A stretch of DNA of 64,000 bases. It comes from Opitutales bacterium (GTDB lineage Bacteria; Verrucomicrobiota; Verrucomicrobiia; Opitutales; UBA953). Each line of letters starts with the position of its first letter. Within the stretch, counting starts at the first letter, position 1. Below, one piece after another: positions 1 to 64,000 of this stretch. The notes below the pieces were generated by a model, which was not told the origin of the DNA, did not search any database, and was given only the letters and a program-made list of their open reading frames with translations. The stretch covers positions 1-64,000 of the forward strand of contig JAGBIL010000010.1 in NCBI GenBank assembly GCA_017935025.1. The letters run 5' to 3'. A program made the position numbers and the translations under genes.

Positions 1-1
1 G

Positions 2-190
2 TGGTTCAAATCGTGCCTCGTTGCCGGGAAGCGCTGTGTTGACCTTTTCGACCTTTACGATGACAAGTTGACGAAATGGCACGGGCTGGCGTCCGATTGG
101 CGTGTTCCCGGAGACAGGGAACTGCACCCGCGCGGACTTTTCGCAGAACTTTACAGAGCCGCCGCCGCGCTCCCGACATTTACCGCGTAA
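2..190 (+). CDS. C-terminal end of an unidentified phage-region protein (partial)
   Basis: Reading frame 2 is open from the left edge to a TAA at 188-190 and encodes the last 62 residues of a protein, from W-F-K-S-C to T-F-T-A. The fragment is rich in charged and aromatic residues. I cannot assign a family. It is co-directional with the small HTH gene that starts 150 bp downstream. The start lies outside the window. Confidence 0.5.
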   Translation, partial: WFKSCLVAGKRCVDLFDLYDDKLTKWHGLASDWRVPGDRELHPRGLFAELYRAAAALPTFTA

Positions 191-340
191 CTTACCCGGG
201 TTTCGATGAAAAACACCCCTAAGGAATCTTTTTTTTCACTCCCCAAACGCCGCTGGGTCGCGCACCCACGATGATTTTTGAGCGCAGCGAAAAAATCGGC
301 GTGTTGCACACTCATCTAAAACGGAGAAAAGCGTAAAAAA

Positions 341-676
341 ATGGGAAGCGGTTTTGAAAATATCGCAGATCCGGAATCTGATTTTCGGGATGAGATCGAC
401 CTTTTCGGTGAAGTTCAGCCGGAAAGAGACGTCCGCGTTCCCGCGCACCGAAAGCTTACGCCGGAGCAACTTTCAAAGCATCGCCGCCGACGGCTTCATC
501 CGTTGGTGCGTGCGCAATTAGCCCTGGAGCTTGCTTTTACCAACAAAACCGCAAAATTCTTAGCGAAAGAGTTCAACGTGAGCCCGCAATCGGTTTCGCA
601 GTTAAAAAAGCGGATTCAATCCGCAAGACCGCTTTTGCGGTTCTATCGCAAAGACGGGAGACTTTTTTTTGAATAA
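341..676 (+). CDS. Small helix-turn-helix protein, phage region
   Basis: A 111-residue basic protein. Residues about 55-95 (LAKEFNVSPQSVSQLKKRI) look like a helix-turn-helix, with a preceding Arg/His-rich stretch (KHRRRRLH). It sits just upstream of a head or tail-type gene and the terminase large subunit, so a role as a regulator or as a small terminase subunit is possible. A second Nu1-like candidate lies on the opposite strand at 3116-3646, so the small-terminase role is undecided. The next gene starts one base after this stop, indicating translational coupling. Confidence 0.55.
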   Translation: MGSGFENIADPESDFRDEIDLFGEVQPERDVRVPAHRKLTPEQLSKHRRRRLHPLVRAQLALELAFTNKTAKFLAKEFNVSPQSVSQLKKRIQSARPLLRFYRKDGRLFFE

Positions 677-677
677 A

Positions 678-1253
678 ATGAATACTCGAATTATCAATAC
701 TTCAAACCTTGAGAAGACGCTTTCGGCGTATGCCGGTTTAACGAAAAAGGCTTCGACCGAAGTTGTACGCGAGGTCGCCAAGCGGTTTGCCCGGATTGTC
801 CTAAAAATGACGCCGCCTTTTGCCGGCGGCGGGAAACGCAAAACGCACACGGATTTTTTGAAAAAGCGCATTAAGGAAATGCGGCTCCCGCGCGGGCGTC
901 TCTCCAAGAAAATGATAGCGACGCGTAAGATGAGCAAGAAAGAGGCGACGGCGTATTATCGCGTTGCCGTTGCCCGGCAGGGGGAGCTTCTTTCCGGTTG
1001 GAATGCCGTTGCCCGTGCCGCCGGCTTAAAAACTCCGGCATGGATCGCGCGCCATGGCGAGAAGCACGGTGCCGCGCGGGAACGTATAACAAACACCGGC
1101 TCGCAGATGCTCGTTTCTTTCTCGGACGCGTCACAAATGCGCCGTCGCAACGATATGCGCCGCATTGCCGCTTCAGCCGTAAAGCGGACGGAATCCGGGC
1201 TACGCGGCTCCGTTGAACACATTTTGCGGAAAAAAACGCGAATGCGCCGATGA
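678..1253 (+). CDS. Basic phage-region protein, possibly a virion or minor tail protein
   Basis: A 191-residue, strongly basic protein. I chose the ATG at 678, one base after the upstream stop; an in-frame TTG at 669 is the alternative. The segment around residues 100-125 (RQGELLSGWNAVARAAG) resembles virion morphogenesis or HK97-gp10-like proteins only loosely, so the function is tentative. The ATG of the terminase gene overlaps its stop by four bases (1250-1253). The three genes 341, 678 and 1250 therefore form one coupled transcription unit. Confidence 0.5.
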   Translation: MNTRIINTSNLEKTLSAYAGLTKKASTEVVREVAKRFARIVLKMTPPFAGGGKRKTHTDFLKKRIKEMRLPRGRLSKKMIATRKMSKKEATAYYRVAVARQGELLSGWNAVARAAGLKTPAWIARHGEKHGAARERITNTGSQMLVSFSDASQMRRRNDMRRIAASAVKRTESGLRGSVEHILRKKTRMRR

Positions 1254-3061
1254 ATCCTTTCTCCGCTAAATCTCCGCTTGAGCGTGTTCGCGACGCTTTG
1301 TTTTCGGCGTGGAATCCGCCGGAAACGCTAACACCGGCGAAATGGTGCGAAAGGCACATTGCGGAAATCCCGTATTCACCGATTCCGGGCGCTTTCCGGT
1401 TGGAAAACGCTCCGATGATGCGCGCCGTGATGGAGGCGATAGTCAACCCGCGAATTCAAACCGTAAGCATCATTGCCTCGATTCAAAGCTCCAAAACCCT
1501 GGCGCCCGAACTGACGCTCGCTTACATCATCGCCAACATGCCCGGCCCGGCGCTCTGGCTGGACACCACCGACGCCAACGCCAAAAACGAATCGGAATCC
1601 CGCCTCCAGCCTCTTTTCGAAAACTGCAAACCCGTAAAAAACCTGTTCCCGTTTGATAAAAATAAGAAGCGTAACGCCGCGATTTTTTTCCGTAACGGCA
1701 TGCCGCTGTGGATCCTCGGCGCAAACAACAAACGTAATTTGCAAAGCCGCTCTATCCGCTGGCTTTTCGGAGACGAAACGTGGCTGTGGGCTCCCGGGCG
1801 AATGTCCGAGGCGGAGGCACGCGTTTCCGCTTTCGGGCGCCTCGGTAAATGCGTGTTTTTCTCGCAAGCCGGTTTTGCCGGAGATGATACGGACGTAAAA
1901 TTCCGTTCATCCACGCAAAACGAATGGTGCTTCGAGTGTCCGCATTGCGGAGCCGTCCGGCCGTTTAAGTGGGAAAACGTGCACTGGGACGCTCTCGCAA
2001 AGGACGCGGAAACGGGCAAGTGGGATTTTTCCCGCGTTCGCGAATCCGCAAAACTTTTTTGCGCGGAATGCGGAGCCGCATTCGACGATACGGAGGGAAC
2101 GCGTACGCGTTTGAGCAAAACCGCGCGATTTGTCCCGCAAAACGCCAATGCTGCCGCCGGCGTTGAAGGTTTTCACTGGAACGCCCTCGCGACTATGAGC
2201 TGGGGCGTGCTCGCCGAAATGTTCCTGCGTGCCACCGCCGAAGCTCGCGCCGGAAATCCGGACAACCTCAAAGCCTTTTTTCAAAAACGACTCGCAATCC
2301 CGTGGAACGAAGAGGAACACGATTTCGCCGCCGAAGTTTTCACAGAAACCTCCGACTATACGCTCGGACAAGACGACTGGGACCTCGAAGGCGTTGCCGA
2401 TGCCGCAACGCGCAGCTTCGTTCCCGCCGGCGAATGGACCGGAGATCCCGCAGCACCCCGCCTCCGGTTCCTCACCGCGGACGTACAGGAAGGCTATTTT
2501 TATTTTGTCATCCGCAGCTGGAGCCCGCACGGAGATTCCCGCCTTATCAATTGCGGAATGGTACAAACCTTTGACGAAATCGCTCAATTGCGCGACAAAT
2601 GGCGCGTTCCCGCCCGGTTTGTTTTCCTCGACGGTTCTTTCAACACGCAGCGCGTCGCGGAGTGGTGCGCAAAAAACCGGGCCATCGTACTCATGGGCGA
2701 CCGCGTTGCCGGGCGTGCGTTTTTCCGGCATCCGGATAAACGGGAACGCGTTTACGCCCCGCGCCGCTTGATTAAAACCTCCGGGAACAATGTTGCCGAA
2801 AGCTACTATTTTTCGAATTTGAGCTGTAAGGACAAACTAACGGAGCTTCGCTCCGGAGAAAGCCCGGCAAAGTGGGAACTCCCCTCGGATGTCCCCGTCA
2901 ACTATCTTCGCCAAATCTCCGGAAGCGAGTACCGCACCCTTACCGCCGCCAACAAACCGATCTGGCTCCAGCGCGGGCGCCGCCCGAATCACTTTTTCGA
3001 CTGCGAATCCATGCAGATTTGCGCCGCTCACATGGCGAATATTTTTCAACCGAAAGAGTGA
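1250..3061 (+). CDS. Phage terminase large subunit, GpA family
   Basis: A 603-residue packaging ATPase/nuclease expected to cut concatemeric DNA and drive it into the prohead. The N-terminal half has the GpA pattern with an ATPase core: a P-loop position around residues 76-83 (ASIQSSKT) and a Walker B-like WLFGDETWLW near 175-185. A zinc-finger pair follows, CFECPHCG near 225 and CAECGA near 267. The C-terminal nuclease region includes FLTADVQEGYFYF, a typical GpA acidic strand. Oddly, the P-loop reads QSSKT where QxGKT/S is usual, so the key glycine is replaced. The length fits GpA proteins (about 600-650). Confidence 0.9.
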   Translation: MNPFSAKSPLERVRDALFSAWNPPETLTPAKWCERHIAEIPYSPIPGAFRLENAPMMRAVMEAIVNPRIQTVSIIASIQSSKTLAPELTLAYIIANMPGPALWLDTTDANAKNESESRLQPLFENCKPVKNLFPFDKNKKRNAAIFFRNGMPLWILGANNKRNLQSRSIRWLFGDETWLWAPGRMSEAEARVSAFGRLGKCVFFSQAGFAGDDTDVKFRSSTQNEWCFECPHCGAVRPFKWENVHWDALAKDAETGKWDFSRVRESAKLFCAECGAAFDDTEGTRTRLSKTARFVPQNANAAAGVEGFHWNALATMSWGVLAEMFLRATAEARAGNPDNLKAFFQKRLAIPWNEEEHDFAAEVFTETSDYTLGQDDWDLEGVADAATRSFVPAGEWTGDPAAPRLRFLTADVQEGYFYFVIRSWSPHGDSRLINCGMVQTFDEIAQLRDKWRVPARFVFLDGSFNTQRVAEWCAKNRAIVLMGDRVAGRAFFRHPDKRERVYAPRRLIKTSGNNVAESYYFSNLSCKDKLTELRSGESPAKWELPSDVPVNYLRQISGSEYRTLTAANKPIWLQRGRRPNHFFDCESMQICAAHMANIFQPKE

Positions 3062-3115
3062 TAAGCCCAGACGTGTGAGTGCAATCAGGAACGATAAAAC
3101 CCGTTTCTTTAACTT

Positions 3116-3646
3116 TTATCCCCTCTCCGAGACTTTTGCGCAAAAATCGGTGTGGAATTTTTCCATGAAAAGGAGCAGTTTTGCGGACTGATCGCGGGTA
3201 AGCTCCAACTCCACGGAGAGCGCGTTGACGGCGTCGACCGTTGCGGCGCGGTGATGGATGCCCTTCAGCCGCCCGCAAAATTCCGTCACGGTTTTTTCGA
3301 CATCGGCGACATCGACCAGTTCGCCGCGTAGCTTGGCGGCCTCGAGCTCCGCTTTTTCCGCGCGCGCCTTGCGTTCCCGGATAAGCACATTCCGGTGCTC
3401 GAGTTTAGCCTCGCGAGCGTCATCTCCTAACGCGAACGCATCCTTTCCCTCCGTCCGACTTTTAAAGAAAGCCCTCCAAGGCTCCAGCTCGTAGGAACCG
3501 TTTGCGACCGTTCCCGGATTGCCGGGCTCAAGAAGCATGTTCGCGACGGTTTTTTCGTGGCAACCGAGCGCAGCGGCCAGTTCCCGGCGCGACGGTACGA
3601 AGCGGCGCACATCGGCCGAAGGCGATTCAAGGGCGAAGGTTTCCAT
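3116..3646 (-). CDS. Nu1-like terminase small subunit or DNA-binding phage protein
   Basis: A 176-residue protein. An N-terminal winged-HTH-like part (SRRELAAALGCHEKTVANM, residues about 19-37) is followed by a long charged helix (residues about 80-115, ERKARAEKAELEAAKLRGEL) and a segment VADVEKTVTEFCGRL. That succession is typical of lambda Nu1-like small terminase subunits. It is on the strand opposite to the GpA gene and converges with it across 54 bp. It lies two bases downstream of the tape-measure gene. A small terminase gene behind a tape measure is an unusual order and suggests rearrangement. Confidence 0.6.
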   Translation of the reverse strand: METFALESPSADVRRFVPSRRELAAALGCHEKTVANMLLEPGNPGTVANGSYELEPWRAFFKSRTEGKDAFALGDDAREAKLEHRNVLIRERKARAEKAELEAAKLRGELVDVADVEKTVTEFCGRLKGIHHRAATVDAVNALSVELELTRDQSAKLLLFMEKFHTDFCAKVSERG

Positions 3647-3648
3647 GA

Positions 3649-5694
3649 TTACGCAAACGTGGCTTGGAGCGATTTTTGGAGTGACCCGTCGATGGAGCGC
3701 AAAGTGCCGTCGATGCGTTGCTGAACCGTCAACTGCGAGCGAGCCACGGAAACGGCGGCATTTTCGTTCCCGCCGATCTGTAACGAACGCCCGCCGCCGA
3801 CACCCGCCAACTCATCCGCGACTAAACCGTGTCCGATACGCGTTCCCGGATCCTCTCCGGAAAGACTTTCCTTCGCCATCTCGAGGCGGAGAATTTTCTG
3901 AGCCATGCGGCCCGAATCCGCTTCGTTGAAGCCCTGCGATTTGTATTGCGAAACAAGCTCCGCATAACGCGCTTTTGCTTTCTCCTGTGCGAGGATTTTC
4001 GCGTTCCCGGAGATTTCCGCCTCAAACAAGGCTTTTTGCCGCTCATAAGCGGCGGAGGCAAGCTCGAGTGCCTTTACTTTTTCCCGCTCTTTTGCGGCGG
4101 CTTCGGCGGCGGCGTTGTTTGCCGCATCGACAAGGGTGAAATACTGCTCATTTAACTGCTCCAGCCGGTTGACTTCGTTGACCAGCCACTCCGAACCGTT
4201 CCCGCTTGCCAACCCGTCGTCCATCCGGGCCCGGTGATTGTTCAGCCAATCGGAAAATTTTTCGTAAGATTCGAAACCGTGTTGCTGCAGAAACAACCCC
4301 GGGCGAACTTCAACCGGAGCCACGTCCAACGCACGCTTATCCGCCGCACTCTTGCGTTCATTGGATATTTTTGCCCAGAGCTCTTGCGCCCTGCGGTTAT
4401 TTTCGGCGGCGTTCACATCCGCTTCGACGCGCTTGCGCGTAGCTTCCGCAAGCTCAAGCTCAGCGGTTTTGCGTTCCCGCAAGAGCTTGATGTTTTTGCG
4501 GATAACGTCGAAATTGAGAGAGCTCCCGCCATTGACGTAAAGATCGGTCGCAATGCGCCTGGCCTCCTTTTCGGCTTCTTTGAGTTGTTGCGGGTTTGCC
4601 GCCTTTTCCATCGCCTCAAAGGAGCGTTGGAGCCGCTGATTTACGGCGATACTTTTTTCCGCTGCAGCGGTTTCCTCCTTCATGGATTGAACCCATTTTT
4701 CAAAACCTACAAGCGAGGCAATACCGCCAAACGCGACCAGCGCAGAAACAAGCGGATTCGTTGCAAAAAACGCGGAGGAAATGCTACCGTGCAAACCTTT
4801 GAACCCGACGGCAAGCGTTGCGACTACCGCGCCGACGTTTGCGAGCGCCGCGCCGAAACGCTCTGCTAAGGCTTTGTTTTCCGAAAGGAATTTTCCGACA
4901 CTCTGAAGCCACGGCGTGAGGCTTTCCGCAATCGGTTTGGCAAATTCTGCGAGCAGAATCTTCCAGTTCGCAAGCATCGTCCCCGCACTCCCGCCGAAAG
5001 TGTTACTCAGCGCCGCGGCTTGCCCGGCAAATTGCCCCGTTCCCGTGGAAACCGCGAGAATCGCCTTTTCAACTTCCGCGAACGAGAGCGTTCCCGCTGC
5101 CGCCATCTTGCGAAGTTCCGTTTCCGCAACGCCCGTCTGCTTCACTAATTCCGGAAAGATGTTTACGCCTTTCTGTGCGAACATATCCAGAAAACCGGCT
5201 TCAAAGCGTCCGGAGGCTTTAGACTTTACGAAATTGCCGATGAGTTCATTAATGTCGAGTCCCGTTCCCGCGCTTAAATCGTGGAACGCTGTCGTCCATT
5301 TTTTGATGTCCGAAGAGCTTTTGAAAACGGAGGAGAGACGTCCGGCAACACTCGCGAGCTGTTCAAAACTCATCGTACCGTTCGCGGCTTCGTCTCGCAA
5401 TTCCTCGCAAAGATGCTTTGCCGCTTCCAATCCGCCGACTAACGGAGCAAGCCGCGTAGCGGCATCTTCCCAGCGCGTAAACTCCGCAAGCGGCGCGGAA
5501 AGCGCTTTTCCAACCGTCGCAGAGACGCTCTTTACGCCATGGAAAACCATGGAGAGATTTCCGTAGAATTGAACGATTTCCGCACGCTTCTCTTTGAGCG
5601 TCTGAGACAACGTTGTAACGCTTGCCCGAATTTCTTTAACTCCGTTTAAAAACGGAGCCGTGTTTGCACTAAATGTAAGTGATATGTCTGCCAT
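3649..5694 (-). CDS. Phage tail tape measure protein
   Basis: A 681-residue protein of tape-measure type, which sets tail length and scaffolds tail assembly. The N-terminal 60 residues are coiled-coil. Residues about 100-260 carry the usual tape-measure region (SVFKSSSDIKKW, DINELIGNFVKSKASGR, ALSNTFGGSAGTMLANWK). A hydrophobic stretch lies near 300-330 (VVATLAVGFKGLHG, LVSALVAFGGIASLVGF), followed by long alanine/glutamate-rich coiled-coil to the end. Upstream on the same strand is the frameshifting chaperone pair at 6102-6736, the standard order for tailed phages, although a plus-strand gene (5751-6086) lies between them. Confidence 0.85.
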   Translation of the reverse strand: MADISLTFSANTAPFLNGVKEIRASVTTLSQTLKEKRAEIVQFYGNLSMVFHGVKSVSATVGKALSAPLAEFTRWEDAATRLAPLVGGLEAAKHLCEELRDEAANGTMSFEQLASVAGRLSSVFKSSSDIKKWTTAFHDLSAGTGLDINELIGNFVKSKASGRFEAGFLDMFAQKGVNIFPELVKQTGVAETELRKMAAAGTLSFAEVEKAILAVSTGTGQFAGQAAALSNTFGGSAGTMLANWKILLAEFAKPIAESLTPWLQSVGKFLSENKALAERFGAALANVGAVVATLAVGFKGLHGSISSAFFATNPLVSALVAFGGIASLVGFEKWVQSMKEETAAAEKSIAVNQRLQRSFEAMEKAANPQQLKEAEKEARRIATDLYVNGGSSLNFDVIRKNIKLLRERKTAELELAEATRKRVEADVNAAENNRRAQELWAKISNERKSAADKRALDVAPVEVRPGLFLQQHGFESYEKFSDWLNNHRARMDDGLASGNGSEWLVNEVNRLEQLNEQYFTLVDAANNAAAEAAAKEREKVKALELASAAYERQKALFEAEISGNAKILAQEKAKARYAELVSQYKSQGFNEADSGRMAQKILRLEMAKESLSGEDPGTRIGHGLVADELAGVGGGRSLQIGGNENAAVSVARSQLTVQQRIDGTLRSIDGSLQKSLQATFA

Positions 5695-5750
5695 TGCGTC
5701 TTGACGGAGATTTAAAACAATTGTTTATTTATGAAAGAAAGGATGAGCCG

Positions 5751-6086
5751 ATGTTAATTTTAATTACGATTCTCATTGCCGTAGCCGTATTCGGAGGGTG
5801 GAATGCGTTATTAAAAACGTTGCTGTGGAGCCCGGTTGCTATTCTTGCGTTCATTGTGTTCATTGCGAACTCGCAAGATGCGAGAGTCGGAATTTTGATC
5901 TTTGTCGCTTGTTTAGCATTCGGATTTTGTTTTGCTGCTTGGCGTGAAAAACAAAAGAGAGCGAACGACGATTTAGGAACATACCGTAAAAATATTGAAG
6001 TAGAACAATACCGGAAAGAGCGCGAACGCCGCGAGTTTGAGCGAGAATCGAGGCTCCGGGCGCAAGAAGCGAAAACACGGCTTTAA
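5751..6086 (+). CDS. Small membrane protein with charged C-terminal helix
   Basis: I set the start at the ATG at 5751, preceded by a purine-rich GAAAGGATGAGC stretch, giving 111 residues. Two hydrophobic segments (about residues 1-45 and 50-68, ILITILIAVAVFGG and GILIFVACLAFGF) are followed by a strongly charged helix rich in R, E and K. It is transcribed against the flanking tail genes and ends in a perfect hairpin terminator. This looks like a cargo (moron) gene rather than a virion part. Function unknown. Confidence 0.55.
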   Translation: MLILITILIAVAVFGGWNALLKTLLWSPVAILAFIVFIANSQDARVGILIFVACLAFGFCFAAWREKQKRANDDLGTYRKNIEVEQYRKERERREFERESRLRAQEAKTRL

Positions 6087-6126
6087 CAACGTTCCCGCGA
6101 ATTACCTCGCGGGAACGTTGTTTTGT
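6087..6126 (+). terminator. Hairpin terminator built from an inverted GGGAACG pair
   Basis: A perfect 14-bp stem (6087-6100 with 6107-6120), loop ATTACC, followed by TTTTG. Each arm contains one copy of the GCGGGAACG word. It closes the small membrane-protein gene and, read on the other strand, overlaps the end of the frameshifted tail chaperone. Confidence 0.85.
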
Positions 6127-6736
6127 AGCGCCTTCCATCGCTTGATGTTTTCGCAAAACCGGTGTTCTTCCTGCGGGGTGCGGTTAGTCCATTGCGTAGA
6201 ACACCCGGCGTAGAGCATTGCCAGGTGTGCGAACTGGTAAAGGTTTGCGAGCGGCATTTCGAGCATTTCGGAAACGGGTAGGTGAAGTTCGCGCCCGACG
6301 GAGAAAAGCAACGCGGCTATTCCGCCGGGCTCTGCCCGTTTTTTGACGGCGGGAGCGACGGATCCGGGAGTGCCGAGGCTTGAGCGAGGCGTACGGCTTG
6401 CGCATCTCCGGCAAGCGCGGAAAGGATTGCGGGAATTTTGTCCGGCGGGATTGCCGCGCAAAATTCGTCTGCTTTTTCGGCAAGCGCCGCGCGGGAACGG
6501 TAAACGGTTTGGCGTACTTCCTCGAGCGGCGCTGCGTGGATGTAAAGAAATTCGGCGATGTCCGAAATGGAAATTTCGTTACCGGCTTTTGCGGCGGTAT
6601 CGACGGAGGCAAGCGGCGAGCCGATACGTGCGAGCATCGAAAGCGAGGCGAGAGAGATTTTTCGCATTTTCACGCCGGGAGCGATTTCGGTTTCGCCGGG
6701 TGCGAGCATGGATTGATTGAGAATGTCTTGGCGCAT
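6102..6736 (-). CDS. Tail assembly chaperone, -1 frameshift product (GT-type)
   Basis: Two overlapping minus-strand frames sit upstream of the tape measure. The first (6317-6736, 139 residues, MRQDILNQSM to NGQSPAE) is the unshifted G-type product. The codons TCA AAA AAC in that frame contain the heptamer A-AAA-AAC (plus-strand 6338-6344). A one-base backward slip there continues as KKRAEPGGIAALLFSVGRE and runs to 6102. The shifted tail (VGRELHLPVSEMLEMPLANLYQF) looks like real protein, with no own start needed. Programmed -1 frameshifting between two chaperone frames just before the tape measure is a conserved feature of long-tailed phages. A GC stem (CGGGC-AGA-GCCCG) directly follows the heptamer. 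Confidence 0.75.
6317..6736 (-). CDS. Tail assembly chaperone, unshifted product (G-type)
   Basis: The 139-residue zero-frame product starts at the ATG at 6734-6736 and ends at TAG just after the slippery heptamer. It includes a predicted helical middle (ISISDIAEFLYIHAAPLEEVRQ). The start is preceded by the same leader motif (CTAAAAAATCTCCGATTTTT) that precedes the divergent gene at 7018. No Shine-Dalgarno-like purine run is visible there, which is odd. In known phages the unshifted product is made in large excess over the shifted one. Confidence 0.75.
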   Translation of the reverse strand: MRQDILNQSMLAPGETEIAPGVKMRKISLASLSMLARIGSPLASVDTAAKAGNEISISDIAEFLYIHAAPLEEVRQTVYRSRAALAEKADEFCAAIPPDKIPAILSALAGDAQAVRLAQASALPDPSLPPSKNGQSPAE

Positions 6737-7017
6737 AAAAATCGGAGATTTTTTAGTGAATAGTTTCGTCCTTTGTTTTTGCCTCCGGCAAAAACCTTTG
6801 CACTGCGTTATTCATTATTCGTTATTAACTATTAACTAAAAAATCTCCGATTTTTTTTACCATGAACGAACCCATCAAAACATACTAATGAATAGTGAAC
6901 AGTGAATAGTGAATAACGCAGTGTTCAAAGATTTTGCCGAAGGCAAAATCCTTAGCACTGAACTATTCATTATTCATTATTAACTATTAACTAAAAAATC
7001 TCCGATTTTTTTTTACC
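6737..7017. repeat. Tandem composite hairpin elements between divergent phage genes
   Basis: Two related elements lie head to tail. The leader ending CTAAAAAATCTCCGATTTTT(TTT)ACC-ATG occurs as a 156-bp-spaced direct repeat ending at ATGs at 6862 and 7018, and once inverted at 6737-6757 before the minus-strand start at 6736. Between the copies are AT-rich half-palindromes (ATTCATTATT-AACTATTAAC type) and inner hairpins whose stems read TTTTGCC..GGCAAAA. The first copy carries a nine-codon reading frame (6862-6888: M-N-E-P-I-K-T-Y-stop) resembling the first codons of the gene at 7018 (M-K-D-S-I-K-Y). The leader and gene start were apparently duplicated. Confidence 0.8.
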
Positions 7018-7806
7018 ATGAAGGACAGCATCAAATATTTAGGATTCCCGAAATACGGGGAGCAAAAAATCATCACCTCGATTTCCTACGAGGATTCGAT
7101 GAAAGACCGTCCGCGCGGCGTTATCAAATACACCATGCCCGTGCCTTACACGGGGCAAATCCCGGACGAGCCTCCGAACTCGATGACTCAGTTTTTTCCG
7201 GAAAGCATGAAGCTCGTAAAGCGCCATGCAACGGGAACAGATGCCGGAACGACCGAGGTCACGCTTACCTACGAAACTATCGACACCGCGGACATTTTCG
7301 GAAGCGACGAACCGAGCTACAAGTTAAATACGGAAGTCGTAAACGTTTCGATTTTGCTTCACCCGAAGTTTGAAAATATTCCGGAAAAGGAAAAGGTTTT
7401 GCTCAAAGCGTATTCGGACGGCACGCCGCTTGACGCAAAAATCTCGCTTTCGGAAACGAGCCTCGCAATTAAAACGAACGAAAAAAGCACGCTGACGCTC
7501 CTTGCCGCGATGAAGAAGCACGTAACAAGCGCCCCCGGAACCCTGCTGTTTACCAAAATCAAAGCGGGAATAAAAGAGTACAAGGAAGCACGGCTGACGT
7601 GGGAGGAAACCGCCTACTCGCCAACGCTTAAAACGAACGCGGCGAACGTGGGCACCATCGACCGCCCGCCGGGCAACCCGCCGCCCGGGAGCTGGCTCTT
7701 AGAAAAAATCGAAGCCGAGAAAACGCGCAGCGCGAGCGCATGGAAGATCAAAACGACATGGAAATGCGCAGCACCCGGCACCGAGTGGGACCCGGATCTT
7801 TATTGA
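7018..7806 (+). CDS. Phage structural protein, possibly the major tail protein
   Basis: A 262-residue protein with no clear motif (MKDSIKYLGFPKYGEQK at the start, PGTEWDPDLY at the end). It appears mostly beta-stranded, with alternating charged and hydrophobic residues and a Pro-rich turn near 215-222 (DRPPGNPPPG). Its place beside the tail-chaperone pair is where a major tail tube protein would be expected, but it is divergently transcribed from it, so the assignment is weak. The 3' end overlaps the convergent small secreted-protein gene by seven bases. Confidence 0.5.
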   Translation: MKDSIKYLGFPKYGEQKIITSISYEDSMKDRPRGVIKYTMPVPYTGQIPDEPPNSMTQFFPESMKLVKRHATGTDAGTTEVTLTYETIDTADIFGSDEPSYKLNTEVVNVSILLHPKFENIPEKEKVLLKAYSDGTPLDAKISLSETSLAIKTNEKSTLTLLAAMKKHVTSAPGTLLFTKIKAGIKEYKEARLTWEETAYSPTLKTNAANVGTIDRPPGNPPPGSWLLEKIEAEKTRSASAWKIKTTWKCAAPGTEWDPDLY

Positions 7807-8123
7807 ACGCCGGGAAAAGAATCGACGAACTTTACGGAGAAATCACCGAAGCTATCAACGTATTTTACCGTATAGTCCGGAATGTCATCTCCTTCCGCAA
7901 TACGCCAAAGCCCCGGTCCCGTTGCTCCGGAAGAGACAATCTTAACGTGAAGATCCGCAAAAGAATCAACGATTTGAACATCATAATCCGCGAAGCTTCG
8001 GACAATTTTGATTTTTCCGTAACACCTTGCCGCTTTCGCTTTTCGATCGGAATCGGCCCCGACAAAACCGCAGAGCGCAAGCATTGAGAACGCACAAGAC
8101 CAAAGCAGAAATTTTTTCAACAT
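7800..8123 (-). CDS. Small secreted protein with VDSF(A/G)D repeats, prophage cargo
   Basis: I chose the ATG at 8123 (MLKKFLLW), giving 107 residues. A classic signal peptide (LLWSCAFSMLALCGFVGA) is followed by four related units: KIVRSFADYDVQ, IVDSFADLHVKIV, KYVDSFGDFSVK and FVDSFPGVQ. The alternating V/I-x-V pattern suggests a short beta-repeat. It is transcribed against both neighbours, starting 18 bp from the divergent gene at 8142. Such isolated, signal-peptide-bearing genes in prophages are often morons that alter the host surface, but no function can be assigned here. Confidence 0.6.
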   Translation of the reverse strand: MLKKFLLWSCAFSMLALCGFVGADSDRKAKAARCYGKIKIVRSFADYDVQIVDSFADLHVKIVSSGATGPGLWRIAEGDDIPDYTVKYVDSFGDFSVKFVDSFPGVQ

Positions 8124-8141
8124 ATCAGGAGTTTTTGAGTT

Positions 8142-8723
8142 ATGAATAATTTCCCCGAACTGCCTTCCGGATTTCATGCCGGAGACCCCGTCCGCGCCGA
8201 AGACTTCAATAAGATGCTTAACTGGATGCGCGCTGTCGAGAATTTAATCAATAACCGGGCTCCTGAGAGCACGGTTCCCGCAGCGGTCTCCGGCGCTTGG
8301 AGACCGCTGCAACGCGCCCCCTTCGAAGTTGATATCGAGTACGACGAATCCGGGGACCCCGCAAAAATCATCATCGCCCGCGGGAACGTGTTTGCGAAGA
8401 TGGTCCACCCGTCTTTAGACAACGACGGCATGGATTCGGAGGAAGCGATGGAGTACTACAATGCGCTTGCGCGTTGCGAAGTTCCGGAAACGGAAATCCC
8501 ATACGCGGAGAACGCGAAAATCGTGCTTTGCATCTCGGGCGCGGGCTGGACTATGCGCCCGGATGTGTTTGTACGCGTTTGTCTCGAAGAGGACAAAAAA
8601 AACGGGGAAGTCCTTTTCCCTCTTGCCGATCTGCGAACGGAAGGCGGGAATGTCATTGTTACGCAACACCACACCGGGAGCCTCTTTTTTGCGTGGTCAA
8701 ATTGGTCGACCACGGCTTTGTAA
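8142..8723 (+). CDS. Phage-region protein of unknown function
   Basis: A 193-residue soluble protein with a good ribosome-binding site (CAGGAG at 8126-8131). It begins MNNFPELPSGFHAGDPVRAEDFN, a pattern seen at the start of phage baseplate or tail-fibre proteins (the short peptide asking for 'fields' such as DPVRAEDFNKML); this is only suggestive. The C-terminal part is probably beta-rich (GEVLFPLADLRTEGGNVIV). It lies just before the integrase, which is convergent with it across 19 bp. Confidence 0.5.
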   Translation: MNNFPELPSGFHAGDPVRAEDFNKMLNWMRAVENLINNRAPESTVPAAVSGAWRPLQRAPFEVDIEYDESGDPAKIIIARGNVFAKMVHPSLDNDGMDSEEAMEYYNALARCEVPETEIPYAENAKIVLCISGAGWTMRPDVFVRVCLEEDKKNGEVLFPLADLRTEGGNVIVTQHHTGSLFFAWSNWSTTAL

Positions 8724-8742
8724 CGGGCACGCTCCCGCATTC

Positions 8743-9915
8743 CTAAATCTTAAATTCAAGTTGGCCGTTGTCCGGGCGAAGCGCGAAAAAAGCCGTGGAA
8801 TCCTCAAGGGTTTGATTGACGCCCTTGTAGTGGCGTTTGAGCGTTTGCGTATTCGTGTGGCGCGTGGCAAGAATCGTTTTCCCGTCGTCGCAATTGTAAC
8901 TCGCGAGCATCGTCGCGAAGGTGTGTCGCATCACGTTTTGCTTCCAGCTGCAGGATTTTGAAATTTTAAGCTTCGCCTTCGTGTAGGGGGCGGGAACGCG
9001 CTCGCCGAGTTCGGCATTGCGGTAGCGGGTGAGCCACGAGAACACGGCGGCGCCGTTGTCCGGGAGAAACGTCGGCAGGATGAGCCAATCGTCACCGGTT
9101 TTGCAGACGCGGGAACCGTCCTTGTCTTTTGCGGGAACAAGAATGGTGTGTTTTTCGAAATCAATCCATTCCCAGCGCATTTTTCGCGCCTCGCTCGTGC
9201 GAAGCCCGGCAAAGAGGCGCAGGGCGTAATGCGGGGCGAAAGCCGGAAAGTTTTGTTCGATAAAACGCATGGCGAAGGCGGCTTCGCGAAGCGTCCAGAT
9301 CTCGACGCTTTTGTGTTCCGGTCGGGGAAGCAGGCGCGTATCGATTTCGGGCACGCGATTAATCCACCCGCGAGCAGATTTGCACCACGAAAGAAAATTG
9401 CGCGTGTTTGTCCATAAATTTTGGATACTGCGCGGCGAAAGTTGCGGGAACGACAAGAGCCAGTTTTGAAGTGCGCGCTCGTTGACTTCGTAAAGCGGGC
9501 GGCCTGCAAACGCGGCAACGAAACGCCGCATCGTGCAGGTCAGCTCGCGAATGTGTCCGTGCGAACGCCCGGACGCCTCCTGCCATTGAAGAAACGCCGA
9601 AAAGCACTCCGCAACTCCCGGAACGGAAACCGCTTTGGGGCACCCGTGCCGCTTCCAAAAAAGCACGGCTTCGACCGGGTCGAAATCTCCGCAAATTTCT
9701 TTGATTTTCGCGTACGTCGCCCGCGCGCTTGCGTCGAAATAAAGCGGAGCCGTGTCCGCACTCGGCATATTCGCAAAAAACTTTTTGGAAAACGCATTCG
9801 CCGCCGCCAACGTTGAAAAACATCTCGCGATCCGTTTGCCCTTAATCATCTTTTCAAAGACATACGGTTGCCGCTTTCTCCCCGGATAGTAGTTTACATT
9901 CTTTTCCTTTTTCAT
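8743..9915 (-). CDS. Tyrosine-type phage integrase
   Basis: A 390-residue site-specific recombinase. An N-terminal AP2-like or arm-binding part (YPGRKRQPYVFEK) is followed by a SAM-like core-binding domain (about 100-190) and the catalytic domain. The catalytic residues read R239 (AGLRTSE), R330-H331 (VMRHTFAT), H353 (ATRHTN) and the nucleophile Y363 (KRHYKG). The first His of the usual HxxR box is Asn327 here, a small departure that some active integrases tolerate. Its start faces the tRNA-Val gene, about 185 bp away, suggesting integration near that tRNA. Confidence 0.9.
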   Translation of the reverse strand: MKKEKNVNYYPGRKRQPYVFEKMIKGKRIARCFSTLAAANAFSKKFFANMPSADTAPLYFDASARATYAKIKEICGDFDPVEAVLFWKRHGCPKAVSVPGVAECFSAFLQWQEASGRSHGHIRELTCTMRRFVAAFAGRPLYEVNERALQNWLLSFPQLSPRSIQNLWTNTRNFLSWCKSARGWINRVPEIDTRLLPRPEHKSVEIWTLREAAFAMRFIEQNFPAFAPHYALRLFAGLRTSEARKMRWEWIDFEKHTILVPAKDKDGSRVCKTGDDWLILPTFLPDNGAAVFSWLTRYRNAELGERVPAPYTKAKLKISKSCSWKQNVMRHTFATMLASYNCDDGKTILATRHTNTQTLKRHYKGVNQTLEDSTAFFALRPDNGQLEFKI

Positions 9916-10061
9916 ATACCCGTAAAATTAACTGTAAGCTTCTCCTCGGCAATTTAAAAAATTCCGTTTGACAACTTTGGGGCGAAATATAGCATCTTCA
10001 TCGACGCTGAAAACCGAAGAACCCTTTTACTGCCTATTCTCGGTGTTTTCTGCCGGGCACG

Positions 10062-10092
10062 AAAAAAGCCGCAACGTTAAACTTGCGGCTTG
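10062..10092 (-). terminator. Terminator downstream of tRNA-Val
   Basis: The GC stem GCCGCAA / TTGCGGC with loop, read on the minus strand, is followed by TTTTTTC. It lies 9-40 bases past the 3' end of the tRNA gene and is its likely transcription stop. Confidence 0.8.
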
Positions 10093-10100
10093 AAAACAAA

Positions 10101-10177
10101 TGGTGGTCGCGGCAGGACTCGAACCTGTGACCCCAGCAATGTGAATGCTGTGCTCTAACCAACTGAGCTACGCGACC
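10101..10177 (-). tRNA. tRNA-Val (anticodon CAC)
   Basis: Read on the minus strand this folds as a complete tRNA: acceptor GGTCGCG / CGCGACC, D arm AGCTCAGTTGGTTAGAGC, anticodon stem CAGCA / TGCTG around the loop TTCACAT (anticodon CAC), and the T loop GGTTCGAGTCC. The 3' CCA is encoded. It is next to the phage integrase, which makes it a candidate integration target, but no duplicated 3' end can be seen because the other prophage boundary is outside the window. Confidence 0.95.
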
Positions 10178-10360
10178 GAAAAACTGGGTTAAGAGCCTGT
10201 ATTTTTTCCTTTCGCTTGGCAAGAATCTTTTTTCTTGCGCAGATTGTCTTTATCCACGAAGATTTTCGGAGTTTTCATTTCTCGGTCACGCACCTCCCCG
10301 TCTTTCCGCGAGAGAATTTCATCCGTTTTTCGGCGATAAAATTCTTAAAATCAGTTTCCG

Positions 10361-11905
10361 GTGATCGATTACCTGCAAGAAATGGTGTTCATTGTCTACG
10401 CTGTGTTGAGCGTGGTCATTTTCGTTTTCATGTTTTCCCGCCTCCGCAAGATGCGCGGCTACGAAATGGAAGCTCATCACCGCAAACAACAACTCGAAAT
10501 CGCCAAGCGCGAAGCGGAGCTCTCCGCGCGCGACATTCGCTCCCAGGCGGAGGAAAACGCACAAAAGCGAATCGCAGAAGCGGAAAAAATGATTGAAGAG
10601 CGCAAAGCAGCCGCACAGAAAATCGAACAGGCGGCAGCGGAAGTCCAGGCACGCGCAACCGAGCTTTCCGTGAAACTCGATGAACGCCTCGTCGCCCTGC
10701 GCCGGGACGAAGATGTCCTTGCCGCCGAAAGAAAATCGCTCGACGAACTGCGGGAACGCTACGAAAACAAACTTCTCGAAGCCGCAAAACTTTCCCGACG
10801 CGAAGCACGCGAAGCCGCAGTCGCCCTCGAAGTTGAAAACGCGCGAGAGGATACGCGAAAAATCCGCCGCGACATTCTCGAAAAATCGGAAGAAGAATTT
10901 TCTGCCGAAGCGCGCCGCATTCTCATCGACACCATGCAGCGCATCGCTCCGCGCATCAACGAAGAAGAAATGTCGGAGCTCGTTCCGATTCCCTCGGAAG
11001 AAACCAAAGGGCGCCTCATCGGACGCGAAGGTCGCAACATCAAGTGCTTTGAGCAAGTCACGGGAGCGACGCTTATCATTGACGACACGCCGGGCTCCGT
11101 TCTCGTTTCCTGCTTCGATCCGTTCCGCCGCCGCGTCGCCGCGCTCGCGTTACGCCGCCTGATCGAGGACGGACGTATTCACCCGCAAAGCATTGAGCAT
11201 TTTGTAAAGTCCACCAACGATGAACTTCTCGGGAACGCCATCGAAACGGGGGCGAAAACCTGCGAAGACCTCGGCGTTTTCCATGTCGACGAGCGGATTC
11301 TCGAACTGCTCGGAAAACTGCGCTTCCGCCTTTCAATCAATCAAAACACGCTAACGCACTCGATTGAGACGGCGCAACTGTGCGGAATCTTCGCATCGGA
11401 ACTCGGGCTCAACGTCTCGCTCGCAACGCGCGCCGGGCTGTTTCACGACATCGGCAAAGCGCTGGACGCGGAAAACGAAACGGCACACGCTCTTGTCGGC
11501 GCACGCATTTTGAAACAGGCGGGAGAATCGCCTGAAGTGATTAACGCCGTGGAAAGCCACCACCGCGAAGTCGGGCACACCAGCATTTACGGACCGCTCG
11601 TGATGCTTGCCGATTCGATTTCCGCGACGCGTCCGGGCGCGCGATCCAGCACGCGCGAGGGCTACGCCGAACGCATCCGCAATCTCGAATCGATTGCGCG
11701 CCGATTCAGCGGAGTCATCGACGCATTTGCGATTCAGGCGGGACACGAGGTTCGCGTAATTGTTTCCAGCGAGGAAGTCAGCGATAGTGAGACGCGTGTT
11801 CTTGCTCAAAAAATCCGTATGACGATTGAGGATGAACTGATGTACCCGGGGAAAATCCGAGTCGTCGTCATTCGCGAGCTCCGCGTCACGGAAGAAGCCC
11901 TCTGA
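10361..11905 (+). CDS. rny: Ribonuclease Y
   Basis: A 514-residue membrane-anchored endoribonuclease that initiates mRNA decay. An N-terminal transmembrane helix (about 8-26) is followed by a long coiled coil (about 30-195), a KH RNA-binding domain (GRLIGREGRNIKCFEQ, about 215-275) and an HD nuclease domain with the metal motif FHDIGKA near 365. The frame opens at GTG 10361; an ATG seven codons later (10382) is an equally plausible start, and no strong ribosome-binding site decides. Length matches the family (about 510-520). It is monocistronic, flanked by tRNA-Val and tRNA-Arg. Confidence 0.95.
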   Translation: MIDYLQEMVFIVYAVLSVVIFVFMFSRLRKMRGYEMEAHHRKQQLEIAKREAELSARDIRSQAEENAQKRIAEAEKMIEERKAAAQKIEQAAAEVQARATELSVKLDERLVALRRDEDVLAAERKSLDELRERYENKLLEAAKLSRREAREAAVALEVENAREDTRKIRRDILEKSEEEFSAEARRILIDTMQRIAPRINEEEMSELVPIPSEETKGRLIGREGRNIKCFEQVTGATLIIDDTPGSVLVSCFDPFRRRVAALALRRLIEDGRIHPQSIEHFVKSTNDELLGNAIETGAKTCEDLGVFHVDERILELLGKLRFRLSINQNTLTHSIETAQLCGIFASELGLNVSLATRAGLFHDIGKALDAENETAHALVGARILKQAGESPEVINAVESHHREVGHTSIYGPLVMLADSISATRPGARSSTREGYAERIRNLESIARRFSGVIDAFAIQAGHEVRVIVSSEEVSDSETRVLAQKIRMTIEDELMYPGKIRVVVIRELRVTEEAL

Positions 11906-12000
11906 GTGCAGTTGACTCGTTTTTTTTTGCGGGAACGCGAAAAATAAGGCTTTCCGTTCCCGTGTCGAAATTTTACGCTGAGAAAAGACTTTTTCTTCAA

Positions 12001-12075
12001 GTCCCGGTAGTTCAACGGATAGAACCGCGGTTTCCTAAACCGTTAATCCGAGTTCGATTCTCGGTCGGGGCGCCA
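12001..12075 (+). tRNA. tRNA-Arg (anticodon CCT)
   Basis: The acceptor GTCCCGG pairs with TCGGGGC (with G-T pairs). The D stem is GTTC / GAAC, the anticodon stem GCGGT / ACCGT encloses TTCCTAA (anticodon CCT, reading AGG), and the T loop is TTCGATT. The 3' CCA is encoded at 12073-12075. It lies between rny and the convergent ptsI. Confidence 0.95.
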
Positions 12076-12117
12076 GCACGGAAATATTTTCCGGTCAATC
12101 CGATTCTCCGGAAAAAG

Positions 12118-13887
12118 TTATTCGGAATCCGGAAGGATTGAGTTGATGAAAAGCGTCAGGCGTTCCTGAATATTGCGCGGCTCAGGTTCTGCAAGCACAG
12201 TGCGCGCAAGAGCTTGCATCATGTCAAATCTCGTATGCCTGAGAATATAGCGAATTTTCGCCGCGCAACTCGGTGTCATGCTCAGTGCGCTTACGCCCAT
12301 ACCGAGCAGAAGCGGGGCGAACGCGGGATCGCCTGCGATTTCTCCGCAAACGGCACAGGGAATCCCCGCCTTGCGCGCTGCCTTGACGATGAAGTAGATC
12401 AGTTTCAGCACCGCCGGATGGTACGGATCGTAGAGGTGCGAAATTTTCTCGTTCCCGCGGTCCACCGCGAGCGTGTACTGCGTCAAATCGTTTGTTCCGA
12501 TGCTGAAAAAATCAACTTCCTCCGCGATGTCTTCGGCAATGACGGCGGCGGCGGGAATTTCAATCATTGCGCCGACGGAGATATCTTCGTCGAATTTTTC
12601 TCCGCGGGAACGCAATTCGTCTTTCGCCTCTTCGAGAATTTCTTTTGCGGCAACCACCTCCGCGACGGAGCTGATCATCGGGAACATGATCTTTATTTTC
12701 CCGAAAGCCGATGCGCGTAGAATTGCCCGAAGCTGATCTTTGAAAATATCGCGAAATTCCAGACAGAAACGAATCGCGCGGAAACCCATAAACGGATTAT
12801 CTTCCCTCGCCAAGAGGCTACTCGAAATCAGTTTGTCGCCGCCGAGATCAAGCGTGCGAATGACGAGCGTTCCCGTCTTTGAAAGAGCCTCGGCGGCACG
12901 GCGGTATTCCTCGAATTGCTGTTCCTCGTCCGGGAAACGATCATGACGCAGGAAAATGCCCTCGGAGCGAAAAAGCCCGACATTTTCCAAGCGGAATTTT
13001 TTCAGGCTTTCAACATCGTCCGCCCCGCTGATGTTGCCCTCAAGGTGAAATGCTCTGCCGTCTTCGGTCACGTCCGGAAGCTCTATTTCCTTTTCAATCA
13101 TCGCTACGAGGCGGGAGCGCTGACGTGAAATCGTCGTATAACAGGCGAGCGTTTTTTCCGACGGATTGATGTAAACGATTCCTTTTTCGCCGTCGATCAA
13201 GACATCGTCATCCTGCGCGATGCGCAACGACGCGTTCCTCAAACCGACCACTGCCGGAATTCCCATTGCACGCGCCACAATCGCCGCATGGCTCGTGCGG
13301 TTGCCCATATCCGTCAGCAACGCCAAAACATTTGAGCGCTCAAACATCGTCGTTTCCGATGGAGTCAAATCCTCTGCGACGATAACGCGCTTCGTGAAGC
13401 GGTCCGAAACACCCTGTGATTCCACGCCGAGCAGATTTTTCAAAACGCGCTGTGTCACGTCGCGAATGTCCGAAACGCGCTCTTTCAGATAATCATCTTC
13501 CAGCCCGGCGAAAAATTCGATGTAGCGCCGAGCCGTGGAATTGAAGCAGTGTTCGGCGTTCAACCCCGTAGCAGACATTGCCTTGAGGGTTTCTCCGACG
13601 ATCGCAGGATCATCCAAAACAAGCAGATGCGCGTCAAAAATATCCGCCTCCGCCGCGGCACCGCGGGAACGCACGTCCTCCGCCAATCCGGCAATTTGCG
13701 TGCGCGTGGACTCGAGCGCTTTTTCAAAACGGCGGACTTCCGCCTCGCGAGAAGCGGGTTCGATTTTGTAGCACGGAATTTCATCCACGCTTCGCTGCAA
13801 AAAAACAAAAGCTTTCCCCCGAACCACCCCGGGGGAACACCCCACGCCCTGCAAACGAAACTCCTGCTTGTGAAAATCCTCGCCCAT
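12118..13887 (-). CDS. ptsI: Phosphoenolpyruvate-protein phosphotransferase (PTS enzyme I)
   Basis: A 589-residue cytosolic enzyme that takes phosphate from PEP and passes it to HPr. The N-terminal HPr-binding and phosphohistidine domain ends with the active-site motif GNRTSHAAIVAR, with His200. The C-terminal PEP-binding TIM barrel shows LFRSEGIFL, FPMISS and the signature DFFSIGTNDLTQY. Length is normal (about 570-590). No HPr or EII gene is in the window, so the partner may be elsewhere and could serve regulation rather than sugar import. Confidence 0.95.
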   Translation of the reverse strand: MGEDFHKQEFRLQGVGCSPGVVRGKAFVFLQRSVDEIPCYKIEPASREAEVRRFEKALESTRTQIAGLAEDVRSRGAAAEADIFDAHLLVLDDPAIVGETLKAMSATGLNAEHCFNSTARRYIEFFAGLEDDYLKERVSDIRDVTQRVLKNLLGVESQGVSDRFTKRVIVAEDLTPSETTMFERSNVLALLTDMGNRTSHAAIVARAMGIPAVVGLRNASLRIAQDDDVLIDGEKGIVYINPSEKTLACYTTISRQRSRLVAMIEKEIELPDVTEDGRAFHLEGNISGADDVESLKKFRLENVGLFRSEGIFLRHDRFPDEEQQFEEYRRAAEALSKTGTLVIRTLDLGGDKLISSSLLAREDNPFMGFRAIRFCLEFRDIFKDQLRAILRASAFGKIKIMFPMISSVAEVVAAKEILEEAKDELRSRGEKFDEDISVGAMIEIPAAAVIAEDIAEEVDFFSIGTNDLTQYTLAVDRGNEKISHLYDPYHPAVLKLIYFIVKAARKAGIPCAVCGEIAGDPAFAPLLLGMGVSALSMTPSCAAKIRYILRHTRFDMMQALARTVLAEPEPRNIQERLTLFINSILPDSE

Positions 13888-14054
13888 GGCGCATGAGGAT
13901 AAGGCATTTCACCTACGTTGCGATAAAAAACCGTGCCGCTCATCCGGATCCGGATGAAATCCGTCCCCGTCGCAAGAAATTTTCCCGCACACTTTTTTTT
14001 GAGTTTTCAGCCGTGTTTTTCGGCGTTAGAAATCCGTTTTCCCTTTTTCAGAAA

Positions 14055-15269
14055 ATGTTTTCCCGAAGCCGCTTTCCCGCAGACCTCTCGCCCAACCGAT
14101 GGACGCGCATTTTGCGCGAAACGCGGGAACGCGCCCGCGTATCCGGAGAATTGATACTCGACCTCGCCGTTTCCAATCCGACCGCCGTCGGCTTCCTTTG
14201 GAAGCGAGACGAGCTTGCCCGCGCCCTCGCCTCCGGGGCCATCGAAGCCTACTCGCCCTCTCCGCGCGGGAACGCCGACGCACGCCGCGCCGTCGCCGAT
14301 TTTTACAGGGAGACGCACGGAGCCGAAATCTCTCCCGACGCCGTCCACCTCACCGCAAGCACGAGCGAAGCGTATTCATGGCTGGCGAAACTGCTTTGCG
14401 AAAGCGGCGACAACGTGATTACGCCCGCGCCATCCTACCCGCTCATCGCGCATTTGTGCGGCATGGACGGAGTCCGTACGCGAGACTATTTTCTGAATTT
14501 CGACGAAGCGGAAAACCGCTGGGCAACGGATTTTCCCTCTCTCGAAAACGCCATTGATTCCCGCACACGCGCCATTTTCTGCGTTGCGCCGAACAACCCG
14601 ACCGGCTCCGTTTTTTCCGACGACGAACGCGAAAAACTGCTCACGCTTGCGCGGGAACGGAATTTACCGCTCGTTGTCGACGAAGTTTTTCTCGAATACG
14701 CAAACGGAAACTGTTCCGAATACCCCCCGTTGCGTTCCTTCGCGGGAACGGCAGATGCTCCCGTTTTCGTGCTCGGAGGGTTGTCAAAATCTGCCGCGCT
14801 TCCGCAAATCAAAGTCGGGTGGATTCTCACTTGCGGACCGGAAGAATTCGTTGAACAAACGCTCCCGCGCCTGGATTTTATCGCTGATACCTATCTGTCA
14901 TCGAGCGCGCCCGCGCAATGCGCCGTTCCCGCGCTCCTCGCTGCATCCGGTTCTATGCGGGAACGCATCTGCGCGCGGCTGAACGAAAACGAACGCCTCC
15001 TGCACGCGTGGGCAAAGACATCCCCGCACGAGCTTTCCGTTCTCCCGCGCACCGCCGGCTGGTACGCGGTCGTGCGCCTGCCCAAGGGCGTTTCCGAAGA
15101 AGCGCTTTCCGTGGATTTGTTGCGCCGGGAAAACGTCATCGCACACCCGGGCTATTTTTACGACGTGGAAAGCGTTCCCGCTCCGCACCTCGTGCTCTCG
15201 CTGATTACACCTCCGGAGATTCTCGCCGCTGCTCTCCCGCGCATCGATTCCGCCCTCTTGCGCAACTGA
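14055..15269 (+). CDS. Class I/II PLP-dependent aminotransferase
   Basis: I set the start at the ATG at 14055 (MFSRSRFPADLSPNRW). The frame is open upstream to 13893, but that part has no family character. The 404-residue protein has the fold-type I pattern: YSPSPRGNADARRAVADFY near the N-terminus, CVAPNNPTGSVFS (about 175-187), VVDEVFLEY (about 208-216) and the PLP lysine in GGLSKSAALPQIKVGW (about 245). The amino-acid specificity cannot be read from sequence; AspC/alanine-aminotransferase-like enzymes are nearest in pattern. Several GGGAACG words lie within it. Confidence 0.85.
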   Translation: MFSRSRFPADLSPNRWTRILRETRERARVSGELILDLAVSNPTAVGFLWKRDELARALASGAIEAYSPSPRGNADARRAVADFYRETHGAEISPDAVHLTASTSEAYSWLAKLLCESGDNVITPAPSYPLIAHLCGMDGVRTRDYFLNFDEAENRWATDFPSLENAIDSRTRAIFCVAPNNPTGSVFSDDEREKLLTLARERNLPLVVDEVFLEYANGNCSEYPPLRSFAGTADAPVFVLGGLSKSAALPQIKVGWILTCGPEEFVEQTLPRLDFIADTYLSSSAPAQCAVPALLAASGSMRERICARLNENERLLHAWAKTSPHELSVLPRTAGWYAVVRLPKGVSEEALSVDLLRRENVIAHPGYFYDVESVPAPHLVLSLITPPEILAAALPRIDSALLRN

Positions 15270-15290
15270 CACCGAAGAACGTTCCCGCGG

Positions 15291-15308
15291 CTAAATTTCA
15301 ATTTGCGG
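15291..15308 (+). repeat. Intergenic repeat GCTAAATTTCAATTTGCG, copy 1
   Basis: The word CTAAATTTCAATTTGCG lies between the aminotransferase and DUF481 genes, bracketed by GTTCCCGC on the left and GGCGGGAACG on the right. Similar copies occur at 36602, 36716, 54081, 54964 and 63958 (listed separately). Confidence 0.8.
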
Positions 15309-15345
15309 GGAAAGGCGGGAACGCGTTTAATTAACCGTTATTGTT

Positions 15346-16410
15346 ATGCGCCTGCGCTCTCCCATTTCGAAACTTTTCGCCGTATCCGCAATTTTCGCGG
15401 GAACGCTCCCCGTTGCGGCGGACGAAGTGCGGCTTCTCGACGGCTCGTTGGTGCGCGGAGAAATCGTCCATATTCGCAACGGGACAATGACGATTCAGCC
15501 GTCTTTTTCAGAAAAAGCACTGGAAATCAAAATGAGCGAAATCGAAAATTTCGCCACTGACGATCCCGTTTTTCTCATGATGAACACGGATGCCACGTTC
15601 TACGGCACCGTTCTTCCCGGCTTCGGCGACACCGTTTCCATCAGCTCGCCGCACCACGGAATTTCTTCTGCGGGAACGCCGGAAATCTCATGGCTCTGGA
15701 GAAAAGACGATCCCAGCCCATCCGACCTGCGCGTGCAAAAAAAAGAACGCCACTGGGAATTTACCTGCACGGCCGGGCTGAACGTAACCACGGGAACGAC
15801 CGAATCGTTCAACGGTCGCCTCGGTTTCGATGCCATCAATATCGGGGAAGTTGACAAACTCCGTATGTTCTCTTTCCTGCGCTACTCGGAAGTCGAAGAC
15901 ACCGCCTCGGAGGACAATTTCCACATCGGTGCCGATTACGACGATGCCAAGTACAAGCCGATCCTCTGGTACGCAAAAACCGACAACGGCTACGACCGTG
16001 TCGCCAAGCAAAACTTTTTCTCCACCACCTCGCTCGGTCTCGGTTACCGCTTCATCGAAAACGATTTTCAAACTTTCGATGTCCGCCTCGGGGGCGCCTT
16101 CCGCTACGAAGCCTACGAGCGTGATGCCGGCGTGGACGACATCTCGACGCTCGCCGCCGAAATCGGTTTCGACAACGAATTTCGCCTCCCCTTCGGAAAA
16201 GTCATTTCCCACTTCACCTACTCGCCCGCCCTCGAAAATCCGCAGGCGAACTACCGCATTACGCACCACTCGTATCTGCAAACGATTTATTACAACGACC
16301 TTCTCGCCGTCAAAACCGGCGTCACCAACACGTACAACAGCATCGTCGCTATCGGGAACAAAAACCTCGACACGACCGTCTACGTCGAATTGGTCTTCAA
16401 ACTCAAATAA
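15346..16410 (+). CDS. DUF481 family outer-membrane protein
   Basis: A 354-residue exported protein. A signal peptide (residues 1-25, ending PVAADE) precedes a small SH3-like domain (VRLLDGSLVRGEIVHIRNGTM, about 27-90). A beta-barrel-like DUF481 region follows from about 140 on (GLNVTTGTTESFNGRLGFDA, YGYRF-type strands, YVELVFKLK at the C-terminus). The final Phe/Lys-rich strand resembles an outer-membrane insertion signal. The family (E. coli YdiY type) is salt- or acid-induced in some species, but its role is not established. It lies immediately upstream of gatC. Confidence 0.85.
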   Translation: MRLRSPISKLFAVSAIFAGTLPVAADEVRLLDGSLVRGEIVHIRNGTMTIQPSFSEKALEIKMSEIENFATDDPVFLMMNTDATFYGTVLPGFGDTVSISSPHHGISSAGTPEISWLWRKDDPSPSDLRVQKKERHWEFTCTAGLNVTTGTTESFNGRLGFDAINIGEVDKLRMFSFLRYSEVEDTASEDNFHIGADYDDAKYKPILWYAKTDNGYDRVAKQNFFSTTSLGLGYRFIENDFQTFDVRLGGAFRYEAYERDAGVDDISTLAAEIGFDNEFRLPFGKVISHFTYSPALENPQANYRITHHSYLQTIYYNDLLAVKTGVTNTYNSIVAIGNKNLDTTVYVELVFKLK

Positions 16411-16429
16411 TTTTTTCAGCAAAAAGAAA

Positions 16430-16729
16430 ATGTCCGATTCCTCCAACATCGACCTCAACCACGTTTCCGCGCTCGCACGCATCGAGCTTTCCGACGCGGA
16501 AAAACAAAAATTTGCCGGCGATTTTCAGACCATTCTCGGCTTTTTTGAAAAACTCAACGCCGTGGACGTTTCCGCGCTCGAACCCTGCGCCCACGCTTTC
16601 CCGGTTTACAACGTTCTGCGCGACGACGTTCCCGCGGGAACGCTTCCCGTCGAAGCTCTTCTCAAAAACGCCCCCGCCGCCCGCGAAGATCAAATCGTCG
16701 TCCCCCGCGTCGTCGATGACGAAAGCTGA
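16430..16729 (+). CDS. gatC: Glutamyl/aspartyl-tRNA amidotransferase subunit C
   Basis: A 99-residue stabilising subunit of the GatCAB amidotransferase that corrects Glu-tRNA(Gln) and Asp-tRNA(Asn). The family pattern is clear: NIDLNHVSALARIELSDAEK at the start, then ILGFFEKLNAVDVS and a central LRDDV. The ATG at 16430 lies 20 bp after the previous stop. The normal downstream partner gatA is separated from it by a four-helix-bundle gene and a pair of inverted repeats. The palindrome CGTTCCCGCGGGAACG (16627-16642) is embedded in its coding sequence. Confidence 0.93.
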   Translation: MSDSSNIDLNHVSALARIELSDAEKQKFAGDFQTILGFFEKLNAVDVSALEPCAHAFPVYNVLRDDVPAGTLPVEALLKNAPAAREDQIVVPRVVDDES

Positions 16730-16747
16730 AGGCTTTCGCGCTGAGAG

Positions 16748-16770
16748 ATGAGAGCTTAGAGCTGAGAGGT
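16748..16770 (+). repeat. Left inverted repeat of the element around the S23 gene
   Basis: The 23-bp word ATGAGAGCTTAGAGCTGAGAGGT matches 20 of 23 positions with the reverse complement of 17190-17212. The pair flanks the four-helix-bundle gene inside the gat operon. Confidence 0.75.
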
Positions 16771-16786
16771 ATTTGCTTTTAGGAAA

Positions 16787-17182
16787 ATGGAAGAAGTCGT
16801 TTTTTCATTCGAAAAGCTCTACGCGTGGCAAGATTCCATGCGCCTCGTAAAGCTCGTCTACGCGCTTTCGGAAAAATTCCCGTCGCGGGAACAATTCGCG
16901 CTCTCCTCTCAATTGCGTCGTGCCGTCGTTTCCGTTCCCTCAAACATTGCGGAAGGCAACGGACGTTTTTCCGCCAAAGACCAACTCCGATTTTTTGAAA
17001 TCGCCTACGGTTCGTTGATGGAAGTTTTTTGCCAAATAAAAATCGCGCGGGAACTCGACTACATCTCCGAAACGGAGCAATCCGAAATCAAGACCCTCAT
17101 TCTCTGCATCGCCAAATCCCTCAGCGGACTTTCCCGTCATCGCCGCCAGTCAGAACAAACCGAAAATTCCAAAACCATTTAA
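16787..17182 (+). CDS. Four-helix bundle protein (S23 / 23S rRNA intervening-sequence family)
   Basis: A 131-residue protein of the S23 family. The hallmark is the pattern FEKLYAWQDSMRLVKLVYALSEKFP, then SSQLRRAVVSVPSNIAEGNGRFS and a last helix ending in KSLSGLSRH. These proteins pentamerise as four-helix bundles. They are found inside 23S rRNA intervening sequences and beside mobile or retroelement genes (Avd of diversity-generating retroelements is related); their molecular role is not settled. Here it sits between gatC and gatA and is flanked by a 23-bp inverted repeat, as an inserted unit would be. Confidence 0.85.
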   Translation: MEEVVFSFEKLYAWQDSMRLVKLVYALSEKFPSREQFALSSQLRRAVVSVPSNIAEGNGRFSAKDQLRFFEIAYGSLMEVFCQIKIARELDYISETEQSEIKTLILCIAKSLSGLSRHRRQSEQTENSKTI

Positions 17183-17189
17183 CGCATTT

Positions 17190-17212
17190 ACCTCTAAGCC
17201 CTCAGCTCTCAT
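17190..17212 (-). repeat. Right inverted repeat of the element around the S23 gene
   Basis: ACCTCTAAGCCCTCAGCTCTCAT is the partner of 16748-16770 in opposite orientation (three mismatches). It ends 14 bases before the gatA start. Confidence 0.75.
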
Positions 17213-17226
17213 CCATCATCTTTTTT

Positions 17227-18690
17227 ATGAACGAAGTGAATTTTAAAAACGCCTCCGAACTTTCCTCGCTCCTCGCGGAAAAGAAAATCTCCGCGCGGGA
17301 ACTCATGCAGGCGCAACTCGACCGCATTCGCGCCGTCGACGGAAAAATCCGAGCTTTCCTCTCGATTGACGAAGCCGACGCGCTCGCCCAAGCCGATGCC
17401 GCCGACGCACGCCGCGCCGCGGGAACGACTCTCGGTACACTCGACGGCGTTCCCGTCGCCATCAAAGACAATATCGCCGTCAGCGGGCAACCCTGCTCCT
17501 GCGCGTCCAAAATGCTCGAAAACTTTGTTTCGCCCTACGACGCGACGGTGATTTCCAATTTGAAAAAATCCGGAGCCGTGATTTTCGGCCGGCTCAACAT
17601 GGACGAATTCGCGATGGGCTCTTCAACGGAAAATTCCGCTTTCGCGAAAACCGCCAATCCGTGGAACACGAATTGCGTTCCCGGCGGTTCGTCCGGCGGG
17701 TCGGCGGCGGCGGTCGCGGCGGGAATGACGCCGCTCGCGCTCGGCTCGGACACGGGCGGCTCGATTCGCCAGCCGGCGAGTTTCTGCGGCATTGTCGGTT
17801 TTAAACCGACTTACGGAACGGTTTCCCGCTACGGCGCGGTGGCGTTTGCGTCGTCGCTCGAACAAGTCGGCCCGATGGCGCGCAGCGTTGCCGATGTCGC
17901 CGCGCTTTACGACGTGCTCGCCTCGCCCTGCTCACACGATTCGACGGCGCTTCCGGGCGAACGCACACCCACGTTCCCGCAACTTTCCGCTCCCGCGAAA
18001 CCGCGCAAAATCGGTCTGCCGAAGGAATTCTTCGGCGGAGATTCCGCCATCGACGAAGCCGTGAAAAAAGCCGCCGCGTGGTACGAGTCGCAAGGCTGCG
18101 AAATCCGCGAAATCTCGCTCCCGTCGATCGACCTCGCAATTCCGACTTACTACATCATCGCGACGGCGGAAGCCTCGTCCAACCTCGCCCGCTTCGACGG
18201 CATACGCTACACGCACCGTAGCGCGCGCGCGACCGATGCCATCGACATTTTTGCGAAAAGCCGCGGCGAAGGGTTCGGCGAGGAAGTCAAACGCCGCGTT
18301 CTGCTCGGCACCTACGTCCTTTCCGCCGGCTACTACGACGCGTATTACCTGCGCGCGCAAAAAATCCGCTCGCTCATCCGCAGCGAATTTGAAAAAGCCT
18401 TTGCGGACGTCGATTTGATTCTTGCTCCGACAACGCCGGAAACCGCGTTCCCGCAAGGCGGAAAAACCGCAGACCCACTCAAAATGTATCTCGGCGACAT
18501 CTGCACCGTTCCCGCGAACCTGACCGGGCTTCCCGCCGTTTCGCTCCCGTGCGGATTCGATGCCTCCGGTATGCCGATCGGACTTCAACTCATCGGGAAA
18601 GCGCTCGACGACGGCAACGTGCTCGCCGCCGCGCACGCGTTTGAAACCGCACACGATTTTTCCGGTCGCATTCCGACAATAGAAATTTAG
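17227..18690 (+). CDS. gatA: Glutamyl/aspartyl-tRNA amidotransferase subunit A
   Basis: A 487-residue amidase subunit of GatCAB that releases ammonia from glutamine. The amidase catalytic triad is visible: Lys80 in PVAIKDNI, cis-Ser155 in GGSSGGSAAAVAAG, and nucleophile Ser179 in GSDTGGSIRQPASF. I chose ATG 17227; the open frame extends upstream, but the N-terminus MNEVNFKNASELSSLL fits the family. gatB is not next to it, although it often is. The convergent xerD-like gene follows. Confidence 0.95.
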   Translation: MNEVNFKNASELSSLLAEKKISARELMQAQLDRIRAVDGKIRAFLSIDEADALAQADAADARRAAGTTLGTLDGVPVAIKDNIAVSGQPCSCASKMLENFVSPYDATVISNLKKSGAVIFGRLNMDEFAMGSSTENSAFAKTANPWNTNCVPGGSSGGSAAAVAAGMTPLALGSDTGGSIRQPASFCGIVGFKPTYGTVSRYGAVAFASSLEQVGPMARSVADVAALYDVLASPCSHDSTALPGERTPTFPQLSAPAKPRKIGLPKEFFGGDSAIDEAVKKAAAWYESQGCEIREISLPSIDLAIPTYYIIATAEASSNLARFDGIRYTHRSARATDAIDIFAKSRGEGFGEEVKRRVLLGTYVLSAGYYDAYYLRAQKIRSLIRSEFEKAFADVDLILAPTTPETAFPQGGKTADPLKMYLGDICTVPANLTGLPAVSLPCGFDASGMPIGLQLIGKALDDGNVLAAAHAFETAHDFSGRIPTIEI

Positions 18691-18717
18691 CGAAGCACAC
18701 CGCGCTTCACCGGATTT

Positions 18718-19662
18718 CTATTTCCGCGAACGCGGGTGCGTGCGCCGATGCTCGTCGGTAAGACGGGAACGCTCCACTGCGGTATAAATTTGTGTCGTAC
18801 CGATGTCGGCGTGTCCGAGCATTTCCTGAATGACGCGCAAATCCGCGCCGTTGGCGAGCAAATGCGTAGCAAATGCGTGACGCAGTTGGTGCGGGTGAAC
18901 TTTTTTCTCAATCCCGGCGTTTGAAACGATTTCCTGCAAGATCGCCCAAAGAGTTTTGCGTGAAATCGCTTTGCCCCAAGTGCTGATAAAAAGCGCACTT
19001 CCGGTTTTCGATTTGGCGAGGCGCGGGCGCCCGTCTTCGGAAAGATACGCGAAAATCGCTTGGCGGGCACGCCGCCCCACGGGAACGATGCGCTCTTTCG
19101 AACCTTTCCCGCGCACGCGAATGATACCTTCGTCAAAATTGACGGACTGAATTTCGAGCCCGCAAAGCTCGCTCGCGCGCAAGCCGCTTCCGTACATCAC
19201 TTCCAGCATCGCACGATTCCGCAAGCCCTGCGGCGTTTCCGGCATAGGAGTTTCGAGAATTTTTGAAACTTCGCCGACGGAAAGCGTATCCGGCAAAGCG
19301 AGCCGGTTTTTCGGGCGAGAGACGATTTCCGAAAAATCGTCGTTGCGCACGCCGCTTGCCACCAAAAACTTGGCGAGAGAACGCACGGCGGAAAGTTTTC
19401 GTGCGGCGGAACGCGCGGAAATTTCCTCCGCATTGAGCGCGGCAAGCCACGCGGAAAGGTGCTCCGGCTGAACGGCTTTCCACGTTCCCGCGTATTTTTT
19501 TCTCCGCAAAAAATCTCCGAATTGGAGCAAATCTTTTTCGTAGCTCAAAACCGTGTTTTTTGAAAGCCCGCGTTCGAGCTCGAGAAATGCCGTAAAGTCC
19601 TCAATACCCTCGCGGACGGCAGCGGCGGGAACGAAATTCGGAGCTTCGCGGGGACGCGTCAT
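18718..19662 (-). CDS. xerD: Tyrosine recombinase, XerD/XerC type
   Basis: A 314-residue recombinase for chromosome dimer resolution. An N-terminal SAM-like domain (FLELERGLSKNTVLSYEKDL) is followed by a catalytic domain with R162 (GSGLRASELCGL), K187 (GKGSKERIVPV), H258-R261 (HPHQLRHAFATHLL), H284 (LGHADIGTT) and Y293. This is a complete active site. Length fits XerC/D (about 300) with a short basic C-terminal tail (RRTHPRSRK). XerD is favoured by the DLLQFGDFLRRKK and RPKNRLALPDTLS segments, but XerC cannot be excluded. It is probably a housekeeping recombinase, not an integrase. Confidence 0.85.
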   Translation of the reverse strand: MTRPREAPNFVPAAAVREGIEDFTAFLELERGLSKNTVLSYEKDLLQFGDFLRRKKYAGTWKAVQPEHLSAWLAALNAEEISARSAARKLSAVRSLAKFLVASGVRNDDFSEIVSRPKNRLALPDTLSVGEVSKILETPMPETPQGLRNRAMLEVMYGSGLRASELCGLEIQSVNFDEGIIRVRGKGSKERIVPVGRRARQAIFAYLSEDGRPRLAKSKTGSALFISTWGKAISRKTLWAILQEIVSNAGIEKKVHPHQLRHAFATHLLANGADLRVIQEMLGHADIGTTQIYTAVERSRLTDEHRRTHPRSRK

Positions 19663-19692
19663 GTCAGAAATTTTCCAAAGAAAAAAGAAGCC

Positions 19693-20814
19693 TCACCGAT
19701 GTACGATCGACGGCAGATAGCGTTCCTTGAACAAACGCCAAAACACGACGAAAAACGCCGTCAGCGGCACGGCGAGCACCATACCCAAAACGCCGTCGAG
19801 CGCCGTCGCCCAGAAGAAAATCGCCACCATGATAACCATCGGGTGAAGCCCGGTTCGCTTGCCCATGATTTTCGGCGTAAGAAAATAGGATTCAATCAGT
19901 TGCGCTACACAAAACGCGGCAAGCGCTCCCGCCGCCAACCAAATTCCTCCCGACAAAAACGCCAGCGGCAAAATCAGCGAAAGCCCGACCAAGGTTCCCA
20001 AATACGGCACAATATTCATCAGCCCGATAGCGAGCCCGATCAATATTCCCCCGGGAATCTGCAACGCGCCGAACCCGGCGGCAAGAATTACGCCGTAAAG
20101 CAGCCCGATAACGACCTGCCCGCGGAAAAACGCAATCAGAATATCGCGAAACTGACGCACAAGAAACGCAATGTCCTGCGCCACGCGCTCGGAAAAAACA
20201 GCCTTAGACTCGCGTTCGACAATTCCGATTAAATCGCGGCGTTCCGCCATAAGATAATACAAATAAATCGGAATCGAAGCGGCGGCGGCAATTTGCCCGA
20301 ACAACACGCCGGATTTCTGCAAAAGCGCTTTTATGTGCGGAAGCCAAGCTGCGAGCAACGCCTTCACCTGCCCGGGAACGGCGGCGCTCTGCGCAAGCAT
20401 TTCGCGAATATTCTCCCGCCTGAAATGCTCGTTCACCCACGCATCAAGCTCCGGAAAACGCGTCATCGCGCGTTCCCAAAGCACAGGAATGTGCCCGAGA
20501 AAATCGCCGACTTCGCGCACGCACAACGGAATCAGCAAAAACGCCAAACCGGCCGCCGCCAGCACAACCAAAACAAAAAGCGAGGCGACGGAAAGCCCGC
20601 GCGGGAACTTGAATTTTTTTTCAAAAAAATCGCAAACCGGCTGAAGCAGGAGAGAAAGAATTATCGCAATCGCAAGCGGCCAAACAACCGCGCTGAATGC
20701 CGAAAGAAATTTTGCGCCGAGAACAAAAACGCCTCCGAGAGAGCCGAGCACAACCATCGCGGCAAGGCAAGTCAACGCCCACGAAATAATGCGTTTTTGG
20801 AAATTTCCGAACAT
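19693..20814 (-). CDS. AI-2E family (PerM-like) membrane transporter
   Basis: I set the start at MFGNFQKRIISW (20814), giving 373 residues. The upstream open frame is mostly charged. About seven or eight membrane segments appear, with the family's central hydrophilic stretch (FRRENIREMLAQSAAVPGQ) and the C-terminal PYLGTLVGLSL, KIMGKRTGLHPMVIMVAIFFW and GMVLAVPLTAFF motifs. Members include AI-2 exporters and Na+/H+ antiporters, so the substrate is unknown. Confidence 0.85.
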   Translation of the reverse strand: MFGNFQKRIISWALTCLAAMVVLGSLGGVFVLGAKFLSAFSAVVWPLAIAIILSLLLQPVCDFFEKKFKFPRGLSVASLFVLVVLAAAGLAFLLIPLCVREVGDFLGHIPVLWERAMTRFPELDAWVNEHFRRENIREMLAQSAAVPGQVKALLAAWLPHIKALLQKSGVLFGQIAAAASIPIYLYYLMAERRDLIGIVERESKAVFSERVAQDIAFLVRQFRDILIAFFRGQVVIGLLYGVILAAGFGALQIPGGILIGLAIGLMNIVPYLGTLVGLSLILPLAFLSGGIWLAAGALAAFCVAQLIESYFLTPKIMGKRTGLHPMVIMVAIFFWATALDGVLGMVLAVPLTAFFVVFWRLFKERYLPSIVHR

Positions 20815-20858
20815 CAGCCTTTTTCTTCCGTCGGCGTTCCCGCGCAACGCGCTTCGTT

Positions 20859-21401
20859 TTACCAAACGTTAACGACCAAATCACGCACCTTGCGCGCCGC
20901 CTCGCGGGAAAGCACCGGGAACGATTGAGACTCGCCCAGACCGGCGGCGGCTCCCGTGTAAACGTCCGTCGAAGCGCTTACCTTGCGGTTGCGGAAAAAG
21001 TATTTTCCCGAGCGCGTGTTAAGCAAAGAGCAATTCAGCTCCAGTGTAAGGTTCTGAATACTCGCAATCATCGAATCCTCCGAAGACGTTGCCGCGATAT
21101 TGCGCCGGAAACCGGAAATCTCGATTTGGAGTTCCGCCGCACCGTTTTCAATGACCGTTGCCAGCCTCGGCGTGCCGTTGAGCGCTTCGGCAACATCGCG
21201 GGCGAGCATCGCCTGCGCCTGCGGAATATCCGCATTATTCACAATCGGCGCGACCTCAATCGTCGCAAACGGAAGTTTCGCTCGATTGCCGAGCGAGTAA
21301 TTGCACGCGGAAAACGCACAAAGCAACGTTCCCGCAAAAATCGTAGAAAAAAGCACCGTGAAGATTTTACGCATAGAGAGCCGAACCCAAGTTTTTTTCA
21401 T
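20859..21401 (-). CDS. lptE: LptE-like LPS-assembly lipoprotein
   Basis: A 180-residue exported protein from ATG 21401; a second in-frame ATG (21374, MRKIFTVLFSTIF) is equally plausible. A lipobox-like CAFSAC follows the hydrophobic segment. The body has the LptE pattern: ATIEVAPIVNNADIPQAQAMLARDVAEAL, then alternating strands (LQIEISGFRRNIAATS) and a terminal helix. LptE plugs the LptD outer-membrane translocon; LptD is not in the window. It is 12 bases downstream of the BamD-like gene, so the two are probably one envelope-biogenesis operon. Confidence 0.65.
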   Translation of the reverse strand: MKKTWVRLSMRKIFTVLFSTIFAGTLLCAFSACNYSLGNRAKLPFATIEVAPIVNNADIPQAQAMLARDVAEALNGTPRLATVIENGAAELQIEISGFRRNIAATSSEDSMIASIQNLTLELNCSLLNTRSGKYFFRNRKVSASTDVYTGAAAGLGESQSFPVLSREAARKVRDLVVNVW

Positions 21402-21412
21402 GAAAAAAGAAA

Positions 21413-22771
21413 TCAGTTTTCGCCGGGATTTTGGAAACCGTCGGTAGCGGCACTCTCGGACGTTCCCGCAGACCCCGTTTCCGCCGAAACGGCACGACCG
21501 TTGCGGAAGCCCATTTCGTCGAGCGGTTTCTGGGACGGAGCATCGAGATAATCCACGGCATCGTAATTCGGATAACGTCCGAAAATCCAATCCACAAGCG
21601 TGCGCTCGGAACGCTCGCCGCGACGAATCCGCTCAATGCGCTCTTGCGCGATCTTGCTCGCCGGAGAATCCGGCGCAAGCGTGACGGCTTCGTTATAAAA
21701 TGTGAGCGCGGCCCGCAAATTGTTGTGGCGGGAATAGTAAAAATCCCCGAATACAAGCCGGTTTTCGGCGAGCAAATTCGTCAGCTTCACCGTTTTTTCA
21801 TACGCGTATTCTGCCAACCGATGCTCCGGAAAGAGCGAATAAAAATCCGTGTAATAATTGATCGCCCGACGCGTGGAAAGCTGATCCCAATCCGCGCCGA
21901 CAACGCCGGCTTCATAGGTTTTCGCAAGCTCCAGATAGGCATCGGGAACAAATTTCGCGTCGGGATAAATGCTGATCATGCGCTCGAGCGCGTCGATCGC
22001 GTCCAGCGTTTTATCAAACGAAAACCATTCCCGCGAAAGGTCAAAGGCAAGTTTCCCTTTGTGGTAAAGCAAGCGCGGCGAAATCGGCAAATGCGGTGCC
22101 ATCGCGTAAAGGCGATCGTAATAATCAAGCGCAAGCGTGCGATCCTTAAACCACGGAAGCCAACCGCCCTTGAGCGGACGCACACCCTTGCGTACCATTT
22201 CCGTGACCAAATACGCCTGCACGATGGCATCGTCTACGCGCGGGGACGCCGGATAGGCATCTTCCAACGCGGAAAAGCAATCGAACGCTGTCGGAAACTG
22301 ACGGCGCGCGGAATAAATCACGCCTTGCCGGTAAAGCGCTTCCGCCGCAAAATCGCTGTCGGGGAAAAGGTAAACAATGTCGGAATACGAACCCAGAGCC
22401 GCGTCAATCGCATCGTCCTGCTCCTGCGCGTAAGCGATAACGAGCATCGCAATCGGCAACGCGGAATCCTTCGCGGGAACGCCCTTTTTCAGGGAAAATT
22501 CCATCAGAAAATCCGCGTAGGTATTGATTTTTTCGTCCGTCGAAAAAACTTCTTCGGAAACGCCGGAATCGGAGGAACCGTCCCGGATAAATTGGGCAAC
22601 CGCACGGCGGAGTTCTTCTTTTTCTCCCGTTTCGGCGTTTGAAGAGACGGAAAGCGGCATCAGCCCCGTCGACGTGCAACCGGAAAAACCCGCCAAACCC
22701 AGCGTTCCCGCGAGTGCCGCCACCACAAGCCAGTCCGAACCTTTTTTCGTCCGCAAATTTTTCCGTGTCAT
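21413..22771 (-). CDS. BamD-like TPR outer-membrane lipoprotein
   Basis: A 452-residue lipoprotein with a signal sequence and lipobox (GLAGFSGC, Cys32). From about residue 75 on it shows a succession of TPR-like helix pairs (LGSYSDIVYLFPDSDFAAEALYRQGVIYSA, FDCFSALEDAYPASPRVDDAI, DAIDALERMISIYPDAKFVPDAYLELAKTYE, YYTDFYSLFPEHRLAEYAYEK). The pattern P-x-S-x-F/Y-A-x-E-A-L-Y-x-x-G matches outer-membrane assembly component BamD/YfiO, but it is about 200 residues longer than E. coli BamD. The LptE-like gene follows directly. Confidence 0.75.
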   Translation of the reverse strand: MTRKNLRTKKGSDWLVVAALAGTLGLAGFSGCTSTGLMPLSVSSNAETGEKEELRRAVAQFIRDGSSDSGVSEEVFSTDEKINTYADFLMEFSLKKGVPAKDSALPIAMLVIAYAQEQDDAIDAALGSYSDIVYLFPDSDFAAEALYRQGVIYSARRQFPTAFDCFSALEDAYPASPRVDDAIVQAYLVTEMVRKGVRPLKGGWLPWFKDRTLALDYYDRLYAMAPHLPISPRLLYHKGKLAFDLSREWFSFDKTLDAIDALERMISIYPDAKFVPDAYLELAKTYEAGVVGADWDQLSTRRAINYYTDFYSLFPEHRLAEYAYEKTVKLTNLLAENRLVFGDFYYSRHNNLRAALTFYNEAVTLAPDSPASKIAQERIERIRRGERSERTLVDWIFGRYPNYDAVDYLDAPSQKPLDEMGFRNGRAVSAETGSAGTSESAATDGFQNPGEN

Positions 22772-22795
22772 AAATATTCGGGAATAAAACAGAAG

Positions 22796-22829
22796 CGGAA
22801 ACGTTTTTCTCGGGAGAAAAACGTTTCCG
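22796..22829 (-). terminator. Hairpin between fabH and the bamD-like gene
   Basis: A near-perfect inverted repeat, CGGAAACGTTTTTCTC / GAAAAACGTTTCCG with a GGGA loop, follows the fabH stop. It is a strong stem but lacks a long T-run on the minus strand. Confidence 0.6.
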
Positions 22830-22841
22830 GATTTTAATAAA

Positions 22842-23843
22842 TTATTTCCACCGAATCAGCGTTGCGCCCCAAGTGAAGCCGCCGCCGAACGCTGTCAGGA
22901 GCACCAAATCGCCCGGCTGAATCTTTCCGGCGCGATAAGTTTCTTCCATGCAAATCGGAATCGAGCACGCAGACGTATTTCCGGTTTTTTCGATGTTGAT
23001 ACAGAATTTTTCCAGCGGGACCTTGATTTGGCGCGCCACGGCATCAACGATACGCATATTCGCCTGGTGCGGAATCACCCACTTGATTTGGTCGGCGGTA
23101 ACGTTGCACTTTTCGAGTAGCCGCACACAGCACTCGGACATCGTGCGAACCGCGATTTTGAAAACCTGGTTGCCCGCCATCGTCAGGCAGTGCTCTTTGT
23201 TGCGCACGGTTTCGTAGCTGGCGGGATTCATGCTGCCGCCAGCGGGAAGCGTGAGCAAATCGCCCTGCGAACCGTCCGCGCCGAGAATGTTCCCGAGGAT
23301 ACCGACGTAAGGTTCGTTACACTTCGTCAGAACAAATGCCGCCGCACCGTCGCCGAAAAGCACGCAGGTGCTACGGTCTTCCCAGTTGACGATGGAGGAA
23401 AGTTTTTCTGCCGTGATGATGAGGACGTTTTTATAATCGCCCGCACGGAGCATATGGTTCGCGACCTGCATCATGTAAACGAAGCCGGAACAGGCGGCAA
23501 TCATGTCAAACGCCGGGATATCCGTACGCAAACCGAGCTTCGCCTGAATTTTGCAGGCGGTGGACGGGAACGTCTGGTCCGCCGTAACGGTGGCGACGAT
23601 TACGAGGTCGATATCTTCCTTGGAAATTCCGGCATCGACGATGGCTTTTTCCGCAGCGCGCGTTCCGAGATCGGAAGTCGAATCTTCCGGCGCGGCGATG
23701 CGGCGCTCAACCATTCCCGTACGGGTGCGAATCCATTCGTCCGAAGTCTCGACAAGGCGCTCCAAATCGGCGTTCGTCAAACGGCGTTCCGGCATATAAA
23801 CGCCCATTCCTCGGATATAAACTGACGGTGTCGGAGTTCTCAT
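22842..23843 (-). CDS. fabH: 3-oxoacyl-ACP synthase III
   Basis: A 333-residue condensing enzyme that starts fatty-acid synthesis by joining acetyl-CoA to malonyl-ACP. The catalytic triad is complete: Cys118 in AACSGFVY, His in WVIPHQANMRI and Asn in TGNTSACSIP. The C-terminal GGGFTWGATLIRW matches the family end. No other fab genes surround it. It stands alone between two hairpins. Confidence 0.97.
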   Translation of the reverse strand: MRTPTPSVYIRGMGVYMPERRLTNADLERLVETSDEWIRTRTGMVERRIAAPEDSTSDLGTRAAEKAIVDAGISKEDIDLVIVATVTADQTFPSTACKIQAKLGLRTDIPAFDMIAACSGFVYMMQVANHMLRAGDYKNVLIITAEKLSSIVNWEDRSTCVLFGDGAAAFVLTKCNEPYVGILGNILGADGSQGDLLTLPAGGSMNPASYETVRNKEHCLTMAGNQVFKIAVRTMSECCVRLLEKCNVTADQIKWVIPHQANMRIVDAVARQIKVPLEKFCINIEKTGNTSACSIPICMEETYRAGKIQPGDLVLLTAFGGGFTWGATLIRWK

Positions 23844-23885
23844 TGGAGCAGTAATAAAACATTTTTTTTGCGGGAAAGGGAATAA

Positions 23886-23909
23886 AAAAGCGGCGTTCCC
23901 GCCGCTTTT
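23886..23909 (-). terminator. Terminator containing GGGAACG, downstream of hpf
   Basis: The stem AAAAGCGGCG / CGCCGCTTTT (loop TTCC; plus-strand sequence) is followed on the minus strand by TTTTTTATT. The loop side carries one GGGAACG word. Confidence 0.8.
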
Positions 23910-23916
23910 CTAAGTT

Positions 23917-24024
23917 CCGAGCATCGGGCATCAAGTCTCAAGTGCACAGTTCAAAGTTTTTGCCGCACAGCAAAAACCTTCGCTGTTTGCCTGATGTTTG
24001 ATGCCTATCGCTCGGGGCTTTGTG
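23917..24024. repeat. Nested-hairpin REP-like element, copy A
   Basis: Outer near-palindromic words (GAGCATCGGGCATCAAG ... CCTGATGTTTGATGCC) enclose an inner stem (AAGTTTTTGCCGCACAGCAAAAACCTT). The same two-layer layout recurs at 38866-38955, and the inner core also within 6737-7017. No coding potential. Confidence 0.65.
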
Positions 24025-24384
24025 CTACTTCGTCTTCGGAATATCTTCGCCGATGTCGATGTCCTGCGGGTGGTTGCGCTTTTCCTTTTCGAGGCGGTGT
24101 GCGCGGCGGATTTGGCGAATCAGTTTGTCCATCAGTTCGTCGATGGATTTGTAAAGGTCTGCAGACGTTACGCTGAGCACGATGTTCGGTCCCGCGATTT
24201 CGATGGTCGATTTCGCGACGAACGACTGCTCCGGCGCCTTCGTCGGAATATATTCCAAATCGAAATTCGCACGGATAATGCGGTCATTATGCTCGAAGAG
24301 CTTCGTTGCTTTTTCTCTTACGTAGTTCTTAATCGCTTCCGTAAGTTCGAGATTGATACCGGTAATATTAACTTGTCCGTTCAT
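24025..24384 (-). CDS. hpf: Ribosome hibernation-promoting factor (short HPF)
   Basis: A 119-residue protein of the short HPF/YfiA type that binds the ribosomal decoding region in stationary phase. The family pattern is present: VNITGINLELTEAIKNYVREK, then the beta-alpha-beta fold with FVAKSTIEIAGPNIVLSVTSADLYKSIDELMDKLIRQIRRAHR. A short acidic tail ends in DIPKTK; there is no C-terminal dimerisation domain of the long form. It is followed by a terminator and a REP-like element. Confidence 0.92.
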   Translation of the reverse strand: MNGQVNITGINLELTEAIKNYVREKATKLFEHNDRIIRANFDLEYIPTKAPEQSFVAKSTIEIAGPNIVLSVTSADLYKSIDELMDKLIRQIRRAHRLEKEKRNHPQDIDIGEDIPKTK

Positions 24385-24648
24385 ATTTTTATGATGGGGT
24401 TTGGGTGTATTTTTATAGAATTTTATCTTTTCCGGAATTTGTCCCGGAACGCCCGCGATTGAAGCACATCAGGGCGGGAAAAGCAAGAGAAGTCGAGCCC
24501 GAGCAGGGGTAAAATTGAAAGTTGGAAGAGACCGGAAAACAGAGACCGGCAAAAACGACGGAGAGCATTGTCCGTTATCAATCATCAATTATTCATTTCT
24601 TTTAAATTTCTTTCCGTTCAAAAAAAAACAGCGTAAAATCCGGTAATC

Positions 24649-25218
24649 ATGCCGTTTCTCGAAGGGAAAAAAATCGCGCTCGGCGTAACCGGGTCCATCG
24701 CCGCCTACAAAGCCGCCGAAATCGTTTCGCTCCTCGTCAAGGGAGGTGCCGAAGTTCAGGTACTAATGACCGGGGAAGCCGAGAAGTTTATCACGCCGCT
24801 CACGCTGAAAACGCTTTCCCGCCGCCCTGTCCTGTGCGGCCTTTGGAACGACGATGCGGCCTCGTGGAAACCCGGACACATCGACGTCGCCTCTTGGGCG
24901 GACGCATTCCTCGTCGCTCCCGCGACCGCGCACATCATCGGATGTTTCGCACAAGGGCTCGCTCCGGAAGCGCTTTCGTGCGTCTATCTCGCAACCCGCG
25001 CGCCCGTCGTTATCGCTCCCGCGATGAACGTCAATATGCTCACGCATCCGGCAACGCAATCCAATCTCGCAGTGCTGCGGGAACGCGGCAACATCATTAT
25101 CGAACCGGACGAAGGCTTGCTCGCCTGCGGAGATTCCGGCAAAGGCAAACTTGCCGCTCCCGCGAAAATCGTTGAAACGCTCGCACAGGTTTTACACGTC
25201 GGGAACAGCAACGATTAA
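24649..25218 (+). CDS. coaC: Phosphopantothenoylcysteine decarboxylase (CoaC) domain protein
   Basis: A 189-residue HFCD flavoprotein matching the CoaC half of the usual CoaBC fusion. It carries the glycine-rich N-terminus (GKKIALGVTGSIAAYKAAEI), the catalytic-type His in KPGHIDVASW, APATAHIIG, and the substrate-binding motif APAMNVNM with Cys in GLLACGDSGKG. It would convert phosphopantothenoylcysteine to phosphopantetheine. The CoaB domain is absent, so the organism may encode it as a separate gene. A perfect hairpin follows. Confidence 0.85.
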   Translation: MPFLEGKKIALGVTGSIAAYKAAEIVSLLVKGGAEVQVLMTGEAEKFITPLTLKTLSRRPVLCGLWNDDAASWKPGHIDVASWADAFLVAPATAHIIGCFAQGLAPEALSCVYLATRAPVVIAPAMNVNMLTHPATQSNLAVLRERGNIIIEPDEGLLACGDSGKGKLAAPAKIVETLAQVLHVGNSND

Positions 25219-25250
25219 AGCAAAAACTCACGGGATTTCTCCCAAACGCC

Positions 25251-25303
25251 AACGCAAAGAGCGCAAAGGATTTTAAAACCTTTGCGCTCTTTGCGTTAAA
25301 AAA
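25251..25303. terminator. Perfect long hairpin between coaC and the TRIC-like gene
   Basis: A 19-bp perfect stem (25251-25269 with 25279-25297; arm AACGCAAAGAGCGCAAAGG) separates convergent genes. A purine run and T/A stretch on each side makes it a plausible bidirectional terminator. Confidence 0.8.
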
Positions 25304-25316
25304 CCGATAAACGGAT

Positions 25317-26021
25317 TCAGTTTTTCCTGTTGAGCTTTTTCTTCAGAACTTTGGCATCGGGAAGGTCCGCATCATCGTGCTCGGCGACATCGCGACGCAG
25401 ACGTGGTAAACTGATGTGGTATTTCATCGCAACGCAGCGCAACACAATCACACTCAGCGCCGTTATAATCTGAATCGCCGCAGAATCACGCTCCAGTCCC
25501 AGTTGCAGGCAAATCGCGAAAACGATTCCGCCGAAAACGCACGCCACCGCGTAAATATCCTTGCGGAAAATCAGCGGTTCGACATTGATGAAAATATCTC
25601 GGAAAACGCCGCCGCCGGCACCCGTTACCATCCCCATAAGGATCGCGACCCAAATCGGGAAGCCGAAATCGAGCGCTTTTTCAATCCCGATAACGGTAAA
25701 CATGCCCAACCCGACGGCATCGAACATAAAGATGGAATCGTTCATGCGCAACAGCCAGCGCCCGAGCACCAAAACCAAAACCAGCGCAAATGCGACGACC
25801 AGCAGATAGAAATATCCGCCCAACCAGAACGGCTCCTTCGTGCACATCCAAAACGGTGTTTGCCCGAGCATGATGTCGCGCAGGGTTCCTCCGCCGCAAG
25901 CCGTCGCCAAGCCGACGATATACGCTCCGAACAAATCGAAGTGCTTTGCCGAAGAACGGCGAATTCCCGAAATCGCAAATGCGAAAGTCCCGATATAGTC
26001 AATAAGTAGTGTCAGCGTCAT
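25317..26021 (-). CDS. TRIC / UPF0126 family membrane protein
   Basis: A 234-residue, seven-helix membrane protein with the tandem UPF0126 repeat. The first repeat carries GTFAFAISGIRRSSAKHFDLFGAYIVGLATACGGGTLRDIMLG; the second carries FDAVGLGMFTVIGIEKAL ... MGMVTGAGGGVFRDIFINVEP. The family includes prokaryotic TRIC-type cation channels and glycine-transport proteins (YicG), so the substrate is open. It is the last gene of the minus-strand block beginning at the mre genes; its start is 25 bp from the PP2C stop. Confidence 0.85.
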   Translation of the reverse strand: MTLTLLIDYIGTFAFAISGIRRSSAKHFDLFGAYIVGLATACGGGTLRDIMLGQTPFWMCTKEPFWLGGYFYLLVVAFALVLVLVLGRWLLRMNDSIFMFDAVGLGMFTVIGIEKALDFGFPIWVAILMGMVTGAGGGVFRDIFINVEPLIFRKDIYAVACVFGGIVFAICLQLGLERDSAAIQIITALSVIVLRCVAMKYHISLPRLRRDVAEHDDADLPDAKVLKKKLNRKN

Positions 26022-26046
26022 AACGCAAAACGATTAAAAATTATTC

Positions 26047-26790
26047 CTACGAGACGAACGCGACAACCGCCGTCGAATTGTCGCAACCGCCGGCTTCGTT
26101 CGCGGCGGCAATCAAGGCATCGACCACGCTTTCCGGCGTTCCCGCGGCATCGCTGAGAATCGCTTCGATTTTTTCGGTGCTCAACATTCGCGTAACGCCG
26201 TCGGTCGCCGCCAAAATTCGGTCCCCGGATTGCGTTGCCAGAGAAAAAACCTGCGGCTCGCAATTTCCTGCCACGCCGAGCACGCGCGTCAGTGTATTCG
26301 TGTACGCCTCCGGAAAATCCCGATTCCCGTGCGCCAATTCCTCCGCTGCGAGCGTGTGTTCTTCCGTCAGGCGTGCGAACGTGTTCCCGCGAAGCAGAAA
26401 AATAGCGCCGTCGCCGATGTGCGCGCAGTGCAAAATTCCGTTCTCACCGCGTGCGACCACGTCCAGCGTTGTACCGATTCCAAAGCCGCCCGCGAGCTCT
26501 TCCCCGAGCGCGTCGAGTTTCGTATCCAAAAGCTGATACAAATATTTAAAATCCGGACGCGTCGACAACGGGAATGCGCTATTTTTCTCAAAAAACTCCC
26601 GCACGCCCTCCACCGCCGCAGCGCTCGCACGATCACCGAATTCCAATCCGCCGACGCCGTCCGCGACCGCAAAAAAATTCCTGTATGCGCCCTCGCAAAA
26701 AAACGCATCCTCGTTTTCTTGCCGCACGCGCCCGACATCACTTTTTCCGGCGATGGACCAAAACGTGTTTTTCTGCGGGGCGGCAGGCAT
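26047..26790 (-). CDS. PP2C-type serine/threonine protein phosphatase
   Basis: A 247-residue PPM-family phosphatase. Motifs in order are SDVGRVRQENEDAFF, FAVADGVGG (metal-binding Asp), HIGDGAIFLLR, LTEEHTLA and GDRILAATDGVTRML, with D-N-S-T near the end. This is the bacterial Stp/PrpC pattern. No partner kinase is in the window, but it ends the mcs block: mcsB stops five bases upstream of its start. A joint role with McsB in protein-phosphorylation control is possible, although McsB modifies arginine, not serine. Confidence 0.93.
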   Translation of the reverse strand: MPAAPQKNTFWSIAGKSDVGRVRQENEDAFFCEGAYRNFFAVADGVGGLEFGDRASAAAVEGVREFFEKNSAFPLSTRPDFKYLYQLLDTKLDALGEELAGGFGIGTTLDVVARGENGILHCAHIGDGAIFLLRGNTFARLTEEHTLAAEELAHGNRDFPEAYTNTLTRVLGVAGNCEPQVFSLATQSGDRILAATDGVTRMLSTEKIEAILSDAAGTPESVVDALIAAANEAGGCDNSTAVVAFVS

Positions 26791-26795
26791 AAGAA

Positions 26796-27884
26796 TTACT
26801 TCAAAAAATCGGGGAAAGCGGGAGGCTTGACGGCGGAAAGCGTCTCACGAAACAGACGTCCGCGCAAGAGATTTTCTCGTGCACCATCACAAACAACACC
26901 TCGAAACTCCGCACGGCAGGCGATGTGTGCGTGTCCTTTTTCCGCCCAAAGATCATCTATGCGTTCCCGTGTCTCATTCGGGAAATATCCCGCGTCGCAC
27001 GCAAGCCGCAAAAGCGAAAGCAACTCCGTTGCCTCGTCGGCGGAAAGAGACACTGCGTAACGCAAGTTCCCGTAAGCGCGGGCGATACGATCGGCGAGGT
27101 CGGCGCGTTCCCGCGAAAAAATCCGGCGGCGCGCCGCGAGCTCCTGTTCGGCGATGTCGCTTGTCCAGCGCCGCATAAGCGCCAGCGTTTCCGCCTCGCT
27201 GATCCCGAGCGTGTATTCGTTAGAAATCTGAAAAACGCAACCGCGCGAGTCCGAGCCTTCGCCGAAACAACCGCGCGCGGTCAGACCCACGGCGTTGAGC
27301 GCGCGCACGATTTTTTCCATTTGCCCGTCCATAACAAATCCGGGCAGGTGCATCATCACGGAAATGCGCAAGCCCGTTCCCGCGTTGGTCGGGCACGCCG
27401 TCAAAAATCCGTATTTTTTCGAGAACGCGAAATCCAAGTGAGCGGCGAGCGCTTTATCCGCCTCGCGAACACATGACCACGCCGCGCCCAAATCATTTCC
27501 CGGCGCAAACGCTTGAATCCGCAAGTGATCTTCTTCGTTGACCATCAGTACGATTTCCCGATTGCGCGCGATTATCGCTCCCGCACCGTCGCCGGAAAGA
27601 TCCTGCGAAATGCAGTGCCGCTCAATCAGAAAATTCCGCCGAAGAGCGGAAAGTTTATCTGTTTCGAAACAAAACGCATCGCGCAACGAAGGGATTTTCT
27701 CCGCCGCTGCGGAGATTGTTTCCAAAACTTCCCGCCTCCGCTTCGCGTTCGCCCAATTCGGGAACGGCGTTCCCGCAAGATTTCGGGCCAAACGCACGCG
27801 CACGCCGAGTGCGCAGGGCACAGAACTCCACGCGCGTTCCCGCGAAGCCGTTTCCGTCAGAAATTCGTCAAACGTCCCGCTCAT
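26796..27884 (-). CDS. mcsB: Protein arginine kinase McsB
   Basis: A 362-residue phosphagen-kinase-fold protein that phosphorylates arginines and marks proteins for ClpCP degradation in Bacillus. It carries GVRVRLARNL near the start, the NEEDHLRI motif (about 128-135), the catalytic-region Cys in TACPTNAGTGLRISVM, and GVC-type residues near the end. It overlaps mcsA by four bases, giving coupled translation. ClpC and CtsR are not in the window. Length is normal (about 350-360). Confidence 0.93.
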   Translation of the reverse strand: MSGTFDEFLTETASRERAWSSVPCALGVRVRLARNLAGTPFPNWANAKRRREVLETISAAAEKIPSLRDAFCFETDKLSALRRNFLIERHCISQDLSGDGAGAIIARNREIVLMVNEEDHLRIQAFAPGNDLGAAWSCVREADKALAAHLDFAFSKKYGFLTACPTNAGTGLRISVMMHLPGFVMDGQMEKIVRALNAVGLTARGCFGEGSDSRGCVFQISNEYTLGISEAETLALMRRWTSDIAEQELAARRRIFSRERADLADRIARAYGNLRYAVSLSADEATELLSLLRLACDAGYFPNETRERIDDLWAEKGHAHIACRAEFRGVVCDGARENLLRGRLFRETLSAVKPPAFPDFLK

Positions 27885-28558
27885 TTTTCGTTTCCTCCGG
27901 AAGAGGATTTTTTACGGCGCGCAACACCCGAACGCGTTCCCGCAGAAGATTTTTTCGCGGAGGTTTTCGATGTCGCGGATTTCTCCGGAGATTTTTTCGC
28001 GCTTTTGCGCGGCGTTTTTTTCGGAGTTTCAAGTGCGTGCAAGGCATCGCGTAGCTTCGCCGCCAACGCGTAGTCTTCTTTTTCGACCGCTTCTTTCAGG
28101 CGCAATTTCAGATTTGCCGCCTCAAGAGATTTTTCGTCCGGATTCTTCGTATCTTTTTCTGCGGGAACGCTCTTTCCCGCATCGCCGCGATAATCGCGCC
28201 CACGCTGAATTTTCGGCAAAAGCTCAGAAATTTCCTCAGAAAAAATCTCATAGCAATGCGGGCAACCGAAAAGGCGTTTTTTGTCAAAGACAACATCCGT
28301 CATGCCGCAGACGGGGCATATTTTGTTCGGTTCGCGTCCGGCATTGTCCGCCGTCGTCTCCTCTGAAGCGGTCTTCCCGCCCGCCGCCAGCGTTTTGGCG
28401 AGCATTTCCGTAAATTTCAAAATCGGCAATTCCGCCACCTTGCTTTTTGCCGCGCATTTTTCGCAAAGATGTACTTTATGAATTTTCCCGTCCACAATCT
28501 GCGTCAGATGCACGGTCGCCGGGGCGCCGCAGATATTACATTTGTAGTGTTCGCTCAT
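27881..28558 (-). CDS. mcsA: McsA-like zinc-finger/UVR activator of McsB
   Basis: I set the start at MSEHYKCNICGAP (28558); 225 residues. Four CxxC zinc clusters appear (CNICGA, CEKC, CPVCGM, CPHC) followed by a UVR-type helix (LKLRLKEAVEKEDYALAAKLRDALHAL), the McsA arrangement. Beyond it lies an unusual 60-residue Lys/Ser/Thr/Ala-rich tail (PKKTPRKSAKKSPEKSATSK...) that ordinary McsA lacks. Such a tail could bind nucleic acid or be a phosphorylation target; this is inference. The last four bases overlap mcsB. Confidence 0.88.
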   Translation of the reverse strand: MSEHYKCNICGAPATVHLTQIVDGKIHKVHLCEKCAAKSKVAELPILKFTEMLAKTLAAGGKTASEETTADNAGREPNKICPVCGMTDVVFDKKRLFGCPHCYEIFSEEISELLPKIQRGRDYRGDAGKSVPAEKDTKNPDEKSLEAANLKLRLKEAVEKEDYALAAKLRDALHALETPKKTPRKSAKKSPEKSATSKTSAKKSSAGTRSGVARRKKSSSGGNEK

Positions 28559-28645
28559 GGGGATTTCTACCTGTGCAATAATGCAATCCATTCCGACCGC
28601 ATTTTCAATCAGAAACTCCCCTCGCCCCGTCGGGCACCTTACGGT

Positions 28646-30715
28646 CTAATCGTCGGGGAGATATTCGTCAAAAATCGGGAAATTCGCTTCAAACGGCGGC
28701 TCTGCGGGAACGGTCTTTTCCGGAGCCTTGTAGTAAAGTTCTTTCCAGCGTTTCAAAATCGCACCGACAACGGGACCGGACGCGCTCCCGCCGCCGATAT
28801 TCTCTCCGGGCAAACCCTCCAAAACAACGGTTACGGCAATTTTCGGATCACGCGCGGGAGCAAATGCCGTAAACCACGCAAGCGTCGTTTTTTTTCTCGG
28901 GTCCCACTGCGCCGAACCCGATTTTGCCGCGATTTCCAAGCCCGGAACCTGCGCCTTTTTTCCCGTTCCCGCAGCGACGCACTCCGTCATGCCGCGCAAG
29001 ATTTCCGCGTACGCTGCGTCCGGAATATCGAGCGGCTCGCCGCCGTGATCGACGCGGGAACGCGCGCGCGCGGGATCGTGTACGACGGACGGGCGCGTGC
29101 GTGTTTCCTTGCGTGCGAGCGATGCCGTCATGCACGCGATGTGCATCGGCGACGTGAGGTGAAAACCTTGTCCGATTGCGGCGTTTGTCGTATCGCCCGC
29201 CACCCAACGCCCACGCCCGTCGTCGAGTTTGTACTTCGGGTTGGCGACGACGAGCCTGCCGAGCACGTCGGACTTGGCTTCGCGCAATTCCATATTGACG
29301 TGTTCGCCGAAACCGAAGCGGAAGGCTTCCGTCGCAATCGGCTCTATCCCGAGAATGAGCGCCGCGTTGTAACAGTACACGTTGGACGAAACGCGAATCA
29401 TGCGCGCGAGATCCACCGGGCCGAACGCAACCAAATCGTGCTCGGGTTTGCGTTGGCGGTTGACGGTGAGAAACGCGCCGCAGTCAAATTTTTCCGTCGG
29501 AGAAATCGGACCGGACGGGCGGTTGGCGGCGGCGGAGTGCGGCGCGACTTTGGCGATGGTTTCGGAATCGTTAAATGTTTTTGAACGCATGGCGGCAATC
29601 GCCGTAATGAGCTTGAACGTCGAACCCGGCGGATAGCGACCGATGAGCGCTCGGTTCCAGAGCATACGATTTTCTTCGAGAATTTTGTAATATTCCCGGC
29701 TAAAACCGTCGATGCCTTCATTCGGGTCAAACGCGGGAGCGCTCGCAAGCGCGAGAACTTCTCCGGTTTGCACATCGAGCACAATCGCCGCTCCCGCGCG
29801 GGAACGCATATCAAGCGCTTCTTCTGCGGTTTTTTGCAGCTCCAAATCGACGGAGGAAACAAACGCCGCGCCCTTTTCCGGCGTACGTTCGTCAAGTTTT
29901 TTGTGCAGGTAGCCGAGATTGTCCACCTGCCAAAGCTGATAGCCGTCGCGCCCGCGAATCGTTTCGTCAAAGCAGCGCTCGATGCCGAAACTCCCCTGCT
30001 TGCCTTCGCGCGGCGTAACGCGCACGCCCGTTCCGGTATCCGGCAAATCCTCGCGGATTTCGCCGTCGTCGCTGACCAGGCGCCCGATGAGGTGCGCCGC
30101 AAGTTTCCCGTGCGGGTACGTGCGTTCCGTTTCGACAAAAAGTTGTTCCGGCGCATCTGTCGGAAACGCTTCGAGGAAACGCGCCTTCTCCTCCGGCGTA
30201 AGTTTTTTCGCCAGAGTAAACGGAAGTGCGCGCGCTTCGTTGAGGTGGCGCGAAACCTCTGCGGGATCGAGCGTGCGGGAACGCCCGAGCACGCGATTCA
30301 CGCGGTCGAGGTGTCGCTGAACGACTTTTGTTACTGCACTTGCGCGCAAACGCGCCGTGTCGATTTTCATTCCGGAAAATTTTTTCTGCTCGCGGCGGGC
30401 GGCGCGAATGTCGCGACGCGCTTCCACGGAAAACTCCTCGCGCAACGAGCCCAAATCGATCACGACGGAATAACGCGGGCGGCTCGAAACCAGCACGTTC
30501 CCGTGGCGGTCGAGAATATCGCCGCGCGCGGCGGGAACGGTAACGTAGCGCGAACTTTGACGCTCGTACTGCTGCAAGTAATCGTCGCGCTTAAAAATCT
30601 GGCGCACCGCCAAACCGCCGAGCAAATAAAGTATCGCCGCTCCGATCAAAGCGCCGACAATCACCACGCGGCGCGGGCTGATTCCGTTGACGCGCGTATC
30701 TCCCAAGCGGCTCAT
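28646..30715 (-). CDS. mrdA: Penicillin-binding protein 2 (elongation transpeptidase)
   Basis: A 689-residue bitopic transpeptidase for cell elongation. The ATG at 30715 is chosen because it overlaps the mreD stop by four bases. One N-terminal membrane helix (RRVVIVGALIGAAILYLLGGLAV) precedes a pedestal domain. The penicillin-binding triad is complete: SxxK in PPGSTFKLITA, SxN in VSSNVYCYNAA and KSG in AAKSGSAQW. The third motif is KSG rather than KTG, as in many PBP2s. No rodA follows; the next gene is mcsA. Confidence 0.94.
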   Translation of the reverse strand: MSRLGDTRVNGISPRRVVIVGALIGAAILYLLGGLAVRQIFKRDDYLQQYERQSSRYVTVPAARGDILDRHGNVLVSSRPRYSVVIDLGSLREEFSVEARRDIRAARREQKKFSGMKIDTARLRASAVTKVVQRHLDRVNRVLGRSRTLDPAEVSRHLNEARALPFTLAKKLTPEEKARFLEAFPTDAPEQLFVETERTYPHGKLAAHLIGRLVSDDGEIREDLPDTGTGVRVTPREGKQGSFGIERCFDETIRGRDGYQLWQVDNLGYLHKKLDERTPEKGAAFVSSVDLELQKTAEEALDMRSRAGAAIVLDVQTGEVLALASAPAFDPNEGIDGFSREYYKILEENRMLWNRALIGRYPPGSTFKLITAIAAMRSKTFNDSETIAKVAPHSAAANRPSGPISPTEKFDCGAFLTVNRQRKPEHDLVAFGPVDLARMIRVSSNVYCYNAALILGIEPIATEAFRFGFGEHVNMELREAKSDVLGRLVVANPKYKLDDGRGRWVAGDTTNAAIGQGFHLTSPMHIACMTASLARKETRTRPSVVHDPARARSRVDHGGEPLDIPDAAYAEILRGMTECVAAGTGKKAQVPGLEIAAKSGSAQWDPRKKTTLAWFTAFAPARDPKIAVTVVLEGLPGENIGGGSASGPVVGAILKRWKELYYKAPEKTVPAEPPFEANFPIFDEYLPDD

Positions 30716-31356
30716 TCTTCGTCCACCTCCCGTTCGCCGACCAAGTCGATTCCGCACAGACGATACAACGAAACGACAGCATCAAAAAACCACCAGCCCG
30801 CCAAAACGATGAATACGGACGAAACCGCCGCCGTCGCCAAAAAACCGCCCCAAAACGCAAACGTGCCGAGTTCGTTCCAACTGAACGCAAACGCCCAAAG
30901 CAGAAACACGACAAAATTCAAAATCAGGGCGCACACCAACCATTGTTTCGGCGAAGACAAATCGATGTACGCACGCAAAAATCTCAGCGCCAAAAAGAAA
31001 ATCACCAACCATGTAACGCCGAACCCGACGGGCGCGGGAACGACAGTCGTCATTTCGCCGAACAGAAAAAGTTTTTCCCCGACGGCAAACAACGCCGAAT
31101 CCATTTTTTCAAACGGAATCGGCAACGAAAAATCGAACAGAAAACCGCTGACTAAAACCACGGCGAGCCCGCGCGGGAACGGCATCAGCAACGACGGCAC
31201 AATCACAAGCAAGCCCGGCGCGAAAATCGCCAAATTCCACGGCGAAAGCGCATCCGAAACCGTTCCCGCCAGAAAAATCCAAATATACGCAATCACGCAC
31301 GCCGGAATCCAATAAAACGCCCCGACGGAAAAAAACTTTCTTATCGCCTCGCCCAC
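30712..31356 (-). CDS. mreD: Rod-shape protein MreD-like
   Basis: A 214-residue membrane protein with about five or six hydrophobic helices (VIAYIWIFLAGTV, LAIFAPGLLVIVPSLLMPF, WLVIFFLALRFLRAY, LVCALILNFVVFLLWAFAF). Sequence identity to MreD is not obvious by eye. The call rests on its position between mreC and PBP2, its size and its helix count. The four-base overlap with the PBP2 gene supports coupled expression. Confidence 0.75.
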   Translation of the reverse strand: MGEAIRKFFSVGAFYWIPACVIAYIWIFLAGTVSDALSPWNLAIFAPGLLVIVPSLLMPFPRGLAVVLVSGFLFDFSLPIPFEKMDSALFAVGEKLFLFGEMTTVVPAPVGFGVTWLVIFFLALRFLRAYIDLSSPKQWLVCALILNFVVFLLWAFAFSWNELGTFAFWGGFLATAAVSSVFIVLAGWWFFDAVVSLYRLCGIDLVGEREVDEE

Positions 31357-31374
31357 GTTCCCGATTTCTCCTTT

Positions 31375-32238
31375 TTATTCCGTCGCCACAAAATTTTTCA
31401 GCACACCCGGGTCAACGGGAACAAGAATCGCCGCCTCCTCAATCGCCGCCACGCGCTGAGCCAATTCCACGGGAACTTCCCGGAAAATTCCGTCGGCGGT
31501 ATTCGTCGGAATTCCTGCGAGGAAACCGATTTTCAGCCCCGCCGGAAAAATCCCGCCCAATCCGGAAGTAACAATCTCAAGTCTCGGCGCATTTTCCGGA
31601 AAAACCGTATCCGCCGGAATATCAAAAATCTTTCCGGATGCCGCACGAAACGGCGACGCTCCCGCGCCCTGATACGTAACCGCGCAATTCTCCACGCCGG
31701 CAATACTCGCGGAAATGCGAAAAGCCGGAGACGAAATCAGCTCCGCCACGCAGGTCGATTCAAACACCTGACGCACGCGCCCGACCACGCCGTACGCATT
31801 CACCACGGGGCAACCTTCGCAAATGCCGTCCGCCCTGCCTTTGTGCAAAATGATTTGCTGCCACCACATACTTAGGCGGCGCTGCACGACGCGCGCGGGA
31901 ACGGTGCGAAACTCCGGACGCTCCTGCATACCGAGCAGTTTTTCCAAACGCGCATTTTCCTCTTTCAGCGCACCGTTTTGCGCAACTTCGTATTGGAGCG
32001 TCGCCGCAAGCCGCGCCGTGTCGCGTCCCGCGCGAATCAGATCGTTTTTATCGCGGGAACGCATTTCCCAATAGCGCGCAAGGTCGCTCATCTGCGACGA
32101 AAGCACCAGCGACGGAGCCTCAAACTCGTAGCCGGCATTGTAAACCGCGCGCCGGAAAGCCGCCGGGGCAAACCACCAGACAATCATGCCCACGAACAGG
32201 AAAAAAAACGGGCGCAGATTTCGGGATTCCGGCGTCAT
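31375..32238 (-). CDS. mreC: Rod-shape protein MreC
   Basis: A 287-residue protein with a single N-terminal membrane helix (FFFLFVGMIVWWFAP), a coiled-coil (residues about 65-100, ALKEENARLEKLL) and the beta-barrel domain (VPARVVQRRLSMWWQQIILHKGRADGICEGCPVVNAYGVVGRV) characteristic of MreC. It scaffolds the elongation machinery in the periplasm. It sits 50 bp downstream of mreB and is followed by mreD 18 bp later. Confidence 0.92.
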   Translation of the reverse strand: MTPESRNLRPFFFLFVGMIVWWFAPAAFRRAVYNAGYEFEAPSLVLSSQMSDLARYWEMRSRDKNDLIRAGRDTARLAATLQYEVAQNGALKEENARLEKLLGMQERPEFRTVPARVVQRRLSMWWQQIILHKGRADGICEGCPVVNAYGVVGRVRQVFESTCVAELISSPAFRISASIAGVENCAVTYQGAGASPFRAASGKIFDIPADTVFPENAPRLEIVTSGLGGIFPAGLKIGFLAGIPTNTADGIFREVPVELAQRVAAIEEAAILVPVDPGVLKNFVATE

Positions 32239-32287
32239 TTTTTATCGAAGCACTTCCGGCGGGAACGCCCGAAAAAACAGCCCGGCA

Positions 32288-33304
32288 TCAGCGAAGCAAC
32301 GAGGCTTTGCCTTCCTTTTCAATGATCGCTCCCGTACCGTTGACGACACAACGCAAGGGATCTTCCGCGACAAAGAACGGCATTCCCATTTTGTCGCTCA
32401 AAAGGCGATCCAACCCGCGAATCATCGCGCCGCCGCCGGCAAGCGCCGCACCGCGGTCAAGAAGCTGTCCGGCGGATTCCGGCGGGCAAACTTCGAGTGT
32501 TTTGGAAATACCTTCGATAATTTCGTCGAAGTTGTGTTTCAACGCTTCGCGGATTTCGACCGAATTGACCGTTTGCGCTTTCGGCAAACCGGAAATGGAA
32601 TCGCGACCTTTGATTTCGAGGGAAAGCTCCTGATCAAGCGGATACGCCGAGCCGATTTGCACCTTGATGCGCTCCGCCGTTTTCGAGGCGATTACGAGCC
32701 CGTAGGCGTTTTTAACGTAGTTGACGATACTCTTGTCAAACTCGTCCCCGCCGACGCGGATGCTTCGCGCCGCGACAATCCCGCCGAGAGAAAGAATCGC
32801 AATTTCCGAAGTTCCGCCGCCGATATCGACCACCATCGACGTTTCCGATTCGCCGACAGGAAGCCCCGCACCGAGCGCGGACGCCTTCGGTTCCGGCACC
32901 GTCAAAACGTGCTGCGCTCCCGCGCGGTACGCGGAATCTTTCACTGCGCGTTCTTCCACCGGCGTAATGCCGTACGGCACCGCAATAACGACCGTAAGAT
33001 GCGTCAAAAACGAGTGCTGCCCCGCCTTTTTGATGAAATAACGCAACATATGCTCGCTGACCTCAAAATCCGCGATAACGCCATTTTTCATCGGGCGGAC
33101 AACTTCAATTCCGGAGGGTGCCAAATCCGCCATCTCCTTCGCCTCCAAGCCGATTGCAAGCGGACGGCGCGTCTTCGAATCAATCGCAACAAAGCTCGGT
33201 TCGTTCATGATAATCCCGCGACCTTTGACATAGACGAGAACGTTCGCCGTGCCCAAGTCGATACCGATTGCCGTGGAGAAAATGCCCGGAATTTTCTTAA
33301 TCAT
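32288..33304 (-). CDS. mreB: Actin-like cell-shape protein MreB
   Basis: I set the start at MIKKIPGIFSTAIGIDLGTANVLVYVKG (33304); 338 residues. The actin-fold motifs are clear: phosphate 1 GIDLGTANVLV, SKVAIDSKT-type strand, phosphate 2 MVVDIGGGTSEIAI and the adenosine segment GGAAMIRGLDRLLSDK near the end. MreB filaments organise lateral wall synthesis. Only one or no GGGAACG word occurs in this 1.2-kb gene, consistent with strong protein constraint. Confidence 0.97.
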   Translation of the reverse strand: MIKKIPGIFSTAIGIDLGTANVLVYVKGRGIIMNEPSFVAIDSKTRRPLAIGLEAKEMADLAPSGIEVVRPMKNGVIADFEVSEHMLRYFIKKAGQHSFLTHLTVVIAVPYGITPVEERAVKDSAYRAGAQHVLTVPEPKASALGAGLPVGESETSMVVDIGGGTSEIAILSLGGIVAARSIRVGGDEFDKSIVNYVKNAYGLVIASKTAERIKVQIGSAYPLDQELSLEIKGRDSISGLPKAQTVNSVEIREALKHNFDEIIEGISKTLEVCPPESAGQLLDRGAALAGGGAMIRGLDRLLSDKMGMPFFVAEDPLRCVVNGTGAIIEKEGKASLLR

Positions 33305-33425
33305 AAGCTTCCAAAAAAAACGTTTTGCCAAAAGGAAACAGCAACAGGAAAAAATTGTCAACGGCGCGGCTAAAAAACCGCGATTCGTCAAAAAAACTTC
33401 CCCTTTCCCCGGTCAAAACTTTCCC

Positions 33426-33452
33426 GCGGGAACACAAATTTTGCGTTCCCGC
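33426..33452. terminator. Hairpin made of an inverted GGGAACG-type pair, between mreB and lgt
   Basis: The arms GCGGGAAC (33426-33433) and GTTCCCGC (33445-33452) pair. This is directly after the lgt stop on the minus strand and may stop lgt transcription. Confidence 0.65.
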
Positions 33453-34325
33453 CTAATTCCTCAATTCTTTATTCCTGCGTGCGGCGATGATGAAGGCGAT
33501 TCCGCCGAGAGCGAGAAGCACGGAATAAAATTGTCCGCGCGTCATACCGAGAATGAGGCTTACGCCGATGTCGGGCTCACGGAAAAATTCGTCGGCGATA
33601 CGCACGGCAGCATAAAGCAACGCAGCCTCCCCGGCGATTTGACCGTGCGGGAGCGGGCGTTTCTTCCAAATACGGAGCTGCGTCCAAAGCAGAATCAGCA
33701 AACCTTCGCCCGCAGCCGCGTAAAGTTGCGACGGATGGCGCGGGAGCAGATAGGCGAGCTCCGGCGTTCCCGTAAACGGGTTAAATTTTTCGTATTTAAA
33801 AATCACCGCCCAGGAAACGGAAGTTTCGCGCCCCCAGAGTTCGCCGTTGATAAAATTCGCAATGCGCCCGAAAAAAATTCCGGCGGGAGCGAGCGAGGCG
33901 ATAATGTCGCTGAGTTGCAGAAACGAGCATTTTTGCTTGCGGGCAAAAATCCAGGTGGCAAGCAGCGCGCCGATCATGCCGCCGTGGCTCGCCATACCGC
34001 CGTTCCAGACTTCAAAAACCGAAAGCGGATTCGCGACAAACGCGTCCCATGCGTAGAAAAACACATAGCCGAGGCGCCCGCCCAGCAAAACGCCGACAAT
34101 CAGTGCCACCATAAAGTTGGACTGCGCGTCCGGATTCAGCGGCGAGCGGTTTTTTTTGTAGTAAACGCTGAGCATAATCGCGCCGAAAACAAATCCCGCG
34201 AGGTATGCCAGCCCGTACCAGCGAATGCCTTCGAGCATCCAGCCTTCGGGAAAGCGAAACAGAAACGGATCCAAGTCGTGTACCCAAAATCCGGGAGTAG
34301 GCATCGGTGTGGTGGTCGGAATCAT
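33453..34325 (-). CDS. lgt: Prolipoprotein diacylglyceryl transferase
   Basis: A 290-residue membrane enzyme adding diacylglycerol to the lipobox cysteine of prolipoproteins. The Lgt signature HGGMIGALLA is present, along with GRIANFINGELWGRET and PRHPSQLYAAAGEG, the other conserved loops. About seven membrane helices are visible. The many lipobox-bearing proteins in the window (bamD-like, lptE-like, cyclophilin) are its expected substrates. It is upstream of mreB in the same strand block. Confidence 0.96.
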   Translation of the reverse strand: MIPTTTPMPTPGFWVHDLDPFLFRFPEGWMLEGIRWYGLAYLAGFVFGAIMLSVYYKKNRSPLNPDAQSNFMVALIVGVLLGGRLGYVFFYAWDAFVANPLSVFEVWNGGMASHGGMIGALLATWIFARKQKCSFLQLSDIIASLAPAGIFFGRIANFINGELWGRETSVSWAVIFKYEKFNPFTGTPELAYLLPRHPSQLYAAAGEGLLILLWTQLRIWKKRPLPHGQIAGEAALLYAAVRIADEFFREPDIGVSLILGMTRGQFYSVLLALGGIAFIIAARRNKELRN

Positions 34326-34377
34326 AAAATCAAATCAGGTCAATCAGGTAAATTTCGCTCGCGGGAACGCGCACATT

Positions 34378-35250
34378 TCAACCGCAAAGGTAATTGTTCA
34401 GCGCAAGCCACGCGGCGGCGGGAACGCATTCCGGACGCGAAAGCGCATCGACGCCGAACTGCGGAAGCGCATCGAGCCATGCGGAAATTTTTTCGGCGGG
34501 AACGTCGCTCGCCGTCGCCGCTTTTTTCAGCGTCGAACCGAGCTGCTTGCGCCGGTAAATAAAAAGTTCGCGGATAAGTTTGCGCGCCGCGCGGCAGAAA
34601 ATCACGGGCTCGGCGCGACGGCGCAAATGCAAAAGGTACGAATCGACTTTCGGCGGCGGGAAAAAGCATTGCGCGGGGACTTTGTGTCCGGGCGCGCGTT
34701 CGTAGGCGGCTTCGAGAAACACGGAAAGCGCACCGTAGTTTTTCGTTCCCGCAGCGGCGGTAAAACGGTCCGCCGCTTCCTTTTGCAGCATCAAAACAAG
34801 CGTCTCGGGAAGATTCCCGCTTTCCAAAACGGAGTCCATCCACGGCGTGGAAATCGCGTAAGGAAGATTGGCGACGATTTTGAACGGCGTTCCCGCAGGC
34901 ATTTTTTCGGGAAACGCGGCAAGCGGAAAATCCATCGCGTCGCCTTCCGTCAAATCAAAGGTTTCCGGATAATTCGGCGCAACGCGTTCCCGCAGGTGTG
35001 CGGCAAGCGTGGCATCGCGTTCAACGGCGAAAACTTTTGCTCCCGCCTGCAGGAGCGTCGTGGTGAGCGTGCCCAAGCCGGGACCGACCTCGACGACGGT
35101 ATCGCCCGCACGCACGCCGGCAAGTTCGAGCGATTTGCGGACGATGTTGCCGTCGACGAGAAAATTTTGTCCGAGCCACTTTTTCGGCGAATGCGAAAGC
35201 AGCGCGAGCAGTTCCCGCGTCGTGTTCAAATTGTAAGGTCCCGTCAGCAT
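34378..35250 (-). CDS. rsmA: 16S rRNA dimethyladenosine transferase RsmA
   Basis: A 290-residue SAM-dependent methyltransferase (KsgA family) that dimethylates the two adenosines of the 3' 16S hairpin. It has the N-terminal KKWLGQNFLVDGNIVRKSL, the SAM loop VVEVGPGLGTLT, and the catalytic NLPYAIST (N-L-P-Y). A C-terminal helical domain ends in RPECVPAAAWLALNNYL. It sits between a UMF1-type permease gene and lgt. Confidence 0.95.
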   Translation of the reverse strand: MLTGPYNLNTTRELLALLSHSPKKWLGQNFLVDGNIVRKSLELAGVRAGDTVVEVGPGLGTLTTTLLQAGAKVFAVERDATLAAHLRERVAPNYPETFDLTEGDAMDFPLAAFPEKMPAGTPFKIVANLPYAISTPWMDSVLESGNLPETLVLMLQKEAADRFTAAAGTKNYGALSVFLEAAYERAPGHKVPAQCFFPPPKVDSYLLHLRRRAEPVIFCRAARKLIRELFIYRRKQLGSTLKKAATASDVPAEKISAWLDALPQFGVDALSRPECVPAAAWLALNNYLCG

Positions 35251-35274
35251 TTTCTTTGGCGTGAGGAAACAAAC

Positions 35275-36570
35275 TTAGCTTTTTTTACCGACTTTTGCGA
35301 GCAAGACCATGCCGGCGACGAAAAGCAGAGCGATAGCGCCGATTCCCGCACGCGTGGAGAAAAGCCCGTCCTCCCCGGCGGGGAAAACCGCCGCAATAAG
35401 CGCGAGCAGAATCGGACCGAGTATCGTCGAGCAACGCCCGATCATGCTGTAAAATCCGAAAAACGAAATTTCGCGTCCGGGCGGAATCAGCGTCGCAAAA
35501 AACGAACGAGAAAGCGCCTGTACCCCGCCCTGCACCATGCCGATAAGCGCGGCGAGGATAAACATCGGAGAAATTTCGAAGCCGAAAAACGCGAGCGTTC
35601 CCGTCGGCATCACCGCACCGTAAACGGAGACTCCGATATAAATCGAAAGCGCGGCAAACAGCACGGCGCGTGCGCCGAAAAGTTTGCCGAATTGCCCGAA
35701 CAGCATGGCGCACGGCACGCCGAAAATCTGAACGATAAACAGCGCGAGAAACAAATCCGTTTGCGAAAATCCCAGCGCGTTCCCGTAGCGCACGGCGCTC
35801 GTGATAATCGTGTGCACGCCGTCGATATAGCAAAAATACGCGAGCATAAACCAGCGCACCCGTCGTTCCCGCCAAAACGCGACGCAGGTTTCGCGCAACT
35901 CGGCGAGATTTTTCCGGAACGGGGAAATCTCATCCGCAGTATCCGTTTTTTTCGCGGGAGCGCTTTCCCTGCGGAGCAAAAGCGGAAGCGCAAACGCAAG
36001 CCACCAGATCGCGCCAAACACAAAAAGCCAACCGACGCTGATGGTTTCGCTCAAAAATTGCGTCCACACAAAAATTCCGCCGAGCAAAATCACGCCGCCC
36101 AGGTAGCCGAGCGAAAACGAAACACCGCTCACGAAATGCCGTTTCTCCGGTGCCGCAACGTCGAGCAGGAGCGAATCGTAAAACAGGTTCGCCCCGAAAA
36201 AACCGATCGCCGCCGCAATATAAATCAGCGCCGCCGCCTGCCACGCGCCTTCGCCGACCAACGCGAGCGCCGCCATGCCGGCAATCCCCGTTCCCGCAAG
36301 AACGCGAAAAAACTTCATGCGCAACCCGCCCGATTGCGCCGCAACGGCGAGCAACGGCGAAAGCAACGCAACCAAAATGCTCGCGCCCGCAAGCGTCAGC
36401 GAATACCAAAATGTTTTTTCGCTCGGCTCGGGAAGCGATGCGCTCCAATAGTCGTTGAACAAAATCGGAAACATCACGGCGAGCACAATCATCGAAAATG
36501 CCGTGTGTCCGAGGTCGTAAACCGCCCAGCGCGCCGCGCCGGAAAAACCTTTCTGCGAAGAAGGAAGCAT
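35275..36570 (-). CDS. UMF1-type major facilitator permease
   Basis: I set the start at MLPSSQKGFSGAARWAVYDLGHTAF (36570); the preceding open frame matches an intergenic repeat (see 36602). The 431-residue protein has twelve membrane helices and the UMF1/Vps-like N-terminal WAVYDLGHTAFSM. The family is related to eukaryotic ATG22 vacuolar permeases; the bacterial substrate is unknown. It ends 24 bp before rsmA. Confidence 0.8.
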   Translation of the reverse strand: MLPSSQKGFSGAARWAVYDLGHTAFSMIVLAVMFPILFNDYWSASLPEPSEKTFWYSLTLAGASILVALLSPLLAVAAQSGGLRMKFFRVLAGTGIAGMAALALVGEGAWQAAALIYIAAAIGFFGANLFYDSLLLDVAAPEKRHFVSGVSFSLGYLGGVILLGGIFVWTQFLSETISVGWLFVFGAIWWLAFALPLLLRRESAPAKKTDTADEISPFRKNLAELRETCVAFWRERRVRWFMLAYFCYIDGVHTIITSAVRYGNALGFSQTDLFLALFIVQIFGVPCAMLFGQFGKLFGARAVLFAALSIYIGVSVYGAVMPTGTLAFFGFEISPMFILAALIGMVQGGVQALSRSFFATLIPPGREISFFGFYSMIGRCSTILGPILLALIAAVFPAGEDGLFSTRAGIGAIALLFVAGMVLLAKVGKKS

Positions 36571-36601
36571 GGTCCCGATTTTCAGCGTTCCCGCCGCCCC
36601 G

Positions 36602-36619
36602 CGCAAATTGAAATTTAGC
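36602..36619 (-). repeat. Intergenic repeat GCTAAATTTCAATTTGCG, copy 2
   Basis: The word is read on the minus strand directly upstream of the MFS gene. A GCGTTCCCGCC word is 14 bp away. Confidence 0.8.
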
Positions 36620-36715
36620 AAAGCGCCGGGTGATTAATGAGAAGAATGGGATGAATGAGAGAAACGGGAAAATACTCATTCTTTTCTTTCTTCCCATTCC
36701 TCGCGTTCGCGCTTC

Positions 36716-36733
36716 GCTAAATTTCAATTTGCG
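36716..36733 (+). repeat. Intergenic repeat GCTAAATTTCAATTTGCG, copy 3
   Basis: An exact 18-bp copy on the plus strand, immediately followed by CGGGAACG. It lies upstream of the OPT transporter gene and forms an inverted pair with copy 2 about 100 bp away. Confidence 0.8.
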
Positions 36734-36771
36734 CGGGAACGTGAAAACGGGCAGAATCGACATCTTTTACT

Positions 36772-38850
36772 ATGGCTACATCGAACAACACCTCGACGGC
36801 AGACGCGGGAACGGCTTTCGAACCGGAAGTCGACACCTCCGTTTTCGCCTTGGATAAAATTCCGCCGGAGCAGCGCGATGCCTATTGGCGCAAGCACATT
36901 TACCGCGCGGACAAGGAACCGCAGCTGACGGTGCGCGGCGCGATTTTCGGCGGTTTGATCGGGATTCTCGCGTGTGCATCAAGTATGTACACCTCGCTGA
37001 AAATCGGCTGGGGCTTCGGAATCGCGCTTGTTGCCGTGATCCTCTCCTTCGTCGTATTTAATTTCATGCGCTCGATTTCCGGCGGACGTATCAAGCCGAT
37101 GGGCGTTTTGGAAAATGCCGCAACGTCTTCCGTCGCTTCCGTAACGGGAATGACGACGACGCACACCGTCGTTTCCGCTTTCGGTGCGCTCATGCTCCTG
37201 CAGAGTGTTCCCGCGCCGTGGTACAAGATGGTGCCGACGCTGTTTTTCTCCGCTTTGCTCGGAACCTGCATCGCAATCCCGATGAAGCGCGCGCTCATCA
37301 ATCAGGAACGCCTCCGCTTCCCGAGCGCCATCGCTTCCGCGGAAACGCTAAAATCCCTCTACGCGACGAGCGGCAACTCCGTCACGAAAAACAAAGTCCG
37401 CACGTTGCTCATTTCGCTCGGACTCGCCGCCGTGCTCGGTATCATCAAACAGCTTCCGACGCTGGCAAGCGCTTTTGCCGAAACCGGGAAGGCGAAACTC
37501 GCCGATTTCTGCTCGCGCTTTGCATTTGTTCCCGATGCGATCGGGCTTCCCGATTTTCTTAATCCGCTCAAACTTTGGGGCGGGATTCAGGGCTCGACGG
37601 TCGTTTCCGACAAGGGCGTGAAAGCCGTCGTTCCCGAAGACGCGAACCTGCCGGGCGTTTCGCTCGACGCTTCCGTGCTCCTCATCGGCGCCGGTATGCT
37701 CTGCGGCTTGCGTGTTTCGCTGACGATGTTCTTCACGGCGATTGTGCTCGACTGGGTCGTGGCTCCGTGGCTGATTTCGCAAGACATCTTGCACGTCGGG
37801 CAGGATATTTTCCGCAATATCGAAGCCTCCGTTGACGCGCAGGGCAACTTCACGGGATTCCGCGTCGTTTACTGGTCGCTCTGGATGGGAACGGCAATCA
37901 TGGTGATGTCGAGCTTCACGGCGCTCGCGTTCCAGTGGCGCACGATCGGACGCGCGTTCTCGGGCATTTTCCCGAAAAAAGGCGCGGCGAAAACCGACGA
38001 TGCGGACGATCCCGTCGCCGACGTGGAAGTTCCGATGAAATGGTTTGTCATCGGCGTCATTCCGTCCGCCATCGGCTTGATTGTTACGCTTCACTTTGCG
38101 TTTAACACGGCGTGGTATCTCGGCGTGCTCGCGATTTTCCTCGCCGGCGCATTCGGTCTGATTTGCGCGCGTTCCTGCGGGGAAGCCGACACGAATCCGA
38201 TCGGTGCGATGGGGAAAATTTCCCAGCTCATTTACTCCGTTATGCCGGGCGCTCGCGGGAACGTGGGCACGAACCTGATCACCGGGGGCGTGACGGCGGC
38301 TGCCGGCGGCGCTTCGGGGGACTTGATGTCCGACATGAAACTCGGGAACCTTCTCGGCTTGAAGCCGCGCATCCAATTCTGGACGCAGTTGCTCGCGATC
38401 TGCATCGGCACGACGATTGCCGTTCCCGTGTGGCGCTTGCTCGTCCCGAATGTCGAAACGCTTGAAAAATATCCCGCGCCGCCCGCCCGTATGTGGAAGG
38501 CTGTTGCGGAATTTTTGAATGACCCGCTGATTTCGCTCCCGACGACGGTTTACTGGGCGATGTCCATCGGCGCAATTATCGGAATCGCGATTCCGGTTCT
38601 CGAAAAACTCTTTCCGAAAGCGCGCGCGTATATGCCGTCCGCAATGGGTATGGGGATTGTGCTGACGCTTCCGTCGGCGTTCAACAACGCAGCGTCCTTT
38701 GCCATCGGCGCAATCGCCGTTTGGGTGTGGAACAAACTCCACAAAAAGAACGAAGAAAATTACTCGGTTGCGCTCGCGTCCGGCTTGGTCGGCGGCGAAT
38801 CCATTGCCTGCGCTCTCGCAGCAATGGCGGCAACGGCGATTCTTCTTTAA
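36772..38850 (+). CDS. OPT family oligopeptide transporter
   Basis: A 692-residue polytopic membrane protein. It begins with an acidic cytosolic segment and then shows about fourteen hydrophobic helices, with the OPT landmarks KIGWGFGIALVAVILSF, MRSISGGRIKPMGVLENAATSSVASVTG and NLITGGVTAAAGGASGDLMSDMKLGNLLG. The latter matches the bacterial OPT 'GASGD' loop. Substrates of prokaryotic OPTs include peptides and metal chelates; none can be assigned here. It stands alone, with a REP-like element behind it. Confidence 0.9.
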   Translation: MATSNNTSTADAGTAFEPEVDTSVFALDKIPPEQRDAYWRKHIYRADKEPQLTVRGAIFGGLIGILACASSMYTSLKIGWGFGIALVAVILSFVVFNFMRSISGGRIKPMGVLENAATSSVASVTGMTTTHTVVSAFGALMLLQSVPAPWYKMVPTLFFSALLGTCIAIPMKRALINQERLRFPSAIASAETLKSLYATSGNSVTKNKVRTLLISLGLAAVLGIIKQLPTLASAFAETGKAKLADFCSRFAFVPDAIGLPDFLNPLKLWGGIQGSTVVSDKGVKAVVPEDANLPGVSLDASVLLIGAGMLCGLRVSLTMFFTAIVLDWVVAPWLISQDILHVGQDIFRNIEASVDAQGNFTGFRVVYWSLWMGTAIMVMSSFTALAFQWRTIGRAFSGIFPKKGAAKTDDADDPVADVEVPMKWFVIGVIPSAIGLIVTLHFAFNTAWYLGVLAIFLAGAFGLICARSCGEADTNPIGAMGKISQLIYSVMPGARGNVGTNLITGGVTAAAGGASGDLMSDMKLGNLLGLKPRIQFWTQLLAICIGTTIAVPVWRLLVPNVETLEKYPAPPARMWKAVAEFLNDPLISLPTTVYWAMSIGAIIGIAIPVLEKLFPKARAYMPSAMGMGIVLTLPSAFNNAASFAIGAIAVWVWNKLHKKNEENYSVALASGLVGGESIACALAAMAATAILL

Positions 38851-38865
38851 GGAGTTCTAAGCATC

Positions 38866-38955
38866 AAATATCAGGCATCAAGCGCAGTGCTAAGATTTTT
38901 GACTGCGGCAAAATTTTGAACAAATTACCTGATGCTTGAAGCTTGATGCTTGGCA
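38866..38955. repeat. Nested-hairpin REP-like element, copy B
   Basis: Outer words (AAGCATCAAATATCAGGCATCAAG and CCTGATGCTTGAAGCTTGATGC) can pair in several registers around an inner core GCAGTGCTAAGATTTTTGACTGCGGCAAAATTTTGA. The core is related to those at 6737-7017 and 23917-24024. Confidence 0.7.
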
Positions 38956-41900
38956 CTAAAAAATTAGCGGGCGGAAACGTCCGCTAATTTTTTTTTCCAA
39001 TTCGTCGAGCCGGGCATCGGTAAGCGTTCCCGCGTCGATAAACGGCGCGCACCAACGCACGAAAAGGTAGACGATTCCGCCGAAATCGCGTTCGTGAACG
39101 TAGTTTTCGCCGAGGCTCGTTTTCAGAAATTTTCTCAACGCGAGCGCATAAATCGTCCATTGCAACGCGTAGCCGTGTTTGACGATTTCGTCGCGCACGG
39201 CATCGGCGCTCAAACAAAAATCCGCGGGAACGGCGGTCGCGGCAACAATGTTGGTTTTCCAGTCGAGAATGAAAAACTTTCCGCCGGCGCGGAAAACAAG
39301 GTCGATTACTCCCGTCATCATACCAGCGATGTTGAGCGGAGATTCCGCCCCGCCGCGCGCATTTTGCGCCCAGTGATAATCCGCCGTTTTCGCGTAAATC
39401 CCGCCCCAGCTCTTAAAAATCCGGAAAAGCTCGGCATAAAGATTGCGGGAACGTTTCAGCGGAAAATGAAATTCCATTTCGTGGACGGCATCGTTTTTTT
39501 CGAGCGTTTCGAGCCGAAAATCGCTTTGCGGGAACAGGCGCAGGGCGAGATTTTCTTCAACCATAGCGACGAGTTTTTTCCGCAACGCGGACTGTTCCGC
39601 AGGCGAAAGGTTCTGCCAATTCGGGAAATGCGCGAGCGTGCCGTCTGCAAGTGCGCCGAGATTTTCCCGCGTACGGAAATTCGTTTTTTCAAAAATAAAG
39701 TGAGCGAGAGTGCCGAATTCCGCGCCGACGGGAAGATCCGAAAAACTTCTTCTCGGGAACGAAACGGCGTCCGGCGTTCCCGCAGAATCGGACGGCGGAA
39801 GCTCCACGTTCCCGTCCGCGTTTTTCGGATTCAGCGTCTCGTCGTCCTCGCGCAAGTTGCCTGCGCTTTCGGTTTCCGTCGCGTGAATGATTTTTGAAAA
39901 ACTGAAAACGCCTTCCGCGCTACGCGCGATTCGTTTCCGCACGTTTTCGGCGAGTGCGAAACGCGCTTCCGCTTCTTCTCCGGAAATTACGCGCGGCTCG
40001 TCCGCGCGTACGGATTCCCCCGGTTTTTCGCGCTTCGGAAAAGATTCCTCGGGGAGCGGTTCCCGCGCCTGCAAAACGCGCCAATGCGCCAACGACTCCG
40101 GATTTTTTTCAAAAGCCTCAAGCGCCGCACCCAAAAGCAGTTTCTGATACGAATTCCAGCCTGCGCCCGAAGGTTTTTGCGGAACGTGATAAACGATGAC
40201 GCGGGAACGCGCGCGCGTAAGCGCCACATAAAAAAGACAAACGTCGTTGGCGGCAGTCCGTTCAATGCTCGCACGGATGAAGGCTCCGGACTTTTCCTTT
40301 CCCGAATCGAAAAACAGCACGGACCGCCCGTCGGACTCGCTTCCCTTTACAAAATTTCCCGCACGGCGGGTCGAGTACAGGCTTTTCGACCAAAGCGAAG
40401 TCACGAAAACGATTTCAAACTCCAGCCCTTTGCTTTTGTGAACCGTGAGAATCCGCACGGCGGCGCTGTCGCTGTCGGCTCGCAGTTGCAACTCGGCGGA
40501 GTCGTCTTTCGGGTCTGCCGAGCCGAGCATCGTGTCGAACGCGTTGACGAGCGCGCGCGGCGAAAGCGCGGAATTTTGCTCCGTCGCGTGCAGAATTTCC
40601 GTCAGGTGCAAAACGTTGGTCGCGAGCGACGTGGCGGATTTTTGCTTCGCCAAATTTTGGAAAAATCCCAGCGTGTCCGCGAGCGCGCGGAAAGCGGAAA
40701 GCACCCCGTGTTTTTTCCAACGCGCGTGCGCATCGGCAAAGGCTTGCCGAATGCGTTCCGTCGCCTCGGGATTCCCGTTCCCGCGCAAAATTCCTTCTCC
40801 TGTTTCCGCAAAAAACGGCGTAAGAAGCGCGCGCCGAAAGAGCCCGGTGCTTTGCGGTTCGAGCATCGCGTGCAAAATATCCGAAAGAGCGGACGCGACC
40901 GCCTCGCAGAGCACGTTCCCGCGCGCCGTCGTCGAAACGGGAATATTTTCGCGCGCGAGCGCGTTGCGGTAGAGATTGGCTTCGTCGTTGTCGCAAACGA
41001 GTACGGCGATGCTGCTTGCGGGAACGCCGCACCGCTTCACGAGCTCCGAGATGTCCGCCGTTACACGTTCGAGCACGAGTTTTTTCGCACGATCCTTGCT
41101 GCTTTCCGCATCAGTGATTTTCAGAATCGCGGCGGGAATTTTTTTCTGTGTATCGAATTTTTCTTTACAGAGACCTTCGATTTTCTTCGCCGGGAACGCC
41201 ACGGGAACGTAATCGAGCAAACCTCCGATTTCGGCGGCAACTTCGCGCGGGGCTTTTTTCGTGCCGATGTCCAACGTGTTACCGATGTTCTTATCGAAAG
41301 AAAAAATCTCGTTGAACGCGGCTATGGCGGCAGGTTCCGAGCGCCAGTTTTCGCCAAGAGAAAGCGCGTTCCCGCCGCTCGCCGCGAGAATTTCCCTGCG
41401 CGCCTTGCGATATGTATGAATGTCTCCGCCGCGAAATTCGTAAATCGCCTGCTTGGGATCGCCGACGCAGAAAATCGGATTTTTTTGCTCGAGAAAAATG
41501 CTTCGGAAAATTTCCCATTGCACGGGATCGGTGTCCTGAAATTCGTCGACGACGGCGACGCGGAAACGCGCGGCAATGCGCCCGGCAAGTCCGGGGTCGC
41601 GACGGAGCGAGTCGCGCAACGCAATGAGAATTTCTCCGAACGAAATGTCTCGCGCGTTTTTTCGAAGCGCATTCCACTCGGCAAGTGCCTCCGTTGCCGC
41701 GCGACAGAGTGCGTTCCCGAGGGCATCGTCCGCTTTGGACGGCGCGGGAACGATATCCGGATTTTGCAACAGCGGGAACAGAACTTTGCAGATGTCGGCG
41801 GCTCCGACGGAGAAGAAAATGCTTTCGCCCTCGGCGATTTTTCGCGCGCGCCAGCGTGCGGCAAAGCGGGAAAGTTCGTCCGAAAGCGAGGTGCGGATTT

Positions 41901-42306
41901 CACCCGCTCGCGACGAAATTCCGAACTCTTTCAGCACGCGCAGGCAAAATCCGTGAATCGTAAACACGGCGGCTTCGTCAAATTCCGCGTCGGCGAGGCG
42001 GAGCGCGGCGAGCGTGTTTGCGTCGGCGGAATTTTCCGCGACGGCTTCGCGGATTTTTTTGCGGAGGCGCGCGCGAAGCTCTGCGGTCGCGGCATCCGTA
42101 AACGTTACGACAAGAATGTCGCGCACGCGCGGAGCTGATTTTTTTTCTGCGGGAACGCCGTTTTCTTTTGTATCCAAAAATTTTTTACCACACAGGAGAG
42201 CGAGGTAAATTTCGGCGATGGTAAAAGTTTTTCCCGTTCCCGCAGACGCCTCAATGATGCCGGAACGCGTGAGCGACAAGCCGGAACTCTGTTCTGCGGA
42301 AACCAT
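38956..42306 (-). CDS. recB: RecB-like exonuclease V beta subunit (UvrD helicase plus nuclease)
   Basis: I set the start at MVSAEQSSGLSLTRSG (42306); 1116 residues. It has the RecB order: superfamily-1 Walker A EASAGTGKTFTIAEIY near 20, motif II region with VVDEFQDTDPVQWEIF, CVGDPKQAIYEFRGGDIHTY, a DNA-repair-type helicase middle, and a C-terminal nuclease with GVIDLVFRAGGKFFILDWKTN. RecB works with RecC and RecD at double-strand ends. Those are not in the window. The length fits RecB (about 1100-1180). It is followed downstream by copy B of the REP-like repeat. Confidence 0.92.
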   Translation of the reverse strand: MVSAEQSSGLSLTRSGIIEASAGTGKTFTIAEIYLALLCGKKFLDTKENGVPAEKKSAPRVRDILVVTFTDAATAELRARLRKKIREAVAENSADANTLAALRLADAEFDEAAVFTIHGFCLRVLKEFGISSRAGEIRTSLSDELSRFAARWRARKIAEGESIFFSVGAADICKVLFPLLQNPDIVPAPSKADDALGNALCRAATEALAEWNALRKNARDISFGEILIALRDSLRRDPGLAGRIAARFRVAVVDEFQDTDPVQWEIFRSIFLEQKNPIFCVGDPKQAIYEFRGGDIHTYRKARREILAASGGNALSLGENWRSEPAAIAAFNEIFSFDKNIGNTLDIGTKKAPREVAAEIGGLLDYVPVAFPAKKIEGLCKEKFDTQKKIPAAILKITDAESSKDRAKKLVLERVTADISELVKRCGVPASSIAVLVCDNDEANLYRNALARENIPVSTTARGNVLCEAVASALSDILHAMLEPQSTGLFRRALLTPFFAETGEGILRGNGNPEATERIRQAFADAHARWKKHGVLSAFRALADTLGFFQNLAKQKSATSLATNVLHLTEILHATEQNSALSPRALVNAFDTMLGSADPKDDSAELQLRADSDSAAVRILTVHKSKGLEFEIVFVTSLWSKSLYSTRRAGNFVKGSESDGRSVLFFDSGKEKSGAFIRASIERTAANDVCLFYVALTRARSRVIVYHVPQKPSGAGWNSYQKLLLGAALEAFEKNPESLAHWRVLQAREPLPEESFPKREKPGESVRADEPRVISGEEAEARFALAENVRKRIARSAEGVFSFSKIIHATETESAGNLREDDETLNPKNADGNVELPPSDSAGTPDAVSFPRRSFSDLPVGAEFGTLAHFIFEKTNFRTRENLGALADGTLAHFPNWQNLSPAEQSALRKKLVAMVEENLALRLFPQSDFRLETLEKNDAVHEMEFHFPLKRSRNLYAELFRIFKSWGGIYAKTADYHWAQNARGGAESPLNIAGMMTGVIDLVFRAGGKFFILDWKTNIVAATAVPADFCLSADAVRDEIVKHGYALQWTIYALALRKFLKTSLGENYVHERDFGGIVYLFVRWCAPFIDAGTLTDARLDELEKKISGRFRPLIF

Positions 42307-42315
42307 GTTTTTAGC

Positions 42316-42383
42316 TTTAAGTATCGAGCCTCGAGCATCAGGCAATATGACTTGATGTCTGATGCTTGAGACTTGGCGCTTTG
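42316..42383. repeat. REP-like palindromic words, copy C
   Basis: GAGCATCAGGCAATATGACTTGATGTCTGATGCTTGAGACT sits between recB and panC. It shares the GCATCAAG/CTTGATGC words with copies A and B but lacks a clear inner core. Confidence 0.5.
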
Positions 42384-43232
42384 CTACGCGATGATGTTGT
42401 CGATGAGGCGCGTGCGTGATTGCGTCATGCGCACAGCGACGGCAATAAGCGTGTTCCCGCGAGCAATTTTTTTCAGCGGAAGCATGGTCGCGTTGTCCAC
42501 GATTTCGATGTATTCCGGCTCAAAAAGCGGATCGGAGCCAAGTTTGTTCATGAAAAACTCGGCAAGCTCTTCGGCAGATTCCGTTCCCGCAGCGATTTTT
42601 TCGGAAATTTCGCAGAGTGCGGCGCGGATTCCCGGCGCGGCGACGCGTTCCTCCGCAGACAGATATTGGTTGCGGGAACTGAGCGCGAGCCCATCGCTCT
42701 CGCGCACGATCGGCGCGACCGCCATTTCCACGGGGATGTGCAAATCCTGCACCATGCGTTTGAGCACGGCGACCTGTTGCGCGTCTTTTTGCCCGAAAAC
42801 GGCGACGTGCGGCAACGCAAGGTTGAACAAAATGTTTACCACCGTACACACGCCGCGAAAATGGGTCGGGCGGGAACGCCCGCAGAGCCCTTGCGAACAG
42901 GCGGATTCCGTAACGTAGGTCGAAAATGTCGGCGCGTAAATCGTCGCCGGATCGGGCGCGAAAAGGATGTCCGCCCCGTGCGTGCGGCAAACTTCGCAGT
43001 CCGCGTCGAGCGTACGCGGGTATTTTTCGTAATCTTCGTTCGGTCCGAATTGGGTCGGGTTGACAAACACGGAAACGATCAGTACGTCGGCGCGGGGACG
43101 CGCGGCATCCATCAGCGATGCGTGCCCGGCGTGGAGATTGCCCATGGTCGGGACAAGGGCGATTGTTTTGCCCTGCGCGCGAAGCGCAAGAGCGGTTTGC
43201 TGAAGTTCCTTGGCGTCGTGAATGACTTTCAT
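42384..43232 (-). CDS. panC: Pantothenate synthetase
   Basis: I set the start at MKVIHDAKELQQTALAL (43232); 282 residues. It condenses pantoate and beta-alanine using ATP in the vitamin B5 pathway. The nucleotidyltransferase motifs are VPTMGNLHAGHASLM (HxGH-like), FVNPTQFGPNEDYEKYPRT, CGRSRPTHFRGVCTVVNILFN and FGQKDAQQVAVLK. panB is not in the window. Coenzyme A synthesis also involves the coaC gene at 24.6 kb. Confidence 0.97.
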   Translation of the reverse strand: MKVIHDAKELQQTALALRAQGKTIALVPTMGNLHAGHASLMDAARPRADVLIVSVFVNPTQFGPNEDYEKYPRTLDADCEVCRTHGADILFAPDPATIYAPTFSTYVTESACSQGLCGRSRPTHFRGVCTVVNILFNLALPHVAVFGQKDAQQVAVLKRMVQDLHIPVEMAVAPIVRESDGLALSSRNQYLSAEERVAAPGIRAALCEISEKIAAGTESAEELAEFFMNKLGSDPLFEPEYIEIVDNATMLPLKKIARGNTLIAVAVRMTQSRTRLIDNIIA

Positions 43233-43384
43233 AGGTCGGAAAATTTTGAAAAGCAGAAATGATACGCCCGCCGCCCCAAGTTGAAAGTTTAAAACTCCAA
43301 AATCATGCAAAGTTTTTTAAGAACAAAGCAAAAGCCGAATTTCTCATTTTTCACATATCATACGCCAAGCGAACCGCAAACAGA

Positions 43385-43418
43385 GGAAAGGGCGTTCCCG
43401 TACGGGAACGCCCTTTCC
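43385..43418. repeat. 34-bp perfect palindrome from two inverted GGGAACG words
   Basis: GGAAAGGGCGTTCCCGT and its exact complement form a continuous palindrome. It lies between panC and the SGNH/PEP-CTERM gene, 45 bp past the latter's stop, and probably ends that transcript. No long T-run follows. Confidence 0.85.
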
Positions 43419-43463
43419 GAGTCGCAAATAATTCGGAATCCTCGACTTAAAATTTCCGACGCT

Positions 43464-46400
43464 TTAACGATGACTGCGACGATGCCGCGAAACAGCGAGC
43501 GCAATCGCGCCCACGCCCGCGAGCAAACTAAACGCCGAAGGTTCGGGAATGCTGTAGCCCACAAAAACCGTTCCCGCCTGCGCATCCGGAATTTTTGTTT
43601 CCGCATCGTAAATTTCATCTCCGACTTTGAACTTCACGCGGCTCAAATCCATGTCGGGGCTGCCGTTCACTGCCAGAATAGAAAACGTATTATCGCCTTC
43701 CTCCACAACAAGCATCAGTTCTCCCGCCGAGGCCAAATCAGTAAAATCAAGCGACAGGTTTGCCCCCGCTCCGAGCTTCACGGTTTTCAACGCCGTCAAA
43801 TCGGCAGTACTCCCGATTGAAAGCGACGTTCCCGTCGCCAGATCCAACGTCGATGCGCCGCCGAGAGATGTTACCTTCGTCGACGTATTCCCCGTAACAC
43901 TCACCGTGTTAAAATCCGAAAGCGTCGCCTCGAAGTTCTTCACCGTGACATTCTCCAAGACCAGCGTTTTCGTTCCCTTGACGTTTGTCCCGCCGGAAAT
44001 TGTTCCCGCATAACGGTCTACCCCGTTCATGCTGTTACCGGCACCCAAATTTTTGAGCGTAACCGTCGAGTTTCCGGTGATCGTTCCTCCTGTTCCTCCT
44101 GCCGAGATTGTGCACCATTGCTCCGCAGGAGAAGCACGAAGCTGTGCTATATTCCCGTCAAGCGTTACGCTGGTATTTCCGTTGATCGTGCCTCCCGATC
44201 CGCCGCCGTAAATGCCTCCGAGAATCGTTCCACCCGTCACGGAAACCGACGCATTTCCGTTGATTGTATCGCCGCTTCCGCCTCCGTAAATTGCGCCGGA
44301 AATTGTGCCCCCCGTTACCGTAACGGAACTGGCTACCCCCGTGGGGCTTCCCGCTTGCGGCGAAACGGCACCAACACGCCCGGCGAAACCGCCGCCGTAC
44401 ACATCTCCTTTAAGCGCGCCTCCGTTGACAAAAATTTTCGTTTGTCCGATAGACTGCCCGTTATTTGCCGTGTGCAACCCTCCGATAACATCGTAATTAA
44501 ACGTTCCCGCGCCGATTTGCACATGGAGCGTCCCGGTAATGCTCGCATTGTAGCCTCCGGCAACAGAAACAGAATTCGTATTCGTAAACGAATTAAAAAC
44601 CGACTCCTCCGCAACAAAATCCAGATAGACGCTGCCTTGAACCACACCCGACGAGTTTACCGCACCGAAAACCGTACTGCCGCCGGTATTCGTTCCCGTA
44701 AGGCGCATCGTGATATTGCCGTTCAGATACTCGCCCGTATGTCCTCCGTACCAAGACGATGCGCTCCCGCCCTGGATTTCGACAAAAAGAGACCCCGTGT
44801 ATCTCCCGTCATTAGCATAAATATGCGTGGCGCTTCCCCCGGAAACACGAAGTAGCGCCGTCGACCATTCAGCACCGGCAAACCCAGACGCATCCTGCAC
44901 GGAATATTGCCCCGAAGCCACCAGGCCGTTTTTTTCAATAGCTATCCACCCCGACGGACCGCCAATCAACCCCTGCGGAGTTGCCGAAGGAACAAAACTC
45001 GGATCCGAAGCATAGTACGCATTTGCCGTATTGGTATAACGCGTCGTATCCGGAGCATAGGATCCCGTTCCGTCCATGGAAAAATTTTCCAACAAAACGG
45101 TTCCCGTTCCGGAATAGCTGAACGTCACGCCGCTCTTGTTCGTTCCCGTAGTCGCGCCCAAACCTTGCCCGATCAGCATATCGTCAAGCCAAACATAAAA
45201 TCCGGAGGCGAGTCCCTCCGCCGCGTTCCCGACAACGTAAGAAACTCGAAGCGACTCCTTGTTTTTCGACATATCCTTGGAATACAACACCGTATCCCCC
45301 CACTGGATATACGCTTCATTAATATTCAAAACGCCGTAACGCTGCGAATCTCCGACCGTAACGCTCATGTAGTTGGTCTTATCCCATCCGTCAATCGCTC
45401 CGTTTCCGAGCTGTAGCCCGAAATCCACGGTAAACCCGTCCTTGAGCTCCGCCCCCGAGTCCCAACCGACAGTCAGCGAAGACTGTCCCGCCTCGGAGAA
45501 ACTTAATGCACCGTTTTGAACCGCAACTCCGCTTGAACTGATTCCAACACCTACGGGAACGCTTTCAAACGAAGCAAAATGCTTACTGAAATCAGATTCT
45601 GCCTTGCGGGCTTGCCCTGCCGTGCGCCCCGCATAACCGAGCGCCTTTGCGGCATTCCCCGCTATAATCAAATCCCCCTGTGCATTCGGATGAAGACCGT
45701 CGGTGCCCGGCTTATTAAACATCGAAGAGCACCCGAAAAACGGAGTTTCCGAAGCCACATCAATGATGCCTTCGTTCACGTCGACGTATGTAATTTTTTT
45801 CCCGTTAGTCTTATTGTAATTCTCAACCCATGTTCCGAGCTTCACGTTGTAAGCGGCGACATCCCCGTGAACTTTTGCATCATTGCTGTTCAAATGCGTT
45901 GTCCAGGAGGGGATGGAAAAGACCGTAACATTCGCATTCGCATTACTCTGATACATCGCGTCGACAATCGTTTTCATATCGCCGCCGGAGAGATTTTCTC
46001 CAAGTAAATTATTTACCTTCTCTACAGTTACTCCGGCTGCCGTATTATCCGAAAGCAAGTCATTCGTCCCAATCAGAAGAAAAAACGTGTCCGCACTGTA
46101 TACATTTCCGCTATACGCTCCGCCTTTATTATCCGTCTGAGAAAGTCCAAGCCAATTTGAAATATTCGTAAAATCAAATCGGCCTCCGGTGCCCCTCATT
46201 ACTCCCGCAATCTCCCACGCACGCGCACTCGCCTGCGAGCTGTGTGCATTGCTGAAACCCACGCCACCGTAAATTTCTCCGTTGGAAACGCCGCCCGAAT
46301 GATGCCCCGATTTATAACCTACTCCGTTATAAAGGACTCCGTTATCAACCAAAATTTTGTGCATTTCCCAGCGATACGAGGCCGAATTTACCCCGTGAGT

Positions 46401-46535
46401 TATCGAATCGCCGACAAACATTACATTACCCAGGTTGAACTGTGAAATCTGTGCGTTGCTCGCGGCACCCGACGCAAAAACCCCGGAATATGCGCTTCCG
46501 GCAACGATTAAAGATAGTAGTGTGAGACTTTTCAT
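43464..46535 (-). CDS. GDSL/SGNH hydrolase with repeat stalk and PEP-CTERM tail
   Basis: From MKSLTLLSLIVAGSAYS (46535) it has 1023 residues. A signal peptide is followed by an SGNH hydrolase: block I VMFVGDSITHG (Ser44), block III LLIGTNDLL, block V DGLHPNAQGD. A LamG/carbohydrate-binding-like beta-region (about 330-490) follows. Then comes a long glycine-rich repeat stalk with autotransporter-adhesin-type units (GGTISGAIYGGGSGDTINGNASVSVTGGT...). The end is SIPEPSAFSLLAGVGAIALAVSRHRR, a PEP-CTERM surface-sorting tail, so the protein is presumably processed by an exosortase (not in window). A sugar-ester-type esterase anchored at the surface is plausible. Confidence 0.85.
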   Translation of the reverse strand: MKSLTLLSLIVAGSAYSGVFASGAASNAQISQFNLGNVMFVGDSITHGVNSASYRWEMHKILVDNGVLYNGVGYKSGHHSGGVSNGEIYGGVGFSNAHSSQASARAWEIAGVMRGTGGRFDFTNISNWLGLSQTDNKGGAYSGNVYSADTFFLLIGTNDLLSDNTAAGVTVEKVNNLLGENLSGGDMKTIVDAMYQSNANANVTVFSIPSWTTHLNSNDAKVHGDVAAYNVKLGTWVENYNKTNGKKITYVDVNEGIIDVASETPFFGCSSMFNKPGTDGLHPNAQGDLIIAGNAAKALGYAGRTAGQARKAESDFSKHFASFESVPVGVGISSSGVAVQNGALSFSEAGQSSLTVGWDSGAELKDGFTVDFGLQLGNGAIDGWDKTNYMSVTVGDSQRYGVLNINEAYIQWGDTVLYSKDMSKNKESLRVSYVVGNAAEGLASGFYVWLDDMLIGQGLGATTGTNKSGVTFSYSGTGTVLLENFSMDGTGSYAPDTTRYTNTANAYYASDPSFVPSATPQGLIGGPSGWIAIEKNGLVASGQYSVQDASGFAGAEWSTALLRVSGGSATHIYANDGRYTGSLFVEIQGGSASSWYGGHTGEYLNGNITMRLTGTNTGGSTVFGAVNSSGVVQGSVYLDFVAEESVFNSFTNTNSVSVAGGYNASITGTLHVQIGAGTFNYDVIGGLHTANNGQSIGQTKIFVNGGALKGDVYGGGFAGRVGAVSPQAGSPTGVASSVTVTGGTISGAIYGGGSGDTINGNASVSVTGGTILGGIYGGGSGGTINGNTSVTLDGNIAQLRASPAEQWCTISAGGTGGTITGNSTVTLKNLGAGNSMNGVDRYAGTISGGTNVKGTKTLVLENVTVKNFEATLSDFNTVSVTGNTSTKVTSLGGASTLDLATGTSLSIGSTADLTALKTVKLGAGANLSLDFTDLASAGELMLVVEEGDNTFSILAVNGSPDMDLSRVKFKVGDEIYDAETKIPDAQAGTVFVGYSIPEPSAFSLLAGVGAIALAVSRHRRSHR

Positions 46536-46620
46536 GTTTACTTTCCGGGTAGACAAAAGACAAAAAACATCCCTACATCAACAAAAAAACTAAAAAACCA
46601 CCATTTTGGTAGATTTCATC

Positions 46621-46742
46621 TTGACTCGTATTTTATTTTTTGTCTGACTCTCGTACAAGGTTGAGCCAATTTATTGAGTCTGACTCAATATAACTCAAGC
46701 TTCTCGAAATAAAACAGTCCTTAATCTACACAATCAAAATAT
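46621..46742. promoter_or_regulatory. Divergent intergenic control region with GACTC palindrome
   Basis: Between the two divergent PEP-CTERM genes lies the palindrome ATTGAGTC-T-GACTCAAT (46673-46689; identical arms apart from the central base). A second half-site TGTCTGACTC lies at 46641-46650 and a third GACTC at 46623. The spacing and symmetry fit a dimeric regulator's operator shared by both genes. No recognised promoter boxes were fixed with confidence. Confidence 0.55.
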
Positions 46743-47630
46743 ATGAAAAGTATAATCACTACTGCACTGCTTTGTGCAGCTGCTGTCTCCGCCAACGCGG
46801 CTTGGTCGACAAACCTCTGGGAACAGAGTACCGACACGGTTAAATACACATACACTCAAGATTCTCAGGTTCAGTTGGTTCCCAATAATGGGGGGCTGAT
46901 CTTCCATGAAACCGACGGTTCCAGCAGAGAGGTCCAGGTCCACACCGACCCGAAGGTAATCGTGGATTTCACGAAAGACGCTCGCTATGAGCTGTCTTAC
47001 AGAATCCGGGTCATAGGCAGCACCAACAACGGCTCTTTCCCCTACTGCAACCTCTCTCTTGTTACAGACAAGAACGATGCCAGCATTCTCTTCGGCAATT
47101 CAAACAACACGCCTTGCCAAATCGGGATTATCCCGCAAAGAGACGTAACGACGAGCTCCCAGATGGAGTCGCTCACCGCAGTCTCCAGCGGGACGCTCGT
47201 ATATTCGACAAACTGGAAATCAGGCGCCCTTTCCGAAGGATTCTATACATACAAAATCATCTTTGAAACATTTGCGGACAATAGCATTAACGACAAAATT
47301 TACTTCGGTGTTTCAAAGGACGGGGGAGAAACAGCATATCAGACGATCGTCAACTCTAGTCACCTGGGCTTGGGGGGGCACACGAGCAAAGTTTTCGACG
47401 ATATCGGATTCCATCTTAATGGTGCCGATTTTACATCCGACACCATAACCACAGAGGGTTTCGGCGGCATCAAGCTCTTCTCTACAGGATCGACCTATAC
47501 GGTGTACAGCCGTACGGCAGAAGAAATTAAACAACCCGAACCCAACGTTCCGGAGCCGTCGGCATTCGGTTTGTTGGCGGGCTTGGGCGCAATTGCGCTC
47601 GCGGTATCGCGCCGCCGCCGTTCCCGCTAA
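46743..47630 (+). CDS. PEP-CTERM protein of unknown function
   Basis: A 295-residue exported protein with a clear signal peptide (ending VSANA-AWS) and a PEP-CTERM tail (EPNVPEPSAFGLLAGLGAIALAVSRRRR). The body (about 20-255) looks beta-sandwich-like (FHETDGSSREVQVHTDPKVIVDF). I do not recognise its family. The GGGAACG word is missing apart from one copy at the very end, and codon use is richer in A/T than in neighbouring genes. That may mean it came in more recently than its surroundings. Confidence 0.75.
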   Translation: MKSIITTALLCAAAVSANAAWSTNLWEQSTDTVKYTYTQDSQVQLVPNNGGLIFHETDGSSREVQVHTDPKVIVDFTKDARYELSYRIRVIGSTNNGSFPYCNLSLVTDKNDASILFGNSNNTPCQIGIIPQRDVTTSSQMESLTAVSSGTLVYSTNWKSGALSEGFYTYKIIFETFADNSINDKIYFGVSKDGGETAYQTIVNSSHLGLGGHTSKVFDDIGFHLNGADFTSDTITTEGFGGIKLFSTGSTYTVYSRTAEEIKQPEPNVPEPSAFGLLAGLGAIALAVSRRRRSR

Positions 47631-47656
47631 GATCCGGTCTAAACGGAATCAGAGCC

Positions 47657-47695
47657 CTTGCCTCTCCGGTATTTCACTCGGAGAGGCTTTTTTTT
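47657..47695 (+). terminator. Intrinsic terminator after the PEP-CTERM gene
   Basis: The stem GCCTCTCCG / CGGAGAGGC is followed by eight T residues. It is a clean terminator for the preceding gene. Confidence 0.9.
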
Positions 47696-47699
47696 CTGC

Positions 47700-48322
47700 C
47701 GTAAAATTTTAATTCGAGCCGCGACTCCTCCTCCACGGGAACACGGAATTGTTTTTTATCCACAAATTCCACGAATTTTGTCATGGAGGACAGGCGTCTC
47801 GCCTGTCCTCTTTTTAGTCTTTCAGGACAATTTTTACTTCTCCGTTGACCCAAGGTGTCGTTCACTTCGCGAATTTGCCGCCGGGCTATAATCCGAACGG
47901 CTTTCAGCTGTTTATTTTACAGAAACAACAATTTCTCTCACGGGAACACGGATACACAGGGTTTAGATGGGAATGAAGGTCTCCTGACCTTCATCATTGC
48001 AGGAACGAAATAGCGTTTCTGCGAAAATTCGTCCGTCGCGCGGGGAAGACAGGAATGTCTTCCCTCCTATTCTATTTTCCGGGTAAAAACACGTGCCGAA
48101 AGCGCAACAAGAACACAGCCCGTGGCGGATATCCGCCTTGCTCGCCAATCCCGAATTTCAAATCGCGAATCCCGAATTAAAAATTCCGTGTATTTCCGTG
48201 CATCGCGTGGTTAAAAAAGCTCCGTGTGCGCTTACGGGGGCGACACGTTTCGCAAATTTGTTTCGCGTTCTCGCGCGGGAACGCGTATCGTTTCCTTTCC
48301 ACACTTTTTCAATTTAAACATC
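47700..48322. other. Gene-free region upstream of lysS with small hairpins
   Basis: About 620 bp with no convincing reading frame. It holds three small stem-loops of different arm sequence: AGGACAGGC-GTCTC-GCCTGTCCT (47787-47809, followed by CTTTTT), TGAAGGT-CTCCTG-ACCTTCA (47974-47993) and GGAAGAC-AGGAAT-GTCTTCC (48044-48063). The 15-bp word ACACGGAATTGTTTT at 47741 reappears downstream of lysS at 50091. The pieces look like decayed repeats rather than a gene. Confidence 0.6.
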
Positions 48323-49957
48323 ATGAGCGAAGAACAGAAAAAATCAGCCAACTCTCTCGCAGATATTTCTCACGACCTTTTTGCCGTGCGTATGGAAAAG
48401 CTCAACCAGCTTCGCGCCGCCGGTGAAGACCCGTTTCGCGCCAACTGGAACCAAACGCACACGTCCAAGGACTGCGTCGCCGTCATGCAGCCCGCCATCG
48501 ACGCCGCCAAAGCCGCGGGAACGGACATTCACGAAATCCCGTCCACGACCGAGGAAGTTTCCGTCGCCGGGCGCGTCATTGCCATTCGTATCATGGGCAA
48601 AGCGAGCTTCATGAAGCTCCTTGATCGCGACGGCGTGCAGCAGGTTTACCTCACGCGCGACATTCTCGGCGAAGACCGCTACAACAAGCATTTTAAGAAA
48701 ATGGTCGACATCGGGGACTTTGTCGGCGTTCGCGGCGAGCTTTTTGTCACGAAAACCGGAGAAGTTACCGTGCGTGCCCGCGCCTACGAACTCGTTGCGA
48801 AAGCGCTTCGTCCGCTCCCGGAAAAATGGCACGGAATCACGGACGAAGAGCAGGTTTCCCGCCAGCGCTACCTCGACCTGATCGCGAATGCGGATTCTAA
48901 AAAACGCCTTTTGCAACGCTCGCAAATCATTGCCGAAATCCGCAAATTCCTCTGGGAACGCGACTTCGTCGAAGTCGAAACGCCGTCGTTGCACCCGATT
49001 GCCGGCGGCGCGGCGGCACGCCCGTTCATCACGCATTTTAACGCGCTCGACTGCGAATTTTTCCTGCGCATTGCGCTCGAACTTCACTTGAAGCGCTGCC
49101 TCGTCGGCGGGATCGAACGCGTCTTTGAAATCGGCCGCGTTTTCCGCAACGAGGGTATCGACCGCCGCCACAATCCGGAATTTACGATGATGGAAATCTA
49201 TCAGGCGTATTCCGACTACGAAGGCATGATGACGCTCATCCGCGAACTCATTCAGCACCTTTGCAAAACCGTTATCGGCACAACAACGATTACGCGCTAC
49301 GACGGGCAGGTTATCGAGCTCGGCGGTGAATGGCGCGTTGCCGATTACAAAGACCTCGTGCGGGAACGCACCGGACGCGCCGACTGGTTTGAACTTTCCA
49401 AAGCGGAAAAAATCGCCGAATGCCGTCGCATGGCGGACGAAATCCGCGCCCAAGCCAAGGCGGAAGCCGAAGCACGGGGCGAAGAACTGAAAAACAAGGA
49501 CCTCATGGTTCCGGATCCGCGCGAAGACTGGGAAGATTATGAAGTCACCAACGAAGTTTACGGCAAGCTCATCGAGCCGAATCTGATTCAGCCGACCTTC
49601 GTCACGCACATCATGAAAGAACTTTGCCCGCTCGCAAAAATCAATGAAAAGGACCCGAGCGTCATCGACGTTTTCGAGCTTTGCATCAACGGGCAGGAAA
49701 TCGCTCCCGCGTACTCCGAACAAAACGACCCGATTACGCAGCGCACGATGTTTGAGCTCCAAGCCGGCGAAGAACAGCAGAAAATCGACCAGGACTTCCT
49801 CGTCGCGATGGAACACGGTATGCCGCCCGCCGGCGGCATGGGCGTCGGCATCGACCGTCTTTGTATGCTCCTGACCGGGTGCGCGAACATCCGCGAAACG
49901 ATTCTCTTCCCGACGCTCAAGCCGGACTACGTTTCCGGCCCGCAAAAAAAAGATTAA
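48323..49957 (+). CDS. lysS: Lysyl-tRNA synthetase, class II
   Basis: I set the start at MSEEQKKSANSLADISHDL (48323); 544 residues. An OB-fold anticodon-binding domain lies at about 70-180 (VAGRVIAIRIMGKASFMKL). Class II motif 1 is at LWERDFVEVETPSLHPIAGGA, motif 2 at RNEGIDRRHNPEFTMMEIY and motif 3 at GMGVGIDRLCML. The stretch EIRAQAKAEAEARGEELKNKD is an unusual charged insertion in the catalytic domain. A hairpin containing the GGGAACG word follows the stop. Confidence 0.97.
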   Translation: MSEEQKKSANSLADISHDLFAVRMEKLNQLRAAGEDPFRANWNQTHTSKDCVAVMQPAIDAAKAAGTDIHEIPSTTEEVSVAGRVIAIRIMGKASFMKLLDRDGVQQVYLTRDILGEDRYNKHFKKMVDIGDFVGVRGELFVTKTGEVTVRARAYELVAKALRPLPEKWHGITDEEQVSRQRYLDLIANADSKKRLLQRSQIIAEIRKFLWERDFVEVETPSLHPIAGGAAARPFITHFNALDCEFFLRIALELHLKRCLVGGIERVFEIGRVFRNEGIDRRHNPEFTMMEIYQAYSDYEGMMTLIRELIQHLCKTVIGTTTITRYDGQVIELGGEWRVADYKDLVRERTGRADWFELSKAEKIAECRRMADEIRAQAKAEAEARGEELKNKDLMVPDPREDWEDYEVTNEVYGKLIEPNLIQPTFVTHIMKELCPLAKINEKDPSVIDVFELCINGQEIAPAYSEQNDPITQRTMFELQAGEEQQKIDQDFLVAMEHGMPPAGGMGVGIDRLCMLLTGCANIRETILFPTLKPDYVSGPQKKD

Positions 49958-49980
49958 AGATTAGAGCTTAAAGCTTAGAG

Positions 49981-50021
49981 AAAAGCGTTCCCGTGGAGAA
50001 CTTCGCAGGAACGCTTTTTTC
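49981..50021 (+). terminator. lysS terminator, stem carrying GCGTTCC / GGAACGC
   Basis: AAAAGCGTTCC pairs with GGAACGCTTTTTT, a good stem with a T-run. The left arm contains one GCGTTCCCG word and the right arm a degenerate copy. Confidence 0.85.
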
Positions 50022-50462
50022 GTTGGGAGAAGCGGACTCCGGCCGCTTCCGAGTGATACGCGATTTTTTGAACCACGGAAAGCACGAAAAACACGGAATT
50101 GTTTTACAAAAAACGGCTGGCTTAGAGCGAGTTTTTCCATTGCGCCGCGAGTACGTTTTCGGAGCAAATACGCCGTTCCCGCGGTACGATTTTGTCGTTG
50201 CCCGTTTCCCCAAGCTCCGCTCGCCCTGCTCGCTTCGCATGGGGTTATTAACGTGAAGCCTCTTCGGGGCTTTTGAATTTCCTACAAAAAATAAAGACGA
50301 ACAGCAGAAACGGCTATCCTCCTTTAAAAAACCTTCTTTTACTTTGCGTCTTTTGCGCTAAAAAAATCATCCGTAAAAATCCATGGTTTTAATGCATTCG
50401 AACGTTTCCGCCGAAAGAAATCGCTTGCGGGGACGAGGTACGTTTCTCACTGTTAATTTTCC
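50022..50462. other. Gene-free region between lysS and the acyltransferase gene
   Basis: About 440 bp with no convincing gene. It contains CACGGAAAGCACGAAAAACACGG repeats, the word ACACGGAATTGTTTT shared with 47741, and a stretch CTTTGCGTCTTTTGCGC that resembles the hairpin arm at 25251. It looks like decayed repeat DNA. Confidence 0.55.
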
Positions 50463-51644
50463 ATGAACGTTTCCGAAAAAACCGCTTCTCCCGTTCCCGC
50501 GCAACGCCTTGAATCGCTCGACGCGCTGCGCGGGTTCGATTTGTTCGTGCTGACAATGCTCGGTCCCGTGATGCACGCGTGGCTCGGGCATCACCCGAAC
50601 GGGGCGTGGCACATTGCTCATTGGACCCACGCGACGTGGGAAGGATTTTTGGCGTGGGACCTTGTCATGCCGCTTTTCATGTTTATGGCGGGCGTTTCGA
50701 TACCGTTTGCGATGTCAAAATACGTCGGAGAAAATGCGACGCTCCCGCGCTCGCACGCGCTGTGGCGTATTTTTCGCCGTGTCATTACGTTGTGGATACT
50801 CGGTTGCGTGGCGCAGGGAAATTTGCTCGCGTTTGACCCGAACGCTTTCAAACCGCTCACCAACACGCTTCAAGCCATCGCCATCGGCTACGCGGGAGCG
50901 GCGATCGCGTTTCTTTTTCTGAATTGGAAAAAACAGATTGCGCTCGCCGTCGCCCTGCTCGCCGTTTTCACGACGGGATGCCTGCTTTTCGGCGAATGGC
51001 AGGCGGCGGGAACGTCGCCCTGGGCGCGGGAACTGAATTTTCCGGCAACGCTTGATAAAATTCTGCTCGGGCGCTGGCGCGATTGCGCGAGCGTTTCCGC
51101 TGACGGGAAAGTGATTTTCCCGGGCTACTACGATACGGCGTGGATTTGGTGCTCGCTGACTTTTATCGCAACGGTGATGAGCGGTGTTTTCACAGGAATA
51201 TTGCTCAAAAACAAAACGTTTTCGCAGAAGAAAAAATTCCTGGCGCTCGTTGCGGCGGGAACGGGATTAGTCGCGCTGGGCTGGCTCGGTCTCGCGTCGG
51301 GAATGCCTGTGATTAAGCGGATTTGGACGGGAACGTTCACTCTGGTTTCGTCCGGATACTGCGTGTTGCTGATGGCGGCGTTTTACGGCGTGGTTGATTG
51401 GCTCGGATGGAAACGTTGGGCGGGTTGGCTGAAAATCATCGGGATGAACTCTATTCTCGCTTATATGCTCAGTCCTGAAGTCGGATTGATAAATTTCAAC
51501 GGGATTTCGCGCCCGTTGCTCGGCGGATTGCTACAAGCGTGCGATGTTGCCCGTCCGGAGATCTTTTTCGCCGCCGGAAACGCCGCCATACTTTTCCTTA
51601 TTCTTTGGCTTTGCTACCGCGCCAAAATTTTCCTCAGAGCGTAA
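50463..51644 (+). CDS. HGSNAT/DUF5009-like membrane acyltransferase
   Basis: A 393-residue membrane protein with about ten helices. The N-terminal ALRGFDLFVLTMLGPVMHAW and the loop PLFMFMAGVSIPFAMSKY match DUF5009 / heparan-alpha-glucosaminide N-acetyltransferase-like proteins (the YeiB superfamily), which acylate sugars across a membrane. The C-terminal segment (WLKIIGMNSILAYMLSPEVG) is also typical. The exact substrate is not deducible. A GGGAACG-pair hairpin terminates it. Confidence 0.8.
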   Translation: MNVSEKTASPVPAQRLESLDALRGFDLFVLTMLGPVMHAWLGHHPNGAWHIAHWTHATWEGFLAWDLVMPLFMFMAGVSIPFAMSKYVGENATLPRSHALWRIFRRVITLWILGCVAQGNLLAFDPNAFKPLTNTLQAIAIGYAGAAIAFLFLNWKKQIALAVALLAVFTTGCLLFGEWQAAGTSPWARELNFPATLDKILLGRWRDCASVSADGKVIFPGYYDTAWIWCSLTFIATVMSGVFTGILLKNKTFSQKKKFLALVAAGTGLVALGWLGLASGMPVIKRIWTGTFTLVSSGYCVLLMAAFYGVVDWLGWKRWAGWLKIIGMNSILAYMLSPEVGLINFNGISRPLLGGLLQACDVARPEIFFAAGNAAILFLILWLCYRAKIFLRA

Positions 51645-51684
51645 AAAAACTGTTCCCGTGAAGCAACCTCACGGGAACGTTTTT
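51645..51684 (+). terminator. Terminator with inverted GGGAACG pair after the acyltransferase gene
   Basis: GTTCCCGTG (51652-51660) pairs with CACGGGAAC (51670-51678) and is followed by GTTTTTG. Confidence 0.8.
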
Positions 51685-51727
51685 GGGAAAGGGGAAGAAA
51701 ACTAAAAACTTTTCGAGAGTTTTTCTT

Positions 51728-52789
51728 TTACTGCCTGCGACGGCGGGAAACAGCAAACGCGAGCGCAAACGTTCCCGCGAGCAAACCGAACGCAGACGGC
51801 TCGGGAACGGCAACCGTCCAACCCATCGCCTTCAGCAAAGTCAATTCCTCGGACGTGAGTTCGCGGCGAATTTTCCCGTTGGCAATCGCGTAAGACATCT
51901 GCGGTTCCTCGCCCGTTCCCGTCGCTTCGACGTGCGACATCGAAGAGCCGGAGGAATATGTTGTCGGGTTGTAAACTTTCAGTGTGGAAAGTTGGAGTTC
52001 GCCGGAATCCGTTTCACCCGTTTTCAAAAAATATTCTTTCCCTGTAGAAAACTCTACGTTCTGCTCGTAATTTACCCAACCGGGATGATCTACAGAGTCC
52101 TTTGCCTCGAAAACATTAACGAGGTCGCCGTTCGCGTTTTTCGAGACCAACAGCGTGTCGAAAGTCGTAACGGAAGTAAACGCATCCCCGTTACCCAAAT
52201 AAACGTTTCCCCACATAGCATCTCCGCTACAAAAAGAATCAAAACCCATCAAATGCCCGATCTCGTGTACAAGTACGCTTTGCAAATCGTACTGGCTATG
52301 CTGAATCCCCGTTTCCGACTCGCCGTAATAAAAATCCATATTTGTGGAAATTCTCACGAGAGATGTCGTTTCCTTGTTTGCGAGATTATAGTACGCGCCG
52401 CTATAAGCGTGTTCCCGCAATGCAGCTTCCCCGTTGGAATAACAAACTCCGGAATACGGATTCCAATAGTACAACGGATTCGCGCCGCCGAGCGCCCCCG
52501 ATGTTAAATTCTGCCACAGGAAAGCAATTTTTACTTTTTCCGTGGAATCGGTAACGATAACGTCGCTCCAATAATTGAGCGCGCGACCGACGCAATCTTT
52601 TACCTCCTGAGTCCAATCCTGCGAGCCTTGATTATTACCCCACCAATTCGACGAAAAGACATCGCCGTTCCCGTAAAAGGAAACTTCAAAATTCCCGTAA
52701 GTTACCGTTTCGACAGCAGCAAACGCGGGCAAAGCGAGCAACCCGGCGCCGGCACAAAGCAACATTCGTTTCCAATTCGTTTTCGTCAT
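51728..52789 (-). CDS. Matrixin-like zinc metalloprotease with PEP-CTERM tail
   Basis: I set the start at MTKTNWKRMLLCAGAGLL (52789); 353 residues. A signal peptide ends at AFAAVE. The catalytic zinc motif is VLVHEIGHLMGFDSF (HExxHxxGxD), typical of matrixin-like peptidases. The end is VPEPSAFGLLAGTFALAFAVSRRRR, a PEP-CTERM tail, so the enzyme is probably surface-displayed. It is a third PEP-CTERM protein in the window, next to the ychF gene. Confidence 0.85.
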   Translation of the reverse strand: MTKTNWKRMLLCAGAGLLALPAFAAVETVTYGNFEVSFYGNGDVFSSNWWGNNQGSQDWTQEVKDCVGRALNYWSDVIVTDSTEKVKIAFLWQNLTSGALGGANPLYYWNPYSGVCYSNGEAALREHAYSGAYYNLANKETTSLVRISTNMDFYYGESETGIQHSQYDLQSVLVHEIGHLMGFDSFCSGDAMWGNVYLGNGDAFTSVTTFDTLLVSKNANGDLVNVFEAKDSVDHPGWVNYEQNVEFSTGKEYFLKTGETDSGELQLSTLKVYNPTTYSSGSSMSHVEATGTGEEPQMSYAIANGKIRRELTSEELTLLKAMGWTVAVPEPSAFGLLAGTFALAFAVSRRRRQ

Positions 52790-52857
52790 GTTAGTAAACA
52801 TTACGAAAACTCTACCGTTTTAATAACGATTAACAAGCGGAAATTTCCCGAGCGTCC

Positions 52858-52900
52858 CAAAAAAACGCCGTTCCCGCGAGAAAATCCCACGGGAACGGCG
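52858..52900 (-). terminator. ychF terminator with inverted GGGAACG pair
   Basis: CGCCGTTCCCG and CGGGAACGGCG pair; read on the minus strand a seven-T run follows. It is the end of the ychF transcript. Confidence 0.85.
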
Positions 52901-52920
52901 ACAAACGAAAGAAAGAAAAA

Positions 52921-54027
52921 TCAGTTTGCAAAACGGAACAGCGTAACGTCGCCGTCTTTGAACAAATAATCTTTTCCTTCGAGACGATATTTCCCGGCTT
53001 CGCGTGCAGCGGCAACCGAACCCGCCGCGACCAAATCGTCGTAGGAAACGACTTCCGCCTTGATAAAGCCTTTTTCAAAATCGGTGTGAATAACGCCGGC
53101 GCATTGCGGTGCCGTCATCCCTTTTTTGAAAGTCCACGCGCGCGCTTCCTTTTCTCCGGCGGTGAAATACGAGGCGAGCCCGAGCAAATCGTAGCTGAGG
53201 CGAATGAGTTGGGAAACGCCGCTGTCGTTCACGCCGAGGCTTTCCAAAAATTCTTTCCCTTCTTCCGGAGAAAGTTCGCAAAGTTCCGCTTCCACCTGCG
53301 CGCAAATCACGCAAACGCGGGCATCGTGATTTTTCGCGACGTATTCGCGCACCTTGGAGACGTAGGCGTTTTTCTCCGGCTCTGCGAGGCTCGACTCGTC
53401 CACGTTGCACGCGTAAAGAACGGGTTTGGTCGTGAGCAGGAAAAATCCTTTCATGCGGGCGCGGTCGTCATCATTCGCGGACGGAAGCGTCGCCGCCGGC
53501 TTGCCTTCATTCAAATGCGGAATCAGGCGATTGAGCAGTTCGACGTTCGCAATCGCTTCCTTGTCCTGCCCTTTTACTTTTTTCAAATTGCGTTCGAGCT
53601 GCGTTTCGCACGACTGCAAGTCGGCAAGCACAAGTTCCGTCGTAATGACTTCAATGTCGCGCACGGGATCGACGCTACCCATGTTGTGAATGATATCGTC
53701 GTTGTCGAAACAACGCACCACCTGCACGATAGCGTCCACTTCGCGGATATTGGACAGAAATTTGTTGCCGAGCCCTTCGCCCTTCGACGCGCCGGCGACC
53801 AAGCCCGCGATATCGACAAATTCAATCACGGCGGGAACGAGCACGCCCGTTTTCGCGATTTTCGCCAGCGTCGCAAGGCGTTCGTCCGGAACTTCGACGA
53901 TCCCGACGTTCGGCTCAATCGTACAAAACGGATAATTCGCCGCCTCCGCGTTGCGGGAACGCGTGAGCGCATTAAAAAGCGTGCTTTTGCCGACATTCGG
54001 CAAACCTACGATACCTGCTTGAAGCAT
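52921..54027 (-). CDS. ychF: Ribosome-associated ATPase YchF (OLA1 family)
   Basis: A 368-residue OBG-family P-loop protein that prefers ATP. The G1 motif is [19 protein letters not shown]3 is [19 protein letters not shown] and the altered G4 matches the family. A helical arm and C-terminal TGS domain ([22 protein letters not shown]) complete it. It is a monocistronic housekeeping gene. Confidence 0.96.
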
Positions 54028-54080
54028 AATAAAAACGGTTAAAAGTGGAAAGGGTCATTAAACGCATTCGCGCCCCGCTC

Positions 54081-54096
54081 CGCAAATTGAAATTTA
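54081..54096 (-). repeat. Intergenic repeat GCTAAATTTCAATTTGCG, copy 4
   Basis: CGCAAATTGAAATTTA lies between ychF and the broken DUF2339-like gene. The first two bases of the consensus are lost. Confidence 0.7.
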
Positions 54097-54109
54097 GTAT
54101 GCACGATTC

Positions 54110-54932
54110 CTACTCAGATCCGGAGTATTTTTCGTTTTTAGAAAAACGATGATAAACGAAGCCGAGAAGGAAAAGCGCGACGGAAACCAGCTTCTGGCTT
54201 CCGACACTCGTATTTCTCGTCAAATTCTTTTCGGACGGCGCGGCGTTAAATCCGGTTTCCGGAATCGCCGCCAGAATTATCCCGCAAATCCACGTTTGCC
54301 CGCCTGCAGGATTTCTCGGAGCAAATAGTTCGCCGAAGCCGATAAAATAAGCGCAAAGCGAAAATGTTCCCGCCGCGAACAAAAACGGGATTTTCGTGAA
54401 TCGCGGCAAAAACGCGCATACGGCAACGGCGACCGCCGTCATTTCCAGAATTTTAACGAGCGCGGAAGCGAATTTCGATGCCCAGACACCGAAGAAAATC
54501 AGCGCCAACAACGCAAGCAAGCCGCCGACACGCGGCGCCCACCATTGCATCACGACGGTTTCGACCGACATATCGCGCGGCGGCAAAATTTTCCATTCGC
54601 GGAGCTTTTCGGCAAACAGTGTCGGCGGTTCGGGCTTCGGCGCCACGGCGGGAACGACACTCGGCGGAACTTTTGCAGGCAACGGCGGCGGTGTTGACTT
54701 CGGTTGCGGAATCGCGGGAACGGCGGATTCTTCGGAAACGACAGGCGCATCTTTTACGGAGGAATCAGGCGGCGTTTTTTTCCTCCGCGAGGGAAAGTTC
54801 GCGAATTTTGCGTTCGAGAAAATCGATGCGCCGGGAGAGGTCGTCCGACCGCCCGGTAAAGATACGAACAGCGATAATTGCCGGTAAAATCCAGATAAAG
54901 AGAAGAACTGCAATACCGATGAACGTTTCCAT
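54110..54932 (-). pseudogene. DUF2339-like membrane protein, frameshifted
   Basis: Two frames make one protein. From METFIGIAVLLFIWILPAI (54932) the first frame gives a membrane helix and a coiled-coil (SRRIDFLERKIRELSLAEEKN) and stops at 54765. The continuation in the +1 frame (RKKTPPDSSVKDAPV...VMQWWAPRVGGLLALLALIFFGVWASKFAS) carries the typical DUF2339 core. The break is at a run of seven A (minus strand; plus-strand T-run 54776-54782). Losing one A restores a single frame. The rest is short (about 275 residues in total against several hundred for the family) and ends without the usual repeated membrane helices. It is either a decaying gene, a homopolymer phase-variable switch or a sequencing error. 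Confidence 0.65.
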
Positions 54933-54963
54933 ACACACAAGCCGACGTTTCCGTGTAGCCTCC

Positions 54964-55008
54964 CGCAAATTGAAATTCAGCGAAGCGACCGTTTCGCTGA
55001 ATTTCAAT
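54964..55008. repeat. Intergenic repeat copy 5, inverted pair
   Basis: CGCAAATTGAAATTCAGCG and its inverted partner GCTGAATTTCAAT form a stem around GAAGCGACCGTTTC. It is a paired version of the GCTAAATTTCAATTTGCG word, directly upstream of the DUF2339-like gene. Confidence 0.75.
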
Positions 55009-55119
55009 CAATTACAAATCTCGAATTGCAAATTCCGAATGATTACCGGGAACGGAGAAGGTTCCCTATCTCTAAACATACCCGCACTTCATTCGGAATT
55101 TGGAATTCGCTATTCGCAA

Positions 55120-55154
55120 TTAACAGAAATTTGCCTGCGGCAAATTTCTGTTTA
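55120..55154. repeat. Hairpin ACAGAAATTTGCC / GGCAAATTTCTGT
   Basis: A 13-bp perfect stem with loop TGC, followed by TTTACGGGAACGCGG. The stem resembles the inner core (TTTTGCC..GGCAAAA) of the REP-like elements. Confidence 0.65.
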
Positions 55155-55202
55155 CGGGAACGCGGATTCGCGCCATAGTTGCGCAAACCTTTTCAACGTC
55201 TA

Positions 55203-55661
55203 ATGAAAATCAGCATCGGAAGTGATCACGCGGGATTTGAACTGAAAGAAATTCTCGCCGAGTATCTGCGCCGGCGAGGAACGGAAGTCTTCGATCGCGG
55301 CACTCACTCCAAAGAATCCGTGGACTATCCGGACTTCGCGCAAGCGGTTGCCCGCGATGTCGCGGCGGGAACGTCGGATTTCGGAGTTCTCGTTTGCTGG
55401 ACGGGTGTCGGTATTTCAATCGCGGCAAGTAAAGTCCCCGGCGTCCGAGCCGTTAATTGCTGCAATGCCGAGATGGCGGCACTCGCACGCCAACACAACA
55501 ACGCAAACGTAATTGCTTTCGGGCAAAAATTTATCGCGCCGGACGACGCGAAGGCTTGGCTTGATATTTTTCTGAAAACGGAATTTGAGGGCGGTCGCCA
55601 CGAGCGCCGCGTCGCGAAATTAGAGTCCGGTTGCCTTTGCAACCCTGTCCGCTCCGAATAG
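55203..55661 (+). CDS. rpiB: Ribose 5-phosphate isomerase B
   Basis: From MKISIGSDHAGFELKEIL (55203) it has 152 residues. RpiB interconverts ribose and ribulose 5-phosphate in the pentose phosphate pathway. The family motifs are GSDHAGFELK, RGTHSKESVDYPDFA, the active-site Cys in VCWTGVGISIAASK and the MAALARQHNNANV segment. The usual CGTGIG reads CWTGVG here, so the glycine after the Cys is Trp. Length is normal. Confidence 0.92.
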   Translation: MKISIGSDHAGFELKEILAEYLRRRGTEVFDRGTHSKESVDYPDFAQAVARDVAAGTSDFGVLVCWTGVGISIAASKVPGVRAVNCCNAEMAALARQHNNANVIAFGQKFIAPDDAKAWLDIFLKTEFEGGRHERRVAKLESGCLCNPVRSE

Positions 55662-55727
55662 GCTTCGCGTTCCCGCAGAATTTTTCTCAAAAAAAAAAAA
55701 AAATAAAACATAAAAACAGAAAATCCG

Positions 55728-56978
55728 ATGGCAATAAATCCCACACCCTTAGCGCAACTCGATCCGGAAGTAGCGGCTTGTATTGAAGGCGAATTCAAGC
55801 GCCAGCAGTCGCACATTGAGCTGATCGCTTCTGAAAACTTTACGCTTCCCGCCGTCATGGCGGCTCAGGGTAGCGTACTCACCAACAAATACGCGGAAGG
55901 CTATCCGCATAAACGCTGGTACGGCGGTTGCGAATGGGTGGACCAAGTCGAGCAACTTGCGATCGACCGCGCAAAAAAACTTTTCGGAGCAGAACACGCA
56001 AATGTTCAGCCGCACGCGGGTTCCCAGGCGAACATGGCGGTCTATTTCGCCGCGCTTCAGCCGGGCGATAAAATCCTGACGATGAATCTCGCTCACGGCG
56101 GACACCTTACGCACGGCGCCCCCGTGAATTTTTCCGGAAAACTCTACCAAGTCGTTCACTACGGCGTGGGCGAAGACGGACTGATTAATTATGACGAAAT
56201 CGCGGAAATGGCAGAACGCGAAAAACCGAAACTGATTACAGTCGGGGCCTCTGCCTACGCTCGCATCATTGATTTCAAACGCATGGCGGAAATCGCTCAC
56301 GCAAACGGAGCACTCCTGCTTGCGGACATCGCACATATCGCGGGGCTCGTCGCCGGCGGCGTACACCCGTCTCCGGTCGGACACGCAGACTTTGTAACGA
56401 CGACAACACACAAAACCCTGCGCGGACCGCGCGGCGGGCTGATTCTTTGCAACGAAGAATGGGCAAAGGCGATTGACTCCGCCGTGTTCCCGGGTGCCCA
56501 AGGCGGACCGCTCGAACACGTGATTGCGGCGAAAGCCGTTTGCTTCGGCGAAGCGCTTAAACCGGAGTTTAAAGATTACGCCAAACAAATCGTTGCCAAC
56601 TCCAAAACGCTGGCGGCGGATTTGATGAATGCCGGATTCAAGCTCGTTTCGGGCGGAACGGACAACCACCTCGCGCTGATTGATTTACGCGGAAGCCATC
56701 CCGACGTAACGGGAAAAGACGCACAACTTGCGCTCGATGCTGCAAACATCACGACAAACAAAAACACCGTTCCCGGCGAAACGCGCTCTCCGTTCCAAGC
56801 AAGCGGCATTCGTCTCGGCACGCCTGCCGTAACTTCGCGCGGCATGAAGGAACCGGAAATGAAGCTCATTGCGAAAGCGATTACAACCGTCATCGACAAT
56901 ATTCACGACGAATCGAAAATCGCGCAAGCCCGCGAAATCGCACGCACGCTTTGCCAAAAGTTTCCGCTTCCCTATTAA
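55728..56978 (+). CDS. glyA: Serine hydroxymethyltransferase
   Basis: A 416-residue PLP enzyme that interconverts serine and glycine with tetrahydrofolate. The PLP lysine is K229 in [16 protein letters not shown], with HxxGGHLTHG and [15 protein letters not shown] among the family motifs. Length is normal (about 415). A 15-base A run precedes it. The GGGAACG word is scarce in this highly conserved gene. Confidence 0.98.
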
Positions 56979-56989
56979 AGAACCGGACA

Positions 56990-57020
56990 GGGAACGAAAA
57001 ACGACAAGTTTTTCGTTCCC
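56990..57020 (+). terminator. glyA hairpin with GGGAACG pair
   Basis: GGGAACGAAAAAC (56990-57002) pairs with GTTTTTCGTTCCC (57008-57020), loop GACAA. It separates glyA from adk. Confidence 0.75.
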
Positions 57021-57050
57021 GTACAAACCTCTGAACAACAAACGAAAATT

Positions 57051-57767
57051 ATGAGCGAAAAATTCGACGCAACGGACGAAAACAATCCCCAAGCCGTCGC
57101 TTTGTTTGAAGCGATCTGGAGCGGGCTCGAAAAAGATCTCGGCACGGATGCCCTGACGTTCCCGCAGGAGATCTTTTGGCTAAACGGCGCACCCGGTGCC
57201 GGAAAAGGCACGCAGACGGATGCGATTCTCGGAGCGCTCGGATATTCGGCAGCTCCGGTCGTAATGAGCGATTTGTTGCAAACGCCGGAAATGCAGGCGA
57301 TCAAAGCGTCCGGCGGACTCGTCGGCGACAAGGAAGTGATTTCCCTGCTCTTCCGCAAACTCGTTCAGCCGGATTTCCGAAACGGAGTCCTCGTCGACGG
57401 ATTCCCTCGCACCGCAGGTCAGGTGGCATGCCTGAAACTTTTGAAGAAAAAGTTGGAAGCACTCCACGCCTCCGATCCGGAAAAATTCTCAAAACCTTCG
57501 TTTAACATCCTGATGCTTTTCGTCACGGAACAGGAAAGCGTCGACCGCCAACTCAAACGCGGTCGCGAAATGCAGGAAAAAGGTCTCCCCGTGCGCGAAA
57601 CGGATGTCGACCCGGAAAAGACCCGCACACGTTACCGCGTTTTCGCGGACATGACGTTGCGCCCGTTAGAATCGCTTAAAGGCGTGCTCCCTTATTTCCA
57701 CATCGACAGCCTCGGCACGATTGAGGAAATTTCGGAAAACATCCGCAAAACCCTGTCTGCTCGCTAA
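57051..57767 (+). CDS. adk: Adenylate kinase
   Basis: A 238-residue NMP kinase that balances ATP, ADP and AMP. The P-loop is GAPGAGKGTQTDAILG at about 45-60, and the AMP-binding LVDGFPRTAGQ and LID-region RGREMQEKGLPVRETD are present. The N-terminus has about 40 extra residues compared with E. coli Adk. No zinc-type LID cysteines are seen. Confidence 0.9.
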   Translation: MSEKFDATDENNPQAVALFEAIWSGLEKDLGTDALTFPQEIFWLNGAPGAGKGTQTDAILGALGYSAAPVVMSDLLQTPEMQAIKASGGLVGDKEVISLLFRKLVQPDFRNGVLVDGFPRTAGQVACLKLLKKKLEALHASDPEKFSKPSFNILMLFVTEQESVDRQLKRGREMQEKGLPVRETDVDPEKTRTRYRVFADMTLRPLESLKGVLPYFHIDSLGTIEEISENIRKTLSAR

Positions 57768-57789
57768 GCGCGGGAACGCTAAAAAAAAA

Positions 57790-57842
57790 CGGACAATCGG
57801 CAATCTTTCCGGAAACCCGGAAGGATTTTCGGTTGTCCGCTT
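57790..57842 (+). terminator. adk terminator, long imperfect hairpin
   Basis: CGGACAATCGGCAATCTTTCCGG pairs imperfectly with CCCGGAAGGATTTTCGGTTGTCCG around AAA. A GCTTTCG stretch follows. Confidence 0.7.
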
Positions 57843-57911
57843 TCGTCTGCCGGATTTCCGCAGAACTCCTCGCTTGCCTTTCCCGTTGCTTCAGACAAGA
57901 ATGAATCCCTT

Positions 57912-58463
57912 ATGATTAAAAACATTCTTGCAGTTATCGGCTTGTTTGCGCTCGTTGCCGGAGGCGCAGCTCTCGCGGTTTTCAAACCGTGGGAAAAAAC
58001 CGGAGTCGTTTCCGTGGGAAACACACCCGCCCCCGTCGTTTATTTTGACACGTTGCGCGAAGACGGTGTGAACGTCGAACGCGTCAGCATCGAAACGGGC
58101 AAAAACCCGAAAGCCGTGCTTTACGTTTCCTATTCCAAATTTTTCAAATCGCCCGTAATTCTGCGCGCATTTGACCAAAACCGAAACGAAATCGGCCGCT
58201 CAAAGCGCGTGATTTCCGGAGACATTGAAGACGCGGATTATGCGGACTTTGAATTCGGCGTACGCGTTCCGATGAAGTCCGTCACGTTCTTCGAGCTGAC
58301 GAAATCAAAAATCGAACCCGCAGAAGCACAAGACGAAACCGAAGAAATCGAACCCGAAATCGTTGTCGAAGAAACAGTCGCCGACATTGCCCAGGATCTC
58401 GACACGGAAGCTCTTCCCGCGACGGAAACTGCACCCGTAGTCGAAACCGTTCCCGCACAGTAA
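57912..58463 (+). CDS. Small membrane-anchored protein with acidic tail
   Basis: A 183-residue protein. An N-terminal membrane helix (IKNILAVIGLFALVAGGAALAVF) anchors a domain of about 100 residues (TPAPVVYFDTLREDGVNVERVSIETGKNPKAVLYVSY) and ends in a Glu/Thr/Val-rich tail (EDETEEIEPEIVVEETVADIAQ...). I do not recognise the family. It lies between adk and the M42 peptidase gene and is probably co-transcribed with the latter (21-bp gap). Confidence 0.6.
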   Translation: MIKNILAVIGLFALVAGGAALAVFKPWEKTGVVSVGNTPAPVVYFDTLREDGVNVERVSIETGKNPKAVLYVSYSKFFKSPVILRAFDQNRNEIGRSKRVISGDIEDADYADFEFGVRVPMKSVTFFELTKSKIEPAEAQDETEEIEPEIVVEETVADIAQDLDTEALPATETAPVVETVPAQ

Positions 58464-58483
58464 CTTCCACTAAAAAAAAACAC

Positions 58484-59578
58484 ATGGCAAAAAAATCTTC
58501 CGTGTCCAAGAGCAAAAAACCGTTTGAGGTCCCCGCATTTCTGAGGGAATTACTCGAAGCAAAAGCGCCGACCGGGCACGAGTTTGAAGCGCAGGCGGTT
58601 TGCGACAAATACATGAAAACAGTCGCAGACGACTATCGTAAAGATGTTCTCGGCAACCGCATCGCGACACTCAATCCGAAATCGAAAACGTCCGTCATGT
58701 TTGCCGGACACATCGACGAACTCGGACTTCAGATTTCGTACGTCGACGACAAAGGATTTCTCTATTTCAATTTGCTCGGTGGTCACGATTTGATCATTCC
58801 GAGCGGACGGCGCGTTCTGATCATGACGAAAAACGGGATCGTTCTCGGTGTTACCGGAAAACGCGCAGTTCACCTGATGAGCCCGTCCGAACGCACGAAA
58901 GTTCCCGAAGTTCACGAAATGTGGATCGACATCGGCGCAAGTTCCCGTGAAGACGCGCTCAAGCGCGTTTCTATCGGCGATCCCGCCGTTTATGACGAAA
59001 CCGTCGAAATCCTGAACGGCTCCGTCGCCGTCGCACGCGCTTTTGACGATCGCGCCGGTTGCTACATCGCAATGGAAGCCGCCCGCCGCCTCGCCAAAGA
59101 AAAGAAACTTGCCGTTCGCGTGGACGCGGTTGCGACAACGCAGGAAGAAATCGGTACGCGCGGAGCTCAAACCGCCGCACAGGGACTGAATCCGACCGTC
59201 GGAATCGCCATTGATGTGACGCACTCGACGGACCACCCGGATGCGGACAACCGCAAATTCGGGCGTATCACGCTTTCCGGCGGACCCGTCATTTGCCGCG
59301 GTCCGAACATCAATCCGATAGTCTTCGATAAGCTTGTCGCCGCCGCCGAAAAACTCGGAATCCCGTATCAGCTCGAAGCCGAATCCCGCCCTACGGGAAC
59401 GGATGCACGCGTGATTCAGATGGCAAACGGAGGCGTTGCCGCCGGACTGATTTCCGTGCCTCTTCGCTATATGCACACGCCGGGGGAAGTGGTCGACATC
59501 GCCGTCGTTGAACAATGCGTGCAACTTCTTGTCGAGTTCACCAAATCCGTCGGAGCCGGAGAATCTTTCGCCTGGTAA
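58484..59578 (+). CDS. M42 family aminopeptidase
   Basis: A 364-residue co-catalytic metallopeptidase of the glutamyl-aminopeptidase / FrvX type. Metal ligands and catalytic residues appear in FAGHIDELGLQ, FDDRAGCYIAMEAA, ATTQEEIGTRGAQ, AIDVTHSTDHPD and RYMHTPGEVVDI. The pattern is complete, so it should be active in cytosolic peptide turnover. The tail GAGESFAW ends the family domain. A bidirectional terminator follows. Confidence 0.9.
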   Translation: MAKKSSVSKSKKPFEVPAFLRELLEAKAPTGHEFEAQAVCDKYMKTVADDYRKDVLGNRIATLNPKSKTSVMFAGHIDELGLQISYVDDKGFLYFNLLGGHDLIIPSGRRVLIMTKNGIVLGVTGKRAVHLMSPSERTKVPEVHEMWIDIGASSREDALKRVSIGDPAVYDETVEILNGSVAVARAFDDRAGCYIAMEAARRLAKEKKLAVRVDAVATTQEEIGTRGAQTAAQGLNPTVGIAIDVTHSTDHPDADNRKFGRITLSGGPVICRGPNINPIVFDKLVAAAEKLGIPYQLEAESRPTGTDARVIQMANGGVAAGLISVPLRYMHTPGEVVDIAVVEQCVQLLVEFTKSVGAGESFAW

Positions 59579-59600
59579 TACCGTAGAGATTTACCAAAAA

Positions 59601-59645
59601 AAAGAAGCAGAGAGGCCGTAACGAGCGCTCTGCTTCTTTTTTTTT
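59601..59645. terminator. Bidirectional terminator between the M42 and VC0807-like genes
   Basis: AAGAAGCAGAG pairs with CTCTGCTTCTT, with A and T runs on both outer sides. It can serve both convergent genes. Confidence 0.9.
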
Positions 59646-59660
59646 ATCCGAACGGAAACC

Positions 59661-60368
59661 TTACATTTTTTTTCTCAAAAGTTCCTCGAAAGAAAGTCCG
59701 GAAGCGCGCCCCAACCCTCTCACGAGAATCCACAGTGCAACGAGGATAAAAACCGTGCACGGAAGGACGATTACAGGCCACGAAAGTGCAAGCATCTTTC
59801 CGATTTCTTCATTGAATGCCATGCTGTCGACCGCCGGATCCGTACGCACAATGAAGCTCGCAAGCACAAAATTAAGAAGCGCACTCAGAAAAAACGATGC
59901 CGTCAGCACACGGGCACAGCGTTTCAACGTTTCATCAAGCAACGCTGCATTCCCTCGCCGTGTCGCGGCAGATTCAATCGCGGGAACGTCAAAAACCGAA
60001 TCGTTGAACAAAAACGTGCGTATCGGCTTCCGCGAAAAAATCATGACAGCGCCAATAAAGAGCGGAATCGCCGCCTCTTTCACGGCGACCCAAAGCGGAG
60101 AAAGCTGAAACAAACCGATCCCCCCGGTCAGCAGCGTTCCCGCAAAACCGATTACGGAAATCCAATTGGTTTTGCGCTGGCACCATAAATCCCAAAAGAA
60201 ATAAACAAGCGGAAACGAAAGAGCCGCCACAAGAACGAGCGCAGGTGTAACGGAGACATCAAAACGCTCGGCAAGTTTCGCCCCTTTCGTCAAAAGAACT
60301 GCGGGAACGACAATGTTCATCAGCAGACTGATGAACGTATTTTCTTTTTTTTCGGAAGACTTCGGCAT
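59661..60368 (-). CDS. VC0807-like membrane protein
   Basis: A 235-residue protein with about six membrane helices. It opens LMNIVVPAVLLTKGAKLAERF and has FAGTLLTGGIGLF, IPLFIGAVMIFS and VIVLPCTVFILVALWILVRG, the pattern of the VC0807 family; the role is unknown. Its ATG overlaps the gamma-carbonic-anhydrase stop at 60368, so the two form an operon. Confidence 0.75.
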   Translation of the reverse strand: MPKSSEKKENTFISLLMNIVVPAVLLTKGAKLAERFDVSVTPALVLVAALSFPLVYFFWDLWCQRKTNWISVIGFAGTLLTGGIGLFQLSPLWVAVKEAAIPLFIGAVMIFSRKPIRTFLFNDSVFDVPAIESAATRRGNAALLDETLKRCARVLTASFFLSALLNFVLASFIVRTDPAVDSMAFNEEIGKMLALSWPVIVLPCTVFILVALWILVRGLGRASGLSFEELLRKKM

Positions 60369-60931
60369 TAGGTATCGAATTTTTGAGAGCCGTATTTCGC
60401 CTTGTGTGCAGCGGAAACCACCAAATATTTTTCAGCCCAAAGAAGTAACCCCGCCTGCTCTTCCGGCGTAAGTTCTTTCTTAATTTTCGCCGGACACCCC
60501 ACGACCATTGACCCTGCGGGAACTTTCATTCGAGGCGGAACGACTGCTCCCGCCGCAACAATGGATCCGGGACCGATTTCCGCCCCGTCGAGAATCGTCG
60601 AACTCATTCCGATCAGACAGCCGTCGCCGACCTTACACCCGTGGAGCATTGCCCGATGCCCGACGGTAACGTATTTACCGATAACGGTCGGCAAATCGTC
60701 CGCCAAGTGAATACAAACACCGTCCTGAATACTCGAACCTTCTCCGATAACAATTTCCTCAATATCCGCACGCAAAATCGCGCCGGGCCAAACGTTAGCT
60801 TTCGCGCCAACTTTAACCGCGCCGAGCAAAGTTGCTCCGTGTGCGACATAGGCGGTTTCGTCCACCTGCGGGGACTGAGAAAGAAATTTGCTCAGACGAG
60901 CCCGAGCGTCGTTAATTTGTGCATTCGTCAT
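60368..60931 (-). CDS. Gamma-class carbonic anhydrase-like protein
   Basis: A 187-residue left-handed parallel beta-helix protein. The hexapeptide-repeat pattern includes GAVKVGAKANVWPGAILRADIEEIVIGEGSSIQDG, and the metal-binding histidines appear in CIHLADDLPTVIGKYVTVGHRAMLHGC. Such proteins are gamma carbonic anhydrases or close relatives (CaiE, PaaY, YrdA). Activity can only be guessed. It is the first gene of a two-gene operon. Confidence 0.85.
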   Translation of the reverse strand: MTNAQINDARARLSKFLSQSPQVDETAYVAHGATLLGAVKVGAKANVWPGAILRADIEEIVIGEGSSIQDGVCIHLADDLPTVIGKYVTVGHRAMLHGCKVGDGCLIGMSSTILDGAEIGPGSIVAAGAVVPPRMKVPAGSMVVGCPAKIKKELTPEEQAGLLLWAEKYLVVSAAHKAKYGSQKFDT

Positions 60932-61010
60932 TTCTAAAAAGTTATTCGGCTCTTAGCGTAATGTTCACGCGTTTCCGCGGGCAAACAGAAATTTATTTTT
61001 CCGGTAAATA

Positions 61011-61043
61011 AAAAAAAAGCGTTTCCGCGAGCGGAAACGCTTT
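61011..61043 (-). terminator. gapA terminator
   Basis: AAAGCGTTTCCGC pairs with GCGGAAACGCTTT around GAG, and the minus strand continues with nine Ts. A very strong terminator. Confidence 0.93.
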
Positions 61044-61062
61044 ATTACGGGAGAGTTACCTC

Positions 61063-62127
<1,065 letters not shown>

Positions 62128-62296
62128 TCAACGCCTCCACGGGAACTCCGCGAAGACATTGGGTTTATGAAAATTCTTTTTCAAAAAAACGGCAAGAGAA
62201 TTTTCCGTACTATTCTCTCCCTGCGACGCTTTTTTTGTATCGACGCATTTTTAAAATTATTCCATTTTCAACAAGTCTAAAAAAAAACGAAAAAAC

Positions 62297-63193
62297 ATGA
62301 GAAATCCTAAAAAACTACTTAATAGCCTTGCCGTAATTTTTTCGCTGGCAATCTTTCCCGCCTGCGTCGCCAAGGAAATCCCGCTGAACGGACATCCGGA
62401 AAGCGTCGTTGAGGATGACGATATTTTCTACGTCACCTGCATCGGAAATCAGATGACCCCGACCGACAAGGACGGAGACGGTTTCGTCGTCACGCTCAAT
62501 CCCCGCGGAAGAATTCTTTCCGCAAACGCATTCCCGGGCGTTAAACTCGATGCCCCGAAAGGTGCGATTATCGAAAACGACATCCTTTACGTCGCCGATG
62601 TCGATCGTATCGTCGGCATCAACCCGCGTATCGGTGCCGTCACACAGGTCATCGACTTCTCCAAGGAAGGCACGAAATACCTGAACGATCTCGCGGAATC
62701 CGACGGCTGGCTTTACGTTTCCGCAACGGACATCAACAAAATCTTCCGCGTCAATCTGCGCAACGGAACTTACGAAGAAGTCGTCACGACCGAACCGCTA
62801 AACGCCCCGAACGGCTTGGATATCGAAGACGGCGTACTCTACATTGCCGAGTACGCAACGGACGCAAACGGGAATCCTGCCGGAAAAATCAAAGCCGTAC
62901 CGCTTCACGGAACCGGTCCGCGCCCCGTCACCGTGATTTACAACGTGCCCGGACAGTACGACGGAATCCTCGTCCGCGAGGAAGAAGATCTTTTCGACAA
63001 CGAAACCGATTATCTGTACTTCTCGGACTGGGCGGCAAACGGCAAGCCCGGCGTCGTGAAAAAGCTGAACTTGCGCACGCGCGAAGTCGAAAACGCAACA
63101 CGCATTCCCGCAAACGGTCCGGCGGATTTCATCATTGAAGACGGCGAGATCTGGCTTCCCGCAATGCTTGACCGAAAGCTCTACATCGACTAA
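62297..63193 (+). CDS. Secreted SMP-30/gluconolactonase-like beta-propeller protein
   Basis: A 298-residue exported protein. The N-terminus (LAVIFSLAIFPACVAKE) is a signal with a possible lipobox at FPAC. The body is a beta-propeller pattern in the SMP-30 / NHL group: IPLNGHPESVVEDDDIFYVTC, DAPKGAIIENDILYVADVDRIVGINPRIG, LNAPNGLDIEDGVLYIAEYATDANGNPAGKIKAV and SDWAANGKPGVVKKL. The metal ligands of active gluconolactonases cannot be confirmed by eye. It is divergent to gapA across a 205-bp gap. Confidence 0.75.
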   Translation: MRNPKKLLNSLAVIFSLAIFPACVAKEIPLNGHPESVVEDDDIFYVTCIGNQMTPTDKDGDGFVVTLNPRGRILSANAFPGVKLDAPKGAIIENDILYVADVDRIVGINPRIGAVTQVIDFSKEGTKYLNDLAESDGWLYVSATDINKIFRVNLRNGTYEEVVTTEPLNAPNGLDIEDGVLYIAEYATDANGNPAGKIKAVPLHGTGPRPVTVIYNVPGQYDGILVREEEDLFDNETDYLYFSDWAANGKPGVVKKLNLRTREVENATRIPANGPADFIIEDGEIWLPAMLDRKLYID

Positions 63194-63218
63194 AAGGCGA
63201 TTCAGGGCAAACAAAACG

Positions 63219-63258
63219 CAAAAACGCGTTCCCGCAAATTTTCGGGAACGCGTTTTTG
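63219..63258. terminator. Bidirectional hairpin with inverted GGGAACG pair
   Basis: CAAAAACGCGTTCCCG pairs with CGGGAACGCGTTTTTG around CAAATTTT. It lies between convergent genes (propeller protein and cyclophilin) and can stop both. Confidence 0.9.
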
Positions 63259-63281
63259 TTTGCTCAAAAATTCCGCAATTT

Positions 63282-63932
63282 TTATTTCACGGAATCGGCG
63301 GGAACGAAATCAATGCTTGTAATCTCGATGCGCTTAACCGGCTTGCTCTTTTCGCGACCGGAGGAAACGCACGGTGTCGTGGCGATTTTTTCCAAAACAT
63401 CATCCCCTTTGACGACTTTTCCGAACGCCGTGTACTGTCCGTCGAGGAAGCGGGCATCGCCGTGGCAAATGAAGAACTGGCTTCCCGCACTGTCCGGATG
63501 CATCGCGCGCGCCATCGAAAGCACACCACGAACGTGTTGCTTTTTGTTAAATTCCGCCTTGACGGTGTAGCCGGGACCACCCGTTCCCCATTCGTGTTCA
63601 AGCGCTTTGTCCTTCGTTTTCGGATCGCCGCCCTGAATCATGAATCCGCTGATGATGCGGTGAAAGCAGGTGCCGTTGTAAAACCCGCTCTTGGCGAGTT
63701 TCTTGAAGTTTTCAACGGTTTTGGGAGCAACATCCGGCCAAAACTCGACCGCCATAGCGCCTTCCGTCGTATTGATCACTGCGACTTCTTTGATATCTTT
63801 ATTCATTGTGGGTTGTTTTTCTTGTGGAGATTGAACTTCCGCTTCCCGGAAAAGGTGGCACGCCGCAAGGCTCAACACGCCCGCAAGCAGAGCTCCCGGA
63901 AGAAACGTTTTCAAAAATCTGAAAAAAGTCAT
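63282..63932 (-). CDS. Lipoprotein cyclophilin-type peptidyl-prolyl isomerase
   Basis: I set the start at MTFFRFLKTFLPGALLAG (63932); 216 residues. The lipobox is SLAAC, followed by a short linker and a cyclophilin domain with FHRIISGFMIQGGDP, the catalytic-type Arg in FHR, QFFICHGDARFLDGQYTAFGKVV and the C-terminal strand. It would fold proline-containing proteins on the periplasmic or outer-membrane surface. The stop precedes the bidirectional hairpin. Confidence 0.9.
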   Translation of the reverse strand: MTFFRFLKTFLPGALLAGVLSLAACHLFREAEVQSPQEKQPTMNKDIKEVAVINTTEGAMAVEFWPDVAPKTVENFKKLAKSGFYNGTCFHRIISGFMIQGGDPKTKDKALEHEWGTGGPGYTVKAEFNKKQHVRGVLSMARAMHPDSAGSQFFICHGDARFLDGQYTAFGKVVKGDDVLEKIATTPCVSSGREKSKPVKRIEITSIDFVPADSVK

Positions 63933-63957
63933 GCGGAAAAGTTTAACAGGTTTCCGC

Positions 63958-63973
63958 AAAATTTCAATTTGCG
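63958..63973 (+). repeat. Intergenic repeat GCTAAATTTCAATTTGCG, copy 6
   Basis: AAATTTCAATTTGCG, directly followed by TTCCCG, close to the right edge. The first bases of the consensus differ. Confidence 0.7.
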
Positions 63974-64000
63974 TTCCCGTAGGCTTTTCCCAAAAATTCG

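Follow-up and report, generated by a model that had tools for sequence, protein, structure and literature searches.

The window analysed here is a 64,000-nucleotide stretch of a contig from an Opitutales bacterium, in which the host genes gatC and gatA are separated by a small gene of the S23 family (Table 1). A sequence-only reading of this DNA had reported such a gene at this place, flanked by 23-bp inverted repeats matching at 20 of 23 positions. Both observations are confirmed exactly, with the repeats at 16748-16770 and 17190-17212. The match extends to 38 nt (79%), and both arms are tandem (TGAGAGC)n heptamer arrays in inverted orientation, not one 23-mer. The complete unit occupies 16740-17218, about 470 bases. 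A non-repeat 15-mer in the left terminal inverted repeat has further copies in the genome. The score of the inverted repeat was matched by one of 20,000 dinucleotide-preserving shuffle pairs (intergenic pieces only), and none of 1,670 places of the same geometry in the window equaled it; chance is excluded as the origin of these repeats.

Table 1. Features of the gat element, its host junction and other heptamer-containing elements of the window
Feature	Position	Strand	Evidence or remark
gatC, upstream host gene	16430-16729	+	Pfam PF02686, 73.4 bits
Left arm, direct heptamer array TGAGAGA TGAGAGC TTAGAGC TGAGAGG	16740-16770	+	Lag-7 array; period 7 in Tandem Repeats Finder (16740-16768)
Left terminal inverted repeat, 38 nt, including non-repeat subterminal AGAGGTATTTGCTTT	16742-16779	+	Pairs with 17181-17218, 79%
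S23/IVP four-helix-bundle gene, 131 aa	16787-17182	+	PF05635
Right terminal inverted repeat, minus-strand heptamer array plus subterminal AGAGGTAAATGCGTT	17181-17218	-	Abuts S23 stop codon
gatA, downstream host gene	17221-18690	+	Pfam PF01425, 519.9 bits
S23-less element or partial copy, (TGAATAG)n-type heptamers	6740-6840		Array 6808-6838
S23-less MITE-like element, inverted TGAATAG heptamer arms	6884-6997		Inverted array pair
Single heptamer array GATTAAA/GCTTAAA	49948-49980	+	Lag-7 array and Tandem Repeats Finder; partner not found
S23-less element, inverted AATTCCG-type heptamer arrays	55010-55121		Tandem Repeats Finder

The encoded protein belongs to the S23 family, scoring 119.7 bits against PF05635 (curated cut-off 33.8) and 111.7 bits against TIGR02436 (cut-off 24). 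Its closest solved structure is XCC0516 (PDB 2GSC, E = 3.4e-26), which according to PMC4990558 forms a homopentamer of four-helix bundles. S23 has no known catalytic signature. Orthologous copies have dN/dS = 0.08-0.15 at gat and similar values at atp, the corresponding range for gatA being 0.04-0.07. The protein is therefore maintained, under purifying selection.

S23 is the sole gene between the arms. There is no transposase gene inside the element, and the criterion for an insertion sequence, possession of its own transposase gene, is not met. An Rfam scan of 6500-18800 returned two tRNAs and no other known structured RNA, and PADLOC gave no match to a known anti-phage system. Carriage of S23 by phage was ruled out, as there was no match to it in 50,697 phage records.

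Heptamer arms of other S23 genes

In the source genome (2.03 Mb in 46 contigs), seven S23 genes score above the cut-off and two further matches are weak. All seven clear genes are flanked by inverted heptamer arrays, and the unit differs for each: GTGACAG, GATTAAA, TGAGAGC, GTTTAGT/TGTGGAA, AAGCATC, TGAATAG and AGTGGAG. The arms of the fourth are weak. No heptamer arrays were found around L008, the one of the two weak matches that was read. The S23 genes are mostly only ~20-55% identical to one another, so that recent jumps of full elements within the genome are rare in our data.

For a wider set of S23 genes the upstream flank was aligned to the reverse complement of the gene's own downstream flank, with the flanks of other S23 genes providing the null. 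The own-arm score lay above the 95th percentile of shuffled pairings in 137 of 164 genes and above the 99th in 99 of 164; with gatA as control the corresponding fractions were 1/27 and 0/27. This null is conservative because related elements have arms in common. Periodicity at lag 7 (at least 21 of 28 matches) was found in ~30% of S23 flanks and in 1.6% of control windows. Among the other lags from 4 to 12 there was a smaller excess at lag 8 and none elsewhere. The genes tested are mostly from Verrucomicrobiota and Bacteroidota; Planctomycetota, Acidobacteriota and others contribute a few. Arms are also present around the S23 genes of cyanobacterial plasmids, with heptamers TAGGGAG, GGTGACA, GGGAAAA, GAAGTCA and GCTTTTA. 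The expectation that other S23 genes would have like flanks is thus borne out both within the source genome and in several phyla, with a heptamer that differs from gene to gene.

On the sense strand of S23 the arm is purine-rich at 102 of 112 loci (G 35%, C 10.6%). Tandem neighbors of S23 are co-oriented with it in 75 cases and anti-oriented in 20, though these counts are only rough because false ORFs occur on the opposite strand in GC-rich genomes. This co-orientation with the operon would suit either expression through co-transcription or an insertion process coupled to transcription. Together with the purifying selection and the ability of the arms to pair in RNA, it could also be read as the mark of an ordinary operon gene, fixed anciently, whose arms are regulatory hairpins or terminators. 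Yet the mismatches in the arms show no preference for G:U (120 versus 137), and the RNA fold is ordinary (z = -1.46). Selection on the arms as an RNA stem was rejected on these two grounds, and the lack of G:U preference makes recognition at the level of DNA more likely. Moreover, the arms track S23 and not the site, the elements occupy unrelated junctions (gat, atp, clp, nrd, cas and cmr), and the same junctions are found without an element in sister species. A static operon gene is contradicted by the empty junctions and by the movement of the unit described below, and we regard it as barely tenable.

Filled, empty and exchanged junctions

Where S23 genes at least 80% identical lie at unrelated places, the arms are kept and the outer flanks are unrelated. 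The arm score of such pairs has a mean of 57.7, with 89% at 36 or more, and arm similarity falls with greater S23 divergence. In most of the pairs inspected, blocks of similarity between S23 units stop within the arrays. One pair, 94% identical, lies within a single genome (G043, contigs C19 and C92). The S23 units satisfy one criterion for a terminal-inverted-repeat transposable element, a unit with defined ends at unrelated places. Since the same arms are kept at unrelated places and similarity ends inside them, we are confident that the gat unit and its kin move as arm-S23-arm. The earlier proposal that the unit, put at about 465 bp, could be a small mobile element is supported, and was essentially right.

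The gatC-gatA junction itself has several states. The S23 element is present in the source genome (G000) and in G005 and G007, and the junction is empty in the same-genus genomes G001, G002, G004 and G006. An empty junction had been sought by the sequence-only reading, which would have been refuted by S23 at the same place in all relatives without repeats; this is not what is found. In G003 a Sau3AI/MutH-like nuclease and an adenine methyltransferase replace S23 (L108:2362-3880), and this restriction-modification pair retains the same right heptamer end as the S23 element.

A look for target-site duplications had also been suggested. At gat a duplication is unreadable, the empty sites having diverged too far. 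One can be read for a related element in Nostocales plasmids that are ~98% identical, where the filled sites (L300 and L307) were compared with the empty ones (L304 and L305). The empty site is AAAAAGTAATTAACAAAT and the filled site AAAAA-GTAAT-element-GTAAT-TAACAAAT, a 5-bp duplication of GTAAT over the stop codon. A second comparison (L299 and L315) is compatible with a duplication of TTCTA, but is ambiguous because the arm itself includes TTCT. The remaining comparisons give no readable duplication. Target duplication is therefore seen unambiguously at one filled and empty site, and we do not generalize from it. A decayed S23 element, comprising the left arm and a truncated S23, lies on plasmid pC052_E of Nostoc sp. 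C052 (L306); the intact element of L300 occupies the same junction.

The elements sit at stop/start junctions. Considering clear arms only, the median distance from the upstream stop codon to the start of the left arm is 5 bp (60 of 79 between -10 and +20). From the end of the right arm to the next ATG it is 8 bp (52 of 63 within 30).

Other junctions also vary between relatives. At clpP-clpX the element is found only in the source genome, and is absent from seven congeners. At lolC there is an S23 element in the source genome and an S23-less TGAATAG element in G003, G005 and G007. At the HAD-trmL and queE junctions, and at both atp junctions, sister species have different S23 proteins with different heptamers in the same place. 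In cyanobacteria the cas6-cas4 and cmr2-cmr3 junctions are variously empty or occupied by S23, by a different repeat or by a Uma2 gene.

Such exchanges could in part be due to homologous recombination between strains. Taken further, the cassette might spread solely by recombination between conserved host genes, as allele replacement without transposition; the sharing of the atp and HAD-trmL junctions by different S23 elements in sister species would then be explained, as would the divergence of most full elements within the source genome. Recombination alone does not readily account for similar S23 units whose junctions and flanks are unrelated, two of these sites being in the same genome, nor for the 5-bp target duplication at one site, nor for the dispersal of S23-less derivatives within one genome (see below). 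We consider it quite unlikely to be the whole explanation, and retain transposition of the arm-S23-arm unit.

Several of these junctions have further features. The cas6-cas4 junction of cyanobacterial CRISPR operons (L296, L301, L319 and L321) has received heptamer or palindromic insertions repeatedly, of differing kinds. In a plasmid of Synechocystis PCC 7338 a Uma2 family endonuclease gene (L320:601-1155) lies between cmr2 and cmr3, with no heptamer arms seen around it, and in Picosynechococcus PCC 7003 S23 takes its place. A 286-aa DinD-like gene, named by eye without a family search, occurs in G005 (L243:12317-13177) and also in G003. Its junction contains a GCTTAAA heptamer array as well as repeats of the CACGAAT type, and in G000 and G007 a small ORF takes the place of this gene.

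S23-less elements and the source of mobility

Heptamer arrays are not confined to S23 genes. In 456 kb of the source genome there are 37 lag-7 arrays, compared with 0-2 at each other lag. Several are S23-less palindromes of ~110 bp with the same ends as the TGAATAG S23 element. In the window, the S23-less element at 6884-6997 has the end GTGAATAACGCAGTG, which is also found in the S23 element at G000:C18:27106-27560. For the gat element, the non-repeat end AGAGGTAWNTGCKTT has 8 exact copies and 14 with at most one mismatch, against 3 for a control. Two of the exact copies are the ends of the gat element, and the end recurs in ~7 other elements that are palindromic, 110-120 bp long and S23-less. 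The flanks of the gat element are therefore not unique in the genome; unique flanks would have counted against the sequence-only reading. Because S23-less units with the same ends exist, it is inferred that something acts in trans.

In sampled stretches, not whole genomes, we found 90 heptamer arrays in 1255 kb from nine genomes with S23, and one, A-rich, in 400 kb from five genomes without it. Two of the genomes with S23, G009 and G034, had no arrays in the 80 kb sampled of each. This co-occurrence is compatible with S23 or its element acting in trans, though the evidence is correlative and covers 14 genomes. No clean filled and empty MITE sites emerged from synteny chains linking G003, G005 and G007.

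The trans-acting function might be supplied by a reverse transcriptase of the diversity-generating retroelement (DGR) type, with S23 as a relative of its accessory protein Avd, or the transcript might be excised as RNA by cutting at the arms, then copied and reinserted. Avd is likewise a four-helix bundle and distantly homologous to S23, and the co-orientation of S23 with transcription would suit such a route. In the Coxiella 23S rRNA intervening sequence (IVS), heptamers (GACAGAT)2-3 of strain-variable copy number lie upstream of the S23 ORF, at the RNase III cut (PMC4990558). The source genome has a single reverse transcriptase gene, in a DGR-like locus. However, the similarity of the gat S23 to the Avd model is weak (21.5 bits, E = 2.1e-4) and well below the cut-off of 80, an RVT_1 match is missing in 23 of 30 S23-bearing relatives, and the arms bear no sign of selection for RNA pairing. 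The hallmarks of a DGR were not found at the gat element, which has no reverse transcriptase, template or variable repeat, the only reverse transcriptase being on another contig. We judge mobility through RNA unlikely. The reverse transcriptase gene (L248:1258-3486, G000:C33) lies beside an FGE-sulfatase-domain protein and an HRDC-like ORF, an arrangement that resembles a DGR locus.

Alternatively the elements could be MITE-like passengers of a Y1/RAYT transposase, the kind associated with REP sequences. There is one Y1_Tnp gene in the source genome, and Y1 matches occur in 34 of 57 relatives. Yet that gene (IS200-like, L249:1380-2040, G000:C6) is flanked by palindromic repeats of its own and not by heptamers, G009 has ten S23 genes and no Y1 match, and the arms are tandem heptamers, not REP palindromes. 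The criterion for a REP/RAYT system, REP palindromes together with a genomic Y1 transposase, is not met by the gat element, and we think this explanation very improbable. A TGAGAGC-type S23-less element lies downstream of the Y1 locus. Neither a reverse transcriptase nor a RAYT is consistently present, and both were rejected as the obligatory helper. The same inconsistency favors recognition of the arms that depends on S23, with a host or unknown nuclease, although this has not been shown.

Relation to known systems and implications

The rRNA intervening sequences of Coxiella and Leptospira contain the same protein family, have a similar size (428 nt in Coxiella) and have complementary ends. 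They differ in lying inside rRNA helices, whereas the gat element is at the stop/start junction of a protein operon. The Coxiella S23 is reported to be decaying and is probably untranslated, in contrast to the maintained protein here (dN/dS ~0.1). Of the criteria for a 23S IVS, complementary ends around an S23 ORF are met and location in a 23S rRNA gene is not. The gat element is thus not an IVS by location, yet is IVS-like in its build.

The heptamer repeats of cyanobacteria and Xanthomonas (STRR; GGGAATC and GGGGATT arrays) are tandem heptamers of the same kind. Those of Xanthomonas often form inverted pairs between genes, and these and the Nostoc heptamers have been treated as simple repeats with no general link to mobile elements (PMC4692102). 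In contrast to that account, the arrays here are the ends of S23 elements and of S23-less derivatives. MITEs and insertion sequences resemble the S23 elements in their terminal inverted repeats, in target duplication (at one site here) and in non-autonomous derivatives that share their ends. The S23 elements differ in having no transposase gene, tandem-array ends specific to each element, and insertion at stop/start junctions.

GxxExxY genes (PF13366, PDDEXK_3; L250-L279) are patchy and multi-copy in the relatives, with inverted ~9-bp tandem arrays on either side (for example CACAGAGTTCACGGAGGACACAGAG) and an arm score above the 95% null at 21 of 29 loci. One of them (G049:C20:141515-141862) lies directly downstream of gatA. 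Like S23, each is a small gene between element-specific inverted tandem arrays; the repeat unit of ~9 bp and the nuclease-family protein set them apart, and they may be a parallel system. Elhai reportedly described small mobile repeats in cyanobacteria in 2008, and an earlier description of the present elements, for example there, is not excluded. Among the publications found on S23 mobility, or on S23 together with heptamers, a single one was of direct relevance, the paper on the Coxiella IVS (PMC4990558).

Comparison of genomes demonstrates that the boundaries of the element lie in the arms, that the element is absent from the junction in relatives, that elements and cargos are exchanged, that siting is at stop/start junctions, that one related site has a 5-bp target duplication, that S23-less derivatives have the same ends and that S23 is under purifying selection. 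Taken as a whole, the observations are probably best explained by a very small transposable element comprising a heptamer array, S23 and an inverted array. The gat unit appears to be among the smallest known mobile elements that carry a gene. We suggest that it inserted between the gatC stop and gatA start codons in an ancestor of part of the genus. Given its operon location, S23 would be expressed by co-transcription. It is inferred to recognize its own heptamer arms, acting in cis and in trans, and with a host or unknown nuclease it might insert the element where a staggered cut is made in a transcribed stop-codon region. The 23S rRNA intervening sequences would then be rRNA-located members of the same class. 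The central assignment, S23 as a mobility protein that recognizes the ends, is an inference that we hold only tentatively.

More doubtful still is the proposal that S23 founds a new class of mobility without a classical transposase. In such a class each S23 would recognize its own tandem-repeat termini and place them at stop-codon junctions in operons that are transcribed, along with derivatives lacking S23 and, in some cases, different cargo. The intervening sequences and cyanobacterial heptamers would be members or remnants of it, and the GxxExxY genes with their ~9-bp arrays a parallel system. The S23 elements as interpreted here offer one explanation for the origin of 23S rRNA intervening sequences, for the scatter of uncharacterized 'four helix bundle protein' genes through operons, and for the identity of the heptamer repeats that abound in cyanobacteria and elsewhere among bacteria. 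They also point to movement without a recognizable transposase, aimed at stop-start junctions where harm would be slight, and they open the function of S23 to direct testing.
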